This document shows positions 1 to 64,000 of a stretch of DNA of 64,000 bases, one piece after another. How positions within the stretch are numbered: the first letter of the stretch is position 1; each line of letters begins with the position of its first letter. The translations under genes were made by a program, and so were the position numbers. The notes under the pieces are model-generated. The model saw nothing but the letters and a program-made list of their open reading frames with translations. It had not been told where the DNA came from and made no database searches. Source of the DNA: Pseudomonas bubulae (GTDB taxonomy: Bacteria > Pseudomonadota > Gammaproteobacteria > Pseudomonadales > Pseudomonadaceae); assembly GCF_037023725.1 (NCBI RefSeq), contig NZ_CP146077.1, positions 4,253,001-4,317,000 on the forward strand, given 5' to 3'.

Positions 1-1449
1 GGCCATCCGATTCGCGCCGAAGATGTCGTGTTCAGCTTCGATACCCTGATGAAAAGTGGCTCGCCGCTGTACAAGGGTTATTACAGCGATGTCGACCAGG
101 CCATCGCGGAAAACCCACTGCAAGTGAAATTCACCTTCAAGCACAACAAAAACCGTGAACTGCCGCTGATTCTTGGCCAGCTTCCGGTTCTGCCCAAGCA
201 TTGGTGGGAAACCCGCGACTTCAACAAGGGCAACCTTGAAGTCCCGCCCGGCAGCGGCCCCTACACCATCGCCGAGATCAAGCCCGGGCGCTCGATCCGC
301 TACGAGCGCAACAAGGACTATTGGGGCAAGGACCTGCCCATCAACAAGGGCCTGTACAATTTTGATGCCATCACGGTCGATTACTTTCGCGACAACAGCG
401 TTGCCTTCGAAGCCCTCAAGGCCGGTCAGTTTGATTACTGGCTGGAGATCAGCGCCAAAAACTGGGCCGGAGCCTACAACTCTCCGGCATTTACTCAGGG
501 CCGCCTGAAAAAAGAAGAAATCCGCAACCACAATCCAACAGGCATGCAGGGATTTGTCTTCAACCTGCGCAGGCCAATGTTCCAGGATGTGCGCGTACGC
601 GAGGCACTAAGCCTGCTGTTCGACTTTGAATGGGCCAACAAGCAACTCTTCAACGGTGCCTATGCGCGCACTGGCAGCTACTTCGAAAACTCGGAAATGG
701 CCGCCAAGGCGCCGCCGACCGAAGCTGAACTGACCATTCTGGAGCCCTTGCGCGGCCAGATTCCCGAGCAGGCGTTCAGCCAGGTGTTCAAGCCCAGCGT
801 CACCGACGCCAGCGGCATGATTCGCGAGCAACAGCGCCGCGCCTATCAACTGCTGCAAGACGCCGGCTGGCGCATCGTCGATGACAAGATGGTCGACGCC
901 CAGGGCAAGCCGGTGAAGATCGAATTCTTGCTGGCACAAACCGAATTCGAGCGCATCCTTCTGCCGTTCAAGCGCAACCTCAGCGACCTGGGCATCGATT
1001 TGCAGATTCGCCGGGTCGACACCTCCCAATACCTCAACCGCCTGCGCTCAAGGGATTACGACATGATTGTCGGCAGCTTCCCGCAGTCCAGCTCACCCGG
1101 CAGCGAGCAGCGCGAGTACTGGGAATCACAAAGTATCGACAAACCCGGCAGCCGAAACTTTATCGGCCTCAAGGACCCGGCCATCGACCAGTTGACCGAG
1201 GGCCTGATCAACGCCGAGTCACGGCAAAGCCTGATCAACCATGCCAGGGCGCTGGACCGTGTGTTGCAGTGGGGCTTCTACGTGATCCCCAACTGGCATA
1301 TCAAAACCTGGCGCGTGGCCTACTCGAACCATATCGGCCATCCCGAAGTTACGCCCAAATACGATATCGGCACCAACACCTGGTGGGCCAAACCTGACGC
1401 AAAACCTGCACCCTCTACCAAACCTTCAAGCGCGAGCCAGGAGCCTTAA
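1..1449 (+). CDS. yejA: Periplasmic peptide-binding protein of a YejA/Npp-type ABC importer, 5'-truncated
   Basis: The reading frame is open from base 1, so the gene begins upstream of the window; 482 codons are visible. It is an extracellular solute-binding protein of family 5 (oligopeptide/nickel type): the visible part runs from the family 5 core (GDLP-like and KDYWGKDLP segments) to the C-terminal lobe, ending in a Pro/Ser/Lys-rich tail. Full-length relatives have about 600 residues, so the signal peptide and roughly the first 120 residues are missing. The stop codon directly abuts the permease start at 1450, so it is the first visible gene of a binding protein-permease-permease-ATPase operon. 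By position before fabI it corresponds to the P. aeruginosa npp genes, which import peptidyl-nucleoside antibiotics and peptides; the actual ligand here is inferred, not shown. Confidence 0.9.
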   Translation, partial: GHPIRAEDVVFSFDTLMKSGSPLYKGYYSDVDQAIAENPLQVKFTFKHNKNRELPLILGQLPVLPKHWWETRDFNKGNLEVPPGSGPYTIAEIKPGRSIRYERNKDYWGKDLPINKGLYNFDAITVDYFRDNSVAFEALKAGQFDYWLEISAKNWAGAYNSPAFTQGRLKKEEIRNHNPTGMQGFVFNLRRPMFQDVRVREALSLLFDFEWANKQLFNGAYARTGSYFENSEMAAKAPPTEAELTILEPLRGQIPEQAFSQVFKPSVTDASGMIREQQRRAYQLLQDAGWRIVDDKMVDAQGKPVKIEFLLAQTEFERILLPFKRNLSDLGIDLQIRRVDTSQYLNRLRSRDYDMIVGSFPQSSSPGSEQREYWESQSIDKPGSRNFIGLKDPAIDQLTEGLINAESRQSLINHARALDRVLQWGFYVIPNWHIKTWRVAYSNHIGHPEVTPKYDIGTNTWWAKPDAKPAPSTKPSSASQEP

Positions 1450-2523
1450 ATGCTGGCTTATATTTTCAGGCGACTGCTGCTGATCATTCCGACACTGTTC
1501 GGGATTCTGTTGATTAACTTCATCATTATCCAGGCGGCCCCCGGCGGCCCGGTTGAACAGATGATCGCCAAGCTCGAAGGCTTTGACGGCGCCACCAGCC
1601 GCATCGCCGGTGGTGGTTCGGAAGTGTCGGTGGCGGGCTCCAACTACCGTGGCGCCCAAGGGCTGGATCCGGAACTGATCAAGGAAATCGAAAAGATGTA
1701 CGGTTTCGACAAGTCGGCGCCGGAACGCCTGTGGATCATGATTAAAAACTACGCCCGACTGGACTTCGGCGAAAGCTTCTTCCGCGACGCCAAGGTCATC
1801 GACCTGATCAAGGAGAAAATGCCGGTCTCCATCTCGCTGGGGTTGTGGAGCACCCTGATCATGTACCTGGTGTCGATCCCCCTCGGGATCGCCAAGGCCA
1901 CGCGCCACGGCAGCCACTTTGATGTCTGGACCAGTTCACTGATCATCATCGGCTACGCCATCCCGGCCTTTCTGTTTGCCATCCTGCTGATCGTGCTGTT
2001 TGCCGGGGGCAGTTACCTGGACTGGTTCCCTCTGCGCGGCCTGACGTCCAACAACTTTGACGAACTGAGCCTGGGCGGCAAGATTCTCGATTACTTCTGG
2101 CATCTGGCATTGCCCGTTACGGCACTGGTTATCGGCAACTTCGCCACCATGACCCTGCTGACCAAAAACAGCTTTCTCGACGAGATCAACAAACAGTATG
2201 TCGTCACTGCCAAAGCCAAGGGCCTGACCAACCACCGGGTGCTCTATGGCCATGTGTTCCGCAATGCCATGCTGCTGGTTATTGCCGGTTTCCCGTCGGC
2301 CTTTATCGGAATTTTCTTTACCGGCTCACTGCTGGTCGAAGTGATTTTCTCCCTCGATGGCCTGGGCCTGATGAGTTTCGAGGCTGCTATCAATCGCGAC
2401 TACCCGGTTGTCTTCGGCACCCTGTTTATCTTTACGCTGGTCGGGCTGGTGGTGAAGCTGATCGGTGACCTCTCATACACCCTGGTCGATCCGCGTATCG
2501 ACTTTGAAAGCAGGGAGCATTGA
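1450..2523 (+). CDS. yejB: ABC peptide importer inner-membrane permease YejB/NppB
   Basis: This 357-residue protein is a DppB-type permease subunit. It has an N-terminal membrane segment (about residues 8-29), a long periplasmic stretch containing a PGGPVEQ motif, and further membrane segments. The EAA loop that contacts the ATPase is near residues 243-270 (AKAKGL followed by HVFRNA). Its length fits the YejB branch, which has a longer periplasmic insert than DppB. The ATG follows the TAA of the binding protein with no gap, which implies translational coupling. It forms the import channel with the YejE-type subunit that follows. Confidence 0.93.
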
Positions 2524-2524
2524 G

Positions 2525-3544
2525 ATGAAGCTATCCCCCCTCAATCGACGCCGTTTTGCCCGTTTCAAAGCCAACAAGCGTGGCTGGTGGTCGCTGTGGA
2601 TCTTCCTGGTGCTGTTCGGGCTGAGCCTGAACGCCGAGTTCATTGCCAACGACAAACCCTTGGTGATCAATTACGACGGGGAGTGGTATTTCCCGGCGCT
2701 CAAGCGCTATCCAGAGACCGACTTCGGCGGTGAATTCCCCCTCGAAGCCAACTACAAAAGCCCGTATATCCGTGAACTGCTGGCCAAGAAAGATGCCTGG
2801 GTTGTGTGGCCACCCATCCCCTACAGCTATCAAAGCATCAACTACGACCTGAAAGTCCCTGCCCCTGCCCCGCCCTCCGCCGAGAACTGGCTGGGCACCG
2901 ACGACCAGGGCCGCGACGTGCTGGCCCGAGTGATTTATGGCTTTCGCATATCGGTGCTGTTCGCCCTGACCCTGACGGTACTGAGCTCCATCATCGGCGT
3001 GATCGCCGGGGCCTTGCAGGGCTTTTATGGTGGCTGGGTCGACCTGGCCGGTCAGCGCTTTCTGGAAATCTGGTCAGGCTTGCCCGTGTTGTACCTGCTG
3101 ATCATTCTCGCCAGTTTTGTGCAGCCCAATTTCTGGTGGCTGCTGGGCATCATGCTGCTGTTCTCGTGGATGAGCCTGGTGGACGTCGTGCGCGCCGAAT
3201 TCCTGCGTGGGCGCAATCTGGAGTATGTGCGCGCCGCCCGCGCCCTGGGCATGCAGGACATGGCCATCATGTACCGCCACATCCTGCCCAACGCCATGGT
3301 CTCCACCATGACCTTTATGCCGTTTATCCTCACTGGCGCCATCGGCACCCTCACTGCCCTGGACTTCCTGGGCTTCGGCCTGCCCCCGGGCGCGCCGTCG
3401 CTGGGCGAACTGGTGGCCCAGGGCAAGTCCAACCTGCAAGCGCCCTGGCTGGGCATCAGTGCATTCGCAGTGCTGGCCATCATGCTCAGCCTGCTGGTGT
3501 TTATCGGTGAGTCCGCTCGCGATGCCTTCGACCCGAGGAAATAA
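2525..3544 (+). CDS. yejE: ABC peptide importer inner-membrane permease YejE/NppC
   Basis: This 339-residue protein is a DppC-type permease subunit. It has a basic N-terminus (MKLSPLNRRR), one membrane segment near residue 20, a long periplasmic insert with aromatic residues, and the LGTDDQGRDVLAR motif typical of this family before the channel-forming segments. The EAA loop (RAARALGM followed by HILPNAM) lies near residues 235-260. The start at 2525 sits one base after the yejB stop and gives the basic N-terminus expected; an in-frame ATG at 2465 inside yejB is less likely. Confidence 0.93.
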   Translation: MKLSPLNRRRFARFKANKRGWWSLWIFLVLFGLSLNAEFIANDKPLVINYDGEWYFPALKRYPETDFGGEFPLEANYKSPYIRELLAKKDAWVVWPPIPYSYQSINYDLKVPAPAPPSAENWLGTDDQGRDVLARVIYGFRISVLFALTLTVLSSIIGVIAGALQGFYGGWVDLAGQRFLEIWSGLPVLYLLIILASFVQPNFWWLLGIMLLFSWMSLVDVVRAEFLRGRNLEYVRAARALGMQDMAIMYRHILPNAMVSTMTFMPFILTGAIGTLTALDFLGFGLPPGAPSLGELVAQGKSNLQAPWLGISAFAVLAIMLSLLVFIGESARDAFDPRK

Positions 3545-3545
3545 G

Positions 3546-5156
3546 ATGACGCAGGACAATCTGATCGAAGTGCGCGACCTCAGCGTCGAGTTTGTAGCGG
3601 GTGACACACCGCAGCGGGTGGTGCAAGGCGTCAGTTTTGATATCAGGCGCGGCGAAACCCTGGCCCTGGTGGGCGAAAGCGGTTCGGGCAAATCGGTGAC
3701 CGCGCACTCGATCCTCAGGTTGCTGCCCTACCCCCTTGCACGCCACCCCAGCGGCAGCATCGCCTACGGCGGCGAGGATTTGCTCAGCGTGGACGAGAAA
3801 AAGCTGCGCAACATTCGCGGCAACCGCATTGCGATGATTTTTCAGGAGCCCATGACCTCCCTGAACCCGCTGCACAGCATTGAAAAACAAATCAATGAGG
3901 TGCTCGGCATTCACAAGGGGATCACAGGCAAGGCCGCTACCCTGCGCACCCTGGAGCTTCTGGAGCTGGTAGGCATACCCGAGCCTCACAAACGCCTCAA
4001 GGCGCTGCCACACGAGCTCTCAGGGGGCCAGAGGCAGCGCGTGATGATTGCCATGGCCCTGGCCAATGAACCCGAACTGCTGATTGCCGACGAACCTACC
4101 ACCGCCCTGGACGTGACCGTTCAGCTTAAAATCCTCGACTTGCTCAAGGATCTGCAAGCCCGCCTGGGCATGTCGTTGTTACTGATCAGTCACGATTTGA
4201 ACCTTGTACGAAGAATTGCGCATCGCGTATGTGTCATGCAGCGCGGTTTAATCGTCGAACAAGCATCGTGCGAGCAGCTGTTCCGTTCGCCGCAGCATCC
4301 TTACACCCGGGAACTGCTCAGCGCAGAGCCCAGCGGAGGCCCGGCCAGCACCATTGCCGGTCCGCCATTGCTGCAAGTCGAGGACCTGAAGGTATGGTTC
4401 CCGATCAAGAAAGGCCTGCTGCGCAAGACCGTCGATTACGTGAAAGCGGTGGACGGTATCAATTTCAGCTTGCCCCAGGGGCAGACCCTGGGAATTGTGG
4501 GTGAAAGCGGATCGGGCAAATCAACGCTGGGCTTGGCGATTTTGCGTCTGATTGCCAGCAAGGGCCTGATCAGCTTTGAAGGCAAACGGCTAGACTGTCT
4601 GTCACAGAAAGAAGTCAGGCCATTGCGACGGGAAATGCAGGTGGTATTCCAGGACCCGTTTGGCAGTCTCAGCCCGCGCATGAGCGTCAGCGAGATTGTC
4701 GGTGAAGGGTTGCGCATTCACCGTATGGGCACCGAAGCGGAACAGGAAAGTGCAATTATTGAAGCCTTGCGAGAAGTAGGTCTGGATCCGGAAACCCGGC
4801 ACCGTTACCCTCACGAGTTTTCAGGCGGACAACGGCAAAGAATCGCCATTGCCCGCGCACTGGTGTTAAAGCCGGAGTTGATATTGCTGGACGAGCCAAC
4901 CTCTGCGCTGGACCGCACAGTACAACGCCAGGTTGTTGAACTGCTGCGCTCACTGCAAGCCAGGCACAACCTGACGTATTTGTTTATCAGCCATGACCTG
5001 GCTGTCGTCAAAGCGCTGAGCCACCAGTTGATGGTGGTCAAGCATGGCCAAGTGGTCGAACAGGGTGATGCGCAAAGTATCTTTGCCTCACCGCAACATC
5101 CATATACACAACAGCTGCTGGAAGCCGCCTTTTTGGCACCAGTGGCTGTCGATTAA
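3546..5156 (+). CDS. yejF: ABC peptide importer ATPase with two nucleotide-binding domains, YejF/NppD
   Basis: This 536-residue protein fuses two DppD/DppF-like ATPase domains in one chain, as in YejF. Domain 1 has Walker A GESGSGKS (residues 43-50), signature LSGGQRQR and Walker [13 protein letters not shown]. Domain 2 repeats them: [17 protein letters not shown] and [12 protein letters not shown]. Each domain ends with the oligopeptide-importer motif HPYT. The start at 3546 is one base after the yejE stop. It powers import through YejBE. The next gene, fabI, begins only 19 bp after its stop. Confidence 0.94.
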
Positions 5157-5175
5157 CCTGATAGAGGAACAACAC

Positions 5176-5970
5176 ATGGGTTTTCTCACCGGTAAGCGCG
5201 TACTGATCGTTGGTGTCGCTAGCAAATTGTCCATCGCTTCTGGCATTGCTGCCGCCATGCACCGTGAAGGCGCCGAGCTGGCTTTCACTTATCAGAACGA
5301 AAAGCTGAAAGGTCGTGTTGAAGAATTCGCCGCAGGCTGGGGTTCGAACCCTGAGCTGTGCTTCCCTTGCGACGTTGCCAGCGATGAAGAAATCGCCAAG
5401 GTCTTCGAAGACCTGAGCAAGAAGTGGGACGGTCTGGACTGCATCGTTCACTCAGTAGGTTTCGCTCCTGGCGACCAGCTGGATGGCGATTTCACCGACG
5501 CCACCACCCGTGAAGGCTTCCGCATCGCTCACGACATCAGCGCCTACAGCTTCGTGGCCCTGGCCAAGGCTGGTCGCCCGATGATGAAAGGTCGCAACGG
5601 CAGCCTGCTGACCCTGTCCTACCTGGGCGCCGAGCGCACCATGCCTAACTACAACGTGATGGGCATGGCCAAGGCCAGCCTGGAAGCCGGTGTACGTTAC
5701 CTGGCAGGCAGCCTGGGCCCTGAGGGTACTCGCGTTAACTGCGTATCGGCAGGCCCGATCCGTACCCTGGCAGCGTCGGGCATCAAGAACTTCCGCAAAA
5801 TGCTGGCGGCCAACGAAGCGCAGACGCCACTGCGTCGCAACGTGACCATCGACGAAGTCGGCAATGCCGGCGCCTTCCTGTGCTCCGATCTGGCATCGGG
5901 CATCAGCGGCGAAATCATGTACGTAGACGGTGGCTTCAACACTACCGCCATGGGCAGCCTCGAAGAGTAA
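5176..5970 (+). CDS. fabI: Enoyl-[acyl-carrier-protein] reductase (NADH) FabI
   Basis: FabI catalyses the last reduction of each fatty-acid elongation cycle in the cytoplasm. The 264-residue protein is a short-chain dehydrogenase-fold enzyme with the FabI nucleotide-binding start [13 protein letters not shown] (residues 13-25) and the VHSVGFAPG segment (91-99), which corresponds to the triclosan-contact region. The catalytic Tyr159 and Lys166 are spaced Y-x6-K. A ribosome site GAGGAAC precedes ATG 5176, which gives the standard MGFLTGKR start; in-frame starts further upstream fall inside yejF. A strong terminator follows the stop. Confidence 0.97.
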
Positions 5971-5998
5971 ACCCTTCGTTACAAGCGCTACTCAAAAA

Positions 5999-6032
5999 CG
6001 CCCGGTGCAGAGATTGCATCGGGCGTTTTTTT
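5999..6032 (+). terminator. Rho-independent terminator of fabI
   Basis: A 10-bp stem (CGCCCGGTGC with GCATCGGGCG, one mismatch) with a 7-base loop is followed by seven T residues, 28 bp after the fabI stop. Confidence 0.9.
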
Positions 6033-6060
6033 GCCTCGCGACAATCTCTGGGAGATGATC

Positions 6061-6133
6061 TGTGGGAGCGGGCTTGCCCGCGATACGTCAGACAGAGCGC
6101 ATGGATGCCATCGCGAGCAAGCCCGCTCCCACA
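6061..6133. repeat. REP pair (inverted Pseudomonas repeat)
   Basis: Two REP units face each other: TGTGGGAGCGGGCTTG at the left and its reverse complement at the right, each carrying an inner GCGGGC/GCCCGC hairpin. The pair lies between the convergent fabI and ppiD genes. Confidence 0.85.
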
Positions 6134-6146
6134 AAAAAACCAGCGC

Positions 6147-6179
6147 AAAAAAACGGCCGCTCAATGAGCGGCCATTTTT
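6147..6179 (-). terminator. Bidirectional terminator behind ppiD
   Basis: A perfect 8-bp stem (GGCCGCTC/GAGCGGCC) with a 3-base loop has an A-run on its left and a T-run on its right. It sits 17 bp past the ppiD stop and works for ppiD on the minus strand; it could also back up fabI termination. Confidence 0.85.
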
Positions 6180-6196
6180 AGCGAAGCAGGCTGAAC

Positions 6197-8068
6197 TTAG
6201 TAGCGCTCAACCTTGGCTTCGTTTTCCAACTGCTTGCGGTAGGCAGCAAAGTCTTGCTGGCCAACACGCGAAGCGAGGAAGCGGCGATACGACGCTTTCT
6301 CTTCTTCAGTCGGCGCTACTGCATCGTTGACGCCGTTCAAACGCAATACAACCACAGTGCCATCTGCCAGGGTGACACTGCTGAATGTCGGCTTGTCCTT
6401 GGCTGCAGGTTTCGGCATGCGGAACACCGCTTGCAGCACGGCAGGATCAATACCTTCCTGACCACGAGCAACCGCTTCCTGGACCTTCCACGCCTGACCA
6501 TCAACCGGCTGGTTCAACGGCAGCTTGCCATCGCGCAGCTCTTTGATGATTTCTTCGGCACGGGCTTTGGCCGCAGCACTGGCGTGCTCCTTGACCAGTT
6601 GCGCACGAATGCTCGAGGCAACAGCCTCCAGCGGCAACTGCTCAGGCTTGCGGTGCTCCTTGACGCGCAACACCACTACGGTCTCAGGGTCCAGCTCCAG
6701 GGCTGTACTGTTCGCGCCCTCATCCATCACTTCGGTGCTGAATGCGGCCTGAATCACAGCGCGATTGGCGGTGACACCCTCGCCCCCCTCGCGACCAAAT
6801 GGCGCAGAGGTATGCACAGTCAGCTTAAGCTCTTGAGCTGGCTGAGCCAGATCGGACGCTTCAAATGCCGAGTCTTCCAATTGCTTGGTTGCATCGACAA
6901 ACAGGCGTTCAACCTGCTGGGTTTTCAGGTCATGGGTCAGCTTGTCTTTCAGGCTGGCAAAGCTCGGCACTTCAGGTGCTTCAACACCCAGCAGCTTGAT
7001 CAGGTGATAACCGAAGCTGGTGCGTACCGGCTCCGAAACCTGGTCCTGCTTCAACCCGTAAACAGCCGTTTCGAACACAGGATCGTAAACACCAGGGCCT
7101 GCGAAGCCCAGGTCACCGCCATTGGCAGCCGAACCCGGATCCTGGGAGAACTCCTTGGCCAGAGCTTCGAAGCTTTCACCTTTGGCCAGACGCTGCTGAA
7201 TCTCGGCGATCTTGGCTTTGGCCTGCTCGTCGCTGACCTTGTCGTTCACTTCGATCAGGATATGCGCAGCGCGGCGCTGTTCGGCCAGGTTGGCGATTTC
7301 CTTTTGATACAACGCTTGAAGCTCATCATCCTTCACGGCTACCTGGTCAAAGAAAGAAGATTTCTTCAACTCGATATAGTCGATCACGACCTGATCAGGG
7401 GTCATGAATTCCTTGGCGTGCTCGTCGTAGTAAGCCTTGATTTCGTCATCGCTCAGTTTCACCGCAGCCGGGTCGGCCTTGATGTTCAGCGAAGCGAAAT
7501 CACGGGTTTGTTTCTCAAGACGGGCGAACGCATTCACCTGTTCGTCGGTCACGAAACCACTGCCCGCCAGACCGGCACGCAGCTGACCAATCAGCATTTC
7601 TTCGCCCAGCATGTTACGGAACTGCAAGCGACCGTAACCCAGTTGACGGATCACCTGGTCGAAACGCTCAGGGCTGAATTTGCCGTCTTCCTGAAATTCA
7701 GGAGTCAACAGAATGACTTGGTCCAAAGCGGCTTCAGAAAACGAAAACTTCGCGTCTTTGGCGCCTTGCAGCAACAGCTTGCGATCGATCAACCCTTTGA
7801 GGGCCGCTTCACGCAGCATTTTTTCATCCAGCAACGACGAGTCGAAATCCTTGCCCAACTGCTGCAGCAGCTGCCGGCGTTGCATATCGACGGCCTGGCT
7901 CAGTTCAACCTGGGTGATTTCTTCACCGTTAACCTTGGCAGCATCCTGGCTGGTAGAGGTGGCTTGAAAAATGGCATCGAAACCGGTCAACGCCATTAAC
8001 GCGACGATGACACCGATGATGGTCTTGGCAATCCAGCCTTGTGAATTGTCCCTGATATTTTGCAGCAT
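6197..8068 (-). CDS. ppiD: Membrane-anchored periplasmic chaperone/peptidyl-prolyl isomerase PpiD
   Basis: This 623-residue protein is anchored by one N-terminal membrane segment (about residues 13-33), with the rest in the periplasm. It has a SurA_N-like chaperone region and a single PpiC parvulin domain near residues 265-360 (AHILIEV to FGYHLIKL). PpiD assists proteins emerging from the Sec translocon. The start at 8068 gives MLQNIRDNSQGW and has a GGGGGA ribosome site; the longer frame up to 8143 lacks one. It lies downstream of hupB, separated by a decayed tRNA-like gene. Confidence 0.95.
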   Translation of the reverse strand: MLQNIRDNSQGWIAKTIIGVIVALMALTGFDAIFQATSTSQDAAKVNGEEITQVELSQAVDMQRRQLLQQLGKDFDSSLLDEKMLREAALKGLIDRKLLLQGAKDAKFSFSEAALDQVILLTPEFQEDGKFSPERFDQVIRQLGYGRLQFRNMLGEEMLIGQLRAGLAGSGFVTDEQVNAFARLEKQTRDFASLNIKADPAAVKLSDDEIKAYYDEHAKEFMTPDQVVIDYIELKKSSFFDQVAVKDDELQALYQKEIANLAEQRRAAHILIEVNDKVSDEQAKAKIAEIQQRLAKGESFEALAKEFSQDPGSAANGGDLGFAGPGVYDPVFETAVYGLKQDQVSEPVRTSFGYHLIKLLGVEAPEVPSFASLKDKLTHDLKTQQVERLFVDATKQLEDSAFEASDLAQPAQELKLTVHTSAPFGREGGEGVTANRAVIQAAFSTEVMDEGANSTALELDPETVVVLRVKEHRKPEQLPLEAVASSIRAQLVKEHASAAAKARAEEIIKELRDGKLPLNQPVDGQAWKVQEAVARGQEGIDPAVLQAVFRMPKPAAKDKPTFSSVTLADGTVVVLRLNGVNDAVAPTEEEKASYRRFLASRVGQQDFAAYRKQLENEAKVERY

Positions 8069-8166
8069 GCTTCCCCCAGAAACGGTCTTGCATAATGAGC
8101 AACCGTGGAGCGTGGGTAGAGTCCGGATAGAAGAAAGGCGCATCCGAGGATGCGCCTTCTCGTAAC

Positions 8167-8243
8167 TGGCGGAGCGGACCGGGCTCGAACCCGCGACCCC
8201 CGGCGTGACACATCGATGTTGCCACCGACTGCACTACCGCTCC
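8167..8243 (-). pseudogene. Degenerate tRNA-Asp-like gene (anticodon GTC) with CCA end
   Basis: On the minus strand these 77 bases fold as a tRNA. The acceptor GGAGCGG pairs perfectly with CCGCTCC, followed by discriminator G and an encoded CCA. The 3' half, from the anticodon loop GTGTCAC with GTC through GCCGG, GGGTC, GCGGG and TTCGAG, closely follows bacterial tRNA-Asp. The 5' anticodon strand reads TCGAT and cannot pair properly with GCCGG, the D-stem lacks a pair, and the T-stem has a G-G clash. It therefore looks like a decayed tRNA-Asp copy or a tRNA-like RNA, not a working tRNA. Confidence 0.7.
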
Positions 8244-8297
8244 GCTGCCAAGCCTGGCGTGCGCCTGACCCGGTTGGGTAAAAGGTGTTACAGAAAC

Positions 8298-8570
8298 TTA
8301 GTTAACCGCTTCTTTCAGTGCTTTACCGGCTTTGAAGCCTGGCTTTTTGGCAGCAGGAATTTCCAGCGTTTTACCGGTCTGTGGGTTACGACCAATACGG
8401 GCAGGACGATCGGTTACAGAGAAAGTACCAAAACCAACCAGTACCACAGAGTCGCCAGCCTTAAGAGCGCCAGTGACGGATTCGATTACTGCGTCCAGCG
8501 CACGGCCAGCTGCAGCTTTCGGGATATCAGCAGATGCAGCGATAGCATCAATCAGTTCCGACTTGTTCAC
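8298..8570 (-). CDS. hupB: DNA-binding protein HU-beta
   Basis: This 90-residue histone-like protein bends and compacts DNA as a dimer in the nucleoid. It starts [11 protein letters not shown] and shows the HU signature near residues 46-65 ([20 protein letters not shown]) and the basic C-terminus [15 protein letters not shown]. The start codon is GTG at 8570, preceded by AGGGGA on the minus strand. It lies 148 bp downstream of lon and probably has its own promoter in that gap. Confidence 0.96.
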
Positions 8571-8718
8571 TCTAAGTCCCCTTATATCTGTCTGAGTATG
8601 TTTCTAAAGTTTTTTGGTAAAAGCAAAACGACTGCTGAAGCACTTACGGACACTTATAGAGCCGCTTTATAACAAGGGCTCTAAAAAGCGTCAAGAAAGC
8701 CCGTCAGGCGAATCCGTA

Positions 8719-11115
8719 TTAATGCGTGCTAATTCTTTCCTTAGAGTCAGATTCTCGTTTGTCGTCCTTGGCAACAATCTCGGGAGCCACATCCGGCAAG
8801 GGCTCCGGGGCGTATTGCAGCGCAATTTGCAGGACTTCGTCAATCCATTTAACCGGTTTAATCTGAAGATCCTGTTTGATGTTGTCAGGAATTTCCTTCA
8901 GGTCACGAACGTTCTCTTCAGGAATAATTACAGTTTTGATGCCACCACGGTGAGCAGCAAGTAATTTTTCCTTCAGGCCACCAATCGCCAACACCTGACC
9001 ACGAAGGGTAATTTCACCGGTCATGGCAACATCGGCGCGTACCGGAATCAGGGTCAATGCAGAGACCAGGGCAGTACACATTCCCACACCAGCACTAGGG
9101 CCATCTTTAGGCGTAGCGCCTTCGGGCATGTGAATGTGAATATCGCGTTTTTCGTGGAAATCCAACGGGATACCCAGGCTCTTGGCGCGGCTGCGCACCA
9201 CCGTCAATGCAGCGGTGATGGACTCTACCATCACGTCGCCCAGCGAACCGGTCTTGATCAGCTGGCCTTTGCCAGGAACAACGGCCGCTTCGATGGTCAA
9301 CAACTCGCCACCCACCTGGGTCCAGGCCAGGCCGGTCACTTGACCGATCTGGTCCTGAACTTCAGCCAAACCGTAGCTGAATTTTCTTACGCCCAAAAAG
9401 TGCTCAAGTAGCTCCGGCGTGACGGTGACCGCAAAGCGTTTTTCCAGCGCATGCTCTTTGACCGCCTTGCGGCAGATCTTCGCAATCTGGCGCTCAAGGC
9501 CCCGCACACCGGCTTCGCGGGTGTAGTAGCGGATCATGTCGCGGATGGCTTCGTTATCAAATGCCAGCTCGCCCTTCTTCAAGCCATTGGCTTCAATTTG
9601 TTTCGGGGCCAGGTATTTGACAGCAATGTTGATTTTTTCGTCTTCGGTGTAGCCAGGCAGACGAATGACTTCCATCCGGTCCAGCAAGGCTGGCGGGATG
9701 TTCATCGAGTTGGACGTACACAGGAACATCACATCGGACAGGTCGTAATCAACCTCGAGGTAATGGTCGTTGAAATTGTGGTTCTGCTCGGGATCGAGCA
9801 CTTCAAGCAGTGCAGACGCCGGATCGCCGCGCATGTCACTGCCCATCTTGTCGATTTCATCAAGCAGGAACAGCGGGTTGCGCACACCAACCTTGGTCAT
9901 CTTTTGAATCAATCTTCCTGGCATCGAACCGATGTACGTACGGCGATGGCCACGAATTTCCGCTTCGTCACGCACGCCACCCAAGGCCATACGCACGAAT
10001 TTGCGATTTGTTGCGTGGGCAATGGACTCAGCAAGCGAGGTTTTGCCTACACCCGGAGGACCGACCAGGCACAGAACCGGACCACGAATTTTCTTCACAC
10101 GCTTTTGCACGGCAAGATATTCGAGAATCCGCTCTTTGACTTCGTCCAGACCGTAGTGATCTGCGTCCAGAATGTCTTCAGCACGCTTGAGATCCAGGCG
10201 CACCTTGCTCTGAGCCTTCCACGGCACCTGCACCAGCCAGTCGATGTAGGAGCGCACCACGGTGGCTTCTGCGGACATTGGCGACATTTGCTTGAGCTTG
10301 TTCAGCTCCGCCTGGGCCTTGGCCATTGCATCTTTCGGCAAACCGGCAGCATCGATGCGTTTTTTCAGCTCTTCGATTTCATTGTGACCTTCGTCACCAT
10401 CACCCAGCTCTTTCTGAATGGCCTTCATCTGCTCATTCAGGTAGTACTCGCGCTGGCTGCGCTCCATTTGCTTTTTGACGCGACCACGGATGCGCTTTTC
10501 GACTTGCAGCAAGTCGATCTCGGCATCCAGCAGGGCCAGAACGTGCTCGACACGGGCCTGCAGATCGATGATTTCGAGGATTTCCTGCTTCTGCTCGATC
10601 TTGAGTGCCATATGGGCAGCCATGGTATCGACCAGACGGCTTGGCTCGTCAATGCTGTTAAGCGATGACAGAACCTCGGCCGGGACTTTTTTGCCCAGTT
10701 GCACGTATTGCTCAAACTGCGAAAGCAGGCTGCGCACAAAGACCTCGGATTCGCGATCCGGGGCAGCCACTTCGTCAATCAGGGAGACTTCGGCACTCAG
10801 ATAACCATCTGCCTGACCAAAATGCTCAACCGCACCGCGCTGCTCACCCTCAACCAGCACTTTGACCGTGCCGTCCGGGAGCTTGAGCAGTTGCAGAACA
10901 GTTGCAATGGTACCAACGCGATACAGGGCGTCTTCGCCCGGATCGTCGTCAGCCGGATTCTTTTGAGCCAACAGCAAAATTTGCTTGTCGCCCGTCATCG
11001 CAGCCTCAAGGGCCTCGATCGACTTCTCGCGTCCCACGAACAGTGGGATCACCATGTGCGGATACACAACAACATCACGCAACGGCAGGAGAGGCAATTC
11101 GATGGTTGTCTTCAT
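8719..11115 (-). CDS. lon: ATP-dependent protease Lon
   Basis: This 798-residue cytoplasmic AAA+ protease degrades misfolded and regulatory proteins. Its order is the LonN substrate domain (residues 1-200), a coiled region, the AAA+ module with Walker [10 protein letters not shown] (about 355-363) and Walker B LFLLDEID, and the C-terminal protease domain with the nucleophile Ser in PKDGPSAG and the partner Lys in GGLKEK. The length is standard for gammaproteobacterial Lon. A heat-shock type promoter and the clpX terminator lie just upstream, so lon is its own unit. Confidence 0.97.
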
Positions 11116-11173
11116 GATTTCGCCTCTACGGCGGCCATAAGGCCGTAATCAGATGGATGTAAGCTTGAAGCCA

Positions 11174-11202
11174 AGATGGGGGCAGTCTTGAAAAAAAACA
11201 AG
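11174..11202 (-). promoter_or_regulatory. Sigma-32 (RpoH) promoter candidate of lon
   Basis: Read on the minus strand, CTTGTTT, a 14-base spacer and CCCCATCT match the heat-shock consensus CTTGAAA-N11-16-CCCCATNT, with a full -10 match and 5 of 7 in the -35. It ends 58 bp before the lon ATG and starts after the clpX terminator. Heat-shock control of lon is known in other Gammaproteobacteria. Confidence 0.65.
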
Positions 11203-11221
11203 CGTTGAACGACAGGAAAAA

Positions 11222-11247
11222 CAAAGGGGCCCGAAGGCCCCTTCTTT
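11222..11247 (-). terminator. Terminator of clpX
   Basis: The hairpin AAGGGGCC/GGCCCCTT with a 4-base loop lies 30 bp past the clpX stop. The minus strand continues TTTGTTTTT after the stem. Confidence 0.8.
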
Positions 11248-11277
11248 AACACGCAATGTGGAATGCCAGCATTACAT

Positions 11278-12561
11278 TTACGCGTCAGGTGCAACCTTGG
11301 CAGTCGCTTCGTTGTTTTCATAGATCAACAACGGCTTGGACTTGCCTTCTATAACGCTTTCGTCGATCACAACTTTACTCACCTCGGATTGCGAGGGGAT
11401 TTCATACATTGTGTCGAGCAGCACGCCTTCAAGAATCGAACGCAGGCCACGAGCGCCCGTTTTGCGCTCCAGAGCACGCTTGGCCACGGCCTTCAAGGCG
11501 TCGGCACGGAACTCAAGATCTACACCTTCCATCTCGAACAGCTTGCCGTACTGCTTGGTCAAGGCGTTCTTCGGTTCGGTGAGGATCTGCATCAAGGCAG
11601 CCTCGTCCAGCTCGTCCAGGGTTGCCAGCACAGGCAGACGACCCACGAATTCCGGGATCAGGCCAAACTTGACCAGATCGTCAGGCTCGACTTCACGCAG
11701 GGATTCGCCAACCTTCTTGCCCTCTTCCTTGCTGCGCACTTCGGCACTGAAGCCGATGCCGCCGCGAGTCGAGCGCGCCTGTACAACCTTCTCAAGGCCC
11801 GAGAACGCACCACCGCAGATAAACAGGATGTTGCGGGTATCAACCTGCAAGAACTCCTGCTGCGGGTGCTTGCGGCCGCCTTGAGGCGGTACGGAAGCCA
11901 CGGTACCTTCGATCAGCTTGAGCAATGCCTGCTGCACACCTTCACCGGAAACATCACGGGTAATCGAAGGGTTGTCAGACTTGCGCGAAATCTTGTCGAT
12001 TTCATCGATGTAGACAATGCCCATCTGGGCTTTTTCTACGTCGTAATCGCATTTCTGCAGCAGCTTCTGAATGATGTTTTCAACATCTTCGCCCACGTAA
12101 CCGGCTTCAGTCAGCGTGGTTGCGTCAGCGATGGTGAAAGGTACATTCAACAGGCGTGCAAGGGTTTCTGCCAGCAGGGTCTTACCCGAACCGGTAGGGC
12201 CGATCAGCAGGATGTTGCTCTTGCCGAGTTCGACGTCGTCGTTTTTCTTGTCACGCTGGTTGAGGCGCTTGTAGTGGTTGTACACCGCTACAGCCAAAAC
12301 CTTTTTGGCACGTTCCTGACCAATGACGTATTGATCAAGGATGCCGCTGATTTCTTTTGGCGATGGTAATTTATGCGCGCTGCTCTCGGCCTGGGCTTCC
12401 TGCACCTCCTCACGGATGATGTCATTGCACAGGTCAACGCATTCGTCGCAGATAAAGACCGAGGGGCCGGCAATCAATTTGCGCACTTCATGCTGGCTTT
12501 TGCCACAGAAGGAGCAATAGAGCAATTTGCCGTTGTCCTCGCCGTTGCGGGTGTCAGTCAT
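11278..12561 (-). CDS. clpX: ATP-dependent Clp protease ATP-binding subunit ClpX
   Basis: This 427-residue AAA+ unfoldase delivers substrates to ClpP. An N-terminal C4 zinc-binding domain (CSFCGKS and CDECVDLC, residues about 16-42) is followed by Walker A GPTGSGKT, the pore loop GYVGED, Walker B and the ClpP-docking IGF loop ([10 protein letters not shown]). The start at 12561 gives [12 protein letters not shown], the usual Pseudomonas ClpX N-terminus. It lies 106 bp downstream of clpP, with a hairpin in the gap. Confidence 0.97.
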
Positions 12562-12607
12562 TCGATCGATCCAAATCCGATAGGCTTGCAACACAAGATG
12601 AAGGCAA

Positions 12608-12631
12608 CTGCGGGCTTTTTCAAGCCCGCAG
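12608..12631. other. Hairpin between clpP and clpX
   Basis: A 10-bp perfect stem (CTGCGGGCTT/AAGCCCGCAG) with a 4-base loop lies in the clpP-clpX gap. No clear T-run follows on the minus strand, so it may be an mRNA processing or stability element or a weak attenuator. Confidence 0.55.
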
Positions 12632-12667
12632 GTGGTCGGTTAACCCAACCACCCACATTTGAGCTGC

Positions 12668-13309
12668 TTAAGCGGGCATTTGACGCTTGCTGAACACAGA
12701 GTCGATCAAACCGTATTCGGCTGCACGCTCGGCGCTCATGAAGTTGTCACGCTCGGTGTCGCGCTCGATGGTTTCGAGAGTCTGGCCCGTGTGGTGAGCC
12801 AGCAGCGAGTTCAAACGGTGACGGATGTTGAGGATTTCCTTGGCATGAATGTCGATATCCGACGCCTGGCCCTGGAAACCGCCCAGTGGCTGGTGAATCA
12901 TCATGCGCGAGTTCGGCAGGCAGTGACGCTTGCCCGGTGCGCCACCGGCCAACAGGAAGGCACCCATGCTGCAGGCCTGGCCGATGCAGATGGTCGACAC
13001 GTCAGGCTTGATGAATTGCATGGTGTCGTAGATCGACATGCCTGCAGTCACCGAACCGCCCGGCGAGTTGATGTACAGGTGGATGTCCTTGTCCGGGTTC
13101 TCGGCTTCAAGGAACAGCAGCTGCGCAGCCACCAGGTTGGCCATGTAGTCTTCTACGGGGCCGACCAGGAAGATGATTCGCTCCTTCAGGAGGCGCGAGT
13201 AGATGTCGTAAGCGCGTTCGCCACGGGCGGACTGCTCGACAACCATCGGGACCAGGCCGCCAGCGGCGTGGATATCAGAGTTCTGCTGAATATAAGAATT
13301 GCGGGACAT
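12668..13309 (-). CDS. clpP: ATP-dependent Clp protease proteolytic subunit ClpP
   Basis: This 213-residue serine protease forms the tetradecameric chamber that works with ClpX or ClpA. The catalytic Ser114 lies in GQACSMGAF and His139 in MMIHQPLGG; the [11 protein letters not shown] loop is at residues 80-90. The N-terminal 15-20 residues are likely a short propeptide, as in other ClpPs. It is co-oriented with tig upstream and clpX downstream. Confidence 0.97.
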
Positions 13310-13347
13310 GTCCGGCAGTCACTCCCAAATAGTCTTGTCTGGATACG

Positions 13348-13374
13348 CATAAGCCAGCTCGAGGCTGGCTTATG
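13348..13374. other. Perfect 11-bp hairpin between tig and clpP
   Basis: CATAAGCCAGC pairs exactly with GCTGGCTTATG around a 5-base loop. No T-run follows on the minus strand, so it is not a standard terminator of tig; it could protect the tig 3' end or mark RNA processing in a tig-clpP transcript. Confidence 0.6.
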
Positions 13375-13399
13375 GTTGTGTTTTCTAACGAGTCAGAAA

Positions 13400-14710
13400 T
13401 CAGTCGGCTTGTGGAGCTTCCACCGGCTTGACAGCTTCTTCGTAAGAGACCGCTTTATCGGTCACCTTGGCCTTCTGCAGAACAGTATCCACAACTTGCT
13501 CTTCCAGCACAACCGAACGAACCTCGTTCAATTGCGCGTCGTTTTTGTAGTACCAGGCTACAACCTGCTCTGGCTCCTGGTAAGCGGAAGCCATTTCCTG
13601 AATCATTTCGCGAACGCGATCTTCGTCAGGCTTGAGGTCGAACTGCTTGACCACTTCAGCCACGATCAGACCCAGCACTACACGGCGGTTGGCTTGCTCT
13701 TCGAACAGCTCTGCCGGCAGTTGATCAGGCTTGATGTTACCACCGAACTGCTGAACAGCCTGCACGCGCAGACGGTCAACTTCGTTGGCCAGCAGCGACT
13801 TCGGCACTTCGATCGGGTTGGCAGCCAGCAGGCCGTCCATTACCTGGTTCTTGACCTTGGACTTGATGGCCTGACGCAGTTCACGCTCCATGTTCTTGCG
13901 AACTTCGGCGCGGAAGCCTTCCAGACCGGTTTCCTTGATACCGAACTGGGCGAAGAACTCTTCGTTCAGCTCTGGCAGCTTAGGCTCGGAAACAGTGTTC
14001 ACGGTTACGGTGAACTCGGCTTCTTTGCCAGCCAGGTCCAGATTCTGGTAGTCAGCAGGGAAAGTCAGTTTCAGAACGCGCTCTTCACCGGCTTTGGCGC
14101 CTACCAGGCCTTCTTCAAAGCCAGGAATCATGCGGCCCGAACCCAGCACCAGCTGAGTACCGGTGGCGGAGCCGCCAGCGAATACTTCGCCGTCTACCTT
14201 GCCAACGAAATCGATGTTCAGCTGATCATCGTTCTGGGCAGCACGGTCAGTCACTTCAAAGCGGGTGTTCTGCTTGCGCAGCACGTCCAGCATCTTGTCC
14301 AGGTCGGCATCAGCCACTTCGGCGCTCAGGCGCTCGATAGCGATGGTGTCCAGACCGGTCACTTCGAATTCAGGGAATACTTCGAAAGTAGCAACGTATT
14401 CCAGATCTTTGCCTTTTTCGAAAACCTTAGGCTCGATCGAAGGAGCACCAGCCGGGTTCAGCTTCTGCTCAACCACAGCTTCGTAGAACGAAGACTGGAC
14501 TACATTGCCCAGCGCTTCCTGGCGCGCATCAGCTTCGTAACGCTGACGGATTACGCTCATTGGCACCTTGCCTGGACGGAAGCCCGGGATCTTGGCCTTT
14601 TGGGCAGTCTGTTGCAGACGCTTGTTGACTTCAGCCTCAATACGCTCAGCTGGCACGCCAATGGTCATGCGACGCTCAAGAGCGGAAGTATTTTCAACAG
14701 AAACTTGCAT
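13400..14710 (-). CDS. tig: Trigger factor, ribosome-associated chaperone
   Basis: This 436-residue chaperone binds nascent chains at the ribosome exit. The N-terminal domain has the ribosome-binding signature GFRPGKVP (about residues 43-50). The FKBP-type isomerase domain spans about 150-245 (IDFVGKVDG to [11 protein letters not shown]), and the rest is the C-terminal chaperone domain. The start at 14710 gives [14 protein letters not shown], which matches the family; upstream in-frame starts would add an unlikely leader. Confidence 0.97.
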
Positions 14711-15033
14711 GGATATTCCTCGTTGCACAGACATTAGCCGGCCGTTTCCGACCCCATAATCAAGGGCAAGCATTCTAGTGGGTCAAACTCAAGAAGTCAC
14801 CCTACCGCAAACACCCTAAGAAACGGCCGACAGAAATTAAGTAAAAGCAGCCATCCGCCTCGCCTTCTATATAGATAGAAGACTGCACTGATCAATTGGC
14901 GATAACGGGCAGCCTTTGGAGCTACCCCGATCTGCGCGCATTGTCACACAAATCACAGAGGACGCTAAGCATGCGGGAAACAAGGCGCCGAACGACACCC
15001 CTATACGCGATTCTCAAACCGCAGATACAAAAA
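14711..15033. other. Intergenic region upstream of tig
   Basis: No gene is seen. The stretch holds the tig 5' region; a TAGAAT hexamer on the minus strand about 65 bp upstream of the tig start is a possible -10 but has no strong -35. A short AT-rich run TATATAGATAGA lies near 14868-14880. Confidence 0.4.
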
Positions 15034-15058
15034 AACGCCAGAGGGTTAGTCTGGCGTT
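15034..15058 (-). terminator. Terminator of the tRNA cluster
   Basis: The stem AACGCCAGA/TCTGGCGTT with a 7-base loop is flanked by an A-run on the left (T-run on the minus strand) and TTTTC on the right. It lies 11 bp past the last tRNA of the minus-strand cluster. Confidence 0.85.
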
Positions 15059-15069
15059 TTCTTTTAATA

Positions 15070-15145
15070 TGGGGTGGACGAAGGGGATCGAACCCTCGAC
15101 AACGGGAGTCACAATCCCGTGCTCTACCAACTGAGCTACGCCCAC
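15070..15145 (-). tRNA. tRNA-His (GTG), copy 2 of the cluster
   Basis: A 76-base tRNA with anticodon GTG in the loop of CGGGATTGTGACTCCCG, acceptor GTGGGCG/CGTCCAC, discriminator C and encoded CCA. The base before the 5' end is G, as needed for the extra G-1 of tRNA-His. The body is identical to the other copy at 15373-15448. Confidence 0.97.
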
Positions 15146-15196
15146 CATAGTGCGCTTACAACGCTGCCTGCTCCTGGAAGCCGACAGTTACAACCA

Positions 15197-15220
15197 AAGA
15201 AAAAGCCGCTACAAGCGGCT
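15197..15220 (-). terminator. Hairpin with T-run between tRNA-Leu and tRNA-His
   Basis: On the minus strand AGCCGC-TTGT-AGCGGCT type pairing is followed by TTTTTC. It could reduce read-through into the last tRNA or act as a processing signal. Confidence 0.5.
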
Positions 15221-15231
15221 CTATCAAAATT

Positions 15232-15316
15232 TGGTGCGGACGGAGAGACTCGAACTCTCACACCTTGCGGCGCTGGAACCTAAATCCAGTGTGTCTACCA
15301 ATTCCACCACATCCGC
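15232..15316 (-). tRNA. tRNA-Leu (TAG)
   Basis: An 85-base class II tRNA with a long variable arm. The anticodon TAG lies in CTGGATTTAGGTTCCAG, the acceptor is GCGGATG with its partner, and CCA is encoded. Confidence 0.96.
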
Positions 15317-15372
15317 ATTTCAAACTCTTGAAGCAAAGACGCCAGACTTTTAATCTGGCGGCTTTCTAAATA

Positions 15373-15448
15373 TGGGGTGGACGAAGGGGATCGAACCCTC
15401 GACAACGGGAGTCACAATCCCGTGCTCTACCAACTGAGCTACGCCCAC
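15373..15448 (-). tRNA. tRNA-His (GTG), copy 1 of the cluster
   Basis: A 76-base tRNA with anticodon GTG, identical in body and close flanks to the copy at 15070-15145, so it arose by local duplication around the tRNA-Leu gene. Confidence 0.97.
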
Positions 15449-15489
15449 CATATTGCCTGTACTGCTTTACTTGTGCCAAAGCTGCCTAA

Positions 15490-15566
15490 TGGCGCACCCG
15501 GCAGGACTCGAACCTGCGACCATCCGCTTAGAAGGCGGATGCTCTATCCAGCTGAGCTACGGGCGC
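15490..15566 (-). tRNA. tRNA-Arg (TCT)
   Basis: A 77-base tRNA with anticodon TCT in CCGCCTTCTAAGCGG, acceptor GCGCCCG/CGGGTGC and encoded CCA. It is the first gene of the minus-strand tRNA operon. Confidence 0.96.
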
Positions 15567-15687
15567 ATTGTTAGCCTGTATTCTTTGACGACTACAAACC
15601 AAGTGCTTTCAGTATCACCAAGCTGGACAACAACTTCGCTCTACCTTCTTAACCAGTGCTAGGCTGTGCCCGACAAGTGCGACGAAT

Positions 15688-15714
15688 GTTATAGGTGAGC
15701 CCGTAAGTCGTCAA
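15688..15714 (-). promoter_or_regulatory. Sigma-70 promoter candidate of the tRNA operon
   Basis: On the minus strand TTGACG and TATAAC are separated by 15 bases, about 120 bp upstream of tRNA-Arg. An AT-rich tract just upstream (around 15719-15745) resembles the UP elements of stable-RNA promoters. The spacer is slightly short. Confidence 0.6.
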
Positions 15715-15846
15715 CTGTTTTTTAAAAAAAGTTTAGAAATATAAAGGAGTTAGGGCAATAAACAGACCAGGCGCCTTTGCCCTCGCGCCGCGGCATGCGA
15801 GAATGCACGTCCTTTTTCCACCCTTTACGATGGTTAATCACGCGTA

Positions 15847-16704
15847 ATGACTGCACAACTAATCGACGGCAAAGCGATCGCCGCCAGCCTGCGCCAGCAG
15901 ATTGCCAAACGTGTCGCCGAGCGCCACGAGCAAGGCCTGCGCACCCCTGGTCTGGCAGTGATTCTGGTCGGCAGCGATCCTGCTTCCCAGGTTTATGTTT
16001 CGCACAAGCGTAAAGACTGCGAAGAGGTAGGCTTTATTTCCCAAGCCTATGACCTGCCCTCCGACACTACCCAACAGGACCTCACCGACCTGATCGACCG
16101 TCTCAATGACGACGCGAACATCGACGGCATCCTGCTGCAACTGCCTCTGCCTGCCCATCTGGATGCCTCCAAACTGCTGGAGCGTATCCGTCCGGACAAA
16201 GATGTCGACGGTTTCCACCCCTATAACGTCGGTCGTCTGGCCCAACGCATCCCGCTGCTGCGCCCATGCACCCCCAAAGGCATCATGGCCCTGCTGGAAA
16301 GCACCGGCCAGGACCTGTACGGAATGGACGCGGTCATTGTCGGCGCCTCCAATATCGTTGGACGCCCGATGGCCATGGAATTGCTGCTGGCTGGCTGCAC
16401 CGTGACCGTAACCCACCGTTTCACCAAGGACCTGGCCGGCCACGTTGGCCGCGCCGACCTGGTGGTGGTAGCTGCCGGCAAGCCTGGCCTGGTCAAAGGC
16501 GAATGGATCAAGGAAGGCGCCATCGTCATCGACGTGGGCATCAACCGCCAGGCTGATGGCAAGCTGGTGGGCGACGTGGTGTACGAGACCGCCCTGCCCC
16601 GCGCGGGCTGGATCACCCCGGTACCGGGCGGCGTAGGCCCGATGACTCGTGCCTGCCTGCTGGAAAACACCTTGTACGCAGCCGAAGAATTGCACGGCAG
16701 CTAG
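15847..16704 (+). CDS. folD: Bifunctional methylenetetrahydrofolate dehydrogenase/cyclohydrolase FolD
   Basis: This 285-residue enzyme interconverts methylene-, methenyl- and formyl-tetrahydrofolate with NADP in one-carbon metabolism. It shows the catalytic Lys motif [13 protein letters not shown] (about residues 50-62), the [10 protein letters not shown] signature (96-105), the NADP site [11 protein letters not shown] and the C-terminal [10 protein letters not shown]. The start [14 protein letters not shown] matches the family, although no strong ribosome site is visible. It is divergent from the tRNA cluster. Confidence 0.97.
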
Positions 16705-16720
16705 TGCAAAGCGCTGCAAA

Positions 16721-16747
16721 AAAACGGCACCTTCGGGTGCCGTTTTT
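16721..16747 (+). terminator. Bidirectional terminator of folD
   Basis: The stem AACGGCAC/GTGCCGTT closed by a CTTCGG-type loop has A residues before it and TTTTTATT after it, 16 bp past the folD stop. Confidence 0.9.
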
Positions 16748-16810
16748 ATTGGCGCCGCTAAAATCCGGGCAAACAAAAGCCCGCACTTGGCGCAATGCCA
16801 TGACCTCAAT

Positions 16811-16873
16811 TGTGGGAGCGAGCCTGCTCGCGAAAGCCCACCCGAGACCTTCGCGAGCAGGCTCGCTCCCACA
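16811..16873. repeat. REP pair
   Basis: Two inverted REP units (TGTGGGAGCGAGCCTGCTCG and its reverse complement) lie between the convergent folD and cysS genes. This is the GCGAGCCTGCTCGCGAA subtype, unlike the GCGGGCTTGC subtype at 6061. Confidence 0.85.
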
Positions 16874-16924
16874 AAATCATCAGCATCACGCCCCGTACGG
16901 GCTTTTGTTCACACAACGGGCAAT

Positions 16925-18307
16925 CTAGTCAGCCAAGCGCCAGGTTGTCCCGCCTTTACTGTCTTCCAGCACCACACCCATTGCCGCGAGCTGATCACGG
17001 ATACGGTCAGACTCCGCCCAGTCCTTGGCAGCGCGGGCAGCCAGACGCGCATCGATCAAGGCCTGCACCTGAGCGGCATCGATCTTGCCTTCAGCACCGG
17101 CCTGCAGAAAGTCATCCGCTTCAAGCTGCAACACACCCAGCACATCGGCCAATTGCTTGAGACGTGCCGCCAGACCGGCAGCCGCCTGCAGATCGGTTTC
17201 GCGCAACCGGTTGATCTCGCGAACCATCTCGAACAGCACCGCACAGGCTTCCGGCGTACCGAAGTCGTCGTTCATGACCTGGGTAAAGCGCTCAACAAAG
17301 GCTTCACCACCGGCCGGAGCAACCTTGGGCAACCCTTTCAGTGCGTTATAGAAGCGATCAAGGGCTGCCTTGGCATCCTTGAGATTGTCTTCCGAATAGT
17401 TGATCGAACTACGGTAGTGGCTCGACACCAACAGATAACGCACAACCTCCGGGTGATACTTCGCCAGAACGTCGCGAATGGTGAAGAAGTTGTTCAAGGA
17501 CTTGGACATCTTCTCGCCATTGATGCGAATCATCCCGCAATGCATCCAGGCATTGGCGTAGGTTTTACCCGTAGCCGCCTCGCTTTGGGCGATTTCGTTC
17601 TCATGGTGCGGAAACTCCAGGTCGCTGCCGCCGCCATGAATATCGAAGGTCTCACCCAGGCAGCAGGTAGACATCACCGAGCATTCAATGTGCCAGCCCG
17701 GACGACCCGGGCCCCACGGCGACTCCCAGCTCGGCTCGCCAGGCTTGACGCCTTTCCACAACACGAAGTCCAGCGGATCGTCCTTGGCCTCGTCGACCTC
17801 GATGCGCGCGCCGATGCGCAGATCTTCGATCTTTTTGCGCGACAGCTTGCCGTAGCCCATGAACTTGGCAACGCGGTAGTACACGTCACCATTGCCCGGG
17901 GCATAGGCGTAACCCTTGTCGATCAGGGTCTGGATCATCGCGTGCATGCCAGGGATATGATCCGTGGCACGAGGCTCCATATCCGGCTTGAGGATATTGA
18001 GCCGCGCTTCATCTTCATGCATGGCCGCGATCATGCGCTCGGTCAGCACCTCGAAAGGCTCGCCGTTTTCACGCGCACGATTGATGATCTTGTCTTCAAT
18101 GTCCGTAATGTTGCGCACGTAGGTCAGGTTGTAGCCGCTGAAACGCAACCAGCGGGTCACCAGATCGAAGGCAATCATGCTGCGACCATGGCCGATGTGG
18201 CAGTAGTCGTACACGGTCATGCCGCACACGTACATGCGCACATTGTTGCCGTCCAGCGGCTTGAAAACTTCTTTGCTCTTGGTGAGCGTGTTGTAGATCG
18301 TAAGCAC
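16925..18307 (-). CDS. cysS: Cysteinyl-tRNA synthetase
   Basis: This 460-residue class I aminoacyl-tRNA synthetase charges tRNA-Cys. It has the HIGH-type motif HIGHGRS (about residues 37-43), the zinc ligand Cys in YVCGMTVYD, the KMSKSLN motif near 267, and the C-terminal DALR/anticodon region. The preferred start is GTG 18307 (V-L-T-I-Y-N-T), which has AAGGA seven bases upstream; the longer frame would run into glnS. It follows glnS by 22 bp and is probably cotranscribed with it. Confidence 0.96.
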
Positions 18308-18329
18308 GGCTTGTTCCTTCAAAACTTGA

Positions 18330-20027
18330 TCACTGGCCCCACGAATCACGCAGGGTCACGGTACGGTTGAATACCGGGTGACCGGGTTTCGAGTCCTTGA
18401 TATCTGCGCAGAAGTAGCCTTCGCGCTCGAACTGGAAACGGTCTTCCGGCTGTGCATTGCCCAGCGAGGGTTCAGCACGACAACCGGTCAGTACCTGCAG
18501 CGAGTCAGGGTTGATGTTTTCCAGGAAGCCCGCGCCGTCTTCGGCCTTTTCAGGGTTCGGCGAGCGGAACAGACGATCATACAAACGCACTTCGCATTCG
18601 ACGCTGGCAGCCGCCGGCACCCAATGCACAACACCCTTGACCTTGCGACCTTCAGGGTTTTTACCCAGGGTCAGCGGATCGTACGAGCAATGCAGTTCAA
18701 CGATGTTGCCATCGGCATCCTTGATCGCTTCGTCGGCACGGATCACATAGCTGCCGCGCAAACGCACTTCGCCCGCAGGCTCAAGACGCTTGTAGCCTTT
18801 TGGCGGCTCTTCCATGAAGTCTTCACGGTCGATGTAGATTTCACGGGCAAACGGCAGCACCCGTACACCCATGTCTTCTTTCGGGTGGCAAGGCAGCTCG
18901 AGGTTTTCGACCTGACCTTCCGGGTAGTTGGTAATAATCACCTTCAATGGACGCAGCACGCACATGGCACGCGGCGCGCTGTGATCAAGGTCGTCACGGA
19001 TGCTGAATTCCAGCATGCCGAAGTCAACAACACCGTCAGAACGGTTGGTGCCGACCATGTCACAGAAATTACGAATCGATTTAGGCGTGTAACCGCGACG
19101 GCGGAAACCCGACAGCGTCGACATGCGCGGGTCATCCCAGCCGTTGACGTGCTTTTCATCGACCAGCTGCTTGAGCTTGCGCTTGCTGGTGATGGTGTAG
19201 TTGAGGTTCAGACGGCTGAACTCGTACTGACGCGGGCGCGCCGGTACTGGCAGGCTGTCCAGGAACCATTCGTACAGCGGACGATGGCTTTCGAACTCCA
19301 GGGTGCAGATCGAATGGGTGATGCCTTCAATGGCATCCGACTGACCGTGGGTGAAGTCATAGTTGGGGTAGATGCACCACTTGTCACCGGTCTGGTGGTG
19401 ATGGGCATGACGGATGCGGTACATGATCGGGTCGCGCAGGTTCATGTTCGGCGAGGCCATGTCGATCTTGGCGCGCAGCACACGCTTGCCGTCTTCAAAC
19501 TCACCGGCGGTCATGCGGGCGAACAGATCCAGGTTCTCTTCAACGCTGCGGTCGCGGAACGGGCTGTTCTTGCCGGGCTCGGTCAGGCTGCCACGGTATT
19601 CCTTGGCTTGCTCGGGCGTCAGGTCGCAGACGTAGGCCTTGCCTTCTTTGATCAGGTAAATCGCCCACTCGTGCAGTTGATCGAAGTATTGCGACGCGTA
19701 ACGCACTTCACCGGCCCACTCGAAGCCCAGCCACTTGACGTCGCTTTCGATGGCGTCGATGTATTCCTGGTCTTCTTTTGCCGGGTTGGTGTCGTCAAAA
19801 CGCAAATGCGTCACGCCGCCAAACTCTTGAGCCAGCCCAAAGTTCACACAAATGGATTTGGCATGACCGATGTGCAGATAGCCGTTTGGCTCCGGCGGAA
19901 AGCGGGTCACGATCTGTGTGTATTTACCCGAGTCTAGGTCCGCCTGAACGATTGGACGCAGGAAGTTAGCCGGGACAGCAGGGCCAGCCTTTGGATTCAG
20001 AGTGGGGTCGACAGTGGGCTTGCTCAT
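18330..20027 (-). CDS. glnS: Glutaminyl-tRNA synthetase
   Basis: This 565-residue class I synthetase charges tRNA-Gln. Motifs seen are [16 protein letters not shown] (about residues 43-58), the DDTNPAKED segment and the KMSKS-type site TSKRKL, followed by the two beta-barrel anticodon-binding domains with the family C-terminal [11 protein letters not shown]. Its N-terminus ([13 protein letters not shown]) is typical for Pseudomonas. It leads a glnS-cysS operon and is divergent from ppiB. Confidence 0.97.
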
Positions 20028-20304
20028 AGGATCCTTGAACGTAACAGGGTGCGCGGCCTGGGTCGGCCGACTAAATCAAAGCGCCTATCATAGCCGATGC
20101 CGCCAAGTCACTGACAGAGCAGGTGCTCAATCAAAGCGATTGAAATGCCGGCTTTTAGTCCCCATATGGGAAAAACACCATCGAAATGCCGTGCGAGCAC
20201 GCTAAACTCCGCCCGCGGCTGTATCTACCCAGCCAGCCCGGGAGATTGAGGTGTGTTCACCCCGCTCCCCGGCCCGACGAATTCCCTGATAGAGCGATAC
20301 GACC

Positions 20305-20808
20305 ATGACCCAAGTAAAACTGAGCACCAACCACGGCGACATCGTGATCGAACTGAACGCTGAAAAAGCACCGATCACCGTAGCCAACTTCATCGAATAC
20401 GTAAAAGCCGGCCACTACGAAAACACCGTTTTCCACCGTGTAATCGGCAACTTCATGATCCAGGGCGGCGGTTTTGAGCCAGGCATGAAAGAAAAGAAAG
20501 ACAAGCGTCCAAGCATCCAGAACGAAGCCGACAACGGCCTGCCGAACGAGAAGTACACCGTGGCCATGGCTCGCACCATGGAACCGCATTCGGCTTCCGC
20601 CCAGTTCTTCATCAACGTGGCTGACAACAGCTTCCTCAACCACAGCGGCAAAACCGCTCAGGGCTGGGGCTACGCCGTATTCGGTAAAGTCGTTGCAGGC
20701 CAGGACGTAGTAGACAAGATCAAAGGCGTTGCCACCACATCCAAAGCCGGCCACCAGGACGTGCCTAAAGATGACGTGATCGTCGAGAAAGCAGAGATCA
20801 TTGAGTGA
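20305..20808 (+). CDS. ppiB: Cytoplasmic cyclophilin-type peptidyl-prolyl isomerase PpiB
   Basis: This 167-residue protein consists of one cyclophilin domain with [15 protein letters not shown] (about residues 43-57) and the [13 protein letters not shown] segment holding active-site residues. No signal peptide is present, so it is the cytoplasmic form. Its stop overlaps the start of lpxH (GTGA), showing translational coupling. Upstream, 277 bp separate it from glnS; no gene is seen there. Confidence 0.96.
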
Positions 20809-21542
20809 TACTGCTGATTTCAGATTTGCATCTGGAAGAGGAGCGCCCGGACATTACCCGGGCGTTTCTGGATTTCCTGACCGGGCGTGCGCGCTCGGCT
20901 CAGGCGCTCTACATCCTGGGCGACTTTTTCGAAGCCTGGATTGGCGACGATGCCATGACCCCCTATCAGCGCTCGATCTGTGCAGCGCTGCGCATCCTGA
21001 GCGAGACCGGCACGCAGATCTTTCTGATGCACGGCAACCGCGACTTTTTACTGGGCCAGGCCTTTTGTAAAGCGGCTGGCTGCACCCTGATCAAAGACCC
21101 CAGCGTGGTCGACTTCTATGGCGAACCGGTTTTGTTGATGCACGGCGACAGCCTGTGCACGCGCGACGAAGCCTATATGCGCCTGCGACGCATCCTGCGC
21201 AACCCCGTCACTTTGTGGGTCCTGCGCCACCTGCCGCTGAGCACCCGGCATAAACTGGCGCGCAAGCTGCGCAGCGAAAGCCGCGCCCAGACCCGCATGA
21301 AAGCCAACGACATCGTTGACGTGACCCCCGAGGAAGTACCCCGGATCATGGCGCACTTTGGTGTGCACACCCTGATTCACGGCCACACCCACCGCCCGGC
21401 GATACACAAACTGCAGATCGGCGAACAGACCGCCCGGCGCATTGTGCTGGGTGACTGGGACCGCCAGGGCTGGGTACTGCAAGTGGATGAGCAAGGCATG
21501 CAGCTGACGCCGTTTGATTTTGCTCCGCCTGGCGCACAGTAA
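20805..21542 (+). CDS. lpxH: UDP-2,3-diacylglucosamine diphosphatase LpxH
   Basis: This 245-residue metallophosphoesterase splits UDP-2,3-diacylglucosamine to lipid X in lipid A synthesis, at the inner membrane. The metal motifs are SDLHLE (Asp7, His9), [28 protein letters not shown] and HGHTHRP. The start codon is GTG at 20805, overlapping the ppiB stop. The ppiB-lpxH pairing is common in Gammaproteobacteria. Confidence 0.96.
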
Positions 21543-21547
21543 ACTCG

Positions 21548-21631
21548 TGGGAGCGAGCCTGCTCGCGAAGGTTTCTGCACAACATCACAGATAAACCGCA
21601 TGCCGACTTTCGCGAGCAGGCTCGCTCCCAC
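21548..21631. repeat. REP pair
   Basis: Inverted REP units (GTGGGAGCGAGCCTGCTCGC at the left, its reverse complement at the right) start 6 bp after the lpxH stop and fill the gap to the convergent MFS gene. No other terminator is visible. Confidence 0.85.
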
Positions 21632-21663
21632 AAGGGACTTGCAGGGCTCCAGCCCCTCTACCT

Positions 21664-23193
21664 CTAATGCCCGCTAGTCGCCGGCCCCGCCTTGGCTATA
21701 AACGGTGGTTTCGCCAGCCACACCAGCAGAATCAAGCCCATAAACAGCCAACCCATCATGGTGAAGTAATCCACGGTGGAGAACATATAGGCCTGACTGG
21801 TCAGAATCTTGTCCATCTGTGCATAGGCGGGCGTGCTGGCGCCCCCCAGGCTTTCGAGCGTATGCCGGGTCACAGGGTCATAGGCGCTGATGCTTTCGCT
21901 CAAGTAGGCATGATGCTGATCCGCCCGGCGAATCCAGATCCAGGTGGTCAAGGACGCCGCAAAGCTGCCGCCCAGTGTGCGCAGGAAGGTCGCTAGCCCC
22001 GCGCCATCAGCAATCTGATGCGGCGGCAAATCCGACATCAAAATGGTCAAGGTCGGCATAAAGAACAGGGCCACGCCAATCCCCATGAACAGCTGCACCA
22101 TCGCGATATGCTGGAAATCCACCTCATTGGTGAACTCGGCACGCATAAAGCAGCTCAGGCCAATAGCCAAAAAGGCCAGCCCGGCCAACAGGCGCAAGTC
22201 GAATTTATTCGCGTACTTGCCCACAAAGGGCGACATCAAAACCGGCAAGATCCCGATCGGTGCCACCGCCAGACCGGCCCAGGTAGCGGTATAGCCCATC
22301 TGCGTCTGCAGCCATTGCGGCAAAATCAGGTTGATACCAAAGAACCCGGCATAACCCAACACCAGCACAATGGTGCCAATCCGGAAGTTACGGTGAGCAA
22401 ACAGGCGCAAGTTGACGATCGGATGCTTGTCTGTCATTTCCCAAATGATAAAGGCCGCCAGTGCCACTACCGATAACGCCGTGCCCGAGAGGATGAAACT
22501 GGACTCGAACCAGTCCAGATCATTGCCCTTGTCGAGCACGATCTGCAACGCACCCACACCGATGATCAAGGTGATTAGTCCCACGTAATCCATCGGTTGA
22601 CGGGTAATCACCACCGGGCGCGCCTTGAGTTGCTGGCGAACCACCATCACGGCAAAAATACCGATCGGGATATTGATAAAGAAGATCCACGGCCAACTGT
22701 AACTGTCGGTGATCCAGCCGCCCAAAATAGGCCCGGCAATCGGTGCAACCACCGTGACCATTGCCAGCAATGCCAATGCCATCCCCCGTTTTGCCGGGGG
22801 ATACACCGCAATCAGCAAAGTCTGGGTCATGGGATAAAGCGGCCCTGCCACCAACCCCTGGAGCACGCGAAACCCGACCAGCTCTGGCATCGAGGTGGAA
22901 ATACCGCACAAAAACGAGGCCAGAACGAACAGCATCGTGGCCCACAGAAACAACTTAACCTCACCAAAACGCCGGCTGAGCCAGCCGGTTAACGGCAAGG
23001 CAATCGCGTTACTGACCGCAAATGACGTAATGACCCAGGTACCCTGCTCCGAACTCACTCCAAGATTACCGGAGATGGTGGGCAAGGCGACGTTGGCGAT
23101 GGTGGTGTCCAGCACCTGCATAAAGGTCGCCAGCGACAGGCCGATCGTGGCCATTACCAGGCTGGGAGGGGAAAATGACGCGTTTGTACTCAT
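21664..23193 (-). CDS. emrB: EmrB/FarB-type multidrug MFS transporter (DHA2 family, 14 TMS)
   Basis: This 509-residue inner-membrane proton antiporter has the DHA2 hallmarks: motif LDTTIANVALPTISGNLG at residues about 28-45, the motif A region GWLSRRFGEVKLF, motif C-like GPILGGWITDSYSWPW, and hydrophobic segments consistent with 14 helices. It is the last gene of the marR-OMF-emrA-emrB operon and works with the adaptor encoded upstream and the outer membrane factor. A ribosome site AAGGA precedes ATG 23193. The substrate cannot be read from the sequence. Confidence 0.93.
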   Translation of the reverse strand: MSTNASFSPPSLVMATIGLSLATFMQVLDTTIANVALPTISGNLGVSSEQGTWVITSFAVSNAIALPLTGWLSRRFGEVKLFLWATMLFVLASFLCGISTSMPELVGFRVLQGLVAGPLYPMTQTLLIAVYPPAKRGMALALLAMVTVVAPIAGPILGGWITDSYSWPWIFFINIPIGIFAVMVVRQQLKARPVVITRQPMDYVGLITLIIGVGALQIVLDKGNDLDWFESSFILSGTALSVVALAAFIIWEMTDKHPIVNLRLFAHRNFRIGTIVLVLGYAGFFGINLILPQWLQTQMGYTATWAGLAVAPIGILPVLMSPFVGKYANKFDLRLLAGLAFLAIGLSCFMRAEFTNEVDFQHIAMVQLFMGIGVALFFMPTLTILMSDLPPHQIADGAGLATFLRTLGGSFAASLTTWIWIRRADQHHAYLSESISAYDPVTRHTLESLGGASTPAYAQMDKILTSQAYMFSTVDYFTMMGWLFMGLILLVWLAKPPFIAKAGPATSGH

Positions 23194-23256
23194 CGCAAAT
23201 CCTTTAAAACCGGGGATGCAGCCCCACCCTTGCGGCGGGGCTCATGGATTGGCGAA

Positions 23257-24462
23257 TCAGCGTTGGGCGGCCATGTCGCCAGTGCCAGCGCTGTTGCTGT
23301 CAATCAAACGCGTAATCAGGGCTTCGGCATCGACCAATTGCTGCGCATACACCGTGGTGGAGAACGAAGCTTTTTGCGGCGGTTGCTGAGCCAGAACCGG
23401 ACCACTTTGGTCACGCAGGTTGACATCCACAGTCGTCGACAAGCCGACCCGCAACGGGTGCTCGGCCAGCTCATCGGCATTGATATGAATACGCACCGGC
23501 ACACGCTGGACAATCTTGATCCAGTTGCCCGTGGCATTTTGCGCGGGCAACAGAGCAAATGCACTGCCGGTACCGGCACCGATACTGTCGATGGTGCCGC
23601 TGTATTTCACGCCGCTGCCGTAGATATCAGACTCAATATCCACCGCCTGCCCGATACGCATCTTGTGCAACTGGGTTTCCTTGAAGTTGGCATCGATCCA
23701 CAGCTGGTTAAGCGGAATGACCGCCATCAACGCCGTGCCCGGCTGAACCCGCTGGCCCAGCTGCACGGTGCGCTTGGCCACATAACCGGTGACCGGCGCA
23801 ATCAGGGTGGAACGGGCATTGGCCAGGTACGCCTGGCGCAGTTGCGCCGCTGCAGCCTTCACATCCGGGTGGTTGGCCACCGTGGTGTTATCGACCAGCG
23901 CCAGGGTGGTGTCGAGTTTTTGCTCGGCATTGCGCAAGGCGCTTTGCGCCGAAGACAGATCATCCCGGGCATGGGACAACTCTTCCTGAGAGATCGCCCC
24001 GCCTGCTGCCAGGCTTTTACGGCGGCTGTAGTTATCCTGGTTTTTCTGCACTTCAACTTTCTGCGCAGCCACCTGGGCTTTCATGCCCTTCACATCACTG
24101 AACAGGCCGCGTACCTGGCGCACGGTACGGGCCAGATTGGCTTCAGCGCTCTGCAGGCCGACCTGGGCATCGCTCGGATCGAAGTCAATCAGCACCTGCC
24201 CTTCATGCACCAGATCGCCATCATCGGCGCCGATACTCACCACCGTACCGGTGACCAACGGGGTGATTTCAACCACGTTGCCATTTACATAGGCATCGTC
24301 GGTGCTTTCATTCCAGCGACCATAGAGCTCTTCCCAGGCCCAGACACCCAGCCCGAGCAGGATGACCAAAATTGCCAGGCCGCTCAGCCAGAGCTTGCGT
24401 TTGCGCTGGCTGGCAGCGTCCTGGGGTTGTTGCGTTTCATTCGGTGTTTGCACAGTGGCCAT
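23257..24462 (-). CDS. emrA: EmrA-type membrane fusion protein (efflux adaptor)
   Basis: This 401-residue protein has a short cytoplasmic N-terminus, one membrane segment (about residues 27-46), a biotinyl-lipoyl-like domain (VLIDFDPSDAQVGL), a coiled-coil hairpin and a second lipoyl half (ARSTLIAPVTGYVAKRTV), then a beta-barrel domain. It bridges EmrB to the outer membrane channel across the periplasm. It starts 9 bp after the outer membrane factor stop. Confidence 0.93.
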   Translation of the reverse strand: MATVQTPNETQQPQDAASQRKRKLWLSGLAILVILLGLGVWAWEELYGRWNESTDDAYVNGNVVEITPLVTGTVVSIGADDGDLVHEGQVLIDFDPSDAQVGLQSAEANLARTVRQVRGLFSDVKGMKAQVAAQKVEVQKNQDNYSRRKSLAAGGAISQEELSHARDDLSSAQSALRNAEQKLDTTLALVDNTTVANHPDVKAAAAQLRQAYLANARSTLIAPVTGYVAKRTVQLGQRVQPGTALMAVIPLNQLWIDANFKETQLHKMRIGQAVDIESDIYGSGVKYSGTIDSIGAGTGSAFALLPAQNATGNWIKIVQRVPVRIHINADELAEHPLRVGLSTTVDVNLRDQSGPVLAQQPPQKASFSTTVYAQQLVDAEALITRLIDSNSAGTGDMAAQR

Positions 24463-24471
24463 GACGGGTAC

Positions 24472-25947
24472 CTAAATTATTCTGCCAGCGAGGGCTTCAG
24501 CGGGAGCGGCCGCAGCCGGATTGCCGGGCTCAAGTCCGCCGCCCAGGGCTTGCATCAGTTGAATCGAAAGGTCGATCTGCTCGGCATTCAGGCCCGCCAG
24601 CTGGCGCTGCGCCTGCAACAATTGCTGCTCGATGCTGAGCACGTCGAGGTAGTTGCCGACACCCGAGCCGTAGCGCTGCAAGACGGTATCGAACGACTCC
24701 TGAGCGATCTGGGTGGCCCGTTGCTGGGCGCTTATCTGCTGGCCCACGGCACTTAACTGCGCCAGGGTGTCACTGACATCGCCCAGGGCGCCGACCAGGA
24801 TCTTGTTGTATTGCGCCACCGCCAGATCGTAATTGGCGTCCTCTGCGTCCAGCCCGGCACGCAAACGCCCGCCATCAAAGATCGGCAGCGAAATCGCCGG
24901 GGCAATATTGAGGAAGCGACTGGCAGAACCGAACAGCGCATCACCCAGCAACGACTGGGTTCCCGCCGCTGCACTCAAATTGAGATTGGGATAAAAACGC
25001 GTCCGGGCGGCGGCAATATTCTTGCTCGCTGCCTCTACCCGCCAGCGCGCAGCCACCAGATCGGGGCGACGCCCCAGCAGTTCAGCTGGCAAGCTGCTCG
25101 GTAACGCCACGGCGCCCGGGGCGAGGGTTTTCGGGCGAGCGATATCCATCCCGCGGTCCGGCCCCTTGCCCAACAACACCGCCAGCGCGATGCGTGCACT
25201 TTTGAGTTGTTTTTCAGCATTGATCAACTGCTCCTGGGAGCTGGCCTCAAGGCTTTCGGTTTGCTGGTACTGGTAATGGCTGTCGATACCGGCTTGCAGG
25301 CGGCGCTTGCTCAGGTCCAGCATTTTACCGGTGCGTTCCAGGTCATCCCTGGCCAGGTCGCGCACGATAAAGGCATGTCCCAGGCTGCTATACCCCCGCG
25401 CTACATCGGCAGCCAGGGTCAGGCTCGCGGCCTGAGTGTCGACTTCGGCAGCGCGGGCCTGGCCCAACGCCGCTTCCCAGGCCGCACGCTGGCCACCCCA
25501 TAGGTCGAAGGTGTAATTAAATGTCAGGCTGGCGTTACGTAGCGTGTCGTAACGGCCACCCTGGCCGGTCGGATCCTGGGAACGCGACAGGCGCGAACGC
25601 GAAACATCGGCCTCGGCATCCAGGGTCGGCATGCGTGCGGCATCTGCAGCCCCGGCTGCAGCCGTTGCTTGATGGGCGCGGGCACTCGCTATTTGCATAT
25701 CAGGGCTGTCGCGCAACGCTTGTTCGATCAAGCCATCCAGCTGAGTGTCGCCCAGGCGCTTCCACCAGTCCTTTTCAGGCCATGCCGCCGGGCTGACGGC
25801 AATGCCTGCAAGGGTCCTGGCCGCTTCCAGGTTTTTCCCGTCCTGGCTCACGCCCTCGGTGTTCAGCCCGCTGTAGCTGGCACAACCGGCCAGCAGCATC
25901 GACGTAAAAACCAGGCTCAGGCCTGTACGCAGTGTCTTGTGGCTCAT
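24472..25947 (-). CDS. NodT/OprM-type outer membrane efflux lipoprotein
   Basis: This 491-residue outer membrane factor has a lipoprotein signal with lipobox LLAGC (Cys22) and two OEP repeats; PAWPEKDWWKRLGD near residue 55 and the GRRPDLVAARWRVEAA motif are typical of the RND-OMF NodT branch. It forms the outer membrane duct for the EmrAB-type pump. It overlaps the marR stop by 4 bp (ATGA), so the operon order is regulator, outer membrane factor, adaptor, transporter. Confidence 0.93.
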   Translation of the reverse strand: MSHKTLRTGLSLVFTSMLLAGCASYSGLNTEGVSQDGKNLEAARTLAGIAVSPAAWPEKDWWKRLGDTQLDGLIEQALRDSPDMQIASARAHQATAAAGAADAARMPTLDAEADVSRSRLSRSQDPTGQGGRYDTLRNASLTFNYTFDLWGGQRAAWEAALGQARAAEVDTQAASLTLAADVARGYSSLGHAFIVRDLARDDLERTGKMLDLSKRRLQAGIDSHYQYQQTESLEASSQEQLINAEKQLKSARIALAVLLGKGPDRGMDIARPKTLAPGAVALPSSLPAELLGRRPDLVAARWRVEAASKNIAAARTRFYPNLNLSAAAGTQSLLGDALFGSASRFLNIAPAISLPIFDGGRLRAGLDAEDANYDLAVAQYNKILVGALGDVSDTLAQLSAVGQQISAQQRATQIAQESFDTVLQRYGSGVGNYLDVLSIEQQLLQAQRQLAGLNAEQIDLSIQLMQALGGGLEPGNPAAAAPAEALAGRII

Positions 25948-26417
25948 TTTTCACCTAAACGCATGACAGTGATGGGATCACCCGCTGCCAACAGTATTTT
26001 CTTGAGGATCTGTTCCAGGCTTTGCAGTTCTTGCGGGCTGATGGCGCCGGCCAGCTGGTTCATCGCATCGGCACCGACCTTCGGCAGAAGGCCTGCCAGG
26101 GCCTTGCCGTCTTCGCTCAGTACCAGCCGCACCTGGCGACGGTCAGCCTCGGAACGCTGGCGCACCAGCAGGTTTTTCTGCTCAAGACGATCGAGCATGC
26201 GCGTCATCGAGCCGCTGTCCAGGCACAGATGGCGGCAAAGCTCAGCCGGAGTGTCGACGTCGAACTGGGCCATGATGATCAGCACCTTGAACTGCGCCGC
26301 GGTGATGCCGTAAGGCTCCATATGGCGGTCAATGATCTTGTCTTTGAGCATGGCCGTGCGCCCCAGGAGCAAACCCAGGGTGCAGTTTTGAAAGTTATCG
26401 GGGTGAAAATGCTTCAT
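25944..26417 (-). CDS. MarR-family transcriptional regulator of the efflux operon
   Basis: This 157-residue protein has a MarR winged helix-turn-helix: ITAAQFKVLIIMAQ and LCRHLCLDSGSMTRMLDRL (recognition region, about residues 60-80), then wing residues RSEADRRQVRL. MarR dimers bind palindromic DNA and let go on binding a ligand, commonly an aromatic acid. Two palindromic copies lie just upstream of this gene, so it probably represses its own operon, including the pump. The inducer is unknown. Confidence 0.93.
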   Translation of the reverse strand: MKHFHPDNFQNCTLGLLLGRTAMLKDKIIDRHMEPYGITAAQFKVLIIMAQFDVDTPAELCRHLCLDSGSMTRMLDRLEQKNLLVRQRSEADRRQVRLVLSEDGKALAGLLPKVGADAMNQLAGAISPQELQSLEQILKKILLAAGDPITVMRLGEK

Positions 26418-26430
26418 CAGGGCACCAGGA

Positions 26431-26476
26431 AGCTGCCTAGGCAGTAATGTTTCTAAATATTACTGTCTAGGCAGCT
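26431..26476 (-). promoter_or_regulatory. Twin palindromic operator for the MarR regulator
   Basis: Box 1 (26431-26448, AGCTGCCTAGGCAGTAAT) and box 2 (26459-26476, ATTACTGTCTAGGCAGCT) are inverted copies differing at one base. Each centres on CTGCCTAGGCAG-type dyad symmetry. Centres are 28 bp apart, close to three helical turns. Box 1 ends 14 bp upstream of the marR ATG. Confidence 0.8.
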
Positions 26477-26575
26477 AATGTCAAGCCGATTATTAGGTGG
26501 CTATCTATCTGGTTTTTCAGCGGGCACGCAAACCGGTGCCTAAGAGAGCAACTATCTAGATAATGGCGGGATTGT

Positions 26576-26661
26576 TGTGGGAGCGGGCTTGCTCGCGAGG
26601 GCATCGCCCTGCCTGCATGACAGACCGCAGCGTCTGTATCGCGAGCAAGCCCGCTCCCACA
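26576..26661. repeat. REP pair
   Basis: Inverted units TGTGGGAGCGGGCTTGCTCG and its complement lie between the divergent-side marR upstream region and the 3' end of miaE. Confidence 0.85.
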
Positions 26662-26678
26662 GTAGATCTACAGAAGAC

Positions 26679-27287
26679 TCAAGAAACTGCCGGCACACCA
26701 CTATGAAAGCGGAATTCAACATCCGGCGACTCAATCAGCTCCTGCTCCGCCGCCCTCACCCGCTCGATCACCTGGGCGATATCCTTGGCGTCGCCATACT
26801 GGTAGGCCAGCTTCAGATAACCCTGGAAATGTCGGGCCTCGCTCTTGAGCAGACCGAAGTAGAACTTGCCGAGCTCTTCGTCCAGATGCGGCACCAGCGC
26901 CTCGAAACGCTCGCAGCTGCGGGCCTCGATAAACGCCCCCACCACCAGGGTATCCACCAGTTTGACCGGCTCATGGTTGCGCACCACCTTGCGCAGCGCC
27001 GAGGCATAGCGCCCGGCCGATAGCTGGCGCAGCTCGATCTTGCGCTTTTTCATCAGACGCATGACTTGCTCGTGGTGCACCAGCTCTTCACGAGCCAGAC
27101 GCGACATCATATTGATCAGGTCAACATGGGAGTGATATTTGGCGATCAGGCTCAGCGCCGTGCTGGCGGCCTTGAACTCGCAGTTTTTGTGATCGATCAG
27201 CAGGGTTTCCTGATCAGCCAGTGCCGCTGCAATCCAGCCGTCAGGCGTTCGGCAACCCAGGAACTCATGAATTTCAGGAAGATTCAC
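26679..27287 (-). CDS. miaE: tRNA-(ms2io6A)-hydroxylase MiaE
   Basis: This 202-residue non-haem di-iron oxygenase hydroxylates the isopentenyl group of ms2i6A37 in tRNAs, an oxygen-dependent step. Ferritin-like metal motifs are visible: CEFKAASTALSL, REELVHHEQV and EARSCERFEAL/EARHFQGYLKL. I choose GTG 27287, which has GGGAG seven bases upstream and gives MNLPEIHEFLG; ATG 27305 (MSGSVRVNLPE) lacks a ribosome site and the frame runs open to 27422. It is divergent from the stress-protein gene. Confidence 0.93.
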   Translation of the reverse strand: MNLPEIHEFLGCRTPDGWIAAALADQETLLIDHKNCEFKAASTALSLIAKYHSHVDLINMMSRLAREELVHHEQVMRLMKKRKIELRQLSAGRYASALRKVVRNHEPVKLVDTLVVGAFIEARSCERFEALVPHLDEELGKFYFGLLKSEARHFQGYLKLAYQYGDAKDIAQVIERVRAAEQELIESPDVEFRFHSGVPAVS

Positions 27288-27425
27288 GCGCACACTCCCA
27301 GACATTGGGAATTGCACGGCAGACCGGCAGTGATTTGAACAATTGCTGACATGGGACTCACAAAGACTGAATTGAGGCGAGCCGGTGATTATACGGGCCC
27401 CGGCGCGCAGCACCAACGACACAAC

Positions 27426-27468
27426 TTGATATGCATCAACGCAGGTTCAACTGCCGACCAACTATAGT
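27426..27468 (+). promoter_or_regulatory. Anr/FNR-dependent promoter of the universal stress gene
   Basis: A perfect Anr/FNR box TTGAT-ATGC-ATCAA occupies 27426-27439. The -10 candidate TATAGT lies at 27463-27468. With a start point near 27474 the box centre falls near -41.5, the classical class II activator position. No good -35 is present, as expected for an activator-dependent promoter. Confidence 0.8.
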
Positions 27469-27507
27469 GAATGCACGCCTTTTCTATTACATGTGGAGTC
27501 ACCGGTC

Positions 27508-28371
27508 ATGCACAGCATTAACAGCCTGTTGGTCGTCATCGAGCCTCACCTGATGGAAAGCCTCGCACTCAAGCGGGCCAAGCACATTGCCAGTCACACC
27601 AAGGCGCATCTGCATCTATTGATCTGCGATAAAAAAAATGACCACTCAGCCCTGCTGAGCGTGCTTGAAAGCAGCCTCAAAAGCGAAGCCTACAGTGTGA
27701 GCAGCGAGCAGGCCTGGCACGAAAGCCAGCACGCCACCATTATCAAAGTGCAGCAGGCGCACAACTGCGGGCTGGTGATCAAACAGCATGTGCCCGACAA
27801 CCCGCTAAAAAAAGTCCTGCTGACCCCTGAAGACTGGAAACTGCTGCGCTATTGCCCAAGCCCGGTGCTGCTGGCCAAAACAGCACAGAGCTGGGAGCAC
27901 GGCGTGATACTGGCAGCCGTCGACGTGGGCAATAACGACCCGGAGCATATGGCCCTGCATACCAGCATTGTCGACCACGGCTTTCGCATCGCCAGCATGG
28001 CCCATGCCGAACTGCATGTGGTCAGCGCCCACCCGGCGCCAATGCTCGCAACAGTCGACGCGGTCTACCCGCTGGATACCGAGCTGGAACAGACCTACCG
28101 CGCAGAATGTAAAGTCTTCCAGCAACAATGCGAAATTGACGACAGCCGCCTGCATATTGAAGAAGGCCCGGCGGACGTGATCATTCCGCGGGTAGCCAAA
28201 AACCTGGACGCCGTGGTCACCGTGATGGGCACCGTCGCCCGTACCGGTTTTTCCGGGGCCCTGATCGGCAATACCGCCGAAGTGGTGATCGACAAGCTGG
28301 AAAGCGACATTCTGGTGCTCAAGCCCGATGACATCGTCGAGCATCTGGAGCAACTGGCGAGCAAGCTCTGA
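27508..28371 (+). CDS. Tandem-domain universal stress protein
   Basis: This 287-residue protein has two Usp domains, about residues 1-140 and 150-287. The second carries the nucleotide-binding pattern G-x2-G-x9-G-[ST] in VMGTVARTGFSGALIGNT; the first is degenerate. Such UspE-like proteins help survival under anaerobic or energy stress. The place near acnB matches the P. aeruginosa Anr-controlled usp gene PA1789, and a perfect Anr box lies upstream. ATG 27508 has GGAG nine bases before it; a GTG at 27493 overlaps that ribosome site and is less likely. Confidence 0.93.
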   Translation: MHSINSLLVVIEPHLMESLALKRAKHIASHTKAHLHLLICDKKNDHSALLSVLESSLKSEAYSVSSEQAWHESQHATIIKVQQAHNCGLVIKQHVPDNPLKKVLLTPEDWKLLRYCPSPVLLAKTAQSWEHGVILAAVDVGNNDPEHMALHTSIVDHGFRIASMAHAELHVVSAHPAPMLATVDAVYPLDTELEQTYRAECKVFQQQCEIDDSRLHIEEGPADVIIPRVAKNLDAVVTVMGTVARTGFSGALIGNTAEVVIDKLESDILVLKPDDIVEHLEQLASKL

Positions 28372-28375
28372 GCGC

Positions 28376-28846
28376 TTACTCGCCAAACGCATCCTTCAGA
28401 AAGCCCGGGGCGATATAGCGCTGATAATGCGCTTCGGACAGGAGGAAAAATTCCCGATCAATGGCATCGCGCAGATCGGTCAGCGGCCAGCCGCGAAACT
28501 CCGGCAACAGCACCATGCCGTACAGCTCCAGCTGGTTGATCACCCGCGCCCCGCGGGCAATCAGCTGGTAGGCCCAGCAATACTCGGACTGGGCAGGCAC
28601 AAAGCGGATTTTGCGCGCCACCAGCTGGTCACGCAGCGTGGCCCGGTCGAACACTTCGACCTTGCCGGCCATCACCTGCACCAACAACTGCTCGAGCCGA
28701 CGCCACACGGCACGCTTTTCTTCCTCGTTGTAACCGTTCCAGTTGATCACTTCATGATGGAAACGCTTGCAACCACGGCACACAAGGTCGCCGTAAACCG
28801 TTGAGCAAAGGCCTATGCAGGGGGTCTTGATGGTTTGATTGGACAT
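28376..28846 (-). CDS. DUF1289 cysteine-motif protein
   Basis: This 156-residue protein begins with a DUF1289 domain: Cys10, Cys14, Cys23 and Cys26 (TPCIGLC and LVCRGC) form a likely metal-binding knuckle, followed by the family pattern FHHEVINWNGYNEEEKRAVWRR split over residues 29-50. The remaining about 100 residues are a less common C-terminal extension. The function is not established; small DUF1289 proteins occur near Fe-S and stress genes. It is convergent with the usp gene, 4 bp apart. Start 28846 gives MSNQTIKTPC. Confidence 0.85.
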   Translation of the reverse strand: MSNQTIKTPCIGLCSTVYGDLVCRGCKRFHHEVINWNGYNEEEKRAVWRRLEQLLVQVMAGKVEVFDRATLRDQLVARKIRFVPAQSEYCWAYQLIARGARVINQLELYGMVLLPEFRGWPLTDLRDAIDREFFLLSEAHYQRYIAPGFLKDAFGE

Positions 28847-28993
28847 GGCGAAATAGAGCACTGCAGAACGAAACAGGTGGCCATGTTAGCCCTTTGTCTA
28901 ACGCAGATCACCCCTCAACCTTCAGGGCCTAACTTACCTTTAACAAGTTTTTACCGTAGAATCGGCCTGCCTTTTAAGGCGCCAATGTCCGTT
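28847..28993. other. Intergenic region, upstream part before acnB
   Basis: No gene is seen. A TAGAAT hexamer at about 28960-28965 is a possible -10 for rightward transcription toward the structured element and acnB, but its -35 is weak. A short GCCTTTTAAGGC palindrome lies next to it. Confidence 0.35.
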
Positions 28994-29132
28994 AGAAGCT
29001 GTTTTCAAAGCGTCACGAGCACAGTTGATCCCGAAGAACGGTGTTGGTGAGGGGTGTTTGCACTGCAGATACCCCCACCGACATTCATCATCTCCCCCGT
29101 TCGGAAGGCGTAAAACTTTGAAAACAGCTTCT
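28994..29132 (+). ncRNA. Large inverted-repeat element / candidate structured leader RNA before acnB
   Basis: A perfect 17-bp terminal inverted repeat (28994-29010, AGAAGCTGTTTTCAAAG, against 29116-29132) encloses 105 bases with two further nested stems: 29036-29041 with 29097-29102 (GAACGG/CCGTTC) and 29042-29053 with 29072-29083 (TGTTGGTG...GGG with CCC...CACCGACA, one mismatch). The whole would fold as one long hairpin in RNA. It ends 120 bp before the acnB start. A GTT triplet flanks both ends, so a miniature inverted-repeat transposable element is an alternative reading. Confidence 0.6.
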
Positions 29133-29159
29133 GTTGGGAATCCTTGAAACTCTGGCCAA

Positions 29160-29232
29160 GCGGCTCATAAAGCCGCGCAGCGCATGAGTGCTCGGCATTC
29201 CTGGATGAGCGTCCCGGACACCCATTTGGGAC
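29160..29232 (+). other. acnB leader with two additional hairpins
   Basis: Between the large element and acnB lie a GCGGCT/AGCCGC hairpin (29160-29176) and a GTCCC/GGGAC hairpin (29211-29232), the latter ending 7 bases before the AGGG ribosome site. No coding region is seen here. Confidence 0.5.
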
Positions 29233-29252
29233 CAATGATGAGGGTAATAACT

Positions 29253-31853
29253 GTGCTTGAAGCCTACCGCAAACATATCGAAGAGCGCGCAGCACTGGGT
29301 ATCGTTCCCCAGCCGCTTAACGCCGAACAAACCGCAGGCCTGGTTGAGCTGCTGAAAAACCCGCCTGCCGGCGAAGAAGAATTCCTCGTAGACCTGATCA
29401 CCAACCGCATTCCGCCGGGTGTTGACGAAGCTGCTTACGTAAAAGCCGGCTTCCTGGCCGCGATTGCCAAAGGCGAAGCGACCTCTCCGCTGATCAGCAA
29501 AAAACGCGCTGTTGAACTGCTTGGCACCATGCAGGGCGGCTACAACATCGTGACCCTGGTTGACCTGCTGGACGACGCGGAGCTGGCTCCGGTTGCCGCC
29601 GAGCAACTCAAGCACACCCTGCTGATGTTTGACGCCTTCCACGACGTTGCAGAAAAAGCCAAGAACGGCAATGCCCACGCCAAAGCCGTGGTGCAGTCCT
29701 GGGCTGACGGCGAGTGGTTCAAGAACCGCCCTACCCTGGCTGACAAAATCAGCCTGCGCGTGTTCAAGGTAACCGGCGAAACCAACACCGACGACCTGTC
29801 GCCGGCACCGGACGCCTGGTCGCGCCCTGACATCCCGCTGCACGCCCTGGCCATGCTGAAAATGGCCCGTGACGGTATCGTGCCGGACGTGCAAGGCTCC
29901 ATCGGCCCGATGAAGCAAATCGAAGAAATGCGCGGCCAGGGCTTCCCTATCGCTTACGTCGGTGACGTAGTCGGTACCGGTTCGTCGCGCAAGTCGGCAA
30001 CCAACTCCGTACTGTGGTTCTTCGGCGACGACGTTCCTTATGTACCGAACAAGCGTGCCGGCGGTTTCTGCTTCGGCAGCAAAATCGCTCCGATCTTCTA
30101 CAACACCATGGAAGATGCTGGCGCACTGCCAATCGAATTTGATGTTTCCAACATCAACATGGGCGACGTGATCGACCTGTACCCGCACGCAGGCAAAGTC
30201 TGCAAGCACGGTACTGACGAAGTCATCACCACTTTCGAACTGAAAACCCCGGTTCTGTTGGACGAAGTACGCGCTGGCGGCCGTATTCCGCTGATCATCG
30301 GCCGCGGCCTCACCGAGAAGGCTCGCGCCGAGCTGGGTCTGGGCCCTACCGACCTGTTCAAGAAGCCTGAAGCACCGGTTGAAAGCACCAAGGGTTTCAC
30401 CCTGGCGCAGAAAATGGTCGGCAAGGCTTGCGGCGTGACTGGCGTTCGTCCAGGCACTTACTGCGAACCGAAGATGACCACCGTAGGTTCTCAGGACACC
30501 ACCGGTCCTATGACCCGTGACGAACTGAAGGACCTGGCGTGCCTGGGCTTCTCCGCTGATCTGGTGATGCAGTCGTTCTGCCACACCGCGGCTTATCCAA
30601 AGCCGATCGACGTGACCACCCACCACACCCTGCCTGACTTCATCATGACCCGCGGCGGTGTTTCCCTGCGTCCGGGCGACGGCATCATCCACAGCTGGCT
30701 GAACCGCATGCTGCTGCCGGATACCGTCGGTACCGGTGGTGACTCCCACACCCGTTTCCCGATGGGCATTTCGTTCCCGGCCGGTTCGGGCCTGGTGGCG
30801 TTCGCCGCAGCTACTGGCGTAATGCCATTGGATATGCCGGAATCGGTTCTGGTTCGCTTCAAGGGCGAAATGCAACCGGGCATCACCCTGCGTGACCTGG
30901 TTCACGCCATTCCTTACGTCGCTATCCAGAAAGGCCTGCTGACGGTAGAGAAGAAAGGCAAGATCAACGAATTCTCGGGTCGTATCCTGGAAATCGAAGG
31001 TCTGGACAACCTGAGCATCGAGCAAGCCTTCGAACTGTCCGACGCTTCGGCAGAACGTTCGGCAGCCGGTTGCACCATCAAGTTGTCCAAAGAGTCGATC
31101 ACCGAATACCTGAACTCCAACATCACCCTGCTGCGCTGGATGATCGGTGAAGGTTACGGCGACGCACGTACCCTCGAGCGTCGTGCTCAAGCGATGGAAG
31201 CCTGGGTAGCCAACCCTGAGCTGATGGAAGCCGATGCTGACGCCGAATACGCGCACATTATCGAAATCGATCTGGCTGACATCAAAGAGCCTGTGCTCTG
31301 CGCGCCAAACGACCCGGATGACGCCCGTCTGCTGTCCAGCGTTGCTGGCGAGAAAATCGACGAAGTGTTTATCGGTTCGTGCATGACCAACATCGGCCAC
31401 TTCCGCGCTGCGGGCAAGTTGCTGGACAAGGTCAAAGGCCAGCTGCCAACCCGTCTGTGGCTGTCGCCGCCGACCAAGATGGACGCTCACCAACTGACCG
31501 AAGAAGGCTACTACGGTATTTACGGCAAAGCTGGCGCGCGCATGGAAATGCCGGGCTGCTCGCTGTGCATGGGTAACCAGGCACGTGTAGAGCCGAACTC
31601 GACTGTTGTGTCGACTTCGACCCGTAACTTCCCGAACCGTCTGGGTGACGGCGCGAACGTTTACCTGGCTTCGGCCGAGTTGGCGTCGGTTGCCTCGATC
31701 CTGGGTCGCCTGCCTTCCGTTGAGGAATACATGGCCTACGCGGCAGAGATCAACACCATGGCTGCGGACGTGTACCGCTACCTGAGCTTTGATCAGATCG
31801 CCGAATTCCGTGAAGCGGCAGCCAATGCCAATATCCCGGTTATTCAAGCGTAA
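29253..31853 (+). CDS. acnB: Bifunctional aconitate hydratase 2 / 2-methylisocitrate dehydratase AcnB
   Basis: This 866-residue enzyme interconverts citrate and isocitrate in the TCA cycle and methylisocitrate in propionate use. AcnB order is seen: N-terminal HEAT-like domain, swivel domain (about residues 165-300) and the Fe-S domains; iron-sulfur cysteines lie in [10 protein letters not shown] and [11 protein letters not shown]. Start GTG 29253 has AGGG eight bases upstream and gives [13 protein letters not shown]; in-frame ATGs at 29184 and 29235 would cover the hairpin leader. It is followed by a strong terminator. Confidence 0.96.
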
Positions 31854-31868
31854 GCTGATGCAGTAACG

Positions 31869-31902
31869 AAAAAGCCCCGACTCTTACGAGCCGGGGCTTT
31901 TT
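31869..31902 (+). terminator. Terminator of acnB
   Basis: The stem AAAAAGCCCCG/CGGGGCTTTTT carries an inner CTC/GAG extension and ends in a T-run, 15 bp past the stop. The A-run on its left makes it bidirectional for the convergent permease gene. Confidence 0.92.
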
Positions 31903-31922
31903 CATCTCTGGCGTTCAGTGAT

Positions 31923-32993
31923 TTACAGCAGCGGTGATACGACTTGCTGCTCGCGCGGCCAGGCATCGAGCACGGCTTTGAACAAGGTCGCCAGCGGGAT
32001 CGCAAAGAATATCCCCCAGAACCCCCATAAACCGCCAAACAACAGCACCGCACAAATGATCGCCACCGGGTGCAGGCTCACCGCCTCGGAGAACAGCAGC
32101 GGTACCAGCACATTGCCGTCCAGGGTCTGAATGATCCCGTAGACCGCCATCAGGTAGATAAACTGATCGCTCCAGCCCCACTGGAACAGCGCAATCAGCA
32201 GCACCGGCACCGTCACCACCACCGCCCCGACATAGGGCACCACTACCGAAACCCCCACTAGCAGCGCCAGCAAGGCCGCATAGTTGAGGCCCATGGTGAC
32301 AAAGGCGATATAGGTCACGCCGCCACAAATGATGATCTCGATCACCTTGCCGCGAATGTAATTGGCAATCTGGCGGTTCATTTCTTCGGCCACGCGGGTA
32401 ATCAATGCCCGTTCACGGGGCAAATAACCCCGCACCCAACGGCCAATCACCGCGCGGTCCTTGAGGAAGAAAAACACCAGGATCGGCACCAGCACCAGAT
32501 AAATCATGATGTTGACCAGCAGCGGCAAACTGGACAGCGAAAAGGTCAGTGCCAGTTGCCCGAACTTGCCGATTTCACCCCGTGCAACTTCGATGGCCTG
32601 TAACACCTGCTCATCCGACACGAGGTGAGGGTAGCGCTCAGGCAGCAACAGCAACAACGATTGCCACTTGGCAAGCATGCCCGGCAGCTCGTTGAACAGG
32701 GTGATCAACTGATGCCAGAGCAAAGGCACTACCACCACCAGAAACACCAGCAACAGCCCCATAAACAGCGCAAACACCAGCCCGACTGCCGCCGCGGCCG
32801 GCATCCGCATGCGTTCCAGTGCAACCACCAGGCCCTGCATCAAATACGCCAGCACCATGCCCGCCAGCACCGGCGCCAGCATGCCGCCCAATGTCAGTAC
32901 GGCGGTGAAAGCCAACACCAGCAACACCGCCAGCACCACTGCTTCTTCATCAGAGAAATAGCGCTGCACCCAACCACGTAAAACCTTGAACAT
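31923..32993 (-). CDS. AI-2E family (PerM-like) membrane transporter
   Basis: This 356-residue inner-membrane protein has about seven to eight hydrophobic segments and the UPF0118/AI-2E core, including YIRGKVIEIIICGG, GVSVVVPYVGAVVVT and the C-terminal GGLWGFWGIFFAIPLATL. Family members have been linked to autoinducer-2 export or sodium/proton exchange; the substrate cannot be assigned here. ATG 32993 follows AGGAA. It is convergent with acnB and upstream of nothing on its strand except the REP unit and tusA. Confidence 0.88.
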   Translation of the reverse strand: MFKVLRGWVQRYFSDEEAVVLAVLLVLAFTAVLTLGGMLAPVLAGMVLAYLMQGLVVALERMRMPAAAAVGLVFALFMGLLLVFLVVVVPLLWHQLITLFNELPGMLAKWQSLLLLLPERYPHLVSDEQVLQAIEVARGEIGKFGQLALTFSLSSLPLLVNIMIYLVLVPILVFFFLKDRAVIGRWVRGYLPRERALITRVAEEMNRQIANYIRGKVIEIIICGGVTYIAFVTMGLNYAALLALLVGVSVVVPYVGAVVVTVPVLLIALFQWGWSDQFIYLMAVYGIIQTLDGNVLVPLLFSEAVSLHPVAIICAVLLFGGLWGFWGIFFAIPLATLFKAVLDAWPREQQVVSPLL

Positions 32994-33039
32994 CGATATT
33001 CCTTAAAAGAAAGTGCAGCGCTTCTGCGGCAGCTATTCA

Positions 33040-33063
33040 TTCGCGAGCAGGCTCGCTCCCACA
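33040..33063. repeat. Single REP unit
   Basis: TCGCGAGCAGGCTCGCTCCCAC, one half of the REP pair seen elsewhere, lies between tusA and the AI-2E family gene. Confidence 0.8.
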
Positions 33064-33079
33064 GCGAGGTCAAGCAGGC

Positions 33080-33319
33080 TCAGGCCTTGCGTAACCAGTA
33101 GCGATAAGTGCCAGCATCTACTTCTTCACGCAGCAACTCATGGCCTGCCAGGCGCGCGAAGGTACGAATGTCCCGTTGTGAGCCGGCATCGGTGGCAATC
33201 ACCTTGAGGGTCTGGCCACTGCCCATTTTGTTAAGCGCCATCTTGGCCTTGAGCAGTGGCAGCGGGCAATTGAGCCCGGCAGCATCCAGTTCGGCATCAT
33301 GGGCCAGCACATCAGTCAT
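33080..33319 (-). CDS. tusA: Sulfurtransferase TusA
   Basis: This 79-residue protein relays sulfur from IscS in 2-thiouridine tRNA modification and related pathways. The signature is the active-site Cys18 in LNCPLPLLKAK. ATG 33319 has GGAG nine bases upstream; an ATG five codons earlier overlaps this ribosome site. It is divergent from the BepA-like protease gene. Confidence 0.94.
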   Translation of the reverse strand: MTDVLAHDAELDAAGLNCPLPLLKAKMALNKMGSGQTLKVIATDAGSQRDIRTFARLAGHELLREEVDAGTYRYWLRKA

Positions 33320-33439
33320 TGCATACGTCTCCACAGAGGGCTTTTTTTATGCGGGCTAGAATACCCCAAGCAACCCCGCCACTGGTCGCCAGCCAAGTGT
33401 CCAGCTACAGTAAGCGCTTTACCGACCAGAGCCTTGTGC

Positions 33440-34870
33440 ATGACTTTTCTGCGCCCTACCCTGTTGACGCTCGCTTGCCTGCTCGCATCACCGAGTTTCG
33501 CCGACGATTTACCGTCTCTGGGTGACGCCAGTTCGTCCATTGTCTCGCCACAGCAAGAGTACCAACTGGGCCGCGCCTGGCTGGGCATGTTGCGCGGCCA
33601 GGTGTCACAACTCAACGACCCGCAACTCAAGGACTACGTCGAGACCAGTGTCTACAAACTGGTCGAAACCAGCCAGGTGCAGGACCGCCGCCTGGAATTC
33701 ATCCTGATCAACAGCCCGCAGCTCAACGCCTTCGCCGCACCCGGCGGCATCATCGGGGTTAACGGCGGCCTGTTCCTCAATGCCCAGACCGAAGGTGAAT
33801 ATGCCTCGGTAATGGCCCACGAACTGGCTCACTTGTCCCAACGCCACTTTGCCCGTGGCGTGGAAGCCCAGCAGCGCATGCAACTGCCGATGATGGCAGC
33901 GCTGCTCGCCGGGATCATCGTTGCAGCCTCTGGCGCAGGAGATGCCGGCATCGCTGCGATTGCTGGCACCCAGGCTGCGGCCCTGCAAGAGCAGCGACGC
34001 TTCTCGCGCCAGAATGAGCAGGAAGCTGACCGCATCGGCATTCTTAACCTGGAGAAAGCCGGTTACGACCCGCGCTCCATGCCCACCATGTTTGAGCGCC
34101 TGATGCGCCAGTACCGTTTTGATGGCAGGCCGCCGGAATTTTTGCTGACTCACCCGGTCACCGAGTCGCGTATCGCCGACACCCGCAACCGCGCGGAACA
34201 GGCCCGGCCAGGCGGCACTGAAGACAGCCTGCGCTATCAGTTGATCCGCGCCCGGGTGCAACTCAATTACGAAGAAACCCCGGGGCTGGCGGCCAAACGC
34301 TTTCGCCAGCAACTGGATGAAAATCCGAAAAATAACGTAGCCCGTTATGGCCTGGCGATTGCCTATATAAAAGGCAGCCAGTTCAACGAAGCCCGCGAGA
34401 CGCTCAAGCCACTGCTGGAAAAGGCGCCCAACGACATCACCTATAACCTGGCACAGATCGAGCTGGACATGGACAGCAACCGCCTGAGCGAAGCCCAGCA
34501 ACGTATCGACCGGATGCGCACCCTGTACCCGGGCAATTACCCGCTCAATCAGGCCCGGGTTGATTTGCTGCTCAAGCAGAATAATCCCAAGGAAGCCGAC
34601 AAGGCCCTTGAGGCGCTGCTCAAGAGCCGCCCCGACGACCCGGATGTCTGGTATTCGGTTGCCGAGACCCGAGGTTTGTCAGGCAATATCATCGGCCTGC
34701 ACCAGGCCCGTGCGGAGTACTTCGCATTGGTGGGGGATTACCGCCAGGCCATCCAGCAGCTGGATTTCGCCCAGAAGCTGACCAACAACTTTCAGCTGTC
34801 GGCACGCCTGGATGCGCGCAAGCGGGAGTTGATGGATCAGGAACGGGCGCTCAAGGAAATGATGAACTGA
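33440..34870 (+). CDS. bepA: Periplasmic M48 metalloprotease with TPR region, BepA-like
   Basis: This 476-residue protein has a cleavable signal peptide (about residues 1-21, ending PSFA) and an M48 catalytic domain with HELAH zinc motif (His127, Glu128, His131) and third ligand in EQEADRIG, then a TPR-rich C-terminus (residues about 290-470). BepA degrades or assists assembly of outer membrane proteins such as LptD. ATG 33440 gives a proper signal peptide; longer in-frame starts do not. Confidence 0.92.
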   Translation: MTFLRPTLLTLACLLASPSFADDLPSLGDASSSIVSPQQEYQLGRAWLGMLRGQVSQLNDPQLKDYVETSVYKLVETSQVQDRRLEFILINSPQLNAFAAPGGIIGVNGGLFLNAQTEGEYASVMAHELAHLSQRHFARGVEAQQRMQLPMMAALLAGIIVAASGAGDAGIAAIAGTQAAALQEQRRFSRQNEQEADRIGILNLEKAGYDPRSMPTMFERLMRQYRFDGRPPEFLLTHPVTESRIADTRNRAEQARPGGTEDSLRYQLIRARVQLNYEETPGLAAKRFRQQLDENPKNNVARYGLAIAYIKGSQFNEARETLKPLLEKAPNDITYNLAQIELDMDSNRLSEAQQRIDRMRTLYPGNYPLNQARVDLLLKQNNPKEADKALEALLKSRPDDPDVWYSVAETRGLSGNIIGLHQARAEYFALVGDYRQAIQQLDFAQKLTNNFQLSARLDARKRELMDQERALKEMMN

Positions 34871-34889
34871 GCCTGACTGGCTCAGTTCC

Positions 34890-34907
34890 TGTGGGAGCGG
34901 GTTTGCT
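34890..34907. repeat. REP fragment
   Basis: TGTGGGAGCGGGTTTGCT, a truncated REP half, lies in the 39-bp gap between the convergent bepA and nadA genes. Confidence 0.7.
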
Positions 34908-34909
34908 AA

Positions 34910-35968
34910 TCAGGCATTCCCCGCCAGCTTCAACCGCGCCGCCTGGGTGAAATCCAGCATGCGCTTGAGCGGGCGAATGGCATGGGGCACCAGTGCCGGG
35001 TCGACAAAGATTTCGTTGCTGCCCTGCTGCAAGCATTCCAGCGTGCGCTCCAGGGTATTCATCGCCATCCACGGACAGTGTGCGCAACTGCGGCACGCCG
35101 CACCGTTACCCGCGGTCGGGGCTTCGATAAACACCTTGTCCGGGCACAACTGCTGCATCTTGTAGAAAATGCCGCGATCGGTGGCCACGATAAAGGTCTT
35201 GTTGGGCAGGTTCTGCGCCGCAGCAATCAACTGACTGGTAGAGCCCACGGCATCGGCCAGATCGATCACCGACTCTGGCGACTCCGGGTGCACCAGAATC
35301 GCTGCATCCGGGTACAGCGCCTTCATGTCTTCCAGCTGCTTGGACTTGAACTCTTCGTGAACGATGCAGGCACCGTCCCACAGCAGCATGTCGGCACCGG
35401 TCTGGCGCTGGATATAACGGCCCAGATGCTTGTCCGGCCCCCAGATAATGGTTTCGCCGTTATCCATCAGGCTTTCGACGATTTCCAGCGCGCAGCTTGA
35501 CGTCACCACCCAGTCCGCCCGGGCCTTGACCGCCGCCGACGTGTTGGCATACACCACCACTGTGCGCTCGGGGTGCTTGTCGCAAAACGCGGAGAACTCT
35601 TCCACCGGGCAGCCCAGGTCCAGCGAGCAGGTGGCCTCCAGCGTCGGCATCAGCACGCGTTTTTCAGGGGTGAGGATTTTTGCGGTTTCGCCCATAAAGC
35701 GCACACCGGCGACCAGAATGGTCTTGGCCGGGTGAGCCGCGCCAAAGCGGGCCATCTCCAGGGAGTCAGAGACACAGCCGCCAGTTTCTTCGGCCAGGGC
35801 CTGAATCACCGGATCACAATAAAAGTGCGCCACCAGCACCGCGTCGCGGGCTTTAAGTTCAGCCGCGATTTGCGCCCGCAGGCTGAGGGCTTGAGCCTCA
35901 GTCAACGGCTTGGGCTGCTTGGCATCAAGGTGGGCTTGAACCAGAAGTCGTTCAGAAATTTGCGTCAT
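34910..35968 (-). CDS. nadA: Quinolinate synthase NadA
   Basis: This 352-residue 4Fe-4S enzyme condenses iminoaspartate with dihydroxyacetone phosphate to quinolinate in NAD synthesis. Iron-sulfur cysteines are visible in [10 protein letters not shown], in [12 protein letters not shown] and in the C-terminal [10 protein letters not shown]. Substrate motifs such as [19 protein letters not shown] and [13 protein letters not shown] are present. ATG 35968 ([13 protein letters not shown]) is preferred over the open frame reaching 36070. Confidence 0.95.
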
Positions 35969-36182
35969 GTTCGCAAGACCTGCAAGCGCTGTTGCGCGAA
36001 AGTCGAGTGTACCACCAGCTCCGGGCCGGCAAGCCCCGCTGGGAGAATGTGTGTTATCAGGCACGGACAAGCACTGAAGCGCGACAAGGCTACAGAATAT
36101 CCTTGGGATTCAAAAGTTTAATGTGGGTATCAGGCAGGTAGATGCAGGCTGAGGGGCCTGCATCGGCTTTAGAACGGGGATT

Positions 36183-36869
36183 TTACTGAATCGCCGCCAG
36201 TACCAGCTCGGCCACCGGCCCGCCCGATGCCGGGTTTTGCCCGGTAATCAGCCGTCCGTCTGCGATGGCAAACGGTGCCCATGGGGTACCGGCCTTTTGA
36301 TACAAGGCACCGCGCTTCACCAGCTCGGTTTCGGTCAGGTACGGCACATGCTGGCTTAATCCGGCCAGGTCTTCCTCTTCATTGGAAAAACCAGTGACTT
36401 TCTTGCCCTTGACCAGCAGTTCACCATTACTCAGCTTGATATTCAGTAAACCCACAGCGCCATGACACACCGACGAAACCACCCCGCCGTGCTCATAGAT
36501 ATGACGGCTGAGCGCTTGCAGTTTCTCGTTGTCAGGAAAATCCCAGATCACACCATGGCCGCCCGCGTAATAAATGGCGATATAGTCATCCGGGTTGACC
36601 TGATCCGGCGTCAGTGTTGCCCCAAGCCGGTTCATAAACGCCTTGTTGTGGTACCACTGCCAGTCAATCGGCGACGCCATGTCGGCGGCAAGGCTGTGGG
36701 GGTCGATCGGCGTGTACCCACCTTGCGGGCTGACGTAGTCGACGGCATAGCCTGCGGCCTCGACCTTGTGCACAAAATGCACGGCTTCGCCCAGCCATAA
36801 GCCTGTGGCGCGATCAAGGTTCGGGTATTTCTCGACGCTGGTCAGTACCACCAAAATCTTCTTGCTCAT
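36183..36869 (-). CDS. DJ-1/PfpI family protein (class I glutamine amidotransferase-like)
   Basis: This 228-residue protein has the DJ-1/PfpI fold of the Hsp31-like branch: the nucleophile elbow VSSVCHGAVG with Cys135, the acidic segment YYAGGHGVIWDFP, and a C-terminal GQNPASG. Such proteins are glyoxalases, chaperones or uncharacterised hydrolases. A strong AGGAGG ribosome site precedes ATG 36869. It lies 84 bp downstream of tadC on the same strand, but a link with pilus assembly is not evident. Confidence 0.9.
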   Translation of the reverse strand: MSKKILVVLTSVEKYPNLDRATGLWLGEAVHFVHKVEAAGYAVDYVSPQGGYTPIDPHSLAADMASPIDWQWYHNKAFMNRLGATLTPDQVNPDDYIAIYYAGGHGVIWDFPDNEKLQALSRHIYEHGGVVSSVCHGAVGLLNIKLSNGELLVKGKKVTGFSNEEEDLAGLSQHVPYLTETELVKRGALYQKAGTPWAPFAIADGRLITGQNPASGGPVAELVLAAIQ

Positions 36870-36953
36870 GGTCAACCTCCTGTTTGTGCGAACACCGGCA
36901 AACCGGTGGGAACAAGAGCATAGACCACAGCAACACGCATTCGTCCTGTGCAC

Positions 36954-37916
36954 TCAAATCTTGCCGAACACCTTGAACACACTGATGATCGCAGGCCCGA
37001 TGGCCACCAGGAAAAAGCTCGGCCACAGGCAGAAGATCAGTGGAAACACCAGCTTGGTACCGACTTTGGCGGCCTTTTCTTCAGCCAGCTGGGTGCGCCG
37101 ATCGCGAAACTCTTCAGCATAAATCCGCAGGGTCGTCCCCACACTGGTACCAAAGCGAATGCTTTGTGCCAGCAAGCTCACCAGCCCGCGAATATCTTCC
37201 AGCCCGGTACGCTCGGCCAGGTGCTTGAGCGCCTCAGTACTGGGCACCCCGGCACGCACCTCGGCGTTGACCAGCGCCAGTTCCATGGCCAGGTCAGGCT
37301 GGCTGACGGCCATTTCCTCGGCCACCCGTTCAATAGCCTGGGGCAAGGCCAGGCCCGATTCCACACACACCACCATCAGGTCGAGGGCATCCGGGAAGGC
37401 AATGAGCAACCGCGACATGCGCGACTTCTTGCGTGAGCTGACATAGATCGCCGGTATCAACCAGCCCACCCCGAGCGCTACTGCCAGGATGCCGCCCCCC
37501 AACAGCAGCGACATGTTGGGAATAAACGGCAATGCCAGAAGCGCAATACCCATCAGCAGCAGTGGCAGCAGCAGACGAATCGCCCAGTACACCTGCACCG
37601 CAGACGGCGAGCGATAACCGGCATGGATCAGCAGGGTCCGGGTGGCCGATGCCCCCCGGGTCTCACCGGAGCTGAAACGCTGCCCGACCTGCTCCAGCAT
37701 CATTTGCAGATTGCTCGGCGGCGCCCGGTGGTCGACACCATGCCCGCGCTTGATCAACATCAAGCGCCGCTGTACCGGGCTTTGCAGGCCCTTGACCAGC
37801 ACCGCCAGGGTGACCACCACCAACACCACACTCAGGCCGATAAGCCCGGCAAACAGCATGCGGGTCAGTTGCTCGTTACCCACCATCCGGTTGATCAGTT
37901 CGAGTAAATAGTTCAT
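36954..37916 (-). CDS. tadC: Tad pilus inner-membrane platform protein TadC
   Basis: This 320-residue protein is a type II secretion F domain protein with an N-terminal membrane segment (about residues 20-42), a membrane pair near 105-150 and a C-terminal membrane helix (about 295-315). The core pattern FPDALDLMVVCVESGLALPQ is typical for TadC. With TadB it forms the platform driven by TadA. GGAGGG precedes the ATG. It is the last gene of the tad unit; TadD, often next, is absent. Confidence 0.92.
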   Translation of the reverse strand: MNYLLELINRMVGNEQLTRMLFAGLIGLSVVLVVVTLAVLVKGLQSPVQRRLMLIKRGHGVDHRAPPSNLQMMLEQVGQRFSSGETRGASATRTLLIHAGYRSPSAVQVYWAIRLLLPLLLMGIALLALPFIPNMSLLLGGGILAVALGVGWLIPAIYVSSRKKSRMSRLLIAFPDALDLMVVCVESGLALPQAIERVAEEMAVSQPDLAMELALVNAEVRAGVPSTEALKHLAERTGLEDIRGLVSLLAQSIRFGTSVGTTLRIYAEEFRDRRTQLAEEKAAKVGTKLVFPLIFCLWPSFFLVAIGPAIISVFKVFGKI

Positions 37917-37940
37917 GTCACCCTCCAGGGCGAGCCGTGT

Positions 37941-38927
37941 TCAAACCTGAATCCGGATGATTTTGCGAATCCAGAAAATCCCGATGATCATGGCCACAAA
38001 AGCCCCCATGATCAGCTTCTGGCCCATGGGCTCCTTGAACAGCAGGGGCATATAAGTCGGGCTGGAAATCAGGATGGCCAACGCCAGCACAAAGGGCATC
38101 GACACCAGAATCCAGCCGGACATCCGCCCTTCAGCCGAGAGCGTCTTGACCTTGCGATGGAAGCGAAAGCGCCCGCGGATCAGGCTGCTCAAGCGGGTCA
38201 ACACCTCGGTCAGGTTGCCGCCGGTTTCGCGGTGGATCAGCACCGTGGTCACCAGCATCATCACCGTCATGCTGGGCACCCGTTCCAGCAGGCCGAGCAT
38301 GGCCCGGCGCACATCATTGCCATAGTTGATATCGGCAAAGGCCAGGCCGAACTCGTAAGCCACCGGCCCGTGATGCTCTTCGGCAACCAGTTGCAGGGTT
38401 TCGTTAAACGGATGCCCGGCGCGCAAAGCCCGGCACATGGCATCCAGCGCATCGGGCAAACCCTCTTCAAACTGGGCAAAACGCTTGATGCGATCGTGGG
38501 AAATCTTCCAGATGGGTAGCCAGAAGCAGACAAACGCCGCTGGCAACGCCACCCACCACAGCTGCAACAACGACCACAGCACCAGCCCCACCGCCGTAGC
38601 CAGCACCAGCCCCAGCAGCAACACGCGGTAGGCCCTGTATTCATGGCCGGCCTGCTCGATCATCTGCGCCAGGGTTTCCATCATCGGCAACTGCTCAAGG
38701 CGGGCCTCAAGGGGTGGCAGACGCCGCAGGTATTTCTGGCGCAGGATCGACTGCATATTGGGCAGGTTACTCGCCCGCTCCAGCAGGTTCAGACGCCCGC
38801 GAATGCGCTTGCGCACCTGGTTGGCCTCACCGAACACCGGAATGGTCAAACCCTGACTGAGCAGGAACATGGCAGTGAACACCATGCCCAGGAACGCCAG
38901 GATAAATTCGCCAGGAACCTGATTCAT
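37941..38927 (-). CDS. tadB: Tad pilus inner-membrane platform protein TadB
   Basis: This 328-residue type II secretion F domain protein has an N-terminal membrane helix, a membrane pair near residues 100-135 and a C-terminal helix. The F-domain pattern [22 protein letters not shown] and [12 protein letters not shown] are clear. ATG 38927 follows GGAGGGG and overlaps the tadA stop by 4 bp, so tadA and tadB are coupled. Confidence 0.93.
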
Positions 38928-40363
38928 GACTGCCCCTCCATCCATTCCGGCCGGAACAGGCTGAGCGGCAGCTCAATACCCCGTTTGGCCAGCACATCAC
39001 GAAATGCCGGCACCATGCCGGTTGAGCGGAACTCGCCCAGCACTTCCCCTTTTTCGCCCATGCCGCTGCGTACAAAGGCGAAGATCTCGGTCATGGTAAT
39101 GATGTCGCCTTCCATGCCGTTGATTTCCTGCACGCTGACCAGGCGCCGGGTACCATCCTCCTGACGCTCCAGCTGGATGACCACGCCGATGGCCGAGGCA
39201 ATTTGCTGACGCATGGCCTTGATCGGAAAGGTGGCGCCGCTCATCGACACCATGTTTTCGATCCGCCCCAGCGCGTCGCGGGCCGTATTGGCGTGAATAG
39301 TGGTCAGCGACCCGTCGTGGCCGGTGTTCATGGCCGTCAACATATCCAGCGCCTCGGCGCCACGCACCTCACCGATCACGATCCGGTCAGGGCGCATACG
39401 CAGGCTGTTGCGCACCAGTTCACGCTGACCCACCTCGCCACGCCCCTCGATATTCGAGGGCCGGGTTTCCAGGCGCACCACATGGGGCTGCTGCAATTGC
39501 AGCTCGGCGGAGTCTTCAATGGTGACGATGCGCTCGTTGTGCGGGATAAAGCTGGAGAGCACATTGAGCATGGTGGTCTTGCCGCTGCCGGTGCCGCCGG
39601 AGATCAGCACATTGAGCCGCCCGCGCACGATGGCCTTGAGCATCAGGGCAATGGCCGGGGTCAGGGTGCCCATCTGCACCAGGCTCTGGGTATTGAGCAG
39701 GTCTACGGCGAAGCGGCGGATCGACATGCTCGGCCCGTCGATGGCCAGCGGCGGGATGATCGCGTTGACCCGCGACCCATCCTTGAGCCGTGCATCCACC
39801 AGGGGCGAGGACTCATCGATACGCCGCCCGAGGCTGGAGACAATACGGTCGATGATATTGAGCAGATGATGATCGTCGCGAAAGCGCACATCGGTTCTCT
39901 GCAATTTACCGAAGCGCTCGACGTACACCGAGTCAAAACCATTGACCAGAATGTCCGATACGCTGCTGTCACCCAGCAGCGGCTCCAGCGGCCCGAGGCC
40001 CAGCACCTCGTCGGTAATCTGCTTGATGATCAACTGACGGCTGCTGGCACTGACCGGTGCCGAGTATTCATCCAGCAGGCGCTGACTGATCTCGCGAATC
40101 TGGCGCCCTGCATCGGCCAGCTCCAGGGTGTCGAGCAAGGACAGGTCCATGACCTTGAGCAACTGCTGGTAAATCTTCTCCCGCCACTCGGCCTCCATGG
40201 AGCTGAGCTTGGTGCGGGTTTCATACACCACATCCGGCACGCTGGCTTCCCAGGCCATCAATACACTGGTGCAATCGGCGCCCTCGACAGGCAGTGCCAC
40301 CACTTCTGCGGAGGCCAGCTTGCCGGCTTGCTGACGCAGACGATTACGAAAGTCGCTGAGCAT
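38924..40363 (-). CDS. tadA: Tad pilus assembly ATPase TadA/CpaF
   Basis: This 479-residue secretion ATPase (VirB11/GspE superfamily, CpaF branch) has Walker A GGTGSGKT (residues 256-263), the Asp-box [10 protein letters not shown] (281-290), Walker B with [16 protein letters not shown], and the His-box [11 protein letters not shown]. It is cytoplasmic and drives Flp pilin assembly through TadB and TadC. It starts 3 bp after the tadZ stop. Confidence 0.95.
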
Positions 40364-40366
40364 GGC

Positions 40367-41584
40367 TTATCCTCCGAACAGACGGCTGAAAGTACGTTTG
40401 AGCAAACCTGCTTCAGTGGCCTCGATGCCGATCAGGCTCTGGCTCAGCTCACGCAGGCTCAAGGTGATGCTGGCACGGGGAGCATGCAGCTCCAGGGGCA
40501 CCCCGGTATTCTGGCTTTCACTGACCACCGCATAGTCATTGGGCAACTTTTGCAGTTCCGCGCAGCGCAAGGCTTCGCTGATGTCCTTGGGTTTAAAGGG
40601 CGACGCCTTGTCAAAGCGGTTAAGCACCACATGCAGACGATTGCCCTGCACGCCCAGGTCGTCGCGCAGAATGCGCACCAGGCGGTTGGCGTCCTGCAGA
40701 TGGCTCAAGCTTTGCTGCAGCACGATATAGACCCGGTCCGACTGTTCCAGGGTGATGCCGGTGAGGTGATCAATATGCCGCGGCAAATCCACCACGACCC
40801 AGTCATAGGTGCTGCGCGCCAGTTTCAGCAAACTGTCCAGTTGCTCCAGGCGAATTTCCTGGGACAGGCACAGCTCATCGGTGCGGCCGCCCAGCACATG
40901 CAGACTGGGGCTGAAATGACTGCAGAAACCCCGCAGCGCCACGCTGTCCAGGGTATCGATCTGTTGCAGCACATCGGTATGGCTGTGGGTGGGCAACACA
41001 TCCAGACTGTGAGCCAGGCTGCCGAATTGCAGGTCCAGATCCAGCAGCAGGGTTCTGCCGCCCTGCACACTTAATTGATGAGCCAGATTGCAAGCCAGCA
41101 TCGAGGCACCCGAACCGCCCTTGGCATTCATCACCGACACCAGTTTGCCCTTGCTCCCATACTCGCTGTGCTGCTCCAGCTGCATGCGCTCCAGCGCCGA
41201 CTGCAAGTCCTCGGCCGACACTGGCTCCGGCAAAAAGTCACGGGCCCCGGCCTGCATGGCCATACGCATGCCTTCATGCTCATCCAGCGACCCGCACACC
41301 AGCAGTGGCGGACGCTCCTTGAGCGGATGCTGCAACAACGCCGCCAGTTCCTCGCGCCATAAATGACTTACGCGCAACAGCAGAAAATCAGGCTGCTGTT
41401 CCAGGCCGTAGAGCGGGTCAGTGTGGCCATTGCTCACCAGCCGCGTACTCACCTGCAAGTGGGCTATGCCCTGGCTCAAGGCCTTGAGATGATTCAAGGC
41501 CGCGGCATCACGGCCGCTGATCAACAGGCGCATTCCCTGGCGGTCTGATGACGTAGCCGCCGTCACTTCTCGGACACTTAACAT
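40367..41584 (-). CDS. tadZ: Tad localisation protein TadZ/CpaE (MinD/ParA-like ATPase)
   Basis: This 405-residue protein joins an atypical receiver-like domain (about residues 18-130, ending DFLPEPVSAEDL) with a MinD/ParA-type ATPase domain carrying the deviant Walker A KGGSGAS (155-161) and VVVDLPRHIDH. TadZ places the Tad machine at the cell pole. Its ATG overlaps the preceding tadE-like stop (ATGTTAA, 7 bp), and its ribosome site GGGGA lies inside that gene. Confidence 0.9.
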   Translation of the reverse strand: MLSVREVTAATSSDRQGMRLLISGRDAAALNHLKALSQGIAHLQVSTRLVSNGHTDPLYGLEQQPDFLLLRVSHLWREELAALLQHPLKERPPLLVCGSLDEHEGMRMAMQAGARDFLPEPVSAEDLQSALERMQLEQHSEYGSKGKLVSVMNAKGGSGASMLACNLAHQLSVQGGRTLLLDLDLQFGSLAHSLDVLPTHSHTDVLQQIDTLDSVALRGFCSHFSPSLHVLGGRTDELCLSQEIRLEQLDSLLKLARSTYDWVVVDLPRHIDHLTGITLEQSDRVYIVLQQSLSHLQDANRLVRILRDDLGVQGNRLHVVLNRFDKASPFKPKDISEALRCAELQKLPNDYAVVSESQNTGVPLELHAPRASITLSLRELSQSLIGIEATEAGLLKRTFSRLFGG

Positions 41585-42081
41585 GGCGTAATCCCCGGTG
41601 TAACCGCCGGATCAGGCTGGCGGCCAAGACTCTCACGAGGCACGGTCGACCTGAACGTGGGCAGAATGAAGACCCCCCTGAAGCCGGGGATCAACAGATT
41701 GAAACTGAAGTTGGTCACCTGCAGTTGCACATAACGAATGGCGGCAAAACCGCCGGCCCCCACCAGATCATTGGGGCTGGAGACCACTGCACCGTTGGCG
41801 TCCAGATAGATCAGGTTCAGATTGGCACTGGTCAGGCTGGCGATCAGGCTGCTTGGCCCGGCATTGCCCGCCGTGTTGAACATGGCACGACGCAGGATGA
41901 CCGGGTCCTGGATATTGCACACCGCTGCCAGCCGCGCGCCGCGACGCACCGACTCGCTCAGCACATTGACGGTGAAGTACAGCCGGCCCATTTCCAGTGC
42001 GCCAAACAGCAGGGTGAAGAGCACCAGAGCGGTGATGGCGAACTCGACGATATACACGCCACCCATGCGTTTTCGGTTCAT
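41578..42081 (-). CDS. tadE: TadE-like pseudopilin, second of two
   Basis: This 167-residue protein has a short basic leader, a TadE-type hydrophobic N-terminus (GVYIVEFAITALVLFTLLFG, residues about 7-26) with the conserved Glu at the fifth position of the mature form, and a polar periplasmic part. Minor pseudopilins of this kind are processed by the Tad prepilin peptidase. ATG 42081 overlaps the upstream stop in TGATG; a GTG one codon earlier is also possible. Confidence 0.85.
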   Translation of the reverse strand: MNRKRMGGVYIVEFAITALVLFTLLFGALEMGRLYFTVNVLSESVRRGARLAAVCNIQDPVILRRAMFNTAGNAGPSSLIASLTSANLNLIYLDANGAVVSSPNDLVGAGGFAAIRYVQLQVTNFSFNLLIPGFRGVFILPTFRSTVPRESLGRQPDPAVTPGITPC

Positions 42082-42551
42082 CACAAGGCCCTCATTACGA
42101 CCGTTGAAGTCAACAGCAGGCCCAGTGGCACGCTGCTGCCATACAGCGCAGGAATGGCGCTGCCGAGCGCCGGGACAAAGGTGTAGGCAATGCTGACCCG
42201 TACATGGTTGGTGCCCACCGCACTCACCGTGACATCACCGGTGGTCAGGCCTGGTGCCGCCGCCGGGTAACCGTTGGGGTTGGCCGGCAGGCCATAAACG
42301 GCAACGTTTTTGGTCTTGGTGACCAGCGCCGCGTTCAGGTCCAGCGTGCCCAGGGTGGCGTTCCACGCCTGGCTGGCCACATAACGCCCGGCATCACGGC
42401 TGGCCTGCTGCAGGCTGTTGTACTGGAACAGCATGCGGCCGAACTCGGCGAAGGCCAGCATCAGCAACACCAGCAGCGGCAGGGTCAGCGCCAGTTCGAC
42501 CATCGCCAGGCCCCGCTGGGCGCGGGACGACCTGAATCCACAGCGTCTCAT
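42081..42551 (-). CDS. TadE-like pseudopilin, first of two
   Basis: This 156-residue protein has a basic leader (MRRCGFRSSRAQRG), then the pseudopilin segment LAMVELALTLPLLVLLMLAF with conserved Glu, followed by FGRMLFQYNSLQQASRDAGRY, typical of TadE/TadF proteins. AGGAGG precedes ATG 42551, which is 8 bp after the tadG stop. It may correspond to TadF; sequence alone does not separate TadE from TadF. Confidence 0.85.
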   Translation of the reverse strand: MRRCGFRSSRAQRGLAMVELALTLPLLVLLMLAFAEFGRMLFQYNSLQQASRDAGRYVASQAWNATLGTLDLNAALVTKTKNVAVYGLPANPNGYPAAAPGLTTGDVTVSAVGTNHVRVSIAYTFVPALGSAIPALYGSSVPLGLLLTSTVVMRAL

Positions 42552-42559
42552 GAGACCTC

Positions 42560-43897
42560 CTAGGAGTCGGTGCTCGGCGTCTGGTTGTTGTCGATATAGG
42601 TTTTGTACAGCTGGATCACCTGTGGCCCGGCGTTGGCCGCAGGGTTGGGACCCGGTACGTTGTCGCCTTCGCACACGCTGACGAACTGGCCGAAGATTTG
42701 CGCTTCATTACCCTGCTGAGCGGCTGGCTGCATCACGAAATAGCAGCCAAAGCCCAGCACCGGAATCGCCGAGGCTCCGTCGTTCTTGCCCGAGCAATCG
42801 CCGATCACGATTTTCAGGATCCGTCGTTCAAATACACCATTGCCCTGGCAACCGGCGCCGCCGCCCACACAAGCTGCCTCGTCCTGCTTCCAGTTGTTGT
42901 AGTCGTACAGGGCACCGCTGCTGGTGGACAGGTTGCCGCTGCTGGACGTGACCGTATTGCCGTCATACAGAATCGGCGCAGGCGACCCGGCGTAGGTAAA
43001 TGACTTGGGATTGACGGTAACCACCAGGTCCGGCGGATAGTCAGAAGCACTGAGGCCACCCTTGTATTCGTTAAAGCGCGTATTGAGGCCCTGGGAAGCC
43101 GGGCCCACGGTGTTGCCCGGCTTGGTCTGGGCAGTTGCACCGACGATATTGCACTGGTCGATCCCCCCCGCCAGCGCTTCCCTGACCGTCTTGCCGCCCG
43201 AACCGAAATCCAGCAGCTGAAAATTGCCCGGACCGATGGGCGAATTGTTGTTGGCGGCAGTTTTCAGTACCTGCAGATCACCGAACGTGAAACCCCAGAA
43301 CATCCCCGCAGCCGGATTGTTCTGCGCAGGGTTGCCGCACACCAGCAGCGGCGTCAGATCACAGGGGCCGCTGCTCGGGCTGGGCCCGGCAGTGGCCACC
43401 GCCGCGACGGCCTTGCCGGTGGCGTTACCGTTGTCCAGCGCCTGGAATACGCCCCAGAAAAAACTGCTCAGGGGATAGTTGTTCACCGTGACCCGAACAA
43501 AGGTCGCATTGGTCGGCCCCGGGAAAGAAAACGGCCCGTAGACACTGGTGGCCAGTTCCACCGAGGCAAAGCCTGACGGGTTGGCCGTGATGGCCCTGCC
43601 CAATTCCTCGTTGCCCGTCGCATTGGCATTGAGGCTCAGGGTATTGAGGGCCGCTGTTTGCGTCAGGCTGGCCGAGCCGGTCGCCCCCACTACCATGCTG
43701 AGCGTCTTGGCCCCGCTCAACGCCGCCGCATCCACGGCGTTTTGCAACCGGGTCTTGTTCAGCAGCATATGGCTGCCGTCCAGGGCCAGGGCGCCCATCA
43801 ACAGGAGCGAAGCCATGGCAATCACCACCAGGACCAGCATGGCGCCGCGCTGTTGCCGGGGAAACGCGGTGTGGGGCTGTTGGATACGCGCGTTCAT
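42560..43897 (-). CDS. tadG: TadG-like pilus assembly protein
   Basis: This 445-residue protein has a TadG/TadE-type N-terminal membrane segment (about residues 19-40, GAMLVLVVIAMASLLLMG) followed by LDGSHMLLNKTRLQNAVDAA, the typical Flp-associated Tad domain, and a large periplasmic part rich in Asn, Gly and Ser with several Cys. It is likely exported and anchored in the inner membrane. Function in the family is pilus assembly and surface retention. Confidence 0.87.
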   Translation of the reverse strand: MNARIQQPHTAFPRQQRGAMLVLVVIAMASLLLMGALALDGSHMLLNKTRLQNAVDAAALSGAKTLSMVVGATGSASLTQTAALNTLSLNANATGNEELGRAITANPSGFASVELATSVYGPFSFPGPTNATFVRVTVNNYPLSSFFWGVFQALDNGNATGKAVAAVATAGPSPSSGPCDLTPLLVCGNPAQNNPAAGMFWGFTFGDLQVLKTAANNNSPIGPGNFQLLDFGSGGKTVREALAGGIDQCNIVGATAQTKPGNTVGPASQGLNTRFNEYKGGLSASDYPPDLVVTVNPKSFTYAGSPAPILYDGNTVTSSSGNLSTSSGALYDYNNWKQDEAACVGGGAGCQGNGVFERRILKIVIGDCSGKNDGASAIPVLGFGCYFVMQPAAQQGNEAQIFGQFVSVCEGDNVPGPNPAANAGPQVIQLYKTYIDNNQTPSTDS

Positions 43898-43940
43898 GAT
43901 GGTTCACCTTGATAGTGTTGCGCGGCCGCTGCCCGGCCCT

Positions 43941-44747
43941 CTACATCGCTTTTTCAACCGTGGCCGCGACACCGCGGATGACAATCACGCCACCGTCATT
44001 GGCCGGTGCACGACGGCGAGCCACCGGCTTGGCCATCACGGTCGGCAGTACCGGCGCCGCCATGGCAACGGGTTCAGCCGCAATGGGTGTCTTGTTGTTA
44101 TCCAGCGGGTTGCGCAAGGCCAGTTGCACCTTGCCAGCGCTCATGCCCTTGACCAGCACTTCGGCCTGGGCGGGGGTCATCTCCAGGGTTACCGCACGCA
44201 CCACCACCGGTTGGGTCTTGTCAGTGCTGGCGGTCTGGTCAACAGCCAGTACCCGCAGGTCCTGGAGAATGGTCTTCGACTCGGCATTACCTTCGCTACC
44301 AACCTGCCGGGTTGCCAGCACGTCGACCCGATTACCCGGCAGCAGGAAGCCGCCGACGCCCACCACGTCATCCACCCGCACCGAGATGGCCCGTTTGCTG
44401 GGTTCGATCAGCGAGGCCAGGGTGCTGCCACCCATATGCTCGGCCAACCGTGCCCCCCGCAGAATGTCGCCGCGCAGCAGGGAGAAGGTGGCGATCTTGC
44501 CGACCACTTTTTCAGTGGTGTCGAAGGCGTCTTCGGGGGCTGCATCCCTGGGCATGCGCACCACCGTCACTTGCTGGGGCTCGATCATCTGCCCGAAAGC
44601 GATTTCCACCGTGGCAATCACCACGTTTTGCTGGTTATCGTCAGGGCTGGTGTTCAGCCGTGCCGTGAGCCAGTTATTGGCCATCCATGTAGCCCCCAGC
44701 CCGAGGATCACGGACAGGACAATCAAAGTCAGCGTGCGCGAGTTCAT
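43941..44747 (-). CDS. cpaB: Flp pilus assembly protein CpaB/RcpC
   Basis: This 268-residue protein has an N-terminal membrane helix (residues 8-25) and a SAF-type domain (about 45-110, ATVEIAFGQMIEP, LRGDILRGARLAEH) followed by the RcpC/CpaB conserved region (ISVRVDDVVGVGGFLLPGN over residues 120-138). In other Tad systems it works together with the secretin RcpA/CpaC; no secretin gene follows here. It is preceded by AGGAG. Confidence 0.88.
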   Translation of the reverse strand: MNSRTLTLIVLSVILGLGATWMANNWLTARLNTSPDDNQQNVVIATVEIAFGQMIEPQQVTVVRMPRDAAPEDAFDTTEKVVGKIATFSLLRGDILRGARLAEHMGGSTLASLIEPSKRAISVRVDDVVGVGGFLLPGNRVDVLATRQVGSEGNAESKTILQDLRVLAVDQTASTDKTQPVVVRAVTLEMTPAQAEVLVKGMSAGKVQLALRNPLDNNKTPIAAEPVAMAAPVLPTVMAKPVARRRAPANDGGVIVIRGVAATVEKAM

Positions 44748-44759
44748 GACGGTAACTCC

Positions 44760-46082
44760 TTAGCCAAGAAAATCGAGTTGGACGAAATAGTTGCGCCACG
44801 CCCACTCAAGCTCCTGAGTAGTCAGTGGCCCCGCCCCCTCCAGATAACGCTGGCGATCGCACGCCATATTCAACAGATCCCGGGGATGACATGGCACCAG
44901 GGGCATGTTTTCGGCGCCATACAGGTCGTGCAGCACGAAACTGAGCAACAGCGGGTCATAGGGGATACCCAGGCGCTGCGTCTCTTGAATCCAGATGCGT
45001 TCGTATTCGCCAGGCTTGAGGTAGCCAAATTGCAGCTTGTAGCCAATGCGCCGCAAAAATGCTTCGTCAGCCAGCTCCAGCGGATTGAGGTTGGTGGAGA
45101 ACACCAGGATCAGGTCAAACGGCAGTTCGCAGTGGCGCCCGCCCCCCAGGTTGAGGAAATCTCGCCTCTCTTCCATGGGCACAATCCAGCGGTTCAACAA
45201 CTCGCCCGGGGTCATGCGCTGACGCCCCAGATCGTCGATGATCAGCAGGCCGTTACTGGCCTTGAGTTGCAACGGTGCCTGGTACTGACGGGCATAAGGG
45301 TCATAACGCACATCCAGTTGTTCCATCGTCAACTCACCACCGGTGATCACGATCGGCCGTTCGCAGCACAGCAAGCGGCGGTCTATGCCCTCGTTGAGCA
45401 TCAAGCCGTTTTGATGTTCGTCATCGCCCAGGCGCTTGTGTACCTGAGGGTCAAAGATCTCGATCACCGATTCATTGATGGCGATGGCATGAGGCACCCA
45501 GATCGCTTCGGCAAACAAGCGGATCAGCCGACTGCTGACATAGGTCTTGCCGGTACCCGCAGGCCCGTAAATCATGATGGCGCGCCCGGAATTCAAGGCA
45601 ACACCCAGTTGATCGAGCATGCTTTGCGCCAGCACCATCGAACCGAAACAGTGGTGCATGTCATGGGCGCTGATACGCCCGTGGTGAATGGTCTGCAACT
45701 TCAGCAGCGAGCGGTAGGCACTCACCGGGTAAGGCGCTGCACCTATGTAGCCACTGCGGGCCAGGGCATCGCGGGCACTGTTGCGGCCGCGCTCGGTCAA
45801 GCCGTAGCGCATGGCCTGCCCCCCTGCCTGGCCCAGTACTTCGACGCGACGGTCCTTGCGCAGGAACGTGAGGATTTCTTCCATTACCGCACCGGTAAGC
45901 GCCAGTCGCGCCACCAGCTGCACCATGTCCAGCACACCCGCATCGTATAAATGCTTGCACACCAGATCACCGAGAAAATTGTCTGCCAATCCGGTTTCAA
46001 GGATGGTCCGTGGTTGTGGAGCCAGTAGTTGTACCGCTTCGCGCTCATCGAGAGAAACACGGTTGCTGCTGATGGCGTACAT
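44760..46082 (-). CDS. AAA+ ATPase embedded in the tad locus
   Basis: This 440-residue protein is not one of the standard Tad components. Residues 1-110 look like winged-helix or helical adaptor segments. An AAA+ module follows with Walker A GPAGTGKT (173-180), Walker B LLIIDDLG (279-286), a sensor-1 Asn in VFSTNLNP and a basic FLRRIGYKL sensor/finger segment. No signal peptide or membrane helix is seen, so it is cytoplasmic. It lies 14 bp from the peptidase gene and 12 bp from cpaB, inside one operon. The role is unknown; remodelling of the pilus machine is an inference. Confidence 0.85.
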   Translation of the reverse strand: MYAISSNRVSLDEREAVQLLAPQPRTILETGLADNFLGDLVCKHLYDAGVLDMVQLVARLALTGAVMEEILTFLRKDRRVEVLGQAGGQAMRYGLTERGRNSARDALARSGYIGAAPYPVSAYRSLLKLQTIHHGRISAHDMHHCFGSMVLAQSMLDQLGVALNSGRAIMIYGPAGTGKTYVSSRLIRLFAEAIWVPHAIAINESVIEIFDPQVHKRLGDDEHQNGLMLNEGIDRRLLCCERPIVITGGELTMEQLDVRYDPYARQYQAPLQLKASNGLLIIDDLGRQRMTPGELLNRWIVPMEERRDFLNLGGGRHCELPFDLILVFSTNLNPLELADEAFLRRIGYKLQFGYLKPGEYERIWIQETQRLGIPYDPLLLSFVLHDLYGAENMPLVPCHPRDLLNMACDRQRYLEGAGPLTTQELEWAWRNYFVQLDFLG

Positions 46083-46096
46083 GGTGTTCTCCTGAA

Positions 46097-46615
46097 CTAG
46101 TGGCCCAAGGTCAGCCAAAAGACGCTGGCCAAGGTGCCGAGCAAAACGGCGACCGAATAAGGGAAAGGTTTGCCGGCCACTTCAGCAGCGTGGGGGGGGA
46201 AGTAGGCGCGTGCCCTGAGCATCAACCAGTAGCGGCCCAGGGTTTGCAGGGCCTGGCCCTGCACCAGGACGATCAATAACCCGCATACCCCACCTGCAAT
46301 CAGGCTGAAAAACGCAGCCCAGAGGGCGTCATGGGGGGTTAAAAATGCGCCGGCCATGGCCATTAACTTGACGTCCCCGGCGGCCATCCCGCCAACGGCG
46401 TACATGGGCAGGAAAATTCCGAAACCGATCAGCATGCCCAGCAGTGAATGCCCCAACCCGATAAAGCCTGCGGCCCAGGTCTGGCCGACCAGGCCCAGTA
46501 CCAGCCCCAGCAAAACAAGAAGGTTGGGAATGCGGTGACTGCGAAGATCGCTCACCACCGCAACTCCCAGCAGCCCTAAAAGCAATACGACAGGAGCAAT
46601 CAGTAACTCGCTCAT
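46097..46615 (-). CDS. tadV: A24-type prepilin peptidase TadV/CpaA
   Basis: This 172-residue membrane protein has four to six hydrophobic segments. The aspartyl protease signatures of Flp peptidases are seen: SDLRSHRIPN (first Asp) and GGMAAGDVKLMA (second Asp in the GxGD-like site). It should cleave Flp and the TadE-like proteins. ATG 46615 has GAGGG seven bases upstream; ATG 46639 is possible. It is 28 bp downstream of flp copy 1. Confidence 0.9.
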   Translation of the reverse strand: MSELLIAPVVLLLGLLGVAVVSDLRSHRIPNLLVLLGLVLGLVGQTWAAGFIGLGHSLLGMLIGFGIFLPMYAVGGMAAGDVKLMAMAGAFLTPHDALWAAFFSLIAGGVCGLLIVLVQGQALQTLGRYWLMLRARAYFPPHAAEVAGKPFPYSVAVLLGTLASVFWLTLGH

Positions 46616-46643
46616 GGCTGCACCCTCAACAGGAGACATCGTG

Positions 46644-46835
46644 TTAGCAGACAGTGCCCTTGACAGCACATCCCAGACTGGTGATTGCTGTTTTCACATT
46701 GCCGCCCAGGGTGATAAACGCGGCGACAGCGCCCAGTGTTATCAGCCCGCCTGCCACTGCATATTCCACAATGGTCAGGCCATCTTCGTCGTTGATAAAC
46801 TTCACTACGGAAGTCTTGATTGATTGCAGGCTCAT
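46644..46835 (-). CDS. flp: Flp-type pilin, copy 1
   Basis: This 63-residue prepilin has an 18-19 residue leader, the Flp cleavage site after Gly19 (DG/LTIVEYAV, Glu24-Tyr25 pair) and a single hydrophobic segment (residues about 26-50), ending CAVKGTVC. ATG 46835 follows GAGGTGGACGAA. It heads the long minus-strand tad operon. Confidence 0.93.
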   Translation of the reverse strand: MSLQSIKTSVVKFINDEDGLTIVEYAVAGGLITLGAVAAFITLGGNVKTAITSLGCAVKGTVC

Positions 46836-47252
46836 TTCGTCCACCTCACTCAATGTTTGATATCAAGAAGCAGGGCTATTTGCGCTGCTTGATTGGATCT
46901 TAGCCAGAGGGTTATTTGAGGGTTAGGAGATTTTTGCTGACTGCTAGGACTTTATTGACATTACCCAGAAACAGTTAAACCCCACCTATTCAAGAGCAGG
47001 TAACTGCCACTAACAGACTCTTTATATGCAATCCGTACTACAATTAATCAGGCACAAAAAAACCGGCTTAAGGGTGCTGGGCTAGAGGGGACGTATAGCG
47101 CAACAGACTAAGCCGGGGGTTTCATAGCAGGATTTAATCTTCACAACCTCACAGCAACAGCGATACTTATGTACGGGTTGGTATCATTGGCGCTGCAAAC
47201 CGGCAGCCAGCAACTGCAAAGGAGCCATGCCCCAGTGATCATTGCCCGTGCA
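46836..47252. other. Intergenic region between the two flp genes
   Basis: No gene is seen in 417 bp. It holds the upstream region of flp copy 1 and the terminator of flp copy 2. The stretch 46900-47050 is markedly AT-rich compared with the neighbourhood. Confidence 0.5.
47055..47122 (-). terminator. Long-loop terminator of flp copy 2
   Basis: On the minus strand a stem of about 10 bp (AAACC...GGCTTA with TAAGCCGGTTT) encloses a loop of about 40 bases and is followed by seven T residues. It lies 130 bp past flp copy 2. Confidence 0.55.
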
Positions 47253-47444
47253 TCAGCAGGTAGTACCCTTGACCGCACACCCCAGGCTGGTAATGGCGTC
47301 CTTGACGTTGCCACCCAGGGTGACGAATGCCGCAACCGCCCCCAGGGTTATCAAGCCACCGGCCACGGCGTATTCAACAATGGTCAGGCCGTTCTCATCC
47401 TTAATAAAGGCCTGGACGGAAGTTTTAATGGTTTGCAAGTTCAT
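47253..47444 (-). CDS. flp: Flp-type pilin, copy 2
   Basis: This 63-residue prepilin is close to copy 1: the leader is MNLQTIKTSVQAFIKDENG, cleavage is expected after Gly19, and the mature start LTIVEYAVAGG is identical. It ends CAVKGTTC. ATG 47444 follows GAGGTGAACAAA; the in-frame ATG three codons upstream lies on the ribosome site. It has its own terminator, so it is expressed apart from, or in addition to, the tad operon. Confidence 0.92.
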   Translation of the reverse strand: MNLQTIKTSVQAFIKDENGLTIVEYAVAGGLITLGAVAAFVTLGGNVKDAITSLGCAVKGTTC

Positions 47445-47685
47445 TTTGTTCACCTCACTCGAGTGGCTTGCCCAAAGCGATTACTAAATGCACCGCCTGA
47501 TTGAAGGCTAGCCATCGGTGGAAGGAGCGGTTAGGAGTTTATTGTCGAACAGCAGGATTTTTTTGCACTAATTAGATAGGCAAACACCCTGATCGGATCC
47601 AATTAAAAACCAACTTGAAAGTGCGCGTACATATTGATTCGACCTATCAACCCGACAGCGCTCTGCACAAGAAAGGATTAGGTGA
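47445..47685. promoter_or_regulatory. Divergent regulatory region between flp copy 2 and the AraC-type gene
   Basis: These 241 bp contain the upstream regions of both genes. The stretch around 47530-47600 is AT-rich (GCAGGATTTTTTTGC, ATTAGATAGG). No clear consensus promoter or operator is seen. Confidence 0.4.
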
Positions 47686-48546
47686 ATGAAATCTGAAGCT
47701 GTCAAACAACCTCATCTCCTATGGTTCGACCTTACCCGCAATCAATCCACTGAAGCCCTCATGCTGCCCTTTCGTTCCGCCTGTCACTGCCTGCTGGACA
47801 CCCCCCGGGCCTGGGCCAACAAACACCGCGAACCAGTGCCAGACATGATCTGCATGCATTTTGACTGCCCCGACCTGGCGGGGCTCAGCCTGTTGCAGGA
47901 AATCAAACTCAAGTCGCCCTCTATCCCGATCACCATGTTTACCGTGCAGCACTCCGAAGAGCTTGCGATCTGGGCCATGCGTTCGCGAGTCTGGGAATAC
48001 GTGGTGCTGCCCTTGAGTGCGGCCGAGATCAACCGTTACCTCAACGCCCTTGAGCAACTGTGTACATTGAGAAGCGCCGCCGGGAACAACAAGGCATTGC
48101 CGATCGAACATGGTCCTGCTCTGCCCGACAGCATCCGCCTGACCACCGACCATCAAAAGCACAACGCACTGCACAATGTGCTGCAGTACATCGATCAGCA
48201 TTACTGCGAAAGCATTGACCAGAAAGACCTGGCCAAGCGCTGCGGGATGACTACCTTTCGCTTTAGCCGCCTGTTCAAGGAAGTCTACGGGCTGGGCTTT
48301 ATGGACTACATACTGGGCAAGCGCATGGACAGCGCCAAGGACCTGCTCGACAACAGCCAGATGCCCATTACCAGTATCGGCTATGAAGTCGGCTTCAAGG
48401 ACCCCTCCTACTTCGCCCGCGCATTCAAGCAATACGCGGGCAGTACCCCCAGCGAGTATCGCCAGGCGCGACGCAGTGATGTGCCATTATCGGATGAAAT
48501 CCTCACCCAGGTCATCCAGAGCCTGGCGCGCAGTGCCGAGGGCTGA
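47686..48546 (+). CDS. AraC-family regulator with a receiver-like N-terminal domain
   Basis: This 286-residue protein joins a receiver-like fold (about residues 8-125) to an AraC-type double helix-turn-helix (about 165-262: LAKRCGMTTFRFSRLFKEV and IGYEVGFKDPSYFARAFKQY). In the receiver part Asp60 of MHFDCPDLAG is at the phospho-acceptor place, but the usual Lys-Pro is Leu108-Pro109 (YVVLPL), so phosphorylation control is doubtful. It is divergent from flp copy 2 and is the likely regulator of the tad genes. The ribosome site is AAAGGA. Confidence 0.9.
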   Translation: MKSEAVKQPHLLWFDLTRNQSTEALMLPFRSACHCLLDTPRAWANKHREPVPDMICMHFDCPDLAGLSLLQEIKLKSPSIPITMFTVQHSEELAIWAMRSRVWEYVVLPLSAAEINRYLNALEQLCTLRSAAGNNKALPIEHGPALPDSIRLTTDHQKHNALHNVLQYIDQHYCESIDQKDLAKRCGMTTFRFSRLFKEVYGLGFMDYILGKRMDSAKDLLDNSQMPITSIGYEVGFKDPSYFARAFKQYAGSTPSEYRQARRSDVPLSDEILTQVIQSLARSAEG

Positions 48547-48551
48547 AGACC

Positions 48552-50303
48552 TCAGCGTTGCAGCGGTGCATAGGGCGTGAAAAAGTCCGAGCCCAGCCAC
48601 TGCGGGGTTTTTTCATCCACCGCGTTTGGGCTGCGCACATAACTGTCGGCCGATTTAACATCGCCCTTGCCGTCATACACCGCCACATCCGGGTACGGTA
48701 ACACCAGGCGTGTACGCCCGTCGTTGGCAGGGTCCTGGGCGACAGACCGGGGCGCCATCATTGACGGTTTTTGGTCCGCAGCAGCCCGGCCCGGCAGATT
48801 GGTCGGTGCGCCAAACTCGCTGGCAGCGGCCTGTTTGCTGCTGGCCTGCAAGGTCACAATGGCAGCGGGGGCCTGACCCTTTTCGACCCATGACATCATG
48901 GGTGTCAGCAGGTCCAGCAGGCTCGGGCCTTCACCGCCACCACAGTGGTAAACCCCTGGCAGCAGATAAAGCCGCTCGAAGGACTCGGCCTTCGACTTGC
49001 CCATCTGCACCTGCACCGCCTGGTGGTAGGCGATGGTGTTCAGGGGCGAGATATGCTGATCGGCCCAACCGTGCCACAGGATCAGCTTGCCGCCGCGGTC
49101 TGCGAATGCCGACAGATCCGGGTTGGTGGCGTCATACAGTGGGTGCAGGGCGCGCAATTGATCCAGGGTGCTGCGATCAAACTTCACGTCCGCCAGGCTG
49201 TAATCTGCTCCCGGATTGCGCTCGAAGGCCAGATTGCGCAAGACATCCAGGGCCATCTTTTCACTGTTGATCGGCTGATCGACGCTGTCCGGCACAAACA
49301 CCCCGGCCCAGGCCAGTTCGGAACCCGGCTGTGGCCCGGCAATGGTCAGGCGTTCACCGGTAGCCGGGTCACGCGGGCCGTCATAAAGGCTTCGGGCCGC
49401 CTCCACCTCCCTGGCGCTCAGGCAGTCCGAAGTATCCGTCGCAGAGGCCTTGCACTGCACAGTTGCAGGATCAAAACGGCAAGCCCGGGGGTCGCTGATC
49501 AGACCATCGACCTGCCCGTCCAGCGCGTCGCACTGCTGCAGCACAGCCTGGTGCAGGATCGGCAGGCGCGAGGCTACAAGAATCGCCTTGCCCTCCCCGT
49601 CCTGATTGGCGCGGGCCTGCCAGGCATGATAAATCGAATTCTGCACCAGAAAATTCAATGCCGGCGCCCCGGCAATGATGCCGTTGAAATCGTCGGGATA
49701 GCGCTGGGCTTCGATCAGGGCTTCGCGCCCGCCATCGGAGCAGCCGGTAAAATAAGCGTACGCAGGTTGCTGGCCGTAATAGGCGCCAATCAGTTGCTTG
49801 GCGGCCAGTGCCGTCAGGTGGACGCCGCGATGGGCGAAATCAGCACGTTTTTGTGCATCGTTGCCCCAACTGTTGTCCATGCCCTCGTGACCCATATCGG
49901 TAGCTGCCAGCACAAAGCCGCCGCTGTTCAGGGGGGCACAGCCTTCGGCCGCGCCCACCTGCAATGAAATCCGCCCGCACAGGCCGCCGCAACCCACTTG
50001 CAGATAACGCTGAGTCCAGGTGTGGGTTGGCAGCATGACCTTGAAACCGATGCTCGGCGCCAGCGTGCCTTGCACTTCACAGGCGGTAACCCCATTGCTG
50101 GTGGTTTCGCTGGCCGACACCACCTGGCTGCCCTTGCCGCCGATTGCCTGCAGATCAACCCGGGTCAGGGCCGCGCAGCTGATGGCGGGTTTGACCACGG
50201 GCAGCGCGGCGATGGGCGTTTCGGCCTGGGCCAGGTTCGGCAGTTGCAGGAGAAGCACTGTGCTGCCGAGAAATAGCCGGCGCAGGGTTTGGAGGGCGAT
50301 CAT
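48552..50303 (-). CDS. Secreted tannase/feruloyl esterase family protein
   Basis: This 583-residue protein has a signal peptide (about residues 1-27, ending AQA) and a tannase/feruloyl esterase alpha/beta hydrolase domain. The nucleophile Ser189 lies in GCSDGGREAL with the adjacent Cys188 that forms the family disulfide with a Cys near the catalytic His (YHCGGGEGPS). Such enzymes split gallate or ferulate esters in the periplasm or outside. It starts 41 bp after the efflux outer membrane factor on the same strand, with AAGGAG before ATG 50303. Its 3' end meets the AraC-type gene with 5 bp between stops. Confidence 0.92.
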   Translation of the reverse strand: MIALQTLRRLFLGSTVLLLQLPNLAQAETPIAALPVVKPAISCAALTRVDLQAIGGKGSQVVSASETTSNGVTACEVQGTLAPSIGFKVMLPTHTWTQRYLQVGCGGLCGRISLQVGAAEGCAPLNSGGFVLAATDMGHEGMDNSWGNDAQKRADFAHRGVHLTALAAKQLIGAYYGQQPAYAYFTGCSDGGREALIEAQRYPDDFNGIIAGAPALNFLVQNSIYHAWQARANQDGEGKAILVASRLPILHQAVLQQCDALDGQVDGLISDPRACRFDPATVQCKASATDTSDCLSAREVEAARSLYDGPRDPATGERLTIAGPQPGSELAWAGVFVPDSVDQPINSEKMALDVLRNLAFERNPGADYSLADVKFDRSTLDQLRALHPLYDATNPDLSAFADRGGKLILWHGWADQHISPLNTIAYHQAVQVQMGKSKAESFERLYLLPGVYHCGGGEGPSLLDLLTPMMSWVEKGQAPAAIVTLQASSKQAAASEFGAPTNLPGRAAADQKPSMMAPRSVAQDPANDGRTRLVLPYPDVAVYDGKGDVKSADSYVRSPNAVDEKTPQWLGSDFFTPYAPLQR

Positions 50304-50344
50304 GACAGCTCCTTTTCAATGAAAAATCCGGGGTAAACCTGCGC

Positions 50345-51718
50345 TCAGTTCCAGCCACCGCCCAGCACTTTGTATAACGTCACGCGGTTGCTTTGTTCGG
50401 CCAGTCGCAGGGTGATCAGATCTTGTTCGGCGCTGTACAGCGAACGCTGGGAAACCAGTGCTTCAAGAAAGCTTTGCGAACCACTGCGGTACAGTGCATC
50501 CGACAGCTCGTAGCTTTTGCGACTGGCCTCGGTCAGCGCTTGCTGGGCGCTCAGGCGCTGGTCCAGGGTGCTGCGCACCGCCAGTGCATCGGCCACTTCC
50601 TTGAACGCAGTCTGCAAGGTCAGCTGGTAGGTCTGCGCCTGTATCTCGCGTTCCACTTTGGCTGAGTCCAGCGTAGCCCGATTACTGCCGGCGTCGAAGA
50701 TCGGCAGGCTAATACTCGGCGCAAAGCTCCACGCGCCGCTGCCGGCCTTGAACAGGCTCGACAGGCTGGTGCTGGCTGACCCGGCACCGGCGGTCAGGGT
50801 GATGCTGGGGAAGAACGCCGCCCGCGCCGCGCCAATGTCGATGTTGGCTGACATCAAGCTATGTTCAGCGGCCAGTACGTCCGGGCGACGCTGCAACAAG
50901 GTGGACGGCAACTCGGCTGGCACTTGCACCAGCATCGCCGCCGATTCCAGGCTGTCGCCCGGCAGCAGGCTGGCCGGGATGTCGCTGCCCACCAGCAGAC
51001 GCAACGCATTCTGATCTTGCAGCACCTGACTGGCGTATTCGGCCACATCAACCCGCGCCGATTCCACGGTGGTTTGCGCCTCAGAGACCGCCAGCCCCGA
51101 TGAACCACCCAAACCATGGCTGCGCTGGGTCAGTTCGTAGGTGGACTGCTGGCTGGTCAGCGTCTCTTGTGCCAATTTCAGGCGCTCGTTGTCCGCCGCC
51201 AACGTCAGCCACGCGGTGCCCACTTCGGCGACCATGCTGATCTGAGTGCTGCGGCGGGTTTCGGTCAGCGCCAGATAGGACTGCAGCGCTTCGTCCTGAA
51301 GGTTTTTGACTCGCCCGAACACGTCCACTTCGTAGCTGCTCAACCCCAGTTCGGCACTGTAGCTGTGGCTGGTGCTGCTGTTGGCCCGACTGGAACTGCC
51401 ACTGACGCTGGCGTCGATCCCCGGAAACGAGGCGGCACGCTGGATGCGGTATTGCGCCTGCGCTTTTTCGATATTCAGGCTGGCCACCCGCAGGTCGCGG
51501 TTATTGGCCAAGGCCAGGGTCTGCAACTGCGCCAGACGCGGGTCGGTGAAAAACTGCTGCCATTGAATGTCCGCCGCCACCTGCCCTTTGGGCGTAGCGG
51601 TGCCCGGCAGCCATTGTTCGGCCACCGAGGCTTGCGGGCGCTCGTACTCAGCCGCCAGATTGATGCAGCCGCCCAGCAGTGCGAAAACGGCCAGCAGCGA
51701 CCAACGAAAGTGACTCAT
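50345..51718 (-). CDS. RND efflux outer membrane factor, OprM/CmeC type
   Basis: This 457-residue outer membrane lipoprotein has lipobox LLGGC (Cys18) and two OEP repeats, with [15 protein letters not shown] near the N-terminus and [19 protein letters not shown] in the middle. It forms the exit duct for the RND pump. Its ATG overlaps the RND gene stop (ATGA). Confidence 0.94.
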
Positions 51719-54700
51719 GCTTCACCTGTACGGTCAGTGGTGGGGGTCGACACGCGGCTGAAACGGCGGCGAATCAACACGAAGAACAGCGGCACAAAGA
51801 AGATTCCCAGCACCGTGGCGCTGAACATGCCGCCCAGCACGCCGGTGCCGATGGCTTGACGCCCGGCCGAACCTGCACCGGAACTCATGGCCAGCGGCAA
51901 CACGCCAAACATAAAGGCCAGCGAGGTCATCAAAATCGGCCGCAGACGTTGCCGTACCGCGATCAGCGTGGCGTCGATCAAACTGTTGCCCTGCTCTTGC
52001 AGATGCTTGGCGAACTCGACGATCAGAATGGCGTTTTTCGCCGCCAGCCCCACGGTGGTCAACAGCCCCACCTGAAAGTACACGTCATTGCTCAAGCCGC
52101 TGAAGCGGGTGGCGAGCACCGCGCCCACCACGCCCAATGGCACCACCAGCATCACCGAAAACGGCACCGACCAGCTCTCGTACAGCGCCGCCAGGCACAG
52201 GAACACAAACAGCACCGAAATCGCATACAGCAACGGCGCTTGCGAGCCGGACAGACGCAGTTGATAGGACTGCCCCGTCCATTCGTAGCTGATGCCTTCA
52301 GGCAGTTGCTTGATGATCGACTCCACAGCGTCCATCGCCACCCCGGAACTCACGCCCGGTGCCGGATCACCCACCACTTCCAGCGACGAACTGCCGTTGT
52401 AGCGCTCCAGCAGCGGCGAACCCGAGGTCCATGAGCTGCTGGCGAACGAGGAGAACGGCACCATTTCGTCATTGCTGTTGCGCACAAACCAGTGATCAAG
52501 GTCGTCAGCCTGCATCCGCGACGACGCCTGCCCCTGCACATAGACCTTTTTCACCCGGCCCTGATTGAGGAAGTCATTGACGTAACTGCCGCCCAACGCC
52601 GTGGATAACGTGGTGTTGATATCGCTGGTGGTCAGGCTCAGCGCCCCGGCTTTGCGGTCATCAATCGTCACCTTGAGCTGCGGCGTGTCGTCCAGACCGT
52701 TGCTGCGTACGCCTTGCAGGCGCGGGTCCTGTCTGGCCAGCTCGATCAGTTGCTCACGCGCCGCCACCAGCGCTTCATGGCCCAGCCCGGCGACGTCCTT
52801 GAGTTGCAAATCAAACCCCGAGCTTTGCCCCAATCCGCGCACGGCTGGCGGCTGCATGACAAACACATCGGCATCGCCGATGCTCGACAGCGCCTGCGTG
52901 GCGCGCTGCGCGATCGACGCTGAATCCTGCCCGGCGCCGGTGCGCTCGCTCCAGTCCTTGAGACGGATAAACGCCCGCGCCGAGTTCTGGCTATTGCCAC
53001 CCATGCCCATGCCGGAAATGCTGATCATGGCCTCGACTTCCGGCTGTTGCAGGATGTAGCTCTCGAACTGTTTGAGCACCGCCTGGGTGCGGTCATCGGT
53101 GGCGCCTACCGGCAATTGCATCTGCGCCATGAGGATGCCCTGATCTTCATCGGGCAGGAACGAGGTGGGCAGTTTGGTGTAACCCACCGCCATCGCGGCG
53201 ACCACCAACACGTACACCATCAGGCTGCGGCCACTGCGCTGCAAAATCTTGCCGACTACCCGTTGATACGCCTGGGCGCCGCGTTCAAAGGTGCGATTGA
53301 ACCAGCCGAAGAAGCCGGTCTGCGGGCCGTGCCCGTTTGGGTCAACCGGCTTGAGCAAGGTCGCACACAGGGCCGGGGTCAGGGTCATGGCCACCAGCAC
53401 CGAGAGCACCATCGCCGACACAATCGTCACCGAAAACTGGCGGTAGATAATCCCGGTTGAACCGCTGAAAAACGCCATGGGGATAAACACCGCGCTCAGC
53501 ACCAGGGCGATGCCGATCAAGGCGCTGGTAATTTCATCCATCGACTGGCGCGTTGCCTCCAGCGGCGACAGGCCCTTCTCGCTCATCACCCGCTCGACGT
53601 TTTCCACCACCACAATGGCGTCATCCACTAGCAAGCCAATGGCCAATACCATGGCAAACATGGTCAGGGTGTTGATCGAGTAACCAAACATCGCCAGCAC
53701 GCCAAAGGTGCCCAGCAGCACCACCGGCACGGTGATGGCGGGGATCAGCGTGGCGCGAAAATTCTGCAGGAACAGGAACATGATCAGCACCACCAGCACG
53801 ATGGCCTCGCCCAGGGACTTGACCACTTCTTCGATGGACAGGCTGACAAACGGCGTGGTGTCGTAGGCGATCACGTTTTTGAGCTGCATTTCGCTCGGGT
53901 AGTACGGTTCCAGTTCGGCGAGCTTGGCCTTGACCGCCTCACCGACTTCCAGCGCATTGGCGCCGGTGGCCAGTTGCACGCCCATGGCGGCGGACGGTTT
54001 GCCATTAAGGGCCGAGTTGACGTCATAGCTGTCACTGCCCAGCTCCACCGTGGCCACTTCGCCGAGCAACACCACGGCACCGGCGCTGTTGGACTTGACC
54101 ACCACATTGCGAAATTCTTCGGCGGTTTGCAGCTTGCTGCGCGCGGTGATGGTGGCATTGAGTTGCTGGCTGGCCACGGCGGGCAAGGCGCCCAATTGCC
54201 CGGCCGACACTTCGGTGTTTTGCGCCTCCAGGGCGGTGGTCACGTCAGAAGGCATAAGGGAATATTTTTGCAGCAGCGCCGGGTCCAGCCAGATGCGCAT
54301 GGCGTAGCCCGAGCCCATGGCTTTGACTTCACCGACGCCGTCGATGCGGCTGATGGAGTCGAGCAAGGTGCTGGAGATGTAATCGCCAATCTGCGTGCCG
54401 GTCACGCTCGGGTTATCCGAGGCCAGCGCGGCAATCATCAAGAAATCCGAGCCGCCCTTGGTCACGGTCAGGCCTTCGCTCTGCACCGAGCTGGGCAGGC
54501 GCGATTCCACTTGCTGGAGCTTGTTTTGCACCTGCATCTGCGCCACGTCGGGATCCGTGCCGGCCTCAAAGGTGAGGTTGATACTGGCGCTGCCCGCCGA
54601 ACTGCTGGAGGCCGACATATAGGTCAGCTTGTCGATACCGGTCATTTGCTGCTCGATCACCTGTGTCACCGAGTCCTCGACCGTTTTGGCCGATGCGCCG

Positions 54701-54849
54701 GTGTAGGTGGCGGCGATTTTCACGGTGGGCGGTGCAATGTCCGGGTACTGTTCAAGGGGCAATTGGGTGATCGACAGCGCGCCCGCGAGCATGATCACAA
54801 TGGCAATCACCCAGGCAAAAATCGGCCGATCAATAAAGAAACGCGCCAT
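51715..54849 (-). CDS. HAE1-type RND multidrug efflux transporter
   Basis: This 1044-residue inner-membrane proton antiporter starts [14 protein letters not shown] and has twelve membrane segments with two large periplasmic loops. The proton-relay motif [17 protein letters not shown] is in TM4. It is close in layout to MexB/AcrB/TtgB. ATG 54849 has GGAGGG seven bases upstream and stands 2 bp after the adaptor stop; the TTG two codons earlier is less likely. The substrates cannot be read; the adjacent tannase suggests phenolics. Confidence 0.95.
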
Positions 54850-54851
54850 GC

Positions 54852-56048
54852 TCAACCCTCCTTGGCAATTGCAGTGGGTGCGGCACGGGTTGGCAGCGCA
54901 CGGGTTTCGCTGTTTTGTGCCAATACCTCGTTGCCCACCCGGACTTTCTGCCCGCCCTCGACAATCACCTGATCACCGGCATTCAACCCGGAGGTGACCC
55001 ACCATTGATTGCCCACGGCACGGTCAATGGTCAGCACGCGCTGTTCGACCTTGCCCTCGACCACCACCAGCACCGAGGTCACGCCGCTGGCGCTGCGGGT
55101 GACGGCTTTTTGCGGGATCAAAATCGCCCTGTCGTCGGTGGCCTGATCCAGCACGGCGCGTACATACATACCCGGCAATAACAGGTGATCGGGGTTGGGG
55201 AAGACAGCGCGCAGGGTCACGGTGCCGGTGCCTTCAGTGACGGTGACGCCACTGAACTTGAGGCTGCCGGCGTGGTTGTAGGTGCTGCCGTCATCGAGTT
55301 TGAGCAACACCGGGGTTTCGCCCTGGCCATTGTTTTGCAGGGTGCCGCTGGCCAGGTCGCGTTTCAGGCGCAGCAACTCGCTGGTCGACTGGGTGACGTC
55401 GACATAGATCGGGTCCAGTTGCTGCACGGTGGTCAGCGCGGTGTCCTGGCTGGCCACCACCAAGGCGCCGGGGGTCACGGTGGAGGTTTCGATGCGGCCA
55501 CTGAGCGGCGAACTGATGCGCGTGTAAGCCAGATTGATGCGCGCGGTTTCGACGTCGGCCAAGGCCACTTGCAGGTCGGCCTCGGCCGTTTGCAGGCTGA
55601 CCTGCGCGTCTTCATTATCTTGCTGGCTGATGGCGTCTATTTTCGCCAGTTGCGCGTCGCGCCGGGCCGTGGCCTGAGCCGATTTGACGGTGGCACGGGC
55701 CTTGGCGGCGGTGGCCTGCATCTGGGCAAAGGCGGCCTTGTATGGCGCCGCATCAATTTGATACAGCGCCTCGCCGGCCTTGACCTCGGCCCCTTCGACG
55801 AACAGGCGCTGCTGCACAATGCCGCTGACCTGAGGACGGATCTGCGCAACCATAAATGCCTGGGTGCGACCGGCCAGCTCGGTGGTCAATGCCTGACGCT
55901 GCGGTTGCACAGTGAGCACCGAAACCTTGGGTTTTTCGGCAACGGGCGCGGAATCACCGGCCGAGCATCCGCTCAACACAACGAGAACCAGCAAAGACAC
56001 AATAACAGCGGCGGTTACCAGGGATTTGGTAAACAGTTTGATCGACAT
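54852..56048 (-). CDS. RND efflux membrane fusion protein (AcrA/MexA type), lipoprotein
   Basis: This 398-residue adaptor has lipobox VVLSGC (Cys28), lipoyl halves, a coiled-coil hairpin and beta-barrel domains, with [21 protein letters not shown] and [13 protein letters not shown] motifs. It links the transporter to the outer membrane factor. ATG 56048 follows GAGG. It is the first gene of the pump operon and divergent from the sensor kinase gene. Confidence 0.93.
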
Positions 56049-56108
56049 GGCGGCCTCTACAAGACAGTTGGCTGATGTCATGGTGCGAGGCAAATGTGCA
56101 GGAAAATT

Positions 56109-56136
56109 GAAGATTGCCCGCAAGCCTTGAATCTTC
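56109..56136. promoter_or_regulatory. Inverted repeat in the pump/two-component divergent region
   Basis: GAAGATT (56109-56115) and AATCTTC (56130-56136) form a perfect 7-bp inverted repeat with a 14-base spacer, in the middle of the 138-bp gap between the divergent adaptor and kinase genes. It could bind the response regulator; this is inference. Confidence 0.4.
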
Positions 56137-56186
56137 CCCGGCGCAGGGCCTAAATGAGCAGGCCATTTCGCCAGTAAGCCGAGCCG

Positions 56187-57572
56187 ATGAAACTGAGTAT
56201 CTCCACCAAGCTGTTTATCGCCGTCCTGGCCAGCGTGCTGTTCGTGATTCTGAGCATGGGCCTGGCCACCAGCTGGAGTTTCACCCGGGGCTTTCTCGGC
56301 TACCTCAATGAACAGGCGCTGGAGCGCATGGAATCCGTGCAGCCGCGTATGGTTAGCGCCTGGCAGCGCGAAGGCAGTTGGGATTTTTTGCGACACAATC
56401 CAGAGCGCTGGTTTCAACTTATGCGGCCAGACGCAGGGGATGAACCCAAACGCGGCGACCTTAAAAACCCGTTGCCCTCGGACCTGACCGGCGCGCTGTT
56501 TCGCATTGCCCTGCTCGACCAGGATAAAAAGCGCGTCACCGGCTACCCCTCCATCGGCGACGATGCTCTGCTGCGGCCAATTGAAGTCAATGGCAAAACC
56601 GTCGGCTGGCTGGCCGTGACCCCGTTCCAGAGCGTGACCGAGGCCGGTGGCGAGCGTTTCCAGCAATACCAGTTGCAAACCAGTCTGGGCATGGGCGTGC
56701 TCTCGCTGCTGCTGGCCATGCTGATTGCCTGGTGGATCGTCCGCACCCTGCTCGACCCGGTCAAGCGCGTGGCTGCGGCCACCCACAAACTGGCCACCGG
56801 GGAATACAGCAACCGGGTAGCCGTATCGTCCAATGACGAAGTCGGCCAGTTGGCCCGCGACTTCAATCAACTGGCCTACACCCTTGAGCGCAACGAAAAA
56901 ATGCGCCGCGAATTTATGGCCGATGTCTCCCACGAACTGCGCACGCCGCTGTCGATCCTGCGCGGCGAACTGGAGGCCATCGAGGACGGTGTGCGCACCC
57001 TTGATCACAGTTCGATGAAGTCACTGCAAGGCGAAGTCGGCATGCTCAGCAAACTGGTGGACGACCTGTATGAGCTGTCACTGGCCGATGTCGGTGCCCT
57101 GACCTACCGCAAAAGCCAATGCGACCTCAACGACCTGCTGCAGACCTCGGTGGCCATGTATCAGGAACGCTGCAAGGCGGCCGGCTTGCGGGTTGAGCTG
57201 CGCCTGCCATCCTGCGCCCTGCTGCTGGAAGCCGATGCCAAGCGCCTGCAACAGCTGTTTGGCAACCTGCTGGAAAACGCCGTGCGCTACACCGATGCCG
57301 GCGGCATGCTGCTGATCAGCGCCTCCATTGAAGATGAGCACATACTGGTCAGCTTTATGGACTCCGGCCCCGGCGTAGACCCGCAGCAACTGCCGCGGCT
57401 GTTCGAGCGCTTCTACCGCGGCGAAGCTTCGCGCAATCGCGCCAGTGGTGGCGCCGGCCTGGGACTGGCGATCTGTCACAGCATCGTACTGGCCCACGGC
57501 GGCAGCCTCACGGCCGACCACTCACCCCTGGGCGGCCTCTGGCTGAGCCTGCGCTTGCCACGCAAGGTGTAA
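56187..57572 (+). CDS. BaeS-like sensor histidine kinase
   Basis: This 461-residue kinase has two membrane helices (about 9-29 and 167-186) enclosing a periplasmic sensor domain, then HAMP (187-240), HisKA with the phospho-His249 in DVSHELRTPLS, and a HATPase with N box NLLENAVRYTD and G boxes (DSGPGVDP, GGAGLGLAIC). BaeS-type kinases react to envelope damage by phenolics, indole and metals. It pairs with the regulator gene 3 bp downstream. Confidence 0.93.
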   Translation: MKLSISTKLFIAVLASVLFVILSMGLATSWSFTRGFLGYLNEQALERMESVQPRMVSAWQREGSWDFLRHNPERWFQLMRPDAGDEPKRGDLKNPLPSDLTGALFRIALLDQDKKRVTGYPSIGDDALLRPIEVNGKTVGWLAVTPFQSVTEAGGERFQQYQLQTSLGMGVLSLLLAMLIAWWIVRTLLDPVKRVAAATHKLATGEYSNRVAVSSNDEVGQLARDFNQLAYTLERNEKMRREFMADVSHELRTPLSILRGELEAIEDGVRTLDHSSMKSLQGEVGMLSKLVDDLYELSLADVGALTYRKSQCDLNDLLQTSVAMYQERCKAAGLRVELRLPSCALLLEADAKRLQQLFGNLLENAVRYTDAGGMLLISASIEDEHILVSFMDSGPGVDPQQLPRLFERFYRGEASRNRASGGAGLGLAICHSIVLAHGGSLTADHSPLGGLWLSLRLPRKV

Positions 57573-57575
57573 AGC

Positions 57576-58241
57576 ATGGACACGATTCTGATCGTTGAAG
57601 ATGAGCCTAAACTGGCCGCATTGATGCATGACTACCTGACCCTCGCCGGGTACGCCGTGCATTGCCTGGACAACGGCCTGGACGTGGTGCCGTGGGTACG
57701 CAGCCATGCGCCACGGCTAATCCTGCTGGACCTGATGCTGCCCGGTCGCGACGGCCTGGAAATCTGCAAGGAGCTGCGGGATTTCAGCGCAATCCCGGTC
57801 ATCATGATCACCGCTCGGGTAGAAGAAGTGGACCGCCTGCTGGGGCTGGATCTGGGCGCTGACGACTATATCTGCAAGCCGTTCAGCCCGCGTGAAGTGG
57901 TGGCCCGGGTCAAGGCCATCCTGCGCCGCAGCCCGCAGTTCGAGCAGGTGGCCCGGGCCCGCCTGCAGATCGACGAAGCGCAGTATCGCGCCTCGTTCGA
58001 TGGCGTGGCGCTGGACCTGACCCCGGTTGAACTGCGCCTGCTCAACACCTTCGCCCGCGCCCCGGGGCGGGTATTTTCCCGCGACCAGTTGCTGGACAAA
58101 CTCTACTCCGACCATCGCGTGGTCACTGACCGCACGGTGGACAGCCATATCCGCAACCTGCGGCGCAAACTGGCCCAGGCCAGCCCCGGGCAAGACCCGA
58201 TCCAGTCGTTGTATGGCGTGGGCTACAAGCTGGAGTTGTAA
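57576..58241 (+). CDS. OmpR/BaeR-type response regulator
   Basis: This 221-residue regulator has a receiver domain with phospho-acceptor Asp52 ([13 protein letters not shown]) and the Lys in [10 protein letters not shown], followed by an OmpR-type winged helix (about residues 130-220, [12 protein letters not shown] and [15 protein letters not shown]). It most likely controls the divergent RND pump operon and its own genes. Confidence 0.94.
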
Positions 58242-58273
58242 TGCCAGGGCCAACAATAAAGCGACTCAGCCGA

Positions 58274-58423
58274 TCAGCGCTGACCACCGTGCTGACCACC
58301 GCCACCATGACCGCCACCACCGCCACCGCTACCGCCGCCTGGTGGCATAAACATCCAGCAGCCTGACAAGGCCGATACCGCCACCGCTACAACCATCGCT
58401 TTAACAACAGACTTCAATTTCAT
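58274..58423 (-). CDS. Small glycine-rich lipoprotein, 49 aa
   Basis: A short gene on the minus strand codes for 49 residues. It starts MKLKSVVKAMVV, has a lipoprotein signal with lipobox LSGC (Cys22), and then a tail WMFMPPGGGSG followed by glycine runs interrupted by His and Gln, ending QHGGQR. The reading frame ends at TGA 58274-58276. A weak GAG ribosome site lies about nine bases before the ATG. It is convergent with the response regulator. The role is unknown; the signal peptide and coherent composition argue that it is real. Confidence 0.7.
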   Translation of the reverse strand: MKLKSVVKAMVVAVAVSALSGCWMFMPPGGGSGGGGGGHGGGGQHGGQR

Positions 58424-58687
58424 GACCGAACGCTCATTTTCAACAGGGAAAAAACGCCGCCCTTATACCAGTGCGAGCAAGGCTCGAAGCCAAGATTTAC
58501 CCAACTTTACAGTCCTTGCACAACTGCCAAGCACCTGTAGCCGCTGATGAGCGGAGCGAGGCTGCGACGAGCATCGGGTGATTGTCAGCTACCCATTGAA
58601 TATTCTGAAAAGGAACCGGCCTCAGGGGGCTATCGAGCAATCCGTCATTGCCGAGGGGTTCAGGAGTGAACCCTTCGCACTCCGGTT
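58424..58687. other. Intergenic region with a second repeat type
   Basis: No gene is supported in these 264 bp. A short open frame at 58497-58691 has no known features and crosses the repeat below. Confidence 0.5.
58534..58572. repeat. Imperfect extragenic repeat of the GTAGCCGCTG type
   Basis: CTGTAGCCGCTGATGAGCGG followed by AGCGAGGCTGCGACGAGC resembles a common Pseudomonas intergenic repeat; it can form the hairpin CCGCT/AGCGG. It differs from the REP pairs elsewhere in the window. Confidence 0.5.
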
Positions 58688-60007
58688 TCAATTGAAACTT
58701 TTCAACCCCAGATGCCCACGCAAGGTCGGATGCTCATAGGCGCTGCGCAGGTAACCGCGGCGTTGCAGGATCGGCACCACCGATTCGGTGAACTCGGTGA
58801 AAGTGCCGGGCAGGTAGGCAGGCGACACCACATAACCGTCGCAGGCACCCAACTCCAGCCAGTCGATCAATTGCTGCGCCACGCTCTCTGCGGTCCCCGC
58901 CAATTGCGGCACGCGGATACTGGCGGCCATGATCGCGCCGTATTCGCCCAGAGTAATGTCACGCTCCAGACGCAACTTTTGCGCGATCACGTCGGGGGTC
59001 GCCGAGTGCCGGGCGATATCCAGCAGGCGGGTGTCCAGCGGGAATTGGGTAAAGTCGAAATTGGACTGGGTCGACAGGGTGATAACCCCCAGTTCAGGGT
59101 TGGCCAATGCATTGTGCTCATCGCGCTTTTTGAGCGCTTCAGCTTCAGTGCCGCCAATAAATGGCATGACCGCCGTGAGGATTTTGCAATCAGCAGGATC
59201 ACGGCCAATGGCGCGCATTTGCTGGTGGATATCCTGGCGGAATTCGAGCATGCGCTCTACCCGGCTGTTGATGCTGAAAATCACCTCGGCCCAGCGTGAA
59301 CCAAACTGGCGACCCCGCCCCGAGGCTCCGGCCTGGATCAGCACCGGCTGGCCCTGTGGCACTCGCGGAATATTGAGCGGGCCTTCGCAGTCGAAGTAGG
59401 TGCCGCTGTGCTTGAAGGCATCGATCTTGCTCGGGTCGGCGAGGATGCCGCGCACCTTGTCCAGCACCAGCGCATCCGGCTGCCAGCTGTTCCACAGTTT
59501 GAGCACCAGTTCGACAAACTCATCGGCGCGGGCGTAGCGCTGATCGTGGGCCAGGTGCTGGGCATGGCCGAACAGACGCGCTTCGCTGTCGTTCATCGAG
59601 GTCACGATATTCCAGGCGCTGCGACCTCTGGAGATATGGTCCAGGGAGGCGATGGCCCGCGCCACATGGGGCGGTTGGTAGTAGGTGGTAGAGCGTGTCA
59701 GCCCCAGGCCAATATGCTTGGTGTGACCGGCCAGCAAGCTGAGAATCGGTAGCGGATCGAGCCGCGCCGCATCCTGCGCACCCAACTCGAAGGAACGCGC
59801 CCGGGATTGCCCGGCCTGATCGCCGACCGCCAGGCGATCAGCGAAAAACAACAGGTCAAAATAACCCTCTTCCAGGGTCTTGGCTATTTCGATGTAGTAG
59901 TCGGGGTCGAGAAAGTGGCTATGGGTTTGCGGGTGACGCCACACCGCGTGGCTATGTACCACGGGGCCCGAAAGCATAAACCCCGCCAGTGCCATTTGCT
60001 TGGCCAT
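58688..60007 (-). CDS. LLM-class flavin-dependent monooxygenase (NtaA/SnaA/DszA type)
   Basis: This 439-residue TIM-barrel protein belongs to the bacterial luciferase-like family, NtaA/SnaA/DszA group. Family features are the GYFDLLFFADRLAV segment near residue 50, HIGLGLTRSTTYYQPPHVAR, the SRGRSAWNIVTS motif and GQPVLIQAGASGRGRQF. These enzymes use FMNH2 from a partner reductase to oxidise sulfur, nitrogen or alkane compounds. It follows the sulfonate-type binding protein by 17 bp, which suggests desulfurisation of an organosulfur compound; the substrate is open. Confidence 0.92.
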   Translation of the reverse strand: MAKQMALAGFMLSGPVVHSHAVWRHPQTHSHFLDPDYYIEIAKTLEEGYFDLLFFADRLAVGDQAGQSRARSFELGAQDAARLDPLPILSLLAGHTKHIGLGLTRSTTYYQPPHVARAIASLDHISRGRSAWNIVTSMNDSEARLFGHAQHLAHDQRYARADEFVELVLKLWNSWQPDALVLDKVRGILADPSKIDAFKHSGTYFDCEGPLNIPRVPQGQPVLIQAGASGRGRQFGSRWAEVIFSINSRVERMLEFRQDIHQQMRAIGRDPADCKILTAVMPFIGGTEAEALKKRDEHNALANPELGVITLSTQSNFDFTQFPLDTRLLDIARHSATPDVIAQKLRLERDITLGEYGAIMAASIRVPQLAGTAESVAQQLIDWLELGACDGYVVSPAYLPGTFTEFTESVVPILQRRGYLRSAYEHPTLRGHLGLKSFN

Positions 60008-60024
60008 AAGATTTTCCTTGGTTG

Positions 60025-60948
60025 TCAGAGTGCGCGGTCAAACATGGGAGTGACGTCGTACGGCTTTTTCAGCAGTTTGGCGTCGTATAGAAAGTCAGAA
60101 GTGGCCTGGGCTTCGCTAACAATGGTGGGCGAGATCGGCAACACGATAATGGCGTCACGCTTGAACCAGGCCTTGGCGATTTCCGGGGAGGACTGGTTGG
60201 CCTTGGACCAGGCGGCAGCGTATTCATCAACATGGCTTTGGCTCCACTCCCGGGCGCGGGTCAGGCGCGCAACAAAGTCCTTGATGATCTCGCCCTTTTG
60301 CGCCAGCACCGGCTCATAGGCAACCACATAAGTCGGTGCGCTCATCAGCCCCTTGGCGTTGCGGATCAGGGTGCTGCCTTCTTTTTCCTGCAGCGACACA
60401 TAGGGTTCCCACGTGCCGAAGGCATCGATATCGCCCTGGCTCAAGGCCATGCTGGCTTCCGCCGGCAACAGGAACTTGTAGTTCACGCTGTCACGTGGCA
60501 CGCCTGCTTCATCCAGAGCCTTGAACATCATCTGCTGACTCCAGGAGCCGTTCCAGATCGCCACGGTCTTGCCTTTGAGGTCAGCCACCGAATGGATGCC
60601 CGGGCGGGCCACAATGCCGACACCGTTAAGGCTGGTCTGGGTGCTGGCCACGACTTTGACCGGGGCACCGTTGGCCGCCAGGCTGATCACCGGGGTATCG
60701 CCCACCACGCCAATATCCAGGGCGCCGCTGGCGACGGCCGAGGCTACCGGCGAACCGGTATTGAAGCGCTTGAAATCGATGGTATAGGGCAAATCTTTAA
60801 GCTCACCCGAGAGTTCGAGAACAATGCGGTTGGAGAAGAACTGATCGCCCACCACCAGGGTCTGCGGGGTAGCGGCGCAGGCGGGAGTGCCATGCAGCAC
60901 CAGAGAGGCCAGACCCAACAGGCCGAGCAATTTTTGACGTGTTGTCAT
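60025..60948 (-). CDS. Periplasmic aliphatic sulfonate-type ABC substrate-binding protein
   Basis: This 307-residue protein has a signal peptide (about residues 1-25, ending CACA region) and the SsuA/TauA NMT1-like fold: GSPVASAVASGALDIGVVGDTP near residues 66-87 and GIVARPGIHSVADLKGKTVA near 113-132. It binds a sulfonate or sulfate ester for uptake. No permease or ATPase gene is next to it. It forms a two-gene unit with the flavin monooxygenase. Confidence 0.92.
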   Translation of the reverse strand: MTTRQKLLGLLGLASLVLHGTPACAATPQTLVVGDQFFSNRIVLELSGELKDLPYTIDFKRFNTGSPVASAVASGALDIGVVGDTPVISLAANGAPVKVVASTQTSLNGVGIVARPGIHSVADLKGKTVAIWNGSWSQQMMFKALDEAGVPRDSVNYKFLLPAEASMALSQGDIDAFGTWEPYVSLQEKEGSTLIRNAKGLMSAPTYVVAYEPVLAQKGEIIKDFVARLTRAREWSQSHVDEYAAAWSKANQSSPEIAKAWFKRDAIIVLPISPTIVSEAQATSDFLYDAKLLKKPYDVTPMFDRAL

Positions 60949-61261
60949 TAAGGATTCCTACAGAGTTAACAGCTGAATCAACCATCTGTAGGCATGCAGT
61001 CTGGCTTTGAGAAAAGAGGCTTTTTGAGTCGCCAAGCGTGGCGTTTTTAGAAGCTAGCGCAATAAAGACATAAGCAACCAATACTTTTAAGGCATATCCA
61101 TAGAACCCTGTCCGGGTATTTGGTTAGCTGTTTTTGGTATTAAGCATTTGACCAATCTAGTATTAGGGTGGCTTCACCAGACCACTGGGCCTAACCGTAT
61201 TTACTTCACTCATTTCAGCGCCAGCGCGCCTTTGAGCGCAGGCCCGGCAAGGTCAGACTGC
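60949..61261. other. Divergent intergenic region of the sulfur genes
   Basis: No gene is seen in 313 bp. At 61030-61048 a hairpin CGCCA-AGCG-TGGCG followed by TTTTT looks like a small rightward terminator. At 61115-61128 GG-N10-GC spacing is compatible with a sigma-54 promoter, but the flanking consensus is poor. Confidence 0.35.
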
Positions 61262-62500
61262 ATGCCTAATCCACAACTTGATATCTGGGGCAGCGCCCCA
61301 AGCGCCCGTTACGAACAACTGGCCGCTCCCTTTCGCCCGCTGTTTGCCCAAATCGGCGCACAAGCCGCCGAAGCTGATGGTTCGCGCAGCCACCTGGGCA
61401 AGGTGATCCAGCAACTGAACGCCCTGGGCTTGCCGCGCTGGCGTCTGCCGACCAGCTATGGCGGTCAGGACGCCACGCTGGTTGAGTTGCTCGCCCTGTT
61501 GACCGAATTGTCCGCAGCCGACTCCAACATCACCCAGGCCTTGCGCGGGCATTTTGGGTTCTGCGAAGAAGTGCTGGTGTCGAAAAATCTCGACTGGCAG
61601 GCCCGCTGGCTGGACACACTCAGCCAGGGCGTTTTACTGTCGCCGGGCAGTACCGAGGTGGGCACCCAGACCCGTGGCGAATTCGAAACCCGCATCCACC
61701 GGGCTGAAGACGGCTCGCTGCGTATCAGCGGGAAAAAGTTCTACACCACCGGCGCCCTTTACAGTGACCTGATCAACACCATCGGCACCGGTGACGATGG
61801 CACGTTGTACAGCGTAGTGGTCGATCTCAAGGCCCCCGGCGTACAAATCATTGATGACTGGAACGGCTTTGGTCAGCGCCTGACTGCCAGCGGCACCTGC
61901 ATTTTCGACAACGTGCGAGTGAACGATGAACCCCGCGCCACCGACCAGCGTTTTGCCTATGGCCAATCGTTCTTCCAGATCTACCACCTGAGCACCCTGG
62001 CCGGCATCGCCCGCCGCGCCGCCTTGAGTGGTGCCGACGAACTGCACAGCCGCTCCAGAACCTTCTCTACGGGCAATGCCGACAGCGCCGCGCAGGACGT
62101 GCAATTGCTGCAAGTGATTGGCGAGGTGGCCAGCCAGGCCTATGCGGCACAGGCCATTGCCCGGTACGCGGCGCAGCGCCTGGAAAGCACCGCGCAATAC
62201 ACCATTGCCAGTGAGCAGCCGCTGACCCATGAAGACCCGCAGGTGGCACTGGCCGAACTGGAAGTGTGCCTGGCGGTCAACCCCGTGGTAGACGCCACCC
62301 TGGCCGCGACTACGGCGCTGTTCGATGCCCTGGGCGCCAGTGCCACCGCCAGCAACAAGGCACTGGACCGCCTGTGGCGCAACGCCCGCACCCTGGCCAA
62401 CCACAATCCCCGGGTCTACAAGTCACGCATTGTCGGCAACTACCTGGTCAACGGCCTGGTGCCCCCTTCGCAGTGGCGGGTGGGGGTGGCCAAGGGCTGA
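61262..62500 (+). CDS. SfnB/DszC-like acyl-CoA dehydrogenase-family flavoprotein
   Basis: This 412-residue protein has the acyl-CoA dehydrogenase fold: N-terminal helical domain, central domain (VLLSPGSTEVGTQTRGEF, GKKFYTTGALYSD) and C-terminal domain. The C-terminal NHNPRVYKSRIVGNYLVNG is typical of the SfnB/DszC branch of sulfur-starvation monooxygenases and related proteins rather than of fatty-acid enzymes. It is divergent from the sulfonate-binding/monooxygenase pair. ATG 61262 (MPNPQLDIW) is chosen over the open frame reaching 61148. Confidence 0.88.
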   Translation: MPNPQLDIWGSAPSARYEQLAAPFRPLFAQIGAQAAEADGSRSHLGKVIQQLNALGLPRWRLPTSYGGQDATLVELLALLTELSAADSNITQALRGHFGFCEEVLVSKNLDWQARWLDTLSQGVLLSPGSTEVGTQTRGEFETRIHRAEDGSLRISGKKFYTTGALYSDLINTIGTGDDGTLYSVVVDLKAPGVQIIDDWNGFGQRLTASGTCIFDNVRVNDEPRATDQRFAYGQSFFQIYHLSTLAGIARRAALSGADELHSRSRTFSTGNADSAAQDVQLLQVIGEVASQAYAAQAIARYAAQRLESTAQYTIASEQPLTHEDPQVALAELEVCLAVNPVVDATLAATTALFDALGASATASNKALDRLWRNARTLANHNPRVYKSRIVGNYLVNGLVPPSQWRVGVAKG

Positions 62501-62676
62501 TTATTGCGCAGGCGCGGCTTTCAGCTCATTGCCACCCTTAACGGTAATGAGTTGGCTTGCGCTCGCCAGATAAAACCCGGGCAACTTGTAAACGCTCATC
62601 AAACAACTGTCGTGAAAAACAAATACAGAATGAGCCGCTGGTTTTTCCGACTACAAATCCTCTAACAGTCTGGAAG

Positions 62677-62750
62677 TTGACGCTTTCAGCCAGCTTGAGC
62701 ATAACTTCGTCGCCCATTTAGGCAATTGCGATGTACACCCGTACGTGTAC
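62677..62750 (+). promoter_or_regulatory. Promoter candidate and operator-like palindrome of the hydrolase gene
   Basis: TTGACG (62677-62682) and CATAAC (62700-62705) are separated by 17 bases. A palindrome GTACAC-N6-GTGTAC occupies 62733-62750, about 20 bp past the expected start point and 30 bp before the ATG, where a repressor could block transcription. Confidence 0.45.
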
Positions 62751-62779
62751 GCTCAACCCACTGCGATGAAGATAAAAAC

Positions 62780-63799
62780 ATGAGCACTCTTGTTAAAATC
62801 CTGGCGGGGTCAATCCTCGCTGTATCTATAGGCAGCGCGTTCGCAGCAACTGACACCGGTATTGAACACAACACCCGGAACTTCCTTAATGCATTGAATT
62901 CCAGTGGCGGCACACCCATCGAGAAGCTCTCGCCTGAAAATGCGCGTGCGGTGCTGGCGAGTGCCCAGTCGGGGGTAGAGCTGACTCTGCCCAAAGCCGA
63001 TATCAGCCAAAAGACCATTTCCGTCGAGGGTCAGGATATCAACCTGACCATCGTGCGCCCGGCAGGCGTGAAAGGCATCTTGCCCGTGTTCATGTACTTC
63101 CACGGTGGCGGCTGGGTGCTGGGAGACTACCCGACCCACGAGCGCCTGATACGCGACCTGGTCGCGGGTTCCGGGGCAGTGGCGGTGTATGTTGACTACA
63201 CCCCCTCCCCCGAAGCCAGGTACCCGACAGCCATCAACCAGGCCTACGCGGCAACCCAGTGGGTGGCCGAGCACGGCAGCGAAATCAATGTAGACGGCAA
63301 ACGCCTGGCCGTTGCAGGCAACAGCGTGGGCGGCAATATGGCCGCTGTGGTCAGCCTGATGGCCAAAGACAAAGGCACACCGGCGATCAAATACCAGGTG
63401 CTGCTATGGCCAGTGACTGATGCCAACTTTGATACCGGATCCTACAAGCAATTTGCCGAGGGCCACTTTCTCACCCGCAACATGATGAAGTGGTTCTGGG
63501 ACAACTACACCACCGACCCCAAGCAACGTGCCGACCTCTACGCCTCGCCACTTCGCGCATCGGTGGATCAGTTGAAGGGGCTGCCACCTGCACTGGTACA
63601 AACCGCCAGTGCCGATGTACTGCGTGACGAAGGCGAAGCCTACGCCCGCAAGCTGGATCAGGCAGGAGTACCGGTCACTGCGGTTCGCTATAACGGCATG
63701 ATTCACGACTTTGGTCTTTTGAACGTGGTCAGCCAGGTACCTGCAGTACGCTCTGCCATGTTGCAAGCCTCGCAAGAACTCAAGGCACATTTGCAGTAA
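62780..63799 (+). CDS. Exported alpha/beta hydrolase of the HSL family
   Basis: This 339-residue protein has a signal peptide (about residues 1-22, ending AFA) and an HSL-type esterase domain. The oxyanion motif HGGGW is at 108-112, the nucleophile Ser182 in GNSVGGN, the acid Asp in SADVLRDEG and the His in MIHDFG. It is a likely periplasmic carboxylesterase; the substrate is unknown. The GxSxG Ser is followed by Val instead of the more common Ala. It stands alone behind its own promoter. Confidence 0.92.
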   Translation: MSTLVKILAGSILAVSIGSAFAATDTGIEHNTRNFLNALNSSGGTPIEKLSPENARAVLASAQSGVELTLPKADISQKTISVEGQDINLTIVRPAGVKGILPVFMYFHGGGWVLGDYPTHERLIRDLVAGSGAVAVYVDYTPSPEARYPTAINQAYAATQWVAEHGSEINVDGKRLAVAGNSVGGNMAAVVSLMAKDKGTPAIKYQVLLWPVTDANFDTGSYKQFAEGHFLTRNMMKWFWDNYTTDPKQRADLYASPLRASVDQLKGLPPALVQTASADVLRDEGEAYARKLDQAGVPVTAVRYNGMIHDFGLLNVVSQVPAVRSAMLQASQELKAHLQ

Positions 63800-63975
63800 C
63801 GCTGAATGCTGGCAATGGCATGAGCGGGCAACCAACCCCATCAGCGCTCACCAAAACTCCGTCTCGATCAGTCGGGCTTTTATAACCCATAAACAAATTG
63901 TTAATTGTCCAGAGCCGCTCCCCCGCAGAACATGACTGCCTGTCACGTCAATTCAGCACAAGGGAACCCTGCTCC

Positions 63976-64000
63976 ATGCATAAGCACACTCGCGCACCGC
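63976..64000 (+). CDS. Possible start of a gene cut by the window end
   Basis: ATG 63976 opens a frame (MHKHTRAP) that runs off the window; AGGGAA lies about ten bases upstream. Eight codons are too few to identify or confirm it. Confidence 0.25.

Follow-up and report, generated by a model that had tools for sequence, protein, structure and literature searches.

A conserved structured RNA leader upstream of the aconitase gene acnB in the Pseudomonas family, with a predicted bistable fold at the ribosome site

Introduction

Translational riboswitches such as preQ1 and SAM-II act by hiding the SD, while the MITEs of the Correia/nemis and ERIC type fold as RNA in untranslated regions and are multicopy and scattered. 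Candidate cis-acting RNAs also precede genes of central metabolism in Pseudomonas, as in the sucA-II (RF01758), sucC (RF01759), gabT (RF01738) and icd leaders described in the available part of PMC2864571, a text in which, over that part, neither "aconit" nor "acn" occurs. For acnB itself, the available part of PMC4150767 describes control in E. coli by RyhB at the ribosome-binding site (RBS) and by apo-AcnB at the 3'UTR, and acnB is listed among the PrrF targets in the part of PMC6321483 that was consulted. Our literature searches returned no paper on the Pseudomonas acnB leader; acnB is not mentioned in the accessible part of PMC8545117, and a word search of PMC8297930 gave no match.

Here we analyze a long hairpin that lies between acnB and a divergent DUF1289 gene in the window, the whole 64,000-nt stretch of Pseudomonas bubulae DNA under study. 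With preQ1 and SAM-II the acnB leader has in common an upstream domain, an invariant loop and a predicted second fold over the SD and start, but its outer helix, P1, is longer and more sequence-fixed than the usual aptamer helix. With Correia/nemis and ERIC it shares inverted ends that form a long hairpin, yet here the element is single-copy and fixed at acnB. It is set apart from the sucA-II, sucC, gabT and icd leaders by its lack of any Rfam match, a distinction drawn from search scores. Iron-linked RNA control involving the RBS is shared with E. coli acnB, whose additional element, according to the available part of PMC4150767, is a 3'UTR with a protein, whereas the one considered here is a 5' leader.

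Results

The hairpin is built on a perfect 17-bp inverted repeat, AGAAGCTGTTTTCAAAG at 28994-29010 and its exact reverse complement at 29116-29132, with arms that reach 24 nt at 88% identity on extension. Folded as RNA, the 145-nt stretch reaches -66.6 kcal/mol, whereas its shuffled versions average -35.6 (z -8.18; none of 200 shuffles as good), with the nested stems that an earlier note on this DNA had described, and the repeat ends 121 nt before the acnB GTG at 29253, in agreement with the gap of about 120 bp given there. The gene (29253-31853) had been identified correctly, since it matches TIGR00117 at 1552 bits (cut-off 1287.2) as well as PF11791, PF06434 and PF00330. Further hairpins that had been placed in the remaining leader were recovered as covarying stems in columns 170-221 and 240-263 of alignment A2. 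The earlier note had found no RNA family to match, and an Rfam search of 28400-29700 at E up to 5 likewise returned nothing for the leader above a gathering cut-off; its sole match, P17, scores 14.9 bits (cut-off 45) and lies beyond the leader, on the opposite strand.

From 5' to 3' on the plus strand, the leader comprises a putative promoter, P0, the first arm, CGTCACGAGCACAGT, P2 and P3, GGCGTAAAA, the second arm, P4, P5, the SD and the GTG. A consensus promoter scan found none at the leader, which counts against the switch proposed below, and we infer the promoter (TTACCT at 28934-28939, 17 nt, TAGAAT at 28957-28962) from columns conserved in 97 unique leaders. P0, a small GCCT/AGGC hairpin at 28969-28980 close to where the RNA is predicted to begin, appears, on inspection, in varied forms in most of the alignment rows displayed. 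P1 pairs the 5' arm GAAGCTGTTTTCAAAG (28995-29010) with the 3' arm CTTTGAAAACAGCTTC (29116-29131) in near-invariant pairs, one position of the 3' arm being A or G (a U-A or U-G pair). Inside it the alignments display two invariant internal-loop strands, CGTCACGAGCACAGT at 29011-29025 and GGCGTAAAA at 29107-29115, which enclose the variable stems P2 (29036-29041 with 29097-29102) and P3 (29041-29049 with 29076-29084). Downstream, P4 is a covarying hairpin domain between the second arm and P5, and P5 (GTCCC/GGGAC, 29211-29232) lies directly 5' of the SD. Upstream of the acnB promoter, CATGTTAGCCCTTTGTCTAAC at 28883-28901 is kept in many relatives and may belong to the divergent DUF1289 gene.

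The distribution of the element is broad and its position fixed. A 278-nt query running from the repeat into acnB placed it at the head of acnB in 293 of 298 sampled genomes of the genus, and a second search of the other five was also empty. The 30-nt GAAGCTGTTTTCAAAGCGTCACGAGCACAG, at up to 3 mismatches, has matches in 312 of the 398 family genomes sampled, spread over 13 of the 19 genera, with at most one per genome among the matches listed, and a 23-nt piece was found in at least 80 named records, all of which, among the matches listed, are Pseudomonas, Stutzerimonas or unplaced Pseudomonadaceae. We assembled 210 loci and parsed 208 (L240 and L253 have no parsable leader); the element sits at acnB in 206 of these, namely those whose stretch reaches the gene. 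The start codon was found automatically in 202, whose 183 unique leaders were used; among the other six, L200 and L233 stop before the gene, the start reads CCGTGCTCG, a variant, in L133, L218 and L220, and the spacer is longer in L228. The leader of P. fragi D12 (L208), compared with that of the window over the 276 positions between the first arm and the beginning of acnB, acnB letters included, differs at 10.

For the outlying genera, where the strict pattern is missing or mostly so, we viewed 28 of 30 acnB upstream regions, excluding L324 and L326 at contig ends. Arm forms are present in genera g7, g9, g13, g18 and g19, while no arms were seen in five genomes of g5 and none were found by pattern search in g3. 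In L314 and L316 (g7) and L315, L317, L318 and L320 (g18) the arms are kept, the CACGAGCACAGT loop is absent and there is no clear anti-SD. The g5 loci (L308-L311, L313) have a different acnB leader that lacks the arms and keeps the same SD and start region, with a long GAAGCACTGAATAA hairpin in place of the armed leader in L308-L310.

The arms and internal loop (CGUCACGAGCACAGU / GGCGUAAAA) are almost invariant: of the 16 P1 pairs, 12 are constant across 30 sequences drawn from several genera, and 15 across 28 Pseudomonas leaders. Only one P1 pair is jointly changed in the set of 30, and 120 of 500 shuffles do as well, which counts against the switch model. The stretch from the first loop strand to the second arm, by comparison, ranges from 68 to 216 nt, and single-sequence folds of these interiors have a mean z of -3.9 against shuffles, with all 183 unique leaders below 0 and 97% below -2. 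Across 28 diverse leaders, 27 cells are changed on both sides of a pair, compared with 7.6 in shuffles (none of 500 as high). These come from P3 (21 cells, 6 pairs) and P5 (6 cells) only, because the anti-start and anti-SD helices described below are almost invariant in Pseudomonas; in P5 a single C-G pair becomes G-C in 6 of the 28 leaders, with all cells paired. P2 was judged from single-sequence folds since alignment A2 misplaces it in some rows.

Two elements between the arms are complementary to the ribosome site of acnB. The anti-start (CGAGCACAGU; CGAGCACAGT at 29016-29025) is complementary to the initiation region, and CGAGCACAGT, exact in 201 of 208 loci, can form 10 pairs, one of them G-U, with ACTGTGCTTG (29250-29259) over the GTG, a match that 10 of 20000 shuffles reach. 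Given 28 diverse leaders and no prompting, RNAalifold picks both the anti-SD/SD and the anti-start/start helices, although its best consensus omits P1, which counts against the switch model. Against the anti-start stand the unchanged start region of g5, where the arms are absent, mismatches in L201 (P. oryzihabitans) and L256, and the loss of the element in g19. In g13, reading by eye, L321 and L323 allow a 6-bp pairing directly 5' of the GTG, as does L322 with one mismatch.

The anti-SD, usually CCCUCAUC, is complementary to the acnB SD region, and CCCTCATC, found in 148 of the 183 unique leaders, is the complement of the SD GATGAGGG. It mostly occupies the single-stranded strand between P3 and P2, and lies instead in an apical loop in L102 and, in the shorter form CCTCATCA, in L201 and L228. 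Measured as duplex energy, interior against the 24 nt upstream of the start reaches p <= 0.05 in 72% of the 183 leaders; because those 24 nt include part of P5, we replaced this measure by the run of contiguous Watson-Crick pairs between each interior and its own SD region. At least 7 such pairs occur in 31 of 43 leaders (40 diverse leaders and three from g13), against 4.2% expected from shuffled interiors of the 40. The remaining 12, which count against the switch, are L118, L121, L123, L136 and L255, all five with CCCTC only, and L053, L055, L090, L125, L237, L242 and L247. The window itself (L047) has 7 contiguous pairs, matched by a fraction of 0.03 of shuffles, in which TCATCAT of the anti-SD site ATTCATCAT (29083-29091) pairs with ATGATGA of the SD region AATGATGAGGG (29234-29244; CTGATGAGG is the form usual in relatives and is also complementary to the PrrF seed). 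The anti-SD of this lineage is comparatively weak, with 5 pairs in the near relatives L053 and L055. In g13 the SD is AAAGAGGG with the loop CCCTCTTT in L321 and L322, and AAAAGAGG with the loop CCTCTTTT in L323; judged from these sequences, the two partners have changed together.

Conservation across genus and family, joint changes in the variable stems and complementarity to the ribosome site thus all support the structured acnB leader that had been one of the earlier proposals, beside a processed small RNA and a MITE. The leader RNA is real and, as far as our searches show, undescribed.

We propose that the leader alternates between two folds whose energies are close. In the open fold the invariant arms would pair as P1, leaving the SD and GTG free, while in the closed fold the SD would be taken up by the anti-SD and the start codon by the anti-start, and translation would be blocked. 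Since P1 crosses both RBS helices, the two folds are mutually exclusive unless a pseudoknot forms, in which case P1 and the RBS helices might coexist. Across the 183 leaders, the energy gap between the lowest fold containing P1 and the lowest containing the anti-start helix has its median at -1.5 kcal/mol and its quartiles at -3.0 and 0.4, with 162 within 5 kcal/mol; the closed fold is lower in 56 and the P1 fold in most single leaders. Shuffling the variable parts moves the median to -4.5 with a wider spread, and the gap lies within 3 kcal/mol in 74% of 61 native leaders (every third leader) versus 29% of 122 shuffled ones. Which fold wins for the window varies with the 5' end chosen: the closed fold does so for 272 nt from 28991, and P1 does so by 1.1 kcal/mol when 28 nt before the arm are included. 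Near-equal energies of this kind suit a switch, as predictions made on leaders that are not independent samples. An invariant loop is present in the leader, and the alternative fold over SD and start that characterizes translational riboswitches is present here by prediction. A metabolite, a protein such as apo-AcnB, a small RNA or the ribosome could each tip the balance.

The same architecture could serve processing, a reading that we consider unlikely. P1 would then be an RNase III site, cleavage would remove the anti-SD and anti-start to give an open acnB mRNA, and the excised hairpin might persist as a small RNA acting on SD-like sites as PrrF does. A perfect 16-17 bp helix kept by sequence and the placement of both RBS-pairing elements between the arms would fit; however, the arm sequence is more invariant than an RNase III site alone would need, and a helix of the length of P1 is near the lower size limit for RNase III.

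The window's genome has two PrrF genes above the Rfam cut-off, and all of 32 genomes searched gave PrrF matches at E <= 0.1, in 27 of them above that cut-off; among the 28 of these 32 loci that were read, the seed is CCTCATCA in 26 and CTCATCA in two. The usual acnB SD TGATGAGG is complementary to CCTCATCA, which would place the PrrF seed over the RBS, and the usual cis anti-SD has the same letters as the seed. An unrestricted scan for PrrF duplexes did not rise above shuffles, 190 and 81 of 200 of which reached energies as low, and is uninformative. In a further, somewhat less probable reading, arms and loop are mainly the binding site of a trans-acting protein or small RNA and the RBS complementarity carries little weight. 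In its support, the near-invariance of the arms exceeds what a helix needs, and pairing with PrrF could explain why g5 keeps its start region without arms. Against it, the anti-SD persists although the loop that holds it differs between leaders, and in g13 it has changed along with the SD. In g13, PrrF loci carry CTCCTCATCAGG in three of four (L402, L404, L405) and GTCTCATCAGG in L407, and the acnB SD no longer fits PrrF and instead fits the cis anti-SD, which suggests, from sequence comparison, that the cis pairing is conserved in its own right.

Control of acnB by a leader peptide from the ATG at 28985 is very improbable: ATGTCC is present in 150 of 183 unique leaders, but it is missing in 33, the frame spans 3 to 93 codons where present, and a scan of the leader found no terminator-like site. 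On the first two of these grounds we rejected it.

The weakest reading is that a MITE or other mobile element of the present day stands before acnB by chance. Its inverted ends and their likeness to a multicopy repeat found in other genomes speak for it, but copy number, fixed position and flanks allow it to be dismissed. The window's genome holds one full copy, and no match was found in the phage and plasmid records searched or, with a 20-nt piece, in viral contigs; repeated 18-nt matches in this genome are TTAAGATGTTTTCAAAG at six places, presumably the rRNA operons. Among relatives no clean empty site was seen, g5 having a different leader. The GTT that had been noted at both ends is indeed there in the window, but its resemblance to a target duplication did not hold, since the right flank varies among the 183 unique leaders (TGTA 55, TGTT 35, TGTG 19, TGCA 16, and others) and is mostly unlike the left.

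The multicopy repeat was encountered outside the family, where covariance model R1 found hairpins in 2 of 390 genomes, both of f41 and neither at acnB (G853, E 2.5e-6; G795, E 9.3e-6 per genome, strict filters). Repeat matches number 26 in G795, 33 in G154, 46 in G284, 11 in G085 and one each in G134 and G853, with no match in G000 or G020. The ends of the copies are paired, as in AGAAGCTGTTTCATAA with CGTMRCGAGCG after it, and resemble the acnB arm and loop, while the inner 3' ends of repeat and leader differ. We parsed 15 of 20 copies, and a profile of these, some of which had been found through the acnB model, scores the best leaders at 14.3-16.1 bits and the best decoy at 7.3; a profile of 12 copies chosen apart from acnB gives 10.6 bits for the best leaders and 7.2 for the decoy, with two stretches that are not acnB leaders at 12.2 or above. 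These likenesses between sequences are suggestive, and argue weakly, for a possible old MITE origin. As for the repeat itself, its core is CGTMRCGAGCGAAGG ... CCGAGCGCAGTAG (L345, L347-L375; G853, G795, G154, G284, G085), the flanking inverted arms vary from copy to copy, several copies lie inside terminator-like palindromes, and five repeat loci gave no Rfam match. The interior of the L125 leader (G085) exceeds the usual length by about 125 nt and includes a stretch that looks like a copy of the repeat (L363).

Discussion

Taken together, sequence and folding make a bistable switch of acnB translation the most likely account, and we regard it as reasonably probable that the hairpin forms the 5' part of a structured, conserved acnB leader exerting such control. 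Because the usual cis anti-SD has the letters of the PrrF seed, closure of the leader would mask the PrrF site as well. A more ambitious scenario, which we hold to be doubtful, combines these features: an ancient miniature transposon, captured before acnB in an ancestor of the Pseudomonas family, would have become a bistable leader with a cis copy of the PrrF seed, its mRNA either open to ribosome and PrrF or self-closed and hidden from both. If true, this would provide a built-in guard on the iron-sparing response.

Aconitase B connects the TCA cycle with iron and with oxidative stress. A strongly conserved leader carried before its gene by 312 of 398 family genomes, absent from Rfam and from the papers that our searches returned, would give central metabolism a new point of control, and the overlap between cis anti-SD and PrrF seed would offer a simple model of an mRNA that tunes its own exposure to a small RNA.
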